Below, one piece after another: positions 1 to 35,937 of a DNA stretch of 35,937 bases. Position 1 is the first letter of the stretch, and every line of letters begins with the position of its first letter. The stretch is from Rhodospirillaceae bacterium Spongia-Bin9 (GTDB lineage Bacteria > Pseudomonadota > Alphaproteobacteria > Bin65). The notes beneath the pieces were generated by a model that was given only the letters and a program-made list of their open reading frames with translations, ran no database searches and was not told the origin of the DNA. The translations under genes and the position numbers were made by a program. The stretch covers positions 1 through 35,937 of the forward strand of contig FZLR01000026.1 in NCBI GenBank assembly GCA_900197615.1, in the 5' to 3' direction.

Positions 1-644
1 CCAGGGGTTTCGACCCCGTCGCTGGCGACAAACAGAAAGTCACCCGGTTCGATGCGGCAGGAACGAGACCCGCAATCGACCATTTCTGCCGGACCGGAGG
101 TGAGCGCCGAGCGCAGCATATGGCGCCGCCGGTCCCTGCGCGCGGCCTCCGGCGACAGCTCTCCGGCCAGGACGAGCCGCTCAAGGACCGGCGCCATCGA
201 ATGATCCGCATTCAGCCGCTCGAGCGCGCCACCGACATACAGCCACATCGGCGAATCGCCGACGCTCAGCCAGTCGATGCCGCGCTCGTCGCAGAGTGCC
301 GCGACCACGGTCGTCCCCATCCCGCTGAATCGCGGATCCTCGATTTCCCGTTCGCGCAGGCGGGCGGTTGCGGCTTTCAGACATTCGCGAAACCGGGTGC
401 CGGCCGGACCGTTCAACCTCGGGAATTCGCTTGCAAACGTCTCGACCGCGATACGGCTCGCCGTTGCGCCACCCGCAGCGCCGCCCATGCCGTCGGCCAG
501 GACCATGAGCAGAGCGTTCGCGGCACCCTTTCCCGCCATGTCGACTTCCAGGGCGGCAAACGAGTCCTCCTGGTAGGCGCGCGCGCCTTGCCATTGCCGG
601 CTGGCCAACGGCCACCGGGCGTCATCGGACTTTATTTCTGGCAT
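1..644 (-). CDS. PP2C-family serine/threonine protein phosphatase, 3' end cut by window edge
   Basis: The protein starts at the ATG at 644 and reads leftward off the window, giving about 214 residues without a stop. It shows the ordered metal-binding motifs of PP2C/Stp1 phosphatases: YQEDSF near residue 28, ADGMGG near 56, GMGTT near 114, SVGDS near 131, then DHS and, close to the cut end, ASDG. These residues hold the paired Mn/Mg ions that hydrolyse phosphoserine or phosphothreonine. No membrane segment or signal peptide is visible in the part seen, so it is probably cytosolic. Stp-type phosphatases often sit next to a Ser/Thr kinase or type VI secretion genes; that side lies outside the window, so its partner is unknown. 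Confidence 0.85.
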   Translation of the reverse strand, partial: MPEIKSDDARWPLASRQWQGARAYQEDSFAALEVDMAGKGAANALLMVLADGMGGAAGGATASRIAVETFASEFPRLNGPAGTRFRECLKAATARLREREIEDPRFSGMGTTVVAALCDERGIDWLSVGDSPMWLYVGGALERLNADHSMAPVLERLVLAGELSPEAARRDRRRHMLRSALTSGPAEMVDCGSRSCRIEPGDFLFVASDGVETP

Positions 645-957
645 TTGTCCCAAAGCGATGTCGCCCATTTTTCGCGGACCCCGAAAACCGCACTTCTGGC
701 AGTCTAACGAAACGAACGCGGTCGCGGCGCGCCGATGTCCCGGCGCCTTCGAGGATACTCAAGGGTCGAGCCCCTGTCAGCGCCGCCGACCTGCGCCGAT
801 TACCCCCGAACTCAAGCAATCGATAGCCCGCCTCAACGAGTGGGACTCGCATGTTGCCGTCGAAATCGCCGAGTCAAGGGGCTGATCGGCATCTGCGGTC
901 CGAGACCCATTTTGTCGGTTCGTTGCAAACGCAGGATTTGACCCCGGAGATCTCAGG
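645..957. other. Intergenic stretch, no gene seen
   Basis: Upstream of the phosphatase start. Open frames here are short, arginine/proline-rich and match no family I recognise. It should contain the phosphatase promoter, but no convincing -35/-10 pair was found. Together with the integrase remnant and the AT-rich tail up to 1341 it forms a roughly 700-bp gene-poor interval. Confidence 0.5.
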
Positions 958-1191
958 GATACGCATCGTCTCTACACGAGGATCGGCAAATCCGGCGGAC
1001 CGAGATTCTGGTTCGAGGGCATGCACAACTGTTACCTTGCCGCGGCCAACCCCAATCTGCTGCTGCCGTATTCGCTCACCGGCCGGTAGCTCAATCGCAG
1101 TCCGATCGACGCGATCGCCACCGGCCATCCCCAGGATCGGACCATCGAGAAACCGAAGGAAGCGGATCAGCGGTCGCGCCTCGCCAAGCTG
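958..1191 (+). pseudogene. Decayed tyrosine recombinase (phage-type integrase) C-terminal remnant
   Basis: The frame beginning at 958 encodes a stretch resembling the C-terminal catalytic region of a class of alphaproteobacterial tyrosine integrases, whose usual pattern is FWFHGLRNCFITVA, then LMLPxSLTKRLVNH, then a GYAADWT-like tyrosine segment. Here one reads FWFEGMHNCYLAAA, LLLPYSLTGR, an in-frame TAG at 1087-1089, then LNRSPID, a TGHPQDRT segment and a tail QRSRLAKL. The expected HxLR has become ExMH and the nucleophile tyrosine position reads His, so the catalytic residues are gone. There is no start codon or N-terminal domain. It points toward the 3' end of tRNA-Pro 150 bp away, the classic integration target. 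The family call rests on remembered motif similarity, not a search. Confidence 0.55.
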
Positions 1192-1341
1192 CTACCAAAC
1201 GATCGCATTATTGCCGCACCATCGCAAAATACGGTCAATCGTCGTCGCGATTTGCATTCCATTAAATTCCCAATCCAGCAAGATGTTCAAATTTCAACAT
1301 CTCAAACCTTCAGAATAATCATTTAATATCAATATTTTAAA
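1192..1341. other. AT-rich spacer between integrase remnant and tRNA-Pro
   Basis: This stretch becomes clearly AT-rich toward 1260-1341, unlike the rest of the window. It could be the terminator/flank of the tRNA gene or left-over foreign DNA from the element that carried the integrase. No second copy of the tRNA 3' end was found in it. Confidence 0.45.
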
Positions 1342-1418
1342 TGGTCGGAGCGGCGGGACTCGAACCCACGACCTTCTGACCCCCAGTCAGACGCGCTACC
1401 TGGCTGCGCCACGCTCCG
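1342..1418 (-). tRNA. tRNA-Pro (anticodon GGG)
   Basis: Read on the minus strand the 77-nt gene folds as a full cloverleaf. Acceptor CGGAGCG pairs with CGCTCCG, discriminator A is followed by an encoded CCA, the anticodon stem TCTGA/TCAGA holds loop CTGGGGG with anticodon GGG, and the T arm carries GGTTCGAGTCC. It reads CCC/CCU proline codons. It lies 83 bp downstream of the merR-type gene in the same orientation. Its 3' end faces the integrase remnant. Confidence 0.96.
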
Positions 1419-1501
1419 GACCGCCGCGAAAAATAGGATAGGGCGGCGCAGGTTACAACTCGCCTTCAACCCTGCCGCTTCGCCAAATCGGCGCGGCGGG
1501 C

Positions 1502-2164
1502 TCAGGGCTCCGGCGGTGGGCCGCGCAATCGGTCGCGGATATCTTCCAGACTCTCGATCAGGCTTTCCAGGCTCGCGCGCTCCACTGCAATCCGGTCCGC
1601 CGCGGTCGCCTCAGGCATTTCGGCTTCCGGATCGGCGATATAGGAATTGGCCGGGCGAGGCGCCCCCTCGACCGCCGCAGCGGCAGATCCAGCCACGGCG
1701 CCATCTTCGCCCGGAGCGTCCGGCGGCGGGTCCGGCCGGCGCAGCACCGAAGGTCGTGTCGTTTGCCGCCCTGTTTGCGGCGTAGCCGGACCGGCAGACT
1801 CCGGGCCGCCCCTGCCCGCCTGCGCCGGTCCGGCGGCGGCTGAAGCGCGGCCGGCGGCTGCGGTTGCCGCGGACCCGCCTTCACGCAGCAGTTTCTGGAC
1901 GCCCTTGATGGTGTAACCGTCGTCGTAGAGCCAGGCCCGAATCCGGTTGAGCAGTTCGATATCATCCGGCCGGTAGTAACGCCGCCCGCCACCCCGTTTC
2001 AGGGGCTTGATCTGGCTGAATTTTGTCTCCCAGAAACGAAGTACATGTTGCGGAACGCCGACATCTTCCGAGACTTCGCTGATGGTGCGGAATGCATCTG
2101 CCGATTTGGTGCGCCGGCTCGGCCCCCGATCGTAGCGGGGGGGATCGTCATGCGCAGACGCCAT
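1502..2164 (-). CDS. MerR-family transcriptional regulator
   Basis: The 220-aa protein begins with a MerR-type winged helix-turn-helix at about residues 25-95: [20 protein letters not shown], then a glycine-arginine turn [11 protein letters not shown] and a helix ending in GVQKLLREG. The remainder is a long low-complexity Ala/Pro/Gly/Arg linker (about 100-180) and a short acidic C-terminal helix. There is no recognisable effector-binding domain and no cysteine cluster for metals. It follows ihfA by 49 bp in the same direction, an arrangement common in Alphaproteobacteria, where this regulator is conserved but its targets are poorly defined. Start is the ATG at 2164. Confidence 0.88.
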
Positions 2165-2213
2165 GGTTTCTGTATCCTGTAAGCAGTGTCCGTCCGCCCG
2201 TCGAACTCCGACG

Positions 2214-2516
2214 TCAGCCGTCGTCCGGCCGGTTCAGGCGCTCTTTCAATATGTTCGACGGCCGGAAGACCAGAACGCGACGCGGCGAAATCGGCACTTC
2301 CTCGCCGGTTTTCGGATTGCGGCCCGTCCGCTCGCCCTTGTTGCGCAACATAAAACTGCCGAAAGAAGATATCTTGACGTTCTCGCCGCTGACCAGCGCA
2401 TCGCATACTTCGGCAAGAACCGATTCGACCAGTCTGGCCGAATCGTTGCGCGACAGCCCGATCTCCTCGTAGACCGCCTCGCCCAGATCGGCCCTCGTTA
2501 TTGTGTTTGCTGCCAT
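2214..2516 (-). CDS. ihfA: Integration host factor subunit alpha
   Basis: This 100-aa nucleoid protein has the HU/IHF fold: helical dimerisation part (1-45), KISSFGSF, then the DNA-bending arm with signature [13 protein letters not shown] (65-77) and C-terminal [10 protein letters not shown]. The proline in the arm intercalates into DNA minor grooves in this family. IHF-alpha pairs with IHF-beta to bend DNA sharply at promoters, origins and att sites. The frame is open 47 codons further upstream, but the ATG at 2516 gives the canonical length and is preceded by GGGAGG at suitable spacing. It sits between the FAD oxidoreductase and merR; the usual plsX-fabH-ihfA-merR order is otherwise kept. 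Confidence 0.95.
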
Positions 2517-2686
2517 CGCCGCCTCCCCAACAGCCGACAGATTTAGCCGCCAACCCTCTAAAACGTCAAGGAAATCGCCAAAATTCTTTCTGTACGGTCC
2601 CGACGCGGCCCGGCTTGCCGGTTCCGCATGCGGCAACGACTCGGTTTTTACCGACAAGTCAGGGCCCGGTCCGGCTGCGCCGGCGC

Positions 2687-4018
2687 TCAGTACGGTCCCG
2701 GGACGATGGCGCTGCCGTCAAAGAAACGCCTCAGGCGGAACCGGTCGAGATCGTGACCGGGCTGACGGCCGCGTATCAGGTCCGCAATCAGGCGGCCGAT
2801 AGCCGGCCCGATCCCGAAACCGTGCCCGCTCAAGCCCGTCGCGACAAACAGGCCAGGCATCGCGTCGACCTCGCCGAGCACGGGCACCGCGTCCGGCGTA
2901 ACGTCGATCATGCCGGCCCAGGCCCCGGCAAAGCCGACATCCCCCAGCGCCGGAACATGCTGCGGCAACCGCGCGCGAATGCGCCGGACCGCGGCGCGCG
3001 ACGGCGCGGGGTCGAGCACGCGGACCCGCTCGAACGGCGTCTGCCCGTCCGCGGTCCAGCGCCGCGCCATGCCCCAGGCGCCGGGAAAGCCCCGCGGCGC
3101 TGCAGGCAGCAGCCTCAGGTCGCGTGCCGATTGTTTCAGCAGCTTGCGGAAACGCATCGCGTGGCGGAAGGAAGGCGGCCCCGCGAAATGGTCGATCAGT
3201 CCCGTCGCGACAGTATAGCCGCCGTCGTTGCGGCGGCGCAGGGCGAGGCCGGGCAGCGATACATTGGGATCGACGACCGGCGGCGCCGGTCCGGTGCGTA
3301 TGACGGTCGCCCGGACCGGAAGCTGGGGCAGCCCGATCCCGGCATTGCCCGCGAACAGGCTCGACCAAGCGCCGCCGGCCAGCACGACGCTTCCGCAACG
3401 GACCCGACCCCGCTCGGTGACGATGCCGGCAAGGCGCCCGCCTTCCAGATCGAGAGTCCGCACGGCGCACCCTTCGGCGATGACGACGCCGAGGCGCTGC
3501 GCAGCGCGGGCGAGCGCCGGGACCGCCGTCTGCGGCTCGCTCCGGCCGTCGCTCGGCGTCATCATGCCGCCGATCCAGTCGCCGGCGATGCCGGGCAGCA
3601 GATCGGCGACCTCGTTGCGGGTCAGCATCCGCGTATCGAGCTGGCGCCGGCGCGCGATCTCGCACCAGCGTTCGAATTTCGCCAGCCGCTGCGGGTCCGG
3701 GGCGACGTGGACGCATCCGCAGGGTGTGAAGGCGAGATCGGGCTCGCCGGTTTCTTCGGCCAGTCCGCGCCACAGGCGGTTGGCTTCGATCATGATCGGT
3801 AGTTCGGCCTCGTCGCGGCCCTGCTGCCGCACCCACCCCCAGTTGCGGCTGGACTGCTCCCCGGCAACCCTACCTTTCTCGCAGAGCAAGACGGAAACGC
3901 CCGCGCGTGCCAGAAACCAGGCCGCGGCAGTGCCGGCGATACCGGCGCCGATGACTGCGACATCGACCGCGTCCGGCAACGGATCGCGGAGGGTCGCTGG
4001 CGTCTGTTCGGCAATCAT
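2687..4018 (-). CDS. FAD-dependent oxidoreductase, DAO family
   Basis: The 443-aa protein opens with a Rossmann dinucleotide-binding motif [20 protein letters not shown] (about 21-40) followed by an acidic strand end (LCEKG). It then has [12 protein letters not shown], typical of glycine/D-amino-acid oxidase-like enzymes, and a C-terminal FAD-closing segment [20 protein letters not shown]. Family members oxidise amines or amino acids; the substrate cannot be told here. No signal peptide, so cytosolic. I chose the ATG at 4018 because longer frames run into fabH. It lies 49 bp after fabH, inside a cluster normally made only of lipid and nucleoid genes, so it may be an insertion that is co-transcribed. 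Confidence 0.87.
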
Positions 4019-4067
4019 GGTCAATTCCGGCGGCTGCGCGCTCGACGAGCAAGCCCGGCCGCGGCGC

Positions 4068-5045
4068 TTACCAGCGGATGACGCTGGCGCCCCAGGACAG
4101 GCCGCCGCCGATGGCTTCCAGCACCACCAGGTCGCCCTTCTTGATGCGGCCGTCCGCAACGCCCTGATGGAGGGCGAGCGGGATCGACGCGGCCGAAGTG
4201 TTGGCGTGCCGGTCGACGGTCAGGATCACCCTCTCGGGATCGATGCCGAGCTTCTTCGCCGTACCGTCGATGATCCGCTTGTTGGCCTGGTGCGGAACGA
4301 ACCAGTCGACATCGCCGGACTCCAGATCGTTGGCGGCGAGCGCCTCGCGCACCGCCTCCGACAGTTTGTTGACCGCGTGCTTGAACACTTCCGGCCCCTG
4401 CATGCGGACATGGCCGGTCGTGCCGGTGGAGGACGGGCCGCCGTCGACATACAGCAAATCGTAGTAGCGGCCATCCGAGTGCAGATGGCTCGACAGCACG
4501 CCGGTCCGGTCGGCGCCGTTGAAGGGTCGGCCCTCCAGCAGGATGGCGCCGGCGCCGTCGCCGAACAGCACGCAAGTCGACCGGTCGTTCCAGTCCAGCA
4601 GGCGCGTGAAGGTTTCTGCACCGATCACCAGAGCTTTCGCGGCCTGACCGGCGGCCAGCGCGTTCGCCGCCACGCTGACCGCGTAGATGAAGCCGGCGCA
4701 AACCGCCTGAACGTCGAAAGCCGCGCCCTGGGTCATGCCGAGCGCCGCCTGCACCTTCGTGGCGGTCGCCGGGAAGGTGGAATCCGGCGTTGTCGTCGCA
4801 AGAACGATAAGGTCGAGCTCGGCGCCGGCGACTCCGGCGTCAGCGAGCGCCGCCTGAGCTGCCGCCAGGGCGAGGTCGGAGGTCAATTCGCCGTCGGCCG
4901 CAACATGGCGCTGGCGGATGCCGGTACGCGCCTGGATCCACGCATCCGACGTCTCGATCCGCATTTCGAGGTCGGCGTTGCTTACCGCGTTTGCGGGTAG
5001 ATAGGCGCCCACCCCGGTGACGATGGCGTCGACCGCGCCGCTCAT
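4068..5045 (-). CDS. fabH: 3-oxoacyl-[ACP] synthase III (KAS III)
   Basis: FabH condenses acetyl-CoA with malonyl-ACP to start type II fatty-acid synthesis. The 325-aa length is normal. The catalytic triad is visible: Cys116 in AVCAGF, His252 in PHQANKR and Asn282 in HANTSAAS. The Gly-rich FGDGAGA loop is at about 161-167. The start overlaps the plsX stop by four bases (ATGA), so the two are probably translationally coupled, as in many proteobacteria. Confidence 0.97.
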
Positions 5046-6130
5046 GTCGAAGACACCGCCTGCGCGCCCATGCCGAGGACGGTATTCGATCCTATCGCCG
5101 TCCGGCTCCTGTCAGCCTCCGAGGCGGCCGGCTCGTGAAATTCCTGCACCATTCTGTCGATGAACCCGTTGCGGATCATGTCGCGCGCCACGCCGACGCC
5201 CGTCGCGAACCCCAAAGCATCGGAGCCGCCATGGCATTTGACCACGATACCGTTCAGGCCGAGAAAGGTGGCGCCGTTATAGCGCCGGGGATCGACCCGG
5301 GCACGCAATTTGATCAGCGCGCGGCGGGCGAACAGATAGCCGATTGCGGCAAGCAGTGAACTCTTGAAGGTTTGCCGCACGAATTCGTTGACCAGCTTTG
5401 CCGTGCCTTCGGCCGTTTTCAGCGCGACATTGCCGCTGAAACCGTCGGCAACCACGACATCGACAGTACCGGCGGCGATGTCGTCGCCTTCAACGAAGCC
5501 GCTATAGGCAAGGTTGCTTTGCTTCAGGATGGCGTGCGCCTCGCGCAGTTCCTCATGGCCCTTGACTTCTTCGGAGCCGACATTGAGCAGCCCGACGGTC
5601 GGCCGAAGCGACCCGAGAACGGTGCGCGCGAAGGTTTCGCCCATCATGGCGAACTGAACGAGGTTGTCGGCCGAGCATTCGATGTTAGCGCCCAGGTCGA
5701 GCATGGCGGTCTCGCCGCGCATGGTCGGAAAGAAGGAGGCCATGGCCGGCCGGTCGATGCCCGGCACGGTCTTCAGCACCACCTTCGCCATCGCCATCAG
5801 CGCGCCGGTGTTACCCGCCGAAACGACGCCGGCGGCCTCGCCGCTCCGGACCGCGTCGATCGCCTTGCGCATGCTGGAATTCCGGCCGCTGCGCAGCGCG
5901 GTCGCGGCCTTTTCGTCTGCCAAGACGATATCGGGCGTGTGAACGATCGTAGACGAGCGGCGCAACCGGATCATTCGCTTCATCATCGGCGCCAGGCGCG
6001 CTTCGTCGCCGAAGATCAGGAATTCGAGATCGGGATGACGGCGTTTGGCGATGGTCGCGCCGCGCAACACGCTCCTGGGGGCATTGTCGCCGCCCATGGC
6101 GTCCAGCGCGATGATGGACCGATCGCTCAA
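5042..6130 (-). CDS. plsX: Phosphate acyltransferase PlsX
   Basis: PlsX converts acyl-ACP to acyl-phosphate, the donor used by PlsY in phosphatidic-acid synthesis; it is a peripheral membrane enzyme. The 362-aa sequence starts [11 protein letters not shown], the family hallmark, and contains [10 protein letters not shown], a DLGANIEC segment, LLNVGSEE and the [12 protein letters not shown] motif. It is preceded by rpmF (97 bp gap) and overlaps fabH by 4 nt. The extended C-terminus past residue 330 is polar and probably unstructured. Confidence 0.97.
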
Positions 6131-6227
6131 TGTTTCGCCCGTTTCAGATCCTGCCCGGCAGCGGCGCCGGAAAAGCCGGCGCGTCCGACCGGTCGCAGTC
6201 TGTTAGCACAGGCGCGCCCGGTATGTC

Positions 6228-6410
6228 CTAGGCTTCCGCCGCGTCGACGACCTCGCGGTCCTTGTAGTAGCCGCAGGCGCCGCAGACATGGTGCGGGCGC
6301 CTGATCTCACCGCAGTTCGGGCATTCGGCAACATTGGCCGCAACAAGGCTGTCATGGGCGCGCCGCATGTTTCGGCGGGATTTCGATATTTTCGATTTCG
6401 GTACTGCCAT
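6228..6410 (-). CDS. rpmF: 50S ribosomal protein L32, zinc-ribbon form
   Basis: The 60-aa protein starts [20 protein letters not shown], the standard L32 N-terminus. It has two CxxC pairs (CPNC, CGAC) around RRPHHV, the C+ zinc-binding form. The frame stays open four codons upstream, but the ATG at 6410 gives the family-standard start. It follows DUF177 (ribosome/23S-related) and precedes plsX, the near-universal alphaproteobacterial order. Confidence 0.97.
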
Positions 6411-6428
6411 GATCCGGCTCACGAAAGA

Positions 6429-6450
6429 CGCCCCGGCAGGGGCCGGGGCG
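6429..6450 (-). terminator. GC hairpin in the DUF177-rpmF spacer, possible weak terminator or attenuator
   Basis: A perfect 9-bp stem (CGCCCCGGC with GCCGGGGCG, 4-nt loop) sits 18 bp upstream of the rpmF start. In the rpmF direction it is followed by TCTTTCG, so the U-tract is poor. It may partially terminate or pause transcription arriving from DUF177, or act as an RNA stabiliser. Confidence 0.4.
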
Positions 6451-6545
6451 GTGTCTGTCGAAGGCGATACTTAGCTATTTTCCCGAGGGCCGACAAGGAC
6501 CAACGGTCGCACGACCGGAGCTGGGCCGGCAGAGCCAGCGCCGCA

Positions 6546-7109
6546 TCAGCAGCCTTTGTCGCCGTTTCCGTTGTCGCCGTCCGCGCTGGCTGCAATTCCC
6601 ATCCGGGCGCCCAGGTCGGCAAAGGGCTTGTCCGGTATATTCGCCGCCGGCGCCCCGAATGCAGCCAGCGCTTCGTCGGCGCCCGGCCCGCGCGGATAGG
6701 CCGCCATCGAGACCGCGAGCACCTGGACCGCCAGCTCGGCCAGATCGACCCGGCCGTCGGGCGCAACCTCGTAGTCCGGTTCCTCCGCGGTGTCGTCCTC
6801 GGAAGGCGCCGGCTCTTCGACAACGACCAGGCATTCGACCGGCTGGTCGATCCTTTCTTCCATCGCATCGCCGGTCACCACGCACCGGCGGGTGAGGCGG
6901 GCGGACAGCCGTCCTTCGACCCAGGTGCCGCGGCCGGGATCGGGCCGAAGCGCAAATGTCGCCGTGCAGGTTTCAACGGCCTGTAGCTGAAGGCGGTCGG
7001 CGATGGCGCGCCGGTCGCTTTCGCCGGCCGAAAGGTCGACGGAAATGCCGCCCGGCGGGACAGTGGCGACGTCGATCTCCGCTTTGCCCCAGCGCCGGGT
7101 CCCGGTCAC
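6546..7109 (-). CDS. DUF177 / YceD-family protein
   Basis: The 187-aa protein matches the YceD/DUF177 layout: a variable N-terminal half, the motif RRCVVTGDAMEERIDQPVE (about 74-92), an acidic linker, VDLAELAVQVLAVSMAAYP, and a C-terminal PFADLGARM segment. YceD homologues are linked to 23S rRNA maturation or accumulation and sit beside rpmF across bacteria, as here. The C-terminus ends with a Gly/Asp/Asn-rich tail. It overlaps the upstream bc1 chaperone gene by 4 nt. Confidence 0.88.
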   Translation of the reverse strand: MTGTRRWGKAEIDVATVPPGGISVDLSAGESDRRAIADRLQLQAVETCTATFALRPDPGRGTWVEGRLSARLTRRCVVTGDAMEERIDQPVECLVVVEEPAPSEDDTAEEPDYEVAPDGRVDLAELAVQVLAVSMAAYPRGPGADEALAAFGAPAANIPDKPFADLGARMGIAASADGDNGNGDKGC

Positions 7110-7663
7110 GACACCAGCTCCGGGAATCGGACGTCCGCCGCCACAATCGCGGGCAGCGACTGCCCGGCGAGCATCCCTGCCGTCCTCTCGATGTAGTCGG
7201 CCGCCCAGGCCACATTGTCCTGCACCGGCTGGGTCGTGCCGTAGAGGTTTCGCGCAACGGCCTGTTCCAGAGCGGCCCGCTCGCCGCGGTCCAACGCAGC
7301 GGCATAGGCGTCGCGCCGCCCGTAAAAGGCGCGCGCCATCTCTTTGATCCGCCGGCCCAGAGAGGGATCGTTAACACCGAGTTCGCGCAGATTGACCTCC
7401 AGATCCTCTATCATGACGTCGAACAGATGCTGCCCCTGCACGGCGCCAGCCTCGCCTTCGGTAGCAAGGCGGCGGCAGACCAGCACGGTGTGCAGCGCAA
7501 GGAGTTCGAAGCGGCCGTCCAGTGTGTCGGGAACGCCTCGTTTCCGGTAGAAATGCTCGTGGCGCGCCGCCTCGACGATGCGGACATAGAGAGCGCTCGC
7601 GGCCGCCCGGCCGCGGCGGCGCTCCCTGCTGAATATTGCTTCCAGGCGGTCGAAAAGGTTCAT
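7106..7663 (-). CDS. Ubiquinol-cytochrome c chaperone family protein (CBP3-like)
   Basis: This 185-aa helical protein resembles the PF03981 family: LYVRIVEAARHEHFYRKRGVPDTLDGRFELLALHTVLV at 26-63, QGQHLFDVMIEDLEVNLRELGV and ARAFYGRRDAYAAAL. Mitochondrial Cbp3 helps assemble cytochrome b of the bc1 complex; bacterial members are presumed to act similarly. No signal peptide. It is the first gene of the DUF177-rpmF-plsX-fabH run and faces bamE across a 203-bp divergent promoter region. Confidence 0.9.
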   Translation of the reverse strand: MNLFDRLEAIFSRERRRGRAAASALYVRIVEAARHEHFYRKRGVPDTLDGRFELLALHTVLVCRRLATEGEAGAVQGQHLFDVMIEDLEVNLRELGVNDPSLGRRIKEMARAFYGRRDAYAAALDRGERAALEQAVARNLYGTTQPVQDNVAWAADYIERTAGMLAGQSLPAIVAADVRFPELVS

Positions 7664-7866
7664 GTGCTCACGTTACCATCCGGTCCCGGCGGCGGCGTCC
7701 CCGGCAACCGGTGCGGCGGCGGACTCGATTGACTTCCCCAAAGCAGCGCGCGATATCGAATCGGGGATACCGACAGGTATTTTCGCTGACGCGCCCGGCA
7801 AGTCATTGCGCAAACCGGTCGCGCAACTGCGGCCGGGCGATCCGTGCCGGAACCGGGAACGATCGG

Positions 7867-8424
7867 ATGGTAACGATGGCGGACACGCGTTGCGGTGAAA
7901 ACCGGAGGATGGCCCCCCGGCAGTTGCCCGGCCGGGCCGTGGGCCCCTTCGCAGGACCGGCGGCGAGGCGCCTTGCGCTGGCCGCCGCCGTCGGGACGGC
8001 GCTCGCGCTGGCGGCCTGCTCGCCGCGCGTCGATATTCGCGGCAACGCCGCCGAAGACGAGGACATGATTCATATCCGCCAGGGCGTTACCACGGCTACG
8101 GATGTGCGGCGCGTCCTGGGTCCGCCTTCCACCGTGTCCGCCTTCGACGACAAGACCTGGTTCTACATCAGCAAACGCGAAGAAACGGTGGCTTTCTTCA
8201 AGCCGGCCGTGAAGGTCCAGCAGGTCATCGAGTTGCAGTTCGACGACAAGCAGACGATCAGCCGCATTCGCACCTACGGGCTGAAGGACGCGCGCAAGGT
8301 GGCGCAGACCACGCGCACCACGAAAGCCGATGCCGACGAGCCCGGCGTCTTCCGCAGCATGATAGACCTGATCGTCCGGCGCCGCGCCGTGACCGGGAAG
8401 AGCAGAAAGTCGTACGGTCTGTGA
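7867..8424 (+). CDS. Outer membrane assembly lipoprotein, BamE/OmlA (SmpA) family
   Basis: A basic leader, a hydrophobic Ala/Leu run and the lipobox LAAC (Cys51 from the chosen start) mark a lipoprotein. The mature part carries the SmpA/OmlA fold: DEDMIHIRQGVTTATDVRRV, LGPPSTVSAFDDKTWFYIS, then VVELQF-like strands (VQQVIELQFDD). BamE supports beta-barrel insertion as part of the BAM complex. The start is uncertain: ATGs at 7867, 7876 and 7909 are in frame. The last gives a more usual 36-residue signal, but its GGAGG directly abuts the ATG. A strong terminator follows 22 bp after the stop. Confidence 0.85.
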   Translation: MVTMADTRCGENRRMAPRQLPGRAVGPFAGPAARRLALAAAVGTALALAACSPRVDIRGNAAEDEDMIHIRQGVTTATDVRRVLGPPSTVSAFDDKTWFYISKREETVAFFKPAVKVQQVIELQFDDKQTISRIRTYGLKDARKVAQTTRTTKADADEPGVFRSMIDLIVRRRAVTGKSRKSYGL

Positions 8425-8446
8425 GCCCGACCGCCTCAAAGGTCCG

Positions 8447-8487
8447 AAGCAAAAACCCCCGGCGCAACGCACCGGGGGTTTTTGCTT
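8447..8487. terminator. Bidirectional intrinsic terminator between bamE and hppA
   Basis: A perfect 16-bp stem, AAGCAAAAACCCCCGG paired with CCGGGGGTTTTTGCTT across a 10-nt loop, with A/T tracts built into both arms. It would stop transcription of bamE from the left and hppA from the right. Confidence 0.92.
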
Positions 8488-8504
8488 GCGGTAGCGTGTG
8501 CACG

Positions 8505-10592
8505 CTAATGCGCCAGCACAGCTAGCATCAGCAAGGCCACGATATTCGTGATCTTGATCATCGGGTTGACGGCCGGGCCGGCGGTATCCTTGTAGGGATC
8601 GCCGACCGTATCGCCCGTCACGGCCGCCTTGTGGGCTTCGCTGCCTTTGCCGCCGTGGTTGCCGTCCTCGATATATTTCTTGGCGTTGTCCCACGCGCCG
8701 CCTCCCGCCGTCATAGAAAGGGCGACGAACAGGCCCGTGGCGATCACGCCGAGCAGCATCGCGCCGACGCAGGACAACGCCGCCGATTTGCCGCCGATCG
8801 CCCAGATCACCAGGAACAGCACGATCGGGGACAGCACCGGCAGCATCGACGGCACGATCATTTCCTTGATCGCCGCCTTGGTCAGCAGGTCGACGCAGCG
8901 GCCGTATTCCGGCTTGCCGGTGCCTTCCATGATGCCGTCGATCTCGCGGAACTGGCGGCGCACCTCGACCACGACCGACCCGGCGGCGCGGCCGACGGCG
9001 GTCATGCCCATCGAGCCGAACAGATAGGGCAGGAGGCCGCCGACGATCAGGCCGACCACGACATACGGGTTGGACAGCGAGAAGTTCACCGTCACATCCT
9101 TGAAGAAGGGCACTTCGGCCGCCTTGAAATAGGCGATATCCTGGGTATAGGCGGCGAACAGTACCAGCGCGCCCAGGCCGGCCGAGCCGATGGCGTAGCC
9201 CTTGGTCACCGCCTTGGTGGTGTTGCCCACGGCGTCCAGCGCATCGGTCGTCTTCCGCACTTCTTCTTCCAGATCCGCCATTTCGGCGATGCCGCCGGCA
9301 TTGTCCGTGACCGGGCCGTAGGCGTCGAGCGCCACGACCATGCCGGCGAGCGCCAGCATCGCGGTCACCGCGATGGCGATGCCGAACAGGCCGGCGAGCA
9401 GGAAAGTCGACAGAATGGCCACGCAGATGATGATCGCCGGCAGCGCCGTCGCCTCCATCGAGATCGCGAGGCCCTGGATGACGTTCGTGCCGTGGCCGGT
9501 TTCCGACGACTTGGCGATCGAGAGCACCGGCCGGTAGTTCGTGCCGGTGTAGTATTCGGTCACCCAGATGATCAGCCCGGTCACGACCAGGCCGATCACG
9601 GCGCAGAGGAACAGGTCCATCCCGGTGAAGGCAGTGCCGCCGGCGTTGTAGGCCGTGCCGAAACCGACGACCAGTTCGGTCACCACCGCGATGCCGACGA
9701 GCGAGAGGACCGCCGCCGCGATGAAGCCCTTGTAGAGCGCGCCCATGATGTTGTTCGACGCACCGAGGCGGACGAAATAGGTGCCGATAATGGACGTGAC
9801 GATGCAGACGCCGCCGATGGCGAGCGGATAGATCAGGCCCTCCGGCATCCCGAAAATCAGCGCCAGCACCATGGTGGCGACGATGGTCACGGCATAGGTC
9901 TCGAACAGGTCGGCCGCCATGCCGGCGCAGTCGCCGACATTGTCGCCGACATTGTCTGCGATCACGGCCGGGTTGCGCGGGTCGTCTTCCGGGATGCCGG
10001 CTTCCACCTTGCCCACCAGGTCGGCGCCGACATCGGCGCCCTTGGTGAAGATGCCGCCGCCGAGACGGGCGAAAATCGAGATCAGCGAGGCGCCGAAGCC
10101 GAGCGCCACAAGCGCGTCGATCAGGCCGCGCTGGTCCATGCCCAGGGCGTTCAGGATCAGCAGGTAGCCGGCAACGGCCAGCAGGGCGAGGCCGGCGACC
10201 AACATGCCGGTGACGGCGCCGGCCTGGAAGGCGATCCTCAGGCCTTGGGCCAGGCCCTGCCGCGCTGCTTCTGCCGTCCGCACGTTGGCCCGGACCGAGA
10301 CGTTCATCCCGATATAGCCGGCCGCGCCGGACAGGATCGCGCCGATAACGAAGCCGACGGCAACCCAGACGCCGAGCAAAAGGCCGACAATGATGGCGAT
10401 GCCGACGCCGGCGACGGCGATCGTCATGTACTGGCGGTTCAGATAGGCGCGCGCGCCTTCCTGTATGGCGGCGGCAATCTCCTGCATCTTCTCGTTGCCG
10501 GCGCCGGCGGACAGCACCTGCCGGCTGGTGACGATGCCGTAGACGACCGCAAGCAGCGCGCAGATCAGCGCGAAATACGGTACCCAATCCAT
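8505..10592 (-). CDS. hppA: Membrane-bound proton-translocating pyrophosphatase, K+-independent type
   Basis: HppA couples pyrophosphate hydrolysis to proton export across the inner membrane. The 695-aa protein has about 16 hydrophobic segments, the catalytic loop with [20 protein letters not shown] (about 182-201), the signature [19 protein letters not shown] (213-231), and a C-terminal [15 protein letters not shown] loop. The segment [10 protein letters not shown] places Lys at 460 and Thr at 463, the pair that marks the potassium-independent subclass; potassium-dependent enzymes have Ala460. It is monocistronic: a bidirectional terminator follows it and a 239-bp gap precedes it. Confidence 0.97.
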
Positions 10593-10831
10593 TTCAGGAG
10601 TGTCCTCTTCCCAAGATTCACTTCGAGGAGTCTGTTTCGGGGCGCTCTACCGATCCCGCGGTCCCGAAACGTACGGTTTCCAGTGAGGCCGGAAACCCTT
10701 GCCGGTTGTTCTCGTGCGTGCGGTCAGCGGGAATATCCCGGACGCGCGGTCACGTCCCCGGCGACGCGGCCGGACAATGCCGAAACCCTCAAGGGCTATC
10801 AATGTGACAACTTTGCGGCGGACAGGCCGGA

Positions 10832-11824
10832 TCAGCGATGCCGCCAGCCGGTCCGCGCAAGGGCGAGCGGCGTGCCGCCGCTGTCCAGAACCCGTACGCC
10901 GGAGCCGGGCATCGTCCGGCCGACCCGAGCGACCGGCGTTCCGGCCGTCCGGGCTATCGCCGTTACGGCGTCGCGCTGCACCGGCGGCGCCGTGAACAGC
11001 AATTCGTAGTCGTCGCCGGCGGCGATCCGCTCGGTGGCCGGATAGTCCATGGCGGCGGCCGCAGCCCCCGACCATGGCACATCGTCGAGCAGGACTTCCG
11101 CCGCGAGCCCCGATGCTCGCACCAAGTGGCCGAGATCGGCGATCAATCCGTCGGACACATCCAGGCAGGCGCTCGCCGTTCCGACCAGCGCCGGGCCGAG
11201 CGCGACCCGCGGCTCGGGAAGTTGGTAGCGGTCGACGGCAAATTGCCGTTGCGCAGCGTCGAGTCCCGCCGCTTCGCCGCGGCAGGCCCGCAGGCCGAGA
11301 CCGCCGTCGCCGATCGTCCCGGAGACGTAGACATCGTCGCCTGCCGCCGCCCCGTTGCGGCGCAACGGCCTGCTGTGCGCGAGCCGGCCGATTGCGGTGA
11401 CCGTCAGCATCGCGGGTCCGCGGGCGCTCACCGTGTCGCCGCCGATCAGTGTGACGCCGAACCGGGACTGGTCGGCCGCCAGGCCCTGCACCAGGGCAGC
11501 GATCCAGCCATCGTCCCTCTCTGCCGGGATCTGGAGCGCCAGGGAATAGACCTCCGGTGTCGCGCCCATGGCCGCCAGATCGGACAGGCTCGCCCGCAGC
11601 GCCTTTCGCGCCACCCGGTCCGGCGGATCGTCCGGCCGGAAGTGCACGCCCTCGACCAGCGCATCGGTCGTCAACACCCGGTCCACGCCGTCGGAGACGC
11701 CGAGCAGGGCGGCGTCGTCGGTCAGGCCGAACGCACCGGGCCAATCTGCCGCCAAGGGCGCGAAGTACCGGGCGATCAGATCGAATTCGCCCGACCGGGC
11801 CGGCCGGTCCGTCCGATCCACCAC
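10832..11824 (-). CDS. thiL: Thiamine-monophosphate kinase
   Basis: ThiL phosphorylates thiamine monophosphate to the active cofactor thiamine diphosphate. The 330-aa length is normal for this AIR-synthase-like fold. Visible motifs are GLTDDAALL (33-41) and VLTTDALVEGVHF for Mg/ATP binding, SLSDLAAMGA, LIGGDT, CLDVSDGLIADLGHL and AAGDDYELLF. The start is GTG at 11824 (a second GTG follows), three bases after the nusB stop, indicating co-transcription with nusB as is usual. Confidence 0.96.
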   Translation of the reverse strand: MVDRTDRPARSGEFDLIARYFAPLAADWPGAFGLTDDAALLGVSDGVDRVLTTDALVEGVHFRPDDPPDRVARKALRASLSDLAAMGATPEVYSLALQIPAERDDGWIAALVQGLAADQSRFGVTLIGGDTVSARGPAMLTVTAIGRLAHSRPLRRNGAAAGDDVYVSGTIGDGGLGLRACRGEAAGLDAAQRQFAVDRYQLPEPRVALGPALVGTASACLDVSDGLIADLGHLVRASGLAAEVLLDDVPWSGAAAAAMDYPATERIAAGDDYELLFTAPPVQRDAVTAIARTAGTPVARVGRTMPGSGVRVLDSGGTPLALARTGWRHR

Positions 11825-11827
11825 TAC

Positions 11828-12442
11828 CTAGGCCTCCGTTTCTACCCGCCCGGAATCCTCGGCCGTCTCTTGCAAAGCCGTCGCCTCGGAAGATTCGGCC
11901 GGTTCGGAAAATTCTCCAGAACGCAGCGAGCGCGCCAGCCTGTCGAGCATGCCGTTCACGAATGCGGGCTCGCGATTGTCGAAAAAGACCCGGGCGACGT
12001 CGACATATTCGGCAATGACGACCCGGGCCGGCGTTTCGCTGCGGCCGTGCAACTCCCACGCCCCGGCATTGAGCAAGGCCACCAGCACACGGTCCATCCG
12101 CTCCAGCGCCCAGTTTTCCGACAGCGATTCCTCGATCATCCGGTTCAGCGCCGCCCGGTCGCTGCAGGCGCCCTGCACAATTTCCGTGAACAACGCCTTG
12201 TCCGCGGCGGCAGACGGGCCGGCCTCGCGCATCCAGTGCAGGCGAAACTCGTCGACCACGTCGTCGGGCGCGGCGTCGGTCGCACTGAGCCGATACAGCG
12301 CCTGGACCGCCGCAATCCGCGCCTGGGTCCGCCGGTCGGTGCGCCGGTCGGGCTGCCGGCCGGGTTGCCGGTCTGTCGGGCGGCCGGCGCCGGGTCGGGC
12401 GCCGGCCGGGGCGCCGCTTTTCCCTGCAGGGGCCGCCGCCAT
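11828..12442 (-). CDS. nusB: Transcription antitermination factor NusB, with extended termini
   Basis: NusB binds boxA RNA with S10 (NusE) in rRNA antitermination. The all-helical core is clear from about residue 38 (TQARIAAVQALYRL) to 176, including RVLVALLNAGAWEL, PARVVIAEYVDVARVF and FVNGMLDRLAR. At 204 aa it is longer than the usual 140-160. The first 37 residues are a low-complexity Ala/Gly/Pro/Arg tract with repeated RPTDR/RQPDR-like units, and the tail is acidic. An internal start near the core is possible but no better ATG is seen. It lies 4 bp after ribH. Confidence 0.94.
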   Translation of the reverse strand: MAAAPAGKSGAPAGARPGAGRPTDRQPGRQPDRRTDRRTQARIAAVQALYRLSATDAAPDDVVDEFRLHWMREAGPSAAADKALFTEIVQGACSDRAALNRMIEESLSENWALERMDRVLVALLNAGAWELHGRSETPARVVIAEYVDVARVFFDNREPAFVNGMLDRLARSLRSGEFSEPAESSEATALQETAEDSGRVETEA

Positions 12443-12446
12443 CGGC

Positions 12447-12881
12447 TCAGGCGCCGGTGAAGCGGCGCTTCACTTCGATCATTCGCAGGCAGGCCACGGC
12501 GGCGTCCCGGCCCTTGTCCTTCTGCTTCGGATCGGCCCGCACCACGGCCTGCTCCCTGTTTTCAGTGGTCAGGATGCCGTAGCCGATCGGCGCGCGCTTG
12601 TGCAGCGCCAGTTCCTGAAGGCCGCGCGCGCTTTCCGAGCAGATATAGTCGTAGTGGGTGGTCTCGCCGCGGACCACGCAGCCCAGTGCCACGAAGCCGT
12701 CGAACCGGTCGAGGGCGAAATTGATCGTCGCCGGGATTTCGAAGGTGCCCGGCACCTCGATCCGTTCCCAGGTGGCGCCCACCTCCGTCAACACGGCTTC
12801 TGCGCCCTGGACCAGAAGATCGGCGATATCGGCGTAGAACCGCGCCTCGACAAGGAGGATGTGGGGCGGGCGGTAGGTCAT
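12447..12881 (-). CDS. ribH: 6,7-dimethyl-8-ribityllumazine synthase
   Basis: RibH condenses 5-amino-6-ribitylaminouracil with 3,4-dihydroxybutanone phosphate, the penultimate riboflavin step. The 144-aa sequence has ARFYADIADLL, the VPGTFEIPATI substrate loop (43-53), ALGCVVRGETTHYDYIC with the catalytic-region His (64-80), and PIGYGILTTEN. It has standard length. It lies 14 bp downstream of ribB(A), upstream of nusB. Confidence 0.97.
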   Translation of the reverse strand: MTYRPPHILLVEARFYADIADLLVQGAEAVLTEVGATWERIEVPGTFEIPATINFALDRFDGFVALGCVVRGETTHYDYICSESARGLQELALHKRAPIGYGILTTENREQAVVRADPKQKDKGRDAAVACLRMIEVKRRFTGA

Positions 12882-12895
12882 GCGGGCTTGCGCCT

Positions 12896-14071
12896 TTACT
12901 TGTTCGGGATGGGAATGCGGCCGCCGATCGACAGGTCGTATCCATCCAGGCCGATTACGGTCCGGTTGCTGTTGGTCAGCAGGAGCATGTCGCGAATGCC
13001 GAGATCGGTCAGAATCTGCGCCCCGACGCCGTAATTGCGCAATTCGCCCTGCGGTCCGCCGACGCCGTCGCCGACCGATTCGCGGTTGCCCAGATGGCCC
13101 GATGTGGCGAGCGACAAGGGTTCGCGGATCAACACCGCGGCGCCCCGGCCCGCCTCGCCGATCATCCGCATGGCCCGCTGGAGTTCGCCCGATTTGCTCG
13201 TGCCGGCCTGATACAGGAGATCGCTGAATACGTTGAGGGCGTGCATCCGGACCATGACCGGCGCGCCGTCGGCAACATCGCCCTTGACCAGCGCGATATG
13301 CTCGGTGCCGGAAATCCGGTTGCGGTAGACGATAGCGCGGAACTGACCGCCGAAATCGGACGTGAAATCGCCCTCCTCGACCCGCTCGACGATCTTGTCG
13401 AAGCGGCGGCGGTAGGCGATCAGATAGTCGATCGCGCCGATCTTGAGGCCGTGGAACTGAGCGAAAGCCACGAGCTGCGGCAGGCGCGCCATCGAGCCGT
13501 CCTCGTCCATGATCTCGCAGATCACGCCGGAGGGGTGCAGACCGGCCAGCCGGGCCAGGTCGACCGCCGCTTCGGTATGGCCGGTGCGCACCAGCACGCC
13601 GCCGTCGCGGGCGACCAGCGGAAAGACATGGCCGGGCGTCGTGATCGCGCTGGCGTCGGACGCTTCGTCGATCGCAACCGCGATGGTGTGCGCCCGGTCA
13701 TGGGCAGAGATGCCGGTCGTCACCCCTTCGCGCGCTTCGATGGAGACGGTAAACGCCGTCGAGAACCGGCTGTTGTTCTTCTGGGGCATCAATTGCAGGC
13801 CGAGGTGGGCCGCCCGCTCCCCCGTCATGGCGAGGCAGATCAGGCCGCGGCCGTATTTGGCCATGAAATTGATCGCCTCCGGCGTCGCCTTCTCGGCCGG
13901 AATGATCAGATCGCCTTCATTTTCCCGGTCTTCGTCGTCGACCAGGATGAACATTTTGCCCCGGCGGGCATCCTCGATGACTTCCTCGATCGGCGACAGG
14001 AAAGCCAGATCGTCCGCCGCACGGCGCACATCCTGTTTCGACACCAGACTCAGACGATCTCTATTGCTCAC
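12896..14071 (-). CDS. ribB: 3,4-dihydroxy-2-butanone 4-phosphate synthase with a degenerate GTP cyclohydrolase II-like domain
   Basis: Residues 1-225 are an intact RibB domain: FILVDDEDRENEGDLIIPAE with the acidic metal-binding cluster, TGISAHDRAHT, and RTGHTEAAVDLARLAG. Residues about 230-391 align with GTP cyclohydrolase II (EHIALVKGD..., LRNYGVGAQILTDLGI..., GLDGYDLSIGGRIPI). However, the zinc site is lost: the usual SECLTGD...LRCDCG region reads HALNVFSDLLYQAGTSKSGE with no cysteine, and the QEGRGIGL loop is replaced. It should therefore make only the dihydroxybutanone phosphate, so a separate ribA is expected elsewhere in the genome. The frame is open far upstream. I chose the GTG at 14071, which overlaps the ribE stop as GTGA. 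Confidence 0.93.
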   Translation of the reverse strand: MSNRDRLSLVSKQDVRRAADDLAFLSPIEEVIEDARRGKMFILVDDEDRENEGDLIIPAEKATPEAINFMAKYGRGLICLAMTGERAAHLGLQLMPQKNNSRFSTAFTVSIEAREGVTTGISAHDRAHTIAVAIDEASDASAITTPGHVFPLVARDGGVLVRTGHTEAAVDLARLAGLHPSGVICEIMDEDGSMARLPQLVAFAQFHGLKIGAIDYLIAYRRRFDKIVERVEEGDFTSDFGGQFRAIVYRNRISGTEHIALVKGDVADGAPVMVRMHALNVFSDLLYQAGTSKSGELQRAMRMIGEAGRGAAVLIREPLSLATSGHLGNRESVGDGVGGPQGELRNYGVGAQILTDLGIRDMLLLTNSNRTVIGLDGYDLSIGGRIPIPNK

Positions 14072-14694
14072 GCCGAGGTTTCTCCGCTCGCCGGATCGAA
14101 TGACAACATTCGCTGAACGTAACGCGCCATCAGGTCCACTTCCAGATTGAACGGGCTGTCCTGCTGCAAATCGCCCAAAGTGGTCACGGCCAGCGTGTGC
14201 GGGATCAGGTTGACGGAAAATCGGGAGTCTGCGCCATCTTCCACGGCATTGACCGTCAGCGACACGCCGTCTACCGCAACCGAACCCTTGGCCGCGACGT
14301 AGCGGCCGAACGCACGGCCGATAGCGAAGCGAAAAACCTCGCTGCCCGACGCCGGAGCGCGCGATACGACATGGCCGACGGTATCGATATGGCCGGATAC
14401 GATATGCCCGCCCAGTTCGTCCTGCGCCCGCAAAGCCCGCTCGAGATTGATGCGCCGGCCTTCGCGCCAGCGGCCCAGCGTCGTGCAGGACAGGGTCTCG
14501 TCCGACGCCTCGACCGCGAACCAGCCCGGCCCGGTCTCGATCGCGGTGAGGCATACCCCGCTGCACGCGATCGACGCGCCGATCGCAATTCCGGCCGTAT
14601 CGTAGGCCGTTTCGATCTCGAACCTTGTGTCGCCGCCCTCCGGCCGGGTCAGGCGGCGGACATGGCCGATATCCGTTACGATTCCGGTAAACAT
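14068..14694 (-). CDS. ribE: Riboflavin synthase, alpha chain
   Basis: The enzyme dismutates two lumazines to riboflavin. The 208-aa protein starts MFTGIVTDIGHVRRL and shows the duplicated barrel of the family: GASIACSGVCLTAIE in repeat one and GSVAVDGVSLTVNAVE in repeat two, with GGHIVSGHIDTVGHV between. The frame stays open upstream into ribD, but ATG 14694 gives the invariant MFTGI start. It is 35 bp after ribD and overlaps ribB by 4 nt. Confidence 0.97.
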   Translation of the reverse strand: MFTGIVTDIGHVRRLTRPEGGDTRFEIETAYDTAGIAIGASIACSGVCLTAIETGPGWFAVEASDETLSCTTLGRWREGRRINLERALRAQDELGGHIVSGHIDTVGHVVSRAPASGSEVFRFAIGRAFGRYVAAKGSVAVDGVSLTVNAVEDGADSRFSVNLIPHTLAVTTLGDLQQDSPFNLEVDLMARYVQRMLSFDPASGETSA

Positions 14695-14729
14695 GGGTCC
14701 TGCATACAAGGGCAGCGCTGTGCCCGGTT

Positions 14730-15836
14730 CTACCCGGATTTGCGGTCGCGTTGCCAGATTTCCAGCAAGTCGTCGCCGCAGGGTTCGCGGGATTGCAGGC
14801 GCCAGGCGCCGGCGTCGGCAAGACGATCGAGCCCCAGATCGCCCACGCCCGGGCGGGCATCGCTGCCCAGCACGGCGCCGGCGCGGAACCAATAGAGCCG
14901 GTCTGCGAGGTCGGCACGCAACAGGCTCGCGGCCACCTGTCCGCCGCCTTCGACCAGAATGTCGTTGAGCCCTTCCTGGCCCAGCACCGCTGCGACGACT
15001 TCGGCATCGGGTCGGTCTGCGTCGTCGGCCGGGACGGTAAATCGGCGGACCTCCGGTGCATCGGACGCACCGCCCTGCGCCTCCTGCAGCGAGAACTGCC
15101 AGACAGGATGCCCGGCAGCAGTCCGGGCGAGGCGGCTGTCCGCCGGCAGCCGACCTTGCGAATCGAGGACTATACGCAGGGTCCGCCGCGCGATACCCGG
15201 CAGGCGGCAGGTCAGCGTCGGATCGTCGGCCAACACCGTACCGATGCCGACCATGACGGCATCGTGGGCCGCACGCAGGGCATGCGCGCGCGCGCGGGCG
15301 AGCGGCCCGGTGATCCATTTGCTGTCGCCGCCGGCAGTCGCGATCCGACCGTCCAGACTGGTTGCCAGCTTAAGCGATAACCGCGGGCGTCCCAGGCGTT
15401 GGCGCATCAGGTATCCGCCGAGGTCGTCGGCCGCCGGTTCGGCACAGATACCGGATTCTACGGCAATCCCCGCCAACCTCAGCTGGACCAGACCCCGTCC
15501 GTTTACACGGCCGTCCGGATCGTCCATCGCGGTCACAACGCGGGCGACGCCGGCTTCGATCAGCGCGTTGGCGCAGGGCGGAGTCCGGCCTTGGTGGGAA
15601 CAGGGCTCCAGGGTGATGTATGCGGTCGCACCGCGGGCCGATTCGCCGGCACGCCGCAGCGCCTCGGCTTCCGCATGCGGACGACCGCCGGGCTGGGTCC
15701 AGCCGCGTCCGACGACACGGCCGTCATTAACCAGCACGCAGCCGACCGCGGGGTTTGGCGCGGTTGTGCCAAGGCCGCGCCGGCCCAGGGTCAGGGCCGC
15801 CGTCATCCAGCCGCGGTCAGCGTCGCCGGCGCTCAA
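14730..15836 (-). CDS. ribD: Bifunctional riboflavin biosynthesis deaminase/reductase
   Basis: Residues 1-145 form the deaminase with the zinc site HAEAEAL and [11 protein letters not shown]. Residues 150-368 form the NADPH-dependent reductase: [33 protein letters not shown] and [13 protein letters not shown]. Together they carry out steps two and three of riboflavin synthesis. The chosen start is TTG at 15836, which overlaps the nrdR stop as TTGA. The next candidate, the ATG at 15806, would cut into the first conserved helix ([14 protein letters not shown]), so TTG is preferred. No FMN riboswitch lies upstream because nrdR directly overlaps. Confidence 0.95.
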
Positions 15837-16309
15837 TCTTCCGCCGCCACTTCCTCTTCCCGATCGCCCAGGCTGCCGAGAAACTGCTCGAAATCCTTGG
15901 CTTCGCGGAAGTTCTTGTAGACCGAAGCGAAGCGGACATAAGCGACCTGGTCGAGGCCGGCCAGGGCCTCCATCACCAGCTCGCCGATATGTTTGGCGGG
16001 AATGTCCGCTTCGCCGGAACTCTCAAGCCGGCGCGTGATCGAGTTGACGATCCGATCGATCCGGTCTTCGGCGATCGGCCGCTTGCGCAGCGCGATAGAG
16101 AGGGAGCGGAACAGCTTGTCGCGATCGAACGGCACGCGCTGGCCGTTCTTCTTGACGACCATCAGGTCCCGCAGCTGCACCCGCTCGAAGGTCGTGAACC
16201 GGGAGCCGCAGGAGGCGCAGAAACGGCGCCGCCGAATCGACGAGCCGTCCTCGGTCGGCCGCGAATCCTTGACTTGGGTGTCTTCACCCCCACAGAACGG
16301 ACAGCGCAT
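15833..16309 (-). CDS. nrdR: Transcriptional repressor NrdR
   Basis: NrdR represses ribonucleotide reductase genes in response to dATP/ATP. The 158-aa protein has the N-terminal zinc ribbon [13 protein letters not shown]...[18 protein letters not shown] (1-44) and an ATP-cone domain (about 49-139) with [16 protein letters not shown] and [13 protein letters not shown]. The ATG follows a good Shine-Dalgarno, GGGAGAGG. It begins 80 bp downstream of glyA, so it may be read from the glyA transcript or from a promoter in the gap. Confidence 0.97.
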
Positions 16310-16389
16310 GGCCCTCTCCCTTTTTCGACCTTCAACGCCGCGACGCCGTCAACGCCGCCACATTGTCGGGCCGCCCCTTCGCCGGGCCG

Positions 16390-17700
16390 CTACATGCCCG
16401 GATAGACCGGAAACCGCCGGCACAGCGCAAGGACCCGGTCCCGGGCTGCAGCCTCGGCCGCCGAATTGTCCCCGGGATTGGCCGCCAGGCCCTCCAGCAC
16501 ATCGGCGATCAGGTCGCCGACCTGTTCGAATTCCGCGGTGCCGAAGCCGCGGGTCGTTGCGGCCGGCGTGCCGAGCCTTATCCCCGAAGTCACGGTCGGT
16601 TTCTCGGGATCGAACGGAATGGCGTTCTTGTTGCAGGTGATCCCGGCACGCTCCAGGCTCTCGTCGGCGATGTTGCCGGTCACCTGCTTGGGGCGCAGGT
16701 CGACCAGCATCAGATGGGTGTCCGTGCCGCCGGCGACCATCGCAAAGCCGCGCTCGACCAAACGGGCCGACAATGCCTTCGCATTGGCGACGATGGCCTG
16801 GCAATAGACCCGGAACTCCGGCGTGAGCGCTTCCTTGAAGGCCGCGGCCTTGCCTGCAATCTGGTGCATCAGCGGCCCGCCCTGGGAACCCGGAAAAACG
16901 GCCGAATTGATCTTTTTCGCCAGATCCGGATCGTCGGTCAGGATCATGCCGCCGCGGGCGCCGCGCAGCGTCTTGTGGGTCGTGGTCGTGGTGATATGGG
17001 CAAACGGCACCGGGTTCGGATGCACGCCGGCAGCCACCAGGCCGGCGAAATGGGCCATGTCCACCATCAACCTCGCGCCGACGCTGTCGGCAATCTCGCG
17101 GAAGCGGGCGAAATCGAGGAAGCGCGGATAGGCCGACCCGCCGGCGATGATGAGCTTCGGGCGGTGCTCTTCGGCCAGCGCGACGACCCGGCCGTAGTCG
17201 ATCAGGTGATTGTCCTCGCGCACGCCGTACTGGACCGCGTCGAACCATTTGCCGGAAAGCGCCGGTGCGGCGCCGTGGGTCAGATGCCCGCCGGCCGCAA
17301 GCGACAGGCCGAGGATCGTGTCGCCGGGTTTGAGCAGCGCCATCATAACGGCCGTGTTGGCCTGCGCGCCGGAGTGGGGCTGCACGTTGGCGAACGCACA
17401 GCCGAACAACTGTTTCGCGCGTTCGATCGCCAGGCTTTCCGCGACATCGACATGATCGCAGCCGGCATAGTAACGGCGCGCGGGATAGCCTTCGGCATAT
17501 TTGTTGGTGAGCACGGAGCCCTGGGCCTCCAGCACGGCGCGGGAGACGATATTCTCGGAGGCGATCAGTTCGATCTGCTCCTGCTGCCGGCTCAGTTCGG
17601 CCCGGATGCTGTCGTACAGTTCCGGGTCGGACTGTTGCAGCGGAGCCGTGAAGAAACTGTCGTGAAAAGGCAGGATCGTTGCGGCGCCGGAGCTTGTCAT
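16390..17700 (-). CDS. glyA: Serine hydroxymethyltransferase
   Basis: GlyA interconverts serine and glycine, charging tetrahydrofolate with a one-carbon unit. The 436-aa sequence contains [11 protein letters not shown] (43-53), [16 protein letters not shown], a PHSGAQAN segment, [13 protein letters not shown], and the PLP-lysine motif [14 protein letters not shown] with Lys243. It has normal length, is cytosolic, and ends RFPVYPGM. It is flanked by rpiB upstream (33 bp) and nrdR downstream, the standard alphaproteobacterial arrangement. Confidence 0.98.
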
Positions 17701-17733
17701 CGGAGTATCTTCGGTTGCGCGCCGGGCGTCCGG

Positions 17734-18180
17734 TCAACTCGCGCCGCGGTCGATCTTGTCGACCCGCGCCTCGTGCCGGCCGCCGTCGAACGGCGTTTCG
17801 AGGAAAGTGCGCAGCGCGTCGCGGGCGGTTTCGATGCCGATCAACCGCTCGCCCAGCGCCAGAACATTGGCATTATTATGCTGGCGCGACAGGCGCGCCG
17901 AGAGGCTATCGTGACACAGCGCGGCGCGCACGCCCCGGTGGCGGTTGAGCGTTATGCTGATGCCGATGCCGGTGCCGCACACGGCCACGCCGATCTCGGC
18001 GTCGCCCGCCGTCACCGACTGCGCCAGCGCATGGCCGAAATCCGGATAGTCGACAGGGTCCGCCGTTGCCGGGCCCAGGTCCAGAACCGTGTAGCCCAAG
18101 CCTTTCAAATCTTCGGCCAGGGCGGCCTTGAGGACAATGCCCGCATGATCCGATGCAACGGCTACGGTTTTCGGTTTCAC
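17734..18180 (-). CDS. rpiB: Ribose-5-phosphate isomerase B
   Basis: RpiB interconverts ribose-5-phosphate and ribulose-5-phosphate. The 148-aa product carries VAVASDHAGIVLKAAL, DYPDFGHALAQSV, the catalytic cysteine loop AVCGTGIGISI (Cys68), and CHDSLSARLSRQHNNANVLALGERLIG. The frame is open well upstream, but the GTG at 18180 gives the standard N-terminus and has AAGGA about seven bases before it. It is the first gene of the glyA-nrdR-rib cluster, so ribose phosphate supply and riboflavin synthesis sit together. Confidence 0.95.
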   Translation of the reverse strand: MKPKTVAVASDHAGIVLKAALAEDLKGLGYTVLDLGPATADPVDYPDFGHALAQSVTAGDAEIGVAVCGTGIGISITLNRHRGVRAALCHDSLSARLSRQHNNANVLALGERLIGIETARDALRTFLETPFDGGRHEARVDKIDRGAS

Positions 18181-18559
18181 TCGCCGTTCCTTCGCTGGCC
18201 GGCAGAGCCCGGCCCGATTGCGTGCAGGCCGCCACACGATGCGCCGGGCATCCCTGTGCCGGCCGGCAACAAATCCGGTCCTGACCACCAGATATCGCGG
18301 ATCGCACCGATCCGACGACACGATCTCGTATACTCTCATCGTAACCCGAAGGCAATTCCATGCCGGCCGGCCGCCGCCCGCTTCCGGAGAGGCCTGCGGC
18401 ACGGCCGTTCAATGCAGCCTGAAAACACGCCAAGCCGGCAGCAAGACGGCCGAACGACAACAGAGATTTCGCCGGCCCGAACGACACAAATTATGAGTAT
18501 CGGATTAACGAGATGGAATAACAGACTGAAATAACGAAGAGAAACTTAATCTACGGAAA

Positions 18560-18590
18560 TTGACATTCTGTTAATGCTGTGCAATAGATT
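18560..18590 (+). promoter_or_regulatory. Candidate promoter of the mucR-like gene
   Basis: An exact TTGACA at 18560-18565 is followed 17-19 bp later by AATAGATT, a poor -10 element, about 80 bp before the mucR start in AT-rich DNA. The -35 is convincing, the -10 is not. MucR family members repress their own genes, so a binding site may overlap. Confidence 0.4.
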
Positions 18591-18612
18591 GCAATGCGTG
18601 CGTGTGGATTAA

Positions 18613-18628
18613 CACCGTAAAAACGGTG
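18613..18628. promoter_or_regulatory. Short perfect palindrome upstream of mucR
   Basis: CACCGT and ACGGTG are separated by AAAA, flanked by ATT on the left and AAT on the right. It lies between the putative promoter and the start codon, so it could be an operator or a 5'-UTR hairpin. It is not a terminator because no T-run follows. Confidence 0.35.
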
Positions 18629-18671
18629 AATCTGCATGTAAGTCAAAACGCAAAACAAAAGGAAGCGGGGT

Positions 18672-19115
18672 ATGAGTAACGATAGCACGGAGCCTGTCTC
18701 CCGAGAGGGGATGCTCCGGATGACCACTGATGTCGTCTCGGCCTATGTTGGCAACAACGCAACCGCGACGAACCAAATTCCGGATCTGATCAAGACCGTC
18801 CACAATTCGCTCAACGCGTTGGGCGAAGCCCAGGCCGCGGAGGCGGCGCCGAAACCGGCCGTGCCGGTGCGCCGGTCGCTGACTCCGGAGTACCTGGTGT
18901 GCCTGGAAGACGGCAAGAAGCTGAAAATGCTGAAGCGCTACCTGCGGACGACCTACGACATGTCGCCGGACGAATACCGCCGGAAATGGGGACTGCCGGC
19001 GGATTATCCGATGGTCGCGCCGAACTATGCCAAGCGGCGCTCGGAGTTCGCCAAGCGCATCGGCCTCGGCCGTCGCGGGCGCGGCGGACAGCCGGAAGCC
19101 CGGGTGACGAACTAG
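18672..19115 (+). CDS. Ros/MucR-family transcriptional regulator lacking the zinc histidines
   Basis: The 147-aa protein aligns along its length with the Ros/MucR family: N-terminal oligomerisation part (MTTDVVSAYVGNNA, about 17-30), linker, then the DNA-binding finger EYLVCLEDGKKLKMLKRYL followed by YDMSPDEYRRKWGLPADYPMVAPNYAKRRS. In the classical C2H2 finger, ligands are C-x2-C(or D) and two His. Here the first Cys and an Asp remain, but both histidines are tyrosine (RYLRTTY). Some family members are known to fold without zinc, so it is probably functional. Such proteins are global regulators of surface polysaccharide and cell-cycle genes. It is monocistronic with its own terminator. Confidence 0.9.
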   Translation: MSNDSTEPVSREGMLRMTTDVVSAYVGNNATATNQIPDLIKTVHNSLNALGEAQAAEAAPKPAVPVRRSLTPEYLVCLEDGKKLKMLKRYLRTTYDMSPDEYRRKWGLPADYPMVAPNYAKRRSEFAKRIGLGRRGRGGQPEARVTN

Positions 19116-19140
19116 GTCGTCTCAGGCAAACAGCCGAAAG

Positions 19141-19172
19141 AAAAAGCCCGGCGGGAAACCGCCGGGCTTTTT
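19141..19172. terminator. Bidirectional intrinsic terminator between mucR and livK
   Basis: A perfect 14-bp stem, AAAAAGCCCGGCGG and CCGCCGGGCTTTTT, with GAAA tetraloop. The T-run on the plus side ends mucR; the A-run gives a U-tract for livK on the minus strand. Confidence 0.93.
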
Positions 19173-19205
19173 TGTTTCAGGCTCCGTTGCCGGAGCGGCG
19201 CAGGA

Positions 19206-20309
<1,104 letters not shown>

Positions 20310-20382
20310 GTCAAAATTCTCCCTGCTGTTACTGTTGGTGCCTGCCGGACCCGGCTCGCGGCACGGGAACGGCCCCCATTCT

Positions 20383-20411
20383 ATGATACTGCCGGGCAAA
20401 GTTGCCGACAA
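20383..20411 (-). promoter_or_regulatory. Candidate promoter of livK
   Basis: On the minus strand TTGTCG is followed after exactly 17 bp by TATCAT, about 74 bp before the livK start and inside the 226-bp gap after the liv operon's last gene. It would allow separate, stronger expression of the binding protein. Confidence 0.45.
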
Positions 20412-20535
20412 TTCGATGGATATACTAGCAGGACGAAAACGCTTAGCAACGAGCAAGCCGCTTCACGTCATCGTCAAGAATGCCCGAATGACAGGGCCTC
20501 CGGCCGGTTCGAATGTATCGATCTGCGGACTTCCC

Positions 20536-20883
20536 TTAACGCTTTTCCCGCCAGCCGAACGGGCCGGTGCGCTCGTAGAGCCAGGGATATTGCGTCACCA
20601 TCCGGCGCGCCAGGGTAAGGCGGTAGGCAGCGAGGCCGACGACGATCAGGTAGGCCGTATCTATCAGGTAGCCGCTGACCGACAGGCCGTCGACATGGTC
20701 GAACAGGCCCCAGACGAGGAACCGGTCGGCGCAGCCGAGCATCAGGCCATAGGGCATCATCTGCCACATCGGCCGCCAGGTGCTCGCGAGCGCCTGGCCG
20801 GTGATGAAGGCGGCAAATCCGACCAGGATCGCCGTGACGAACAGGGTGATCAGCAGGTCCGGAACTCCGAGCAGCGCCGCCAT
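20536..20883 (-). CDS. Small membrane protein of the liv operon (DUF6867-like)
   Basis: The 115-aa protein has three to four hydrophobic segments (about 7-30, 42-58, 68-90), a WRPMWQMMPYGLMLG loop, and a charged tail LYERTGPFGWREKR. It resembles the DUF6867 proteins found beside livF in Alphaproteobacteria; I assign this from memory of sequence and context. It overlaps livF by 4 nt (ATGA), so it is translated with the transporter and may be an accessory membrane subunit, but no function is established. Confidence 0.75.
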   Translation of the reverse strand: MAALLGVPDLLITLFVTAILVGFAAFITGQALASTWRPMWQMMPYGLMLGCADRFLVWGLFDHVDGLSVSGYLIDTAYLIVVGLAAYRLTLARRMVTQYPWLYERTGPFGWREKR

Positions 20884-21620
20884 CAGTGTCCGCCCTCGAG
20901 ATAGGCCGCGCGGACCTCGGCGTTGGACAGCAGTTCCTCGCCCGTGCCGCTCAGGATGATCCGGCCGTTGGCCATGACATAGCCGCGGTCTGCCAGGCGC
21001 AGCGCGTGATAGGCGTTCTGCTCGACCAGGAACACCGTCGTGCCGGTCTTGTTGATCTCGGCCACAACCTCGAAAATCTGCTTGACGATCATCGGCGCCA
21101 GGCCGAGCGACGGTTCGTCGAGCAGGAGCAGCCGAGGCCGGCTCATCAGCGCCCGGCCGATCGCCAGCATCTGCTGTTCGCCGCCGGACAGCGTGCCGCC
21201 GCGCTGGTCGGCGCGGTTCCGAAGAATCGGGAACAACTCGTAGACCCTCTCGAGGTCCTCCTCGAAGTGCTCCTCCTCGCCCGTGGTCGCGCCGAGCTGC
21301 AGGTTCTCCCGCACCGTCATGCGCGGAAAGATGCGCCGGCCTTCGGGCGCCTGGGCCAGGCCCATACGCACGATCTCGAAGGTCGGCTTGCGGGTGATAT
21401 CGGCGCCGTCCAGCGCGATCCGGCCGGCCGCGGCACGGGGATCGCCGCAGACGGTCATCAGCAGGGTCGACTTGCCGGCGCCGTTAGCCCCGATCAGGGT
21501 CACGATCTCGCCGCGGCAGACTTCGATATCGACGCCGCGCAAAGCCTGGATACGGCCGTAGAAGGTCTCGACGCCGCTGATATCGAGCATGACGTCCCGG
21601 CCGGCGGCGGCTTCGCTCAT
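20883..21620 (-). CDS. livF: Branched-chain amino-acid ABC transporter ATP-binding protein LivF
   Basis: The 245-aa ATPase has Walker A GANGAGKST (about 44-52), Q-loop region APEGRRIFPRMTV, signature LSGGEQQ, Walker B LLLLDEP and the switch histidine replaced by Gln (LVEQN), normal for LivF. It is one of two ATPases energising LivHM. ATG 21620 overlaps the livG stop as ATGA; its own stop overlaps the next gene the same way. Confidence 0.96.
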   Translation of the reverse strand: MSEAAAGRDVMLDISGVETFYGRIQALRGVDIEVCRGEIVTLIGANGAGKSTLLMTVCGDPRAAAGRIALDGADITRKPTFEIVRMGLAQAPEGRRIFPRMTVRENLQLGATTGEEEHFEEDLERVYELFPILRNRADQRGGTLSGGEQQMLAIGRALMSRPRLLLLDEPSLGLAPMIVKQIFEVVAEINKTGTTVFLVEQNAYHALRLADRGYVMANGRIILSGTGEELLSNAEVRAAYLEGGH

Positions 21621-22513
21621 GACAGCGCCCCCGCGCCGCCGGCGCCGTCCGTCGACAAATCCTGCTTGACGATATCGGGCAGGTCTTCCTCTTCTTCCTC
21701 GCCCAGATAGGCGCGGATCACCGCCGGGTCCTGGCGCACGAATTCGGGATCGCCGTCGGAAATCTTGCGGCCGTAGTCGAGCACGACGATGCGGTCGGAA
21801 ATCTGCATGACCACGCTCATGTCGTGCTCGATCAGCAGAATGCCGATCCGGTGCTCGTTCCTGATGAAGGTGAGCAGATCGTTGAGATCGGCGCTCTCCC
21901 GCGGGTTCAGCCCGGCCGCCGGTTCGTCGAGGCACAGCAACACCGGCTCGGTGCACATGGCGCGTGCAATCTCCAGCCGCCGCTGGTCGCCATAGGGCAG
22001 GCTGTCGGCGTCGTCGTCGGCCCGGTCGACCAGACCGATCTGCTCCAGCCAGTAGCGCGCCCGGTCGACCGCCTTTTCCTCCTCCTGGCGGTAGCCGAAG
22101 CCGAACAGGCCGCGCACCGTGTAGCCGGAGGCCCGCATCAGCTTGTTGTGCTGGGCGACGACCAGGTTTTCCAGCAGCGTCATCTTCGGGAACAGGCGGA
22201 TGTTCTGGAAGGTCCGCGCGACCCGGGCGCGGCTGGCGATTCGGAAACCCTCCATCCGTTCCAGAAAAATCGGCGGGTGCCCTTCCAACTCCAGGGTCAG
22301 GCGGCCGACCGTGGGCTTGTAGAAACCGGTCAGGCAGTTGAACACCGTCGTCTTGCCGGCGCCGTTCGGGCCGATGATTGCCGTGATCTCGCGGTCGGCG
22401 GCCTGGAAGGACACGTCGTCGATGGCGACAAGGCCGCCGAAGCGCATGGTCAGGTGCTCGACCGTGAGCAGCGGCCGCTCGCCGGGACCGTGGCCATTTG
22501 CCGGGCCGGTCAT
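21617..22513 (-). CDS. livG: Branched-chain amino-acid ABC transporter ATP-binding protein LivG
   Basis: The 298-aa ATPase carries Walker A GPNGAGKTT, RTFQNIRLF typical of LivG, the variant signature LPYGDQRRLEIARA, Walker B LLCLDEPAAGL and switch His in LLIEHDM. Compared with LivF it has an insert of about 40 residues after the Q-loop and a C-terminal acidic extension (EEEEEDLPDIVKQDL) not needed for the fold. ATG 22513 overlaps livM by 4 nt. Confidence 0.95.
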   Translation of the reverse strand: MTGPANGHGPGERPLLTVEHLTMRFGGLVAIDDVSFQAADREITAIIGPNGAGKTTVFNCLTGFYKPTVGRLTLELEGHPPIFLERMEGFRIASRARVARTFQNIRLFPKMTLLENLVVAQHNKLMRASGYTVRGLFGFGYRQEEEKAVDRARYWLEQIGLVDRADDDADSLPYGDQRRLEIARAMCTEPVLLCLDEPAAGLNPRESADLNDLLTFIRNEHRIGILLIEHDMSVVMQISDRIVVLDYGRKISDGDPEFVRQDPAVIRAYLGEEEEEDLPDIVKQDLSTDGAGGAGALS

Positions 22514-24123
22514 GTTGCCCTGTCGGCTTCGGCGCGGCCGCCGCGCCCCTTCCGTCCGTGCATCCGGATCGTCGGTTCGCGATGGGCCAGCAGGCCGGCC
22601 GGCCGCCACAGCATGATCAGCACCATCGAGCCGCCGAAGAACAGCATCCGGTATTCCTGCACCTCGCGGAAGATTTCCGGCAGGCCGATCAGCAGGAAGG
22701 CCGCGACGACGACGCCGATCTGGCTGCCGAATCCGCCCAGGACCACGATCGCCAGGATCACCGCCGATTCGATGAAGGTGAAGCTTTCCGGGCTGACGAA
22801 GGTCTGGCGCGTCGCGAAGAAAGAGCCGGCGAAACCGCCGAACATCGCGCCGAATCCGAAAGCGGTCAGTTTCGTGTTGGTCGGGTTGATGCCGAGCGAC
22901 CGGCAGGCGACCTCGTCCTCGCGCAGCGCCTCCCAGGCTCGGCCGACCGGCAGCTTTCGCACCCGCACGGTGAAGAAGTTGGTCGTCAACGCCATCGCCA
23001 GGATCACGAAATACAGCAGGATGGTCGTGTCCGCCTGGTTGAAGTCCCAGCCCATCGCGGTGTGGAACTCGGTCGTGTTCTGCAGCGTCTCCTCGTCCAT
23101 TTTCGACTGGGTCGAATAGCCGAGCAGGGACGGCGGCGGGATATTGCTGATGCCGTCGGGGCCCTTGGTCAGGCTGTAGAAATTCAGCAGCGTCACCCGG
23201 ATCATCTCGCCGAAGCCGAGGGTGACGATGGCGAGATAGTCGCCGCGCAGCCGCAATACCGGGAAGCCCAGCGCCACGCCGGCGAGCGCCGCCATCAGGC
23301 CGGCAAAGGGCAGGCAGAGCCAGAAGCTGATCCCTTCCGTCAGCCCCAGATCCTGGAGCAGGGGCGAATCCGGCGAGGCGAACAGGGCGAAGGAATAGGC
23401 GCCGACGGCGTAGAAGGCGACATAGCCGAGATCGAGCAGACCGGCGAGGCCGACCACGATGTTCAGCCCCCAGCCGAGCATGATGTAGGTCAGGACCAGC
23501 ACGCCGATATCGAGATACTGAAGATTCACGCCGGGCATGAACGGAAAGCAGGCCGCGGCGGCGAACAGGACGCCGCCGATCCACAGGGAATTACGCTGGA
23601 CGTGGGCGCCGACCCGGTCCATCAGGGCGTCCTGTTCATCCAGGGCCGCCCCGTCGTGTCCGGCAACGCCCGACCGGCCGTCCCGCGATATCCGCAAGCC
23701 CGCGCCGATGGCGAAGCCGGCGGACAGAACGGCCAGCAGCCATTGCAGCAGCTCGGCCTTGAACGGCAGCCAGGGCTGCACCCCGGCCCCGCCGAACAGC
23801 AGCGAAACGACGAGGAGCGCGGCGACCGCAGCCGCCGAGATCGCCACGACCCGGTGGTAGCCGTGCCGCATCAGGATCGTCCAGCCGCGCACGACAAGGG
23901 CGATCGCCACTGCCGAGGCGACGTCGACAAAGCGCAGGTCGAGGGTAATGCCGCCCGAGATATCCTTGATGTGGAAGCCGACCAGCGAAACGGTCAGCGC
24001 AAAGACGACCAGCGCCGTCCCGCCCAGTTCGATCAGGATGCCTCTTCGATCGACGGGGCGATCGACGGGGCGATCGACGGGGCGCCCGGCGGGGCGGCTG
24101 GCGGGCGCGATGTTGGCCGCCAT
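22510..24123 (-). CDS. livM: Branched-chain amino-acid ABC transporter permease LivM, N-terminally extended
   Basis: The 537-aa permease has its core in about residues 190-520: YLDIGVLVLTYIMLGWGLNIVVGLAGLLDLGYVAFYAVGAY, LRGDYLAIVTLGFGEMIR with the cytoplasmic coupling region, and REDEVACRSLGINPTNTKL, which contacts the ATPases. Typical LivM is 320-460 residues. Here there is an added N-terminal part with several hydrophobic segments (33-52, 68-82, 92-112, 123-141) and a short repeat PVDRPVDRPVDR at 15-26 encoded by a 3 x 12-bp DNA repeat. It follows livH by 4 bp. Confidence 0.93.
   Translation of the reverse strand: MAANIAPASRPAGRPVDRPVDRPVDRRGILIELGGTALVVFALTVSLVGFHIKDISGGITLDLRFVDVASAVAIALVVRGWTILMRHGYHRVVAISAAAVAALLVVSLLFGGAGVQPWLPFKAELLQWLLAVLSAGFAIGAGLRISRDGRSGVAGHDGAALDEQDALMDRVGAHVQRNSLWIGGVLFAAAACFPFMPGVNLQYLDIGVLVLTYIMLGWGLNIVVGLAGLLDLGYVAFYAVGAYSFALFASPDSPLLQDLGLTEGISFWLCLPFAGLMAALAGVALGFPVLRLRGDYLAIVTLGFGEMIRVTLLNFYSLTKGPDGISNIPPPSLLGYSTQSKMDEETLQNTTEFHTAMGWDFNQADTTILLYFVILAMALTTNFFTVRVRKLPVGRAWEALREDEVACRSLGINPTNTKLTAFGFGAMFGGFAGSFFATRQTFVSPESFTFIESAVILAIVVLGGFGSQIGVVVAAFLLIGLPEIFREVQEYRMLFFGGSMVLIMLWRPAGLLAHREPTIRMHGRKGRGGRAEADRAT
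24047..24082. repeat. Three exact 12-bp tandem repeats inside livM
   Basis: The unit CGATCGACGGGG occurs three times head to tail. On the coding strand it adds the four-residue block PVDR three times near the LivM N-terminus. As a multiple of three bases, copy changes would keep the frame. Confidence 0.9.
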
Positions 24124-24127
24124 CGCC

Positions 24128-25066
24128 CTAGACCTTTTCGATATCCGGTTTGCCGAGCAGGCCGGTCGGCCGGAATATCAGCACCAGCACAAGGATCGTG
24201 AAAGTCGCCACATCCTTGTATTCCAGGTTGAAATAGCCGGCGAAGAAGACCTCGATCAGGCCGATCAGCAGGCCGCCGAGCATGGCGCCGGGCAAGGAGC
24301 CGATGCCGCCCAGCACCGCTGCGGTAAACGCCTTCAGGCCGGTCAGGAAGCCGACGAAGAAATCCGTCGCGCCGTAGCGCAGCATGAAGATCAGCCCGGC
24401 GACCGCGGCCAGCGACGCGCCGATGACGAAGGTCAGCGATATGGTGCGGTCGACATTGATGCCGAGCAATGCCGCCATGCCGCGATCCTGTTCGCAGGCC
24501 CGTTGCGCCCGGCCCAGCGCCGTCCGGGTGATCAGGAGGGTGAAAACGACCATCAGGACGATCGTCAGTACGATGATCAGTATCTGCAGAAAGCTGAGCG
24601 ACACCGCATAGGCCTCTCCGGCCCGGTTGGTCGTGTTCACCACCTCGACGCCGCCGGTGATCTGCGGCGGCAACGGTTTGTTGCGTGCGCCCTGCAGCAG
24701 CTGGACGTAGTTCTGCAGGAAAATCGACATGCCGATGGCGGTGATCAGCGCCGCCAGGCGCGGCGAGGCGCGCAGCCGCCGGTAGGCGACCCGCTCCAGC
24801 GTCCAGCCGTAGATCGCGGTGAACAGCATCGCCGCGAGCAGGACGATCAGGATCGCCAGCGGCAGCCAGACGCCGCCGGCAAGGCCGAGCAGCAGGAAGA
24901 CGATCAGCGAAACGAACGTGCCGATCATGAAGATTTCGCCGTGGGCGAAATTGATCATGCCGATGATGCCGTAGACCATCGTGTAACCGATGGCGACCAG
25001 GCCGTAGATCGCGCCGAGGGTGACGCCGTTGATCAGCTGATCGAGGAAATAGGCGACGTGATACAT
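24128..25066 (-). CDS. livH: Branched-chain amino-acid ABC transporter permease LivH
   Basis: The 312-aa inner-membrane permease starts with LDQLINGVTLGAIYGLVAIGYTMVYGIIGMINFAHGEIFMIG, the family hallmark, has about eight hydrophobic helices and the EAA-like coupling segment QDRGMAALLGINVDRTISLTF. It pairs with LivM. It is the first gene of the livHMGF operon. Its upstream region is a 925-bp non-coding interval containing a strong minus-strand promoter about 680 bp away. Confidence 0.96.
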   Translation of the reverse strand: MYHVAYFLDQLINGVTLGAIYGLVAIGYTMVYGIIGMINFAHGEIFMIGTFVSLIVFLLLGLAGGVWLPLAILIVLLAAMLFTAIYGWTLERVAYRRLRASPRLAALITAIGMSIFLQNYVQLLQGARNKPLPPQITGGVEVVNTTNRAGEAYAVSLSFLQILIIVLTIVLMVVFTLLITRTALGRAQRACEQDRGMAALLGINVDRTISLTFVIGASLAAVAGLIFMLRYGATDFFVGFLTGLKAFTAAVLGGIGSLPGAMLGGLLIGLIEVFFAGYFNLEYKDVATFTILVLVLIFRPTGLLGKPDIEKV

Positions 25067-25500
25067 GGGCTAGCGCAGGCCCCGCGGGCCGCGCCGCCGG
25101 CGCCCCGCCCGCCTGTCTGCGGCCATGCCGCCGAAACATACGCCTGCAAATCCGGCCATGGGCGGCTGTCGCTCCTCGAATACGCATGTTCAGGGCGAGC
25201 CCGATCCTGCGGCGCAGTCCGGACCTTCTGCAAGAACCGCGCAACCTTAGCCGGCGCAGCGCGCCATGCAAGCGCGTTCGCGTCCGGCCCCGGGGAGGCC
25301 GCCGATCCGCAAAGGCGGCCCGGAGCGGCGAAATTTTTCACACACGATGCAATGACCGGCGCTTACAGGAACATTTTCTCTATACCGTGGTTCTCAAAAC
25401 CGCTCCGGTCGAAATGACGGGCGGGGGCCGGCGCCCGGCGGAAATGGCTGAAAACCGGCATTGCAGCCGGGGCGGCACGGCAGATGCCGCTGTTCGATCC
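25067..25500. other. Non-coding region upstream of livH
   Basis: No protein gene could be supported. Open frames on both strands are Arg/Pro/Ala-rich without recognisable domains. It may be the long leader of the liv operon if transcription starts at the promoter near 25778; a nearer livH promoter was not recognised. Confidence 0.45.
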
Positions 25501-25536
25501 TGTTAGAAAGACCGGTCTAGATATCGACATTTTTTT

Positions 25537-25745
25537 TCGACATCCTCTCTCCGGGCGGTCCACTGCATGCGGCCCGGATGTCCCGAACGGATGGCAACCG
25601 ACGGGTTGTGCAACCCGGCCGGCCGGCCAGGTCGGTCGCCGCCTTCCAGCGCCGGTCCGGGCGGACCGGCGGCGAAGGGATCGACATTCGGGACATCGGG
25701 AGAGGCGCCCGTGAGCCGCGGCAGGCGCATTTCGGGCGTTGACAG
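25537..25745 (-). ncRNA. Candidate structured RNA or long liv leader with alternative pairing
   Basis: Read on the minus strand, downstream of a sigma70-like promoter, this interval contains nested inverted repeats. An 11-bp perfect long-range stem pairs 25687-25697 with 25577-25587. Inside it are one arm with a 9-bp stem (25651-25670) extended by TCGCCGCC/GGCGGCGA and a second arm with GGGTTG/CAACCC. The 3' half of the long stem (25572-25582) can instead pair with 25539-25556, making two mutually exclusive folds. No conserved motif of 4.5S, tmRNA or RNase P RNA is present. Whether it is a free RNA or an operon leader is unknown; no intrinsic terminator was seen. Confidence 0.35.
25651..25670. 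repeat. Strong 9-bp inverted repeat
   Basis: GCCGGTCCG and CGGACCGGC are separated by two bases, so the real hairpin is an 8-bp stem with a 4-nt loop. It is the apex of one arm of the candidate structured RNA. Confidence 0.6.
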
Positions 25746-25749
25746 GCCC

Positions 25750-25778
25750 GATATAGGGCCAGGGAGCCTGCGTGTCAA
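25750..25778 (-). promoter_or_regulatory. Candidate sigma70-type promoter, minus strand
   Basis: On the minus strand an exact TTGACA (25778-25773) is separated by exactly 17 bp from TATATC (25755-25750). The predicted start is near 25743. It would drive the structured region and perhaps, about 680 nt further, livH. A further AT-rich block with TATAAT on the same strand lies at 25792-25797. Confidence 0.55.
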
Positions 25779-25876
25779 GGAAAAAACATACATTATAGGA
25801 AACATTCTTTTCACAGTTCGAGCGGATCGAGCCGGCCGTCGGCCGCACCGGTCCGCGGCCGGCCGCCGCCGCCGCC

Positions 25877-25906
25877 TTGACACCCGCACGGTGCAATCCA
25901 TAGATA
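25877..25906 (+). promoter_or_regulatory. Candidate promoter of tRNA-Val
   Basis: TTGACA at 25877-25882 is followed after 17-18 bp by ATAGATA, a weak -10, about 90 bp upstream of the tRNA. It is divergent to the minus-strand promoter at 25750-25778. Confidence 0.45.
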
Positions 25907-25991
25907 GCGCCTCCGGCAGGCATCCCGGCCCGCGGCGCGTGCCGGCGGAGGCCGGGGCTCCCGCGCAGCAGGTGCGGCGGGCCGGCCGGAG

Positions 25992-26066
25992 GGGCGCGTA
26001 GCTCAGCGGGAGAGCACTGTCTTCACACGGCAGGGGTCGCTGGTTCGAACCCAGCCGCGCCCACCA
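25992..26066 (+). tRNA. tRNA-Val (anticodon CAC)
   Basis: The 75-nt sequence forms a complete cloverleaf. Acceptor GGGCGCG pairs with CGCGCCC, discriminator A precedes an encoded CCA, the D arm carries GCTCAGCGGGAGAGC, the anticodon stem CTGTC/GGCAG encloses TTCACAC with anticodon CAC, and the T arm is GCTGG-TTCGAAC-CCAGC. It reads GUG valine codons. The antisense strand gives the familiar spurious WARLGSNQRPLP peptide. Confidence 0.96.
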
Positions 26067-26137
26067 TTCGACAGACGTATCGATCGAGTTTATCGGCGAT
26101 GCGGGATCAGCAATTCCGCCCCCCTCAATCCCCCCCC

Positions 26138-26563
26138 TCAATCCGCCCTCTGCGTCCTCTCGCGGCGTTCGTGGCGTTCCTGGGCTTCGATGCTGAGCGT
26201 GGCGATCGGCCGGGCGTCGAGCCGGTCGACGCCGATCGGCTCGGCGGTTTCCTCGCAAAAGCCGTAGGTGCCCTCGTCGATCCGCTGCATGGCGGCGTCG
26301 ATCTTGGCGATCAGCTTGCGCTGCCGGTCTCTCGCGCGCAGTTCGCGGCTCCGGTCGGATTCCAGAGTCGCCCGGTCGGCCATGTCGGCCTCCGCCAGGC
26401 TGTCCTCCTGCATGGTGTGCAGCGTCTCTTCGGCATCGCCGAGAAGGCGGCCGCGCCAGCGCTCGAGCTTGCGGCGGAAATAAGCGGCCATGACCGGATT
26501 CATGAACGGCTCGTCCGGGGTGGGACGATACGATCCGGGAATGTCCGGCCAGGTCCGGCTCAT
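26138..26563 (-). CDS. dksA: DksA/TraR-family transcription factor with a cysteine-poor zinc finger
   Basis: DksA binds the RNA polymerase secondary channel and works with ppGpp on rRNA and amino-acid promoters. The 141-aa protein has the N-terminal YRPTPDEPFMNPVMAAYFRRKL, a coiled coil whose tip keeps the D-x-x-D-x-A motif (DMADRA), and the C-terminal finger region GTYGFCEETAEPIGVDRLDARPIATLSIEAQERHERRE. Only the first of the four zinc cysteines is kept (CEET, SIEA), a pattern I recall from other alphaproteobacterial DksA proteins. The frame extends far upstream, but ATG 26563 gives family length. It is divergent from the HAD gene. Confidence 0.93.
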   Translation of the reverse strand: MSRTWPDIPGSYRPTPDEPFMNPVMAAYFRRKLERWRGRLLGDAEETLHTMQEDSLAEADMADRATLESDRSRELRARDRQRKLIAKIDAAMQRIDEGTYGFCEETAEPIGVDRLDARPIATLSIEAQERHERRERTQRAD

Positions 26564-26782
26564 TGCGCCACCATCGACTGTGGACGAAGCGGCGGCGACT
26601 ATAAGGGCGGCGCCGGAAGCCGGCAAGCCTGCGAAAGCTGCGGATTCCGGGGCGCGATCGGCGATGCGGCGGACTGTCGGACGGCGCGCCGGACCGGCGT
26701 TTGCTATGGCAGTCCTGCGGTCCGGCGATCCGCGCTGCAGCGGCGCTGGCGGAGGCGGCCGCGGCGGCGCAACGGGACGCCC

Positions 26783-27661
26783 ATGACAGAACCGAACCAC
26801 CCGATTACCGGCCTGTCGGCGATCGCCGACCGGTACGACGGCTACATCCTCGATCTCTGGGGCACCATCCATAACGGCGTCGAACCCCTGCCCGGCGCGG
26901 TCGGGTGCCTGCGCGCCCTGGCGGAACGAGGCAAGAGCGTGCTGATCCTGTCGAACGCGCCGCGCCGGACCGGCGCGGTCATCGAGCGGATGGATGCGGT
27001 CGGCATCCCGCGGGACTGCTACGGCCCGGTCCTGTCGTCGGGCGAGGCCGGCTGGCTGGCCCTGCGCGACCGTAAAGACCCCTGGCACGCAAACCTCGGC
27101 AACCGGGCTTATCCGGTCGGCGAGGCCGGCGACGAATCGGTCCTGCAGGACCAGCCGGTCGAAGAGGTCGATTCCGTCGAACGGGCGACCTTCCTGCTGT
27201 GCGTCGGCGCGTTCCGGCGAACCGATACCGTCGACGATTATGCCGGCCTTCTCTCGGCTGCGCTGGCGCGGCGTCTGCCGATGCTCTGCGTCAATCCCGA
27301 TCTGGAGGTGCTGCGCGGCCCCAACCGGGAGATCTGCGCCGGCGCCATTGCGGCGCGCTACGCGGAAATCGGCGGCGACGTGGGCTATCACGGCAAACCG
27401 CACCGCCCGATCTACGCGCTGAGTTTCGCCCTTCTTCCGGGGATCGCGCCGGCCCGCATCCTGGCGGTCGGCGATTCCCTGCGCACGGACATCGCCGGCG
27501 CCAACGCGGTCGGCATCGATTCGCTGTTCGTGACCGGCGGCCTGCTGGCCGAGGAGTTGGGCATCGCGCCGCTCGGCGAGCCGCCGGCAGGCGCACTGGC
27601 GCAGCTTTATGCACGTCACCGGCAGCGTCCCACATGGGCCTCTGCCGCCTTCCGGTGGTAG
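26783..27661 (+). CDS. HAD-superfamily hydrolase, TIGR01459 / NagD-like type
   Basis: The 292-aa protein begins with the HAD nucleophile motif DLWGTIHNGVEPLPGAVGCL (Asp24), where Trp replaces the usual second Asp as in this subfamily. It then has VLILSNAPRRT (motif II), a cap domain, YHGKPHRPIYALSF with the motif III lysine, and VGDSLRTDIAGANAVGIDSLFV (motif IV). Members are predicted phosphatases of small phosphorylated metabolites; the substrate is not known. Cytosolic. ATG 26783 was chosen because the conserved start YDGYILDLWG lies 18 residues in. It is upstream of the protease gene. Confidence 0.9.
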   Translation: MTEPNHPITGLSAIADRYDGYILDLWGTIHNGVEPLPGAVGCLRALAERGKSVLILSNAPRRTGAVIERMDAVGIPRDCYGPVLSSGEAGWLALRDRKDPWHANLGNRAYPVGEAGDESVLQDQPVEEVDSVERATFLLCVGAFRRTDTVDDYAGLLSAALARRLPMLCVNPDLEVLRGPNREICAGAIAARYAEIGGDVGYHGKPHRPIYALSFALLPGIAPARILAVGDSLRTDIAGANAVGIDSLFVTGGLLAEELGIAPLGEPPAGALAQLYARHRQRPTWASAAFRW

Positions 27662-27791
27662 AATGCCGGAAAGGCTTGCCCAAACCGCGGCGGATCATCA
27701 ATCCTGCGTGACGCTTCGCTCGAATCCCGGCAGAATTTTGCCCCATTTCAGGTATAACCGGCTGGCGGCCGACGTGAAACGGAAGACCCGA

Positions 27792-29300
27792 ATGAACCGA
27801 AGGACATTGCCGCAACCTGCCCGGATCGCGCCGACGGCCCTCGTTGCCCTGGCGTGTCTCGCTGCCTCCGGTCTCGGTGCGGGCGCCGGACATGCGGACA
27901 CCCGGAATGCAGCCGCTCCGGCCCCGGCAGCGGCCAAAACCGAACGTCATGCGCTGCCGGACCTGGTCGCCCGGCTGCTGCCCACCGTGGTCAGCATTAC
28001 GACGACCCAGGGCAGCGGGCCGGCGAATGTGCGCGAAGCACCCGAAGGTTCGCCCTTCCAGGAATATTTCAAGGAGTATTTCAACAAGCGCCGGAACCGG
28101 CAACGCGGTTCGGCCGTCGGCAGCGGATTCATCGTCAGCGCCGACGGTTATGTCGTCACGAACCATCATGTCATCAACCGCGCGTCGGCCGTGCGCGTGA
28201 TCCTGGACGGCGGCCGGCAGCTCGACGCCAGGGTGATCGGCCGCGATTCCCGTGCCGATCTGGCCGTATTGAAGGTCGAGCCGAAATCTCCGCTGCCCTT
28301 TGTGAAATGGGGCAATTCGGATACCGTGCGCATCGGCCAGGATGTCGTCGCCATCGGCAACCCGTTCGGACTCAGCCAGACCGTCACGACCGGCATCATC
28401 TCGGCGCGCGGGCGGCATCTGCGCAATTTCGGCGGTATCCCGGGCAGTTCGTTCGTCGATTTCCTGCAAACCGACGCGGCCATCAACAAAGGCAACAGCG
28501 GCGGCCCCCTGTTCAACCGCGCCGGCGATGTCATCGGCATCAACACCGCGATCTATTCCCGCGCCGAAATGAATGCAGGGATCGCCTTTGCGGTGCCGTC
28601 GAACCTGGCCGCGCCGATTATCGAACAACTGAAGCGCTACGGCCGCACCCGCCGCGGCTGGCTGGGCGTGCAAATCCAGTCGGTCGATGCCGAACTGGCG
28701 AAGACCCTGGGCATGGAAACGCCGACCGGCGCCCTGGTCGCGAATGTCGTCAGCGGCAGCCCGGCGGCAGAAGGCGGTATCGTCTCGGGAGACGTGATCC
28801 TGAAGTTCGACGGCAGGACGGTGCCCGGCGCATCGCGCCTGTCGCAGATCGTGGCGGCTGCGCCGGTCGGCAAGACGGTGAGCGTCACCGTGCTGCGGCG
28901 CGGAGCGCGCGTCACGCTCACCGTCGTCCTGGGCGAGCTGGAAAAAGCCGTGCAGACCGGCGCCGCCGAGAAACTCCCCAAGGAGGGGGTCCGGCCGGAC
29001 CTGTTCCCCGAACTCGGCTTGCGGCTCGGCAAGATCACGCCGGAACTGGCGCAACGCTACGAAACGGCGACGCAGGAGGGCGTCATCGTTCTCGGCGTCG
29101 AACCGGATAGCGACGCAGAGCAAAAGGGCCTGAAGCCGGGCGACGTGATTCTCGAAATGGAACAGACCGCAGTCGCGACTCCCGAGGCGGTCCGGACCCT
29201 GCTGGACCGGTCCAAGGAAGCGCGCAAGACATCTACGCTGCTCCTGGTTCAGCGCGGGGACGACCGGCGCTTCGTCGTGCTCGGTTTCAGGCTGCAATAG
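27792..29300 (+). CDS. Periplasmic serine protease, DegP/HtrA (Do) family
   Basis: The 502-aa protein has a signal peptide (basic start, hydrophobic core 14-33, likely cut after GHA). The trypsin-like domain carries His126 (VVTNHHVI), Asp156 (RADLAVL) and Ser236 (GNSGGPL), and two PDZ domains follow at about 288-382 and 405-500. Such proteases degrade or refold damaged envelope proteins. An insert EYFKEYFNKRRNRQRG before the core corresponds to the family's LA loop. ATG 27792 follows GGAAG at good spacing; a GTG six codons upstream is also possible. Confidence 0.95.
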   Translation: MNRRTLPQPARIAPTALVALACLAASGLGAGAGHADTRNAAAPAPAAAKTERHALPDLVARLLPTVVSITTTQGSGPANVREAPEGSPFQEYFKEYFNKRRNRQRGSAVGSGFIVSADGYVVTNHHVINRASAVRVILDGGRQLDARVIGRDSRADLAVLKVEPKSPLPFVKWGNSDTVRIGQDVVAIGNPFGLSQTVTTGIISARGRHLRNFGGIPGSSFVDFLQTDAAINKGNSGGPLFNRAGDVIGINTAIYSRAEMNAGIAFAVPSNLAAPIIEQLKRYGRTRRGWLGVQIQSVDAELAKTLGMETPTGALVANVVSGSPAAEGGIVSGDVILKFDGRTVPGASRLSQIVAAAPVGKTVSVTVLRRGARVTLTVVLGELEKAVQTGAAEKLPKEGVRPDLFPELGLRLGKITPELAQRYETATQEGVIVLGVEPDSDAEQKGLKPGDVILEMEQTAVATPEAVRTLLDRSKEARKTSTLLLVQRGDDRRFVVLGFRLQ

Positions 29301-29332
29301 GCGCCTTGAGAGACAGGGCCGGCAGCGGCGGT

Positions 29333-30244
29333 TCAGTCCCCGGAAACGGCGGCGGCGAACTCGTCGCGCCGGTAGCCCTGGAGGTACAGAAGGGCGGTCA
29401 GATCCCCATGCTCGATCCGGTGCTGCGCCGCCGCTGCGGCTGCGGGCTTGGCCCGAAATGCGACGCCGGCGCCCGCCGCCTGCAACATCGGGATGTCGTT
29501 AGCGCCGTCGCCGGCGGCCAGCGCGTCCTGCCGGCCCAGTCCACGGTCGGCGAGAAAGGCATCCATCGCCTCCAGCTTGCCGTCCGCGCCCAGCACGGGA
29601 TGCACCAGCCTGCCGGTCAGGACGCCGCCATCCAGCACAACGTCGTTGGCGACGTCGATATCGAATCCGCATTCCCGGCGGACATATTCCGAGTAGATCC
29701 GGAAACCGCCGGACACGAGCGCGGTCAACGCACCGTGATTGCCCATCGTGCGCACGAGGGTTCGCGCGCCCGGCGTAAATTCTATGCGATAGCAGAAGGC
29801 CTGGAGAAATTCCTTCTCCAGGCCGCCCAGCATTTCGACCCGCACGGCAAGCGCCTCGCGGAACGGGATTTCTCCGTTCATCGCCTGCTGCGTGATGCGG
29901 CGGACGGTGTCGCCGACGCCCAGCAGATCGGCCAGATCGTCGACCATCTCGTTGCGGATGACCGTCGATTCCATGTCGGCGACCAGCAGCCGCTTGCGCC
30001 GGTTCCCTGCGCCGGTCACGGCCACGTCGACCGGCAACCGGCCGACCGAGCCCTTGACCGCCGCCTGCGCCGCAGCGGGTTCGCCGCCGCCGAACGGGAT
30101 ATCGCACGCGACCTGGGGCGACAGCCAGTCCGGCTCTCCGCTATCGGCGCCGGCATCTTCCAGCGCCCAGCGGGCGGAGGTAACCGTCCCGTCGGAAAGA
30201 CGCGGCAGGGCCGGATTGGCAATCAGCGTCACGAAGTGACTCAT
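29333..30244 (-). CDS. serB: Phosphoserine phosphatase
   Basis: SerB catalyses the last step of serine synthesis. The 303-aa protein has an N-terminal regulatory region (about 1-75) and the HAD core: motif I LLVADMESTVI with Asp90, motif II TALVSGGF, and motif IV AAGDGANDIPML. The usual DxDST second Asp is Glu92 here. ATG 30244 gives the typical start MSHFVTLIANP; an upstream TTG is less likely. It is convergent with the protease gene and divergent from miaA with 65 bp between. Confidence 0.95.
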   Translation of the reverse strand: MSHFVTLIANPALPRLSDGTVTSARWALEDAGADSGEPDWLSPQVACDIPFGGGEPAAAQAAVKGSVGRLPVDVAVTGAGNRRKRLLVADMESTVIRNEMVDDLADLLGVGDTVRRITQQAMNGEIPFREALAVRVEMLGGLEKEFLQAFCYRIEFTPGARTLVRTMGNHGALTALVSGGFRIYSEYVRRECGFDIDVANDVVLDGGVLTGRLVHPVLGADGKLEAMDAFLADRGLGRQDALAAGDGANDIPMLQAAGAGVAFRAKPAAAAAAQHRIEHGDLTALLYLQGYRRDEFAAAVSGD

Positions 30245-30309
30245 CGCGGGCAAGATGCGGTGGCGCCGATGAAGAACGTCCGGGCGGCGCGATCAGGGAG
30301 CGGACGGGT

Positions 30310-31281
30310 TTGACTGCGCCAGCCGACAGGCCCGCGCGAAATCCGGATGGGCATACGAAGATCGTCGTCATCGGCGGCCCGACCGCCGGCGGCAAGTCCG
30401 AAATCGCGCTGCAGATTGCGCGGGAATTCGGCGGCGCGGTGATCAATGCCGACAGCATGCAGGTGTATCAGGAACTGAAAATCGTCACCGCGCGGCCCGA
30501 TGACGCGGCGCTGGCGGCGGCGCCGCACCGGCTGTACGGCATTCTTCCGGCGCGGGAGCGCTGCTCGGCCGGCCGGTGGCGGCGCCTGGCGCTGGAAGAG
30601 ATCGCCGCAGCGGGTGCGGCCGGGTTGCTGCCGGTCGCGGTCGGCGGCACCGGCCTGTATCTCAAGGCCCTTCTGGACGGGATTGCCGCAGTTCCCGACA
30701 TTCCCGAAGCGCGGGTGCGGAGCGTTGCCGCGTGGCTGGAGGAGGCCGGCCTCGAAGCCGGACGCGAGCGGCTGCGCGCCGTCGATCCGGCGACCGCCGG
30801 ACGGCTGGCCGCGATCGACCGGCAGCGGCTGATCCGCGCCCTGTCCGTATTCGAAGAGACAGGCAGACCGCTTTCCGCCTGGTCCGGGCAAAGCGCGAAA
30901 GCGCCGGCCCTTCGCGCTTTCAGGATCGCGATTATGCCGCCGCGCGAAGACCTCTATCCGCGTATCGACGCCCGCTTCGCCCGGATGATCGACGGCGGGG
31001 CGCTGGACGAAGCTCGACGGCTCCAGGCCCTGGAACTCGATCCGTTGCTGCCGGCGATGAAGGCGGTCGGCGTGCCGCAGATGCTGGCCCATCTCAGGGG
31101 CGAGACCGACCGCGCCGCGATGATCGTACAGGGCCAGACCGCCACGCGGCGCTTTGCCAAACGGCAGTTCACCTGGTTCCGGCGTCAATATCGTTCGCCA
31201 GATGCCGGTTTTGCGCAATTTTCGGAAAGTATGCGCGACGAATTGTTTAATAAAATTCGTCAATTCCGGTTGACGGCGTAG
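30310..31281 (+). CDS. miaA: tRNA dimethylallyltransferase
   Basis: MiaA transfers a dimethylallyl group to A37 of tRNAs that read codons starting with U. The 323-aa protein has P-loop VVIGGPTAGGKSEIALQIA near residue 20, NADSMQVYQELKIVTARP (catalytic Asp and tRNA contacts), VGGTGLYLKALLDGIA and RQRLIRALSVFEETGRPLS. No ATG lies before the P-loop; the TTG at 30310 is preceded by AGGGAG at about eight bases, so it is taken as start. A hairpin with a T-run follows about 85 bp after the stop. Confidence 0.95.
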   Translation: MTAPADRPARNPDGHTKIVVIGGPTAGGKSEIALQIAREFGGAVINADSMQVYQELKIVTARPDDAALAAAPHRLYGILPARERCSAGRWRRLALEEIAAAGAAGLLPVAVGGTGLYLKALLDGIAAVPDIPEARVRSVAAWLEEAGLEAGRERLRAVDPATAGRLAAIDRQRLIRALSVFEETGRPLSAWSGQSAKAPALRAFRIAIMPPREDLYPRIDARFARMIDGGALDEARRLQALELDPLLPAMKAVGVPQMLAHLRGETDRAAMIVQGQTATRRFAKRQFTWFRRQYRSPDAGFAQFSESMRDELFNKIRQFRLTA

Positions 31282-31364
31282 GCCGCGGGCCGTATTTCCG
31301 CATTTCGGATCGACCGCTTGTCCCGCCGGACAGCGGGATGGAATGGCCTGAAAAGGGCAAGCGC

Positions 31365-31389
31365 CGCCGCCGCGAGCGGCGATTTTTTT
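31365..31389 (+). terminator. Intrinsic terminator downstream of miaA / in the ilvB leader
   Basis: CGCCGC and GCGGCG form a 6-bp GC stem around CGCGA, followed by ATTTTTTT. A second hairpin (TCCCGC/GCGGGA, 31321-31338) precedes it. It most simply ends miaA; being 86 bp before ilvB it could also attenuate that operon. Confidence 0.6.
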
Positions 31390-31474
31390 CGCCTCCGGAC
31401 GGACTATGTTTCCGGACGGCTTTGCTATTGGCCGGAACCGGCCGGCCGTGAGGCGAATCCCGGGAGACGGATCG

Positions 31475-33235
31475 ATGTCGCAAGAGATGACAGGCTCGGA
31501 AATCGTCCTGCGCGCCCTGGTGGAACAGGGCGTCGATACGATTTTCGGCTACCCCGGCGGCGCCGTGCTGCCGATCTACGACGCGCTGCATGTGCAGAAT
31601 TCGATCCGTCACATCCTGGTCCGCCAGGAGGGCGGCGCCGTCCATGCCGCCGAAGGCTATGCGCGCTCGACCGGCAAGGTCGGCGTCGTGCTGGTGACGT
31701 CCGGCCCCGGCGCAACCAACGCCGTGACCGGGCTGACCGACGCGCTTATGGATTCCGTTCCGGTGGTCTGCCTGACCGGCCAGGTGCCGACCCACCTGAT
31801 CGGCAACGACGCCTTCCAGGAAGCGGATACCACCGGCATCACCCGCCCCTGCACAAAGCACAACTACCTGGTGAAGGACATCGCCGATCTGGCGCGGACC
31901 GTCCACGAAGCCTTCTACGTCGCGCGCAGCGGCCGGCCGGGGCCGGTCGTGATCGACCTGCCCAAGGATATCCTGCAGGGGCCGGGAACCTATACGCCGC
32001 CGTCGATCAACGGCCACCGGTCCTACAAGCCGCGCAAGAAAGGCGATATCGGCCAGATCGAGAAAGCCGCCGCAGCGATGGCGCAGGCGGAGCGCCCGCT
32101 TTTTTACTGCGGCGGCGGCGTCGTCAATGCCGGACCGAAGGCGTCGCACCTGCTGACCGAGCTGGTGAAGCTCACCGGGTTTCCCTGCACGCTCACCCTG
32201 ATGGGCCTGGGGGCCCTGCCCGCCTCCAACAAACAGTTCCTCGGCATGGTCGGCATGCATGGCACCTACGAGAGCAATCTCGCCATGTATCATTGCGACC
32301 TGATGATCAATATCGGCGCCCGCTTCGACGACCGGGTGACCGGCAAGCTCGACGAGTTCGCGCCCCACTCGACCAAGATCCATGTCGATATCGATCCGTC
32401 GTCGATCAACAAGAATGTCCGGGCCGACATCCCGATCGTCGGCGACGCCGCCCATGTGCTGGAGGATCTGACCAAGGTCTGGAAGGCCCGCCAGCATCGC
32501 GCCGACCGGAAGAAAATGGACGCCTGGTGGGCGCAGATCGACGAATGGCGCAGCCGGGACTGCCTGAAATACAAACAGTCCGACACGCTGATCAAACCGC
32601 AATATGCGCTCGAACGCCTGCGCGAGCTGACCGGGGGCCGCGACGATGTATTCGTCACAACCGAGGTCGGCCAGCACCAGATGTGGGCGGCCCAGTTCCT
32701 GCCGTTCGAGAAACCGAACCGGTGGATGACCTCCGGCGGCCTCGGCACGATGGGCTACGGGCTGCCGGCGGCGATGGGCGTGCAGGTCGCGCACCCGGAC
32801 GCCCTGGTCATCGACGTAGCGGGCGAAGCCTCCGTCCTGATGAACATCCAGGAGATGAGCACGGTGGCGCAGTATCGCCTGCCGGTGAAGATCTTCATCC
32901 TCAACAACGAATATATGGGCATGGTCCGGCAATGGCAGGAACTGCTGCACGGCGGCCGCTATTCCGAGAGCTACATGGATTCGCTGCCCGATTTCGTGAA
33001 GCTGGCGGAGAGCTTCGGCGCGGTCGGCCTGCGCGCCGAGAAACCGTCGGATGTCGATGGCGTGATCGAGGAGATGATCGCCGTCGACAAGGCGGTGATC
33101 GCCGACATCCTGGTCGACAAGGCGGAGAACTGCTTCCCGATGATTCCGTCCGGCGCGGCCCATCACAAGATGTTGCTCGGCCCCGAAGACCAGGCCGACA
33201 ACCCGATCTCCGAAGAAGGCATGGTGCTGGTCTAG
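31475..33235 (+). CDS. ilvB: Acetolactate synthase, large catalytic subunit
   Basis: The enzyme condenses pyruvate with pyruvate or 2-ketobutyrate, the first common step of valine, leucine and isoleucine synthesis, using TPP, Mg and FAD. The 586-aa protein has the TPP-activating glutamate in VRQEGGAVHAAEGYA, GPGATNAVTGLTDA, and the TPP site DVAGEASVLMNIQEM...ILNNEYMGMVRQW. There the usual GDG/GDA is GEA, seen in other alphaproteobacterial enzymes from memory. ATG 31475 follows GGGAGA; an earlier in-frame ATG adds 23 poorly conserved residues. It is operonic with the regulatory subunit 61 bp downstream. Confidence 0.97.
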   Translation: MSQEMTGSEIVLRALVEQGVDTIFGYPGGAVLPIYDALHVQNSIRHILVRQEGGAVHAAEGYARSTGKVGVVLVTSGPGATNAVTGLTDALMDSVPVVCLTGQVPTHLIGNDAFQEADTTGITRPCTKHNYLVKDIADLARTVHEAFYVARSGRPGPVVIDLPKDILQGPGTYTPPSINGHRSYKPRKKGDIGQIEKAAAAMAQAERPLFYCGGGVVNAGPKASHLLTELVKLTGFPCTLTLMGLGALPASNKQFLGMVGMHGTYESNLAMYHCDLMINIGARFDDRVTGKLDEFAPHSTKIHVDIDPSSINKNVRADIPIVGDAAHVLEDLTKVWKARQHRADRKKMDAWWAQIDEWRSRDCLKYKQSDTLIKPQYALERLRELTGGRDDVFVTTEVGQHQMWAAQFLPFEKPNRWMTSGGLGTMGYGLPAAMGVQVAHPDALVIDVAGEASVLMNIQEMSTVAQYRLPVKIFILNNEYMGMVRQWQELLHGGRYSESYMDSLPDFVKLAESFGAVGLRAEKPSDVDGVIEEMIAVDKAVIADILVDKAENCFPMIPSGAAHHKMLLGPEDQADNPISEEGMVLV

Positions 33236-33296
33236 GCGCCGGCCGCCACCGACCGACCGCAAGAAAACCGGACACTGGAAGACAGGCAGGACAGCC

Positions 33297-33794
33297 ATGA
33301 CCGAACGGCATGTGATCGCCGTGCTGGTGGACAACGAACCCGGCGTGCTCGCCCGGGTCATCGGCCTGTTCTCCGGCCGCGGCTACAATATCGAGAGCCT
33401 GACGGTGTCGGAGGTCGACGCCGAGGCCGGCCTGTCGCGCATCAACGTCGTCACCCTGGGCACGCCCATGGTGATCGAGCAGATCAAGAACCAGCTCGAC
33501 CGGCTGGTGCCGGTCCATTCGGTCCACGACCTGACCGAGGAAGGCCCCCATGTCGAGACCGAACTGGCCCTGCTCAAGGTCGCCGGCCAGGGCGACAAGC
33601 GGGTCGAAGCCCTGCGCATCGCCGACATCTTCGGCGCCAAGGTCGACGATACGACGCTCGAATCGTTTATCTTCCGGCTCGACGGCCAGTCCGAGAAGAT
33701 CGGCCGCTTCATCGAGCTGATGAAGCCCCTCGGCCTCGTCGAGGTCGCCCGCACCGGCGCTGTCGCGATCAGCCGGGGGAGCGAGGGGGTTTAG
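33297..33794 (+). CDS. ilvH: Acetolactate synthase, small regulatory subunit
   Basis: The 165-aa subunit activates the catalytic subunit and confers valine feedback inhibition. It has an N-terminal ACT domain, HVIAVLVDNEPGVLARVIGLFSGRGYNIESLTV (about 5-37), and a C-terminal domain with ALRIADIFGAKVDD and LDGQSEKIGRFIELMKPLGLVEVARTGAVAISRG. It has standard length. Bases 33583-33645 are partly repeated 1,245 bp downstream beyond the Fic module. The ATG is preceded by AGGACAG. Confidence 0.97.
   Translation: MTERHVIAVLVDNEPGVLARVIGLFSGRGYNIESLTVSEVDAEAGLSRINVVTLGTPMVIEQIKNQLDRLVPVHSVHDLTEEGPHVETELALLKVAGQGDKRVEALRIADIFGAKVDDTTLESFIFRLDGQSEKIGRFIELMKPLGLVEVARTGAVAISRGSEGV
33596..33638 (+). repeat. 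Direct repeat, left copy (inside ilvH)
   Basis: This 43-bp segment, encoding part of KRVEALRIADIFGA, recurs at 34841-34883 with a single mismatch and in the same orientation. The two copies bracket the tandem repeat and the toxin-antitoxin genes. Confidence 0.9.
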
Positions 33795-33853
33795 GCGGGG
33801 AGGAAAGCCCGGCGACGAGCCGAAATTCCCCAAGGTTCGTTGTGCCGCCCTGC

Positions 33854-33918
33854 GAGGCATTTGGGCGAGGCATCCGGGCGGGGCATCCGGGCGAGGCATC
33901 CGGGCGAGGCATCCGGGC
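33854..33918. repeat. Five 13-bp tandem repeats between ilvH and the antitoxin
   Basis: Head-to-tail copies of GAGGCATCCGGGC. Unit 1 reads GAGGCATTTGGGC and unit 3 starts GGGG; the other three are identical. The length of 13 is not a multiple of three and no supported gene crosses it, so it is a non-coding minisatellite-like array. It lies 123 bp before the antitoxin start. Confidence 0.93.
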
Positions 33919-34041
33919 GGTGCGCACGCCGCCGTGCGGCTTCTACAGCTCGGTTCCGGCATCTATGGCGCCCATCGATTGCACTCTCCAATGGGGCACA
34001 GGCCAGTGGCGCAAAGGAATGACCTGCGGTAGGGTCGAACC

Positions 34042-34260
34042 ATGACCGTAACGCGCAGAGGCCCCGGTTCTCCCCGAGCCGCCGCGGACGGGCGACTCGC
34101 TGAGGCTGCCCATTTGCAGGCAATCGAGGGTAATCCGCTTTCTCCCGACGAGCTTGCCATGTTCGAAATGTTCGAGCGCGAAGAGTGGCCGCCGGAGGAT
34201 CGCCGCGCCCACATCGAACAGCAGATCGAGAACCGCCGGCGCATCGTCGCGGCGGAATGA
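34042..34260 (+). CDS. VbhA-like antitoxin of a Fic toxin
   Basis: The 72-aa helical, acidic protein has the layout of class I Fic antitoxins such as VbhA: an N-terminal helix ending in AAHLQAIEGNPLSPDELAMFEMFEREEWPPEDR and a charged C-terminus. The inhibitory motif of that family is (S/T)xxxE(G/N), whose Glu blocks ATP binding by contacting the second Arg of the Fic core. Here Glu29-Gly30 are present but the Ser/Thr position is Leu25. It overlaps the Fic gene by 4 nt (ATGA), giving coupled synthesis with antitoxin first. Assignment rests on motif and context. Confidence 0.75.
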   Translation: MTVTRRGPGSPRAAADGRLAEAAHLQAIEGNPLSPDELAMFEMFEREEWPPEDRRAHIEQQIENRRRIVAAE

Positions 34261-34823
34261 GCGACCCCGAATACTGCTATCCGCCGGCATTCGCAGTTCT
34301 CCGCAACAAGCTGGACATCCGGGATGCCGGCACGCTGGAGGCAGCGGAACGGCAATTCGTCGCCCAGCGGCTTCTCGAATCCGTTCCGGGCGGCGACTTC
34401 GACCTTCCCCATCTGCGCGCCATTCACCGCCACCTGTTCCAAGACGTCTACGAGTGGGCGGGCGAACTTCGCACGGTCGAGATAGCCAAGAGCGGCAGCC
34501 GGTTCCAACCGAAACGCTTTATCCGGTCGGGCATGGCAGATATCCACCGCCGCATCGTGGGGGCCGAGTATCTCCGGGGGCGGGGGCCGGACTCGTTCGC
34601 CGCAGCCGCCGGCCCGATCCTCGGCGACGTCAACCATGTCCATCCGTTCCGCGAAGGCAATGGGCGCGCACAACTCCAATATCTGAAACAACTCGCGACA
34701 CGCGCCGGCCACGCGCTGGACCTCACACGGCTGGACCCTGAAACCTGGCTGGACGCTTCGCACCGTTCCAACGCGGGCGAACACGCGGCCATGGCGCGGT
34801 GCATCCGGCAAGCGCTCGGGTGA
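34257..34823 (+). CDS. Fic-domain protein (putative AMP-transferase toxin)
   Basis: Fic proteins transfer AMP from ATP to target hydroxyls; bacterial toxins of this type modify, for example, gyrase and topoisomerase IV. The 188-aa protein has the N-terminal Fic helices (LPHLRAIHRHLFQDVYEWAGELRTVEI, 50-76), the flap region near SGSRFQPKRF, and the core HPFREGNGRAQL at 129-140. The consensus is HxFx(D/E)GNGRxxR; catalytic His129, the acidic Glu133 and Arg137 are kept, but the final Arg is Leu140. No secretion domain is present, so it is an intracellular module. ATG 34257 overlaps the antitoxin stop. Confidence 0.88.
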   Translation: MSDPEYCYPPAFAVLRNKLDIRDAGTLEAAERQFVAQRLLESVPGGDFDLPHLRAIHRHLFQDVYEWAGELRTVEIAKSGSRFQPKRFIRSGMADIHRRIVGAEYLRGRGPDSFAAAAGPILGDVNHVHPFREGNGRAQLQYLKQLATRAGHALDLTRLDPETWLDASHRSNAGEHAAMARCIRQALG

Positions 34824-34828
34824 GCGTC

Positions 34829-34890
34829 CGGCGAGGGCGTCAAGCGGGTCGAGGCCCTGCGCATCGCCGACATCTTCGGCGCCGGCGTCA
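34829..34890 (+). pseudogene. Broken fragment of ilvH (right copy of direct repeat)
   Basis: Bases 34841-34883 match ilvH 33596-33638 with one difference; similarity fades on both sides within about 15 bases. In frame it would read KRVEALRIADIFGAGVTR. It has no start or full domain, so it is a remnant. It begins right after the Fic stop, which suggests that the Fic module and this fragment arrived or were rearranged together. Confidence 0.8.
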
Positions 34891-34952
34891 CCCGAACAAA
34901 GCAGCCGATTGACCTCCGCATATGAGTCGTTACAATGGAACAAATCTAATAT

Positions 34953-34958
34953 AGGAGG
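34953..34958 (+). promoter_or_regulatory. Ribosome binding site of the sulfite-oxidase-type gene
   Basis: A perfect AGGAGG lies eight bases before ATG 34967 and only two before the in-frame ATG 34961, favouring 34967 as the start. The preceding 30 bases are AT-rich (AACAAATCTAATATAGG), so a promoter may lie just past the ilvH remnant. Confidence 0.6.
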
Positions 34959-34966
34959 GAATGAAT

Positions 34967-35937
34967 ATGTCCGAAAAAGCCGACCTTTTCGAACTGTATG
35001 CCGAAGACCCCGAAGAAGCCGACCGGATCGTGTTCGGGCGCGAGGCGCATCCGGACCGCCGCGGATTCCTCAGGGGGGCCGGCCTCGCCAGCATGGGCGC
35101 GCTGATCGGCGCGGCGATCCCGTTTCACCGCAACATGCCGTCGGGCTTCATCCCGGAGGCGCTCGCCGCCGGCAAGATGAAGATCGCCGGCAAGGACGGG
35201 CTCACCGTGCTCAACGACCGGCCGGTCAACGCCGAGACCCCGGCCCATCTGCTGAACGACGCGGTGACGCCGACCGCCCGGCACTTCATCCGCAACAACG
35301 GCATCGTGCCGGACGACATGAACCCGGCGACCTGGAAGCTGCGGGTCGACGGCCTGGTCGACAGCCCGATGACGCTCGGCATCGACGACCTGAAGAAGAA
35401 ATTCGAGGTCGTGACCCAGCAGCTCACCATCGAATGCGGCGGCAACGGCCGGGCCTTCTTCGACCCGCCGGCGCGCGGCAACCAGTGGACGGTCGGCGCG
35501 GTCGCCTGCTCGAACTGGACCGGCGTGCGCCTCGCCGACGTGCTCAAGGCCGCCGGCGTCAAGCCGAACGTCGTCTACACCGCCCATGTCGGCGCCGACA
35601 CCCACCTCTCCGGCAAGGAGGGCAAACTGCCGATCTCGCGCGGCGTGCCGATCGACAAGGCGATGAACCCGAACAACCTGATCGCTTTCGGCATGAACGG
35701 CGGGCCGCTACATCCGATGAACGGCGCGCCGCTGCGCCTCGTGATCCCCGGCTGGCCGGGCTCCTGTTCGCAGAAGTGGCTGCGGCGGATCTTTCTGCGC
35801 GACAAGGTCCATGACGGGCCGAAGATGACGGGCAGCGCGTACCGGGTGCCCAACTATCCGGTCTCGCCCGGCGAGAAGGTGCCGAAGAGCGCCATGGAGA
35901 TCATCCACGCCATGCCGGTGAAATCGCTGATCACCAG
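34967..35937 (+). CDS. Molybdopterin-dependent sulfite-oxidase-family enzyme (SoxC/sulfite dehydrogenase-like), 3' end cut by window edge
   Basis: The 323 visible residues start with a Tat signal: twin Arg at 31-32 in DRRGFLRGAG, a hydrophobic stretch and a cut site after ALA near 68, so it is folded with cofactor before export to the periplasm. The molybdopterin domain contains VDGLVDSPMTLGIDDLKKKF, the cofactor cysteine Cys157 in TIECGGNGRAFF, NWTGVRLADVLKAAGV, NGGPLHPMNGAPLRLVIPGWPGSCSQKWL and the start of the C-terminal part. The match is to SoxC and related sulfite dehydrogenases rather than to YedY. A c-type cytochrome partner, if any, lies beyond the window. Confidence 0.9.
   Translation, partial: MSEKADLFELYAEDPEEADRIVFGREAHPDRRGFLRGAGLASMGALIGAAIPFHRNMPSGFIPEALAAGKMKIAGKDGLTVLNDRPVNAETPAHLLNDAVTPTARHFIRNNGIVPDDMNPATWKLRVDGLVDSPMTLGIDDLKKKFEVVTQQLTIECGGNGRAFFDPPARGNQWTVGAVACSNWTGVRLADVLKAAGVKPNVVYTAHVGADTHLSGKEGKLPISRGVPIDKAMNPNNLIAFGMNGGPLHPMNGAPLRLVIPGWPGSCSQKWLRRIFLRDKVHDGPKMTGSAYRVPNYPVSPGEKVPKSAMEIIHAMPVKSLIT

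Follow-up and report, generated by a model that had tools for sequence, protein, structure and literature searches.

A dispersed repeat with a conserved promoter and a conserved RNA fold upstream of livH in a Rhodospirillaceae bacterium

The interval upstream of livH

In the window, the whole 35,937-nucleotide stretch of Rhodospirillaceae bacterium Spongia-Bin9 analysed here (contig FZLR01000026.1), positions 25537 to 25778 hold a minus-strand promoter followed by nested inverted repeats, and the next gene on that strand is livH. A sequence-only reading had offered three explanations for this arrangement, namely a liv leader, a free RNA, and the folding noise of GC-rich DNA, and the question raised by the locus is which of these applies. 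The promoter is present as that reading had described it, with a -35 box TTGACA at 25773-25778 and a -10 box TATATC at 25750-25755 separated by a 17-nt spacer. Upstream of the -35 box, an A/T-rich stretch (25779-25822, minus strand) may represent an UP-like element, and the left flanks of related copies are of similar style. A sigma-70 consensus scan of 25200-26000 returned no promoters, since it requires a T as the final -10 base and therefore misses TTGACA-17-TATATC; terminator-like sites were likewise absent from this range. The perfect 11-bp pairing that had been proposed is also exact, with 25577-25587 (GATGTCCCGAA) being the reverse complement of 25687-25697.

When folded as RNA, the minus strand of 25537-25743 reaches -115.3 kcal/mol (z -3.76), a value equalled by none of 200 shuffles. 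The plus strand of the same interval also folds well (z -2.91, one of 200 shuffles equally low), so that single-sequence folding barely discriminates between the strands. The interval had further been likened to an RNA switch on account of two folds that would exclude each other. At minimum energy, the 11-bp stem forms together with the pairing of the part at 25546-25556, nested in a single structure. A truly exclusive 7-bp alternative is permitted by the window, in which GACAUCC (25583-25577) pairs with GGAUGUC (25547-25541); in alignments judged by eye, one of its pairs is lost in the copy of genome G005, and no counterpart was seen in the lineages outside the window and G005. Two conserved, mutually exclusive folds, as expected of a riboswitch, were not found, the main fold alone being conserved. 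As in the sequence-only reading, no known RNA family was recognised: the interval gave no Rfam match above the gathering threshold, a level at which the window contains two tRNAs only, and the single match in 25400-25850 was at chance level (E 4.2).

A dispersed repeat with polymorphic insertion sites

What the earlier reading had missed is that this stretch belongs to a dispersed repeat, present in 14-43 copies in six of the seven genomes of the genus. A 351-base query from the window gave 18 matches in its own genome at E <=0.01, itself included, and with a 591-base query against 96 genomes all matches at E <1e-10 were confined to the genus. A sequence-only model of the promoter module (R1), built from 19 copies and run on 11 genomes (G000-G010) with a cut-off of E <=0.001, detected 17 matches in G000, 30 in G001, 23 in G002, 25 in G003, 43 in G004 and 14 in G005. 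None occurred in G006, of the same genus, or in G007, G009 and G010, of the same family, and G008, also of that family, gave one weak match (E 3e-4). An exact pattern, strict enough that diverged copies are missed, was found in 36 stretches of an 84,980-species collection from which records close to the own genome may be absent; all of them came from five metagenome-assembled genomes whose titles name a Rhodospirillaceae or an Alphaproteobacteria bacterium. These genomes are presumably those of sponge symbionts. The exact pattern had no match in viral contigs, pieces of the window had none among plasmids or phages, and the element at locus L094 had none among plasmids. The copies are numerous, short (about 575-650 bp) and devoid of a transposase gene or a conserved open frame, as MITEs are.

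Comparison of the region between livH and a tRNA-Val gene has shown that the copy in the window behaves as an insertion. The gene named livH encodes a branched-chain amino acid permease (PF02653), and the livH genes of G004 and G002 are 92% and 93% identical to it. In these two genomes livH and tRNA-Val nearly adjoin, with aligned pieces 19 and 8 bp apart, whereas the gap between the same pieces in the window measures 585 bp (against G004) and 542 bp (against G002, up to about 65 bp of which stay unaligned at the junction). In G005, the alignment runs through the whole segment. The inserted segment extends approximately from 25290 to 25865 (minus strand), with ends placed within tens of bases.

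These comparisons bear directly on the proposal that the interval regulates the liv operon in cis, as its leader or as a switch. In its favour, livH is the next gene on the same strand, about 680 nt away, no terminator-like site was found in 25200-26000, and the same holds in G005. The segment is missing, however, upstream of the livH orthologues of G002 and G004, and in G001 and G003 the structured RNA module lies beside tRNA-Val in the same divergent arrangement, but with a ROS/MUCR gene in place of livH. Neighbouring genes, called with our own rough gene finder and counted over 98 copies, are mostly convergent downstream of the element (58, against 29 co-directional and 11 unassigned). Among the 87 downstream genes called, just two fall into the livH cluster, one in the window and one in G005, and clustering of neighbours revealed no gene family common to the copies, so that the linkage to one gene or pathway in relatives that marks a riboswitch or cis-leader was not found. 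We consider a liv leader scarcely plausible. Read-through into livH is conceivable given that no terminator-like site was found, and any effect on livH would be local and incidental to the insertion in the window. A livH-like gene was also seen upstream of copies L076 and L083.

The tRNA-Val-linked modules of G001 and G003 do not group with the window copy, and either this site has been used more than once or copies have replaced one another there. In an unrooted tree of one gene, G004 stands beside G000 and G005, while G001, G002 and G003 fall together (support for G001/G002 0.29); under this topology a single ancestral insertion at tRNA-Val requires two losses.

Other loci are polymorphic as well. 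The site of L094 in G001 is occupied in G003 and holds no element in G004 and G005, where the aligned pieces lie 6 and 14 bp apart, respectively; in G002, about 800 bp of unaligned DNA lie there. At a third locus (L073 of G003, L098 of G001), the flanking DNA matches at 92-96% in one orientation and the element, at 84%, in the reverse one, indicating that it was either inverted there or inserted twice. Insertion polymorphism between relatives, a further property of MITEs, is therefore present in this repeat. The element is also in opposite orientation relative to its neighbours at another intergenic site, L072 of G003 and L117 of G004.

The ends of the element differ between genomes. In many G001 and G003 copies, homology spans about 630-660 bp and ends at inverted GGATTCC...CTGCGAAA motifs. 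With up to three mismatches, this terminal inverted repeat (TIR) motif was found on both sides of nine of 20 copies in G001 and five of 20 in G003, and on both sides of none of the copies in G000 (0/14), G005 (0/14), G004 (0/21) and G002 (0/8), a single motif being present at some of these copies. No terminal inverted repeats are recognisable in the window copy, and at the empty sites of the window and L094 loci the flanks are too diverged for a target-site duplication to be read. The motif also flanks separate repeats of about 210-270 bp, some of them apparently within promoter-bearing elements, and hence may not be the element's own end. These separate repeats (L211 and L214, at G001:C32 ~78657-78862 and C33 ~1724-1942, and others) have ends like GGATTCCTCTGCGAAAAGCCGC and inner CCCCCTCTTCAGAGGGGGAGG palindromes, and motif spacing suggests that they lie inside the promoter-bearing element at L059, L080, L081 and L074. 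No transposase was associated with the family, and the one 1.8-kb pair of TIR motifs that was looked at enclosed a terminase-like gene and no transposase. In G001:C33:93886-95295 (L210 887-2296), a gene resembling the terminase small subunit (PF03592) lies between two inverted-repeat motifs, possibly as a phage remnant.

Conserved promoter and RNA structure

Conservation across the family was assessed in an alignment of 99 copies (A6), all of whose loci had been chosen for having a match. Each base of the -35 box occurs in 93-100% of the copies, as does TATAT of the -10 box in 94-100%, with the final C at 78%; spacer bases, the last two excepted, are conserved at 34-84%. At the predicted transcript start, a GTCAACGCCCGAA-N-TGCGCC block is conserved at 89-100% except for N. 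As the copies were recruited by similarity to the promoter and 5' block, these levels are biased upward, a bias that affects the contrast between hexamers and spacer less because both lie in the search model. The 5' RNA (25706-25743, minus strand), with a start predicted near 25743, would form a helix (25738-25733/25711-25706) enclosing a hairpin (25729-25726/25720-25717). With either of two registers allowed, 75 of 99 copies retain all four pairs of this hairpin and 98 of 99 retain three or more; with the partner slid by 1-3 columns, at most seven of 99 have all four.

Two other explanations for the conserved block were tried and rejected. Column 74 of the alignment (window 25730) varies freely between A, G, C and T before a near-invariant TG in CGAA-N-TGCGCC, resembling interchangeable start codons. 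A protein gene starting from this NTG can be set aside, its frame being no more open than the other two (median of 68.5 codons to the first stop, against 73 and 72; 86, 87 and 85 copies). As for an rRNA promoter, a 16S gene was found in only one of seven genomes (G006), and the module was not matched upstream of it.

Further downstream, the middles of the elements differ widely among copies. A palindrome, AGACCGGTCT (module B, 25509-25518), recurs 3' of the promoter in most of them: of the 86 copies with enough downstream DNA, 64 have the motif at a distance of 150-1000 nt from the promoter, and in 35 of the 86 a motif in that range matches the other strand. Copy L057 has no palindrome near its promoter. 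The palindrome is reminiscent of a TetR-type operator. Between the palindrome and livH, at about 25400-25432, the window also contains a short repeat like CCGTCATTTCGACCGGAGC, which recurs near copies L058, L071 and L080.

The structured part of the element is module M, a predicted three-way junction at 25567-25697 (minus strand). Its consensus structure comprises a closing helix (25697-25685/25589-25577) that includes the 11-bp stem, two arms (25678-25668/25653-25642 and 25640-25631/25602-25593) and an end hairpin (25616-25612/25607-25603). Covariance models, the first of which (R2) was built without the G001-G003 places, matched it at eight places in five genomes (two in G000, three in G005 and one each in G001, G002 and G003), with no match in G004 and G006-G010. 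Under stricter filters, a class-wide sample of 142 genomes gave the module in one, its own.

The eight places represent five sequence lineages that are 67-78% identical to one another. From their MAFFT alignment (A5), RNAalifold derived 56 pairs, nine of them with changes on both sides. Paired cells amount to 93.3% of 446, against 91.0% in shuffles (none of 500 as high) and 36-46% when the partners are slid, a score that is favoured by the structure having been derived from the same sequences. Pairing is retained after one-sided change in 42 cells and after two-sided change in 18, and is lost in 30. The measures of covariation gave a mixed outcome. The 18 two-sided cells exceed the shuffle mean of 8.6 (one of 500 as high) and the covariation score of 0.237 was reached by none of 500 shuffles; two of the five measures, the pairs with double change (9, shuffle mean 6.6) and the further pair types (33, shuffle mean 32.4), are unexceptional. 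Uncompensated changes in the pairing arms, which the earlier reading had named as contrary evidence, do occur, some pairs of the 11-bp stem being broken in the G005 counterpart; the closing helix as a whole (13 pairs, 87.5% of cells paired) has four pairs with double changes. Conserved pairing with compensatory change, the mark of a structured noncoding RNA, is present in the module.

On the transcript strand, the consensus fold of module M reaches -60.8, against -37.6 in column shuffles (z -5.0), the lowest of 150 shuffles being -52.7. The opposite strand gives z -3.4, and there the best shuffle (-54.9) lies below the value of -53.9 obtained for the alignment itself; when each lineage is represented by one sequence, z is -5.3 and -4.0, respectively. 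The signal is weaker beyond this subfamily. The first 200 nt have a mean z of -1.2 (91 copies), against -0.7 for the reverse complement and -0.9 for upstream DNA (86). One G001/G003 subfamily has a consensus z of -3.3 (reverse -0.4), and no fold signal was obtained for another subfamily (-0.6) or for the palindrome region (0.0). Chance folding of GC-rich repeat DNA, in which the element would be a DNA-level repeat without RNA function and its promoter a relic, would agree with the good folding of both strands, the opposite-strand consensus, the weak family-wide z and the abundance of inverted repeats (17 of at least 10 nt within 631 bases). It would not account for pairs kept through compensatory change between lineages as diverged as these, for a consensus energy that no column shuffle matched, or for promoter hexamers that persist while most of the spacer drifts, and we regard it as very unlikely. 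Among the three options first offered, a free RNA fits best, given that both the RNA structure and the promoter preceding it are conserved.

A family of multicopy genes for trans-acting small RNAs, spread by duplication and recombination instead of transposition and kept for a function in the cell, would likewise agree with the conservation of promoter and 5' RNA across 99 copies and with module M pairing retained in five lineages. It would also agree with a comparison of 24 neighbour-matched pairs of copies, in which the 75-nt bin beginning at the -35 box has a mean identity of 0.879 (gaps counted against) and the other bins 0.74-0.81. True orthology is questionable for at least two of these pairs (L072/L117 and L073/L098), in which the orientation is reversed with respect to the flanking DNA. 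Between G001 and G003, the two closest species, conservation of the promoter module scarcely exceeds that of the middle, and recent copying may account for part of the conservation. Against such a family stand the empty sites, the opposite orientation at one site, the TIR-bounded copies of G001 and G003, the absence from G006 and the widely differing middles, which together make it doubtful.

The element and known systems

The interval is probably a copy of a MITE-like element, non-autonomous and specific to the genus, that carries a sigma-70-type promoter and a gene for a small structured RNA. Transcription would start near 25743 on the minus strand, pass through the short 5' stem and hairpin, and continue into the three-way-junction domain (about 25697-25577) and then beyond the palindrome. 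The RNA would be the selected product, and a transposase supplied in trans may move, or have moved, the element. In a related and unlikely reading, RNA is the sole cargo of a mobile element whose promoter, 5' hairpin and fold are selected because the RNA aids its spread or control or forms dispersed variant regulators, while the middle is exchangeable and the 5' module and 3' palindrome on either side of it stay fixed.

To our knowledge, promoter-carrying repeats that give rise to small RNAs have been described from few bacteria. Within a limited literature search, the closest known system found is QMITE1 of Coxiella burnetii, a MITE with sigma-70 promoters that gives rise to the small RNAs CbsR3 and CbsR13 (PMC5896051). 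Both QMITE1 (300-400 bp) and the element of the window occur in tens of copies per genome, measure a few hundred bp, carry a sigma-70 promoter and no transposase, and are a source of small RNA, which is a predicted one here. The likeness is one of description and not of sequence comparison. The QMITE1 host belongs to another class of bacteria, and the authors of that study found no relatives of QMITE1 in other genomes (PMC5896051). QMITE1 is described with 21-28-nt TIRs and RNA-seq support (PMC5896051), neither of which the window copy has; the window element, for its part, has a 3' palindrome and an RNA module supported by covariation.

The Correia elements of Neisseria are likewise dispersed MITEs with functional sigma-70-like promoters, for which inversion in place is reported (PMC10969869), as may have happened at the L073/L098 site. 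Their promoters are described as driving neighbouring genes (PMC10969869); here, in contrast, the promoter points into the element and the neighbours are more often convergent. By analogy, the element would work like QMITE1 and the Correia elements, and it partly qualifies as a MITE.

Families of trans-encoded small RNAs, with related genes, are reportedly found within alphaproteobacteria; from these the element differs in its 14-43 copies per genome and its insertion polymorphism, and they were set apart solely through Rfam, which gave no match. The limited literature search found no publication on a sponge-symbiont small RNA or on an alphaproteobacterial MITE RNA. With tens of copies in six related genomes, the family offers matching, polymorphic and inverted sites for comparison. 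Comparing these copies would make it possible to trace how a mobile repeat is converted into RNA genes, and module M constitutes a candidate new RNA family for which an alignment is in hand.
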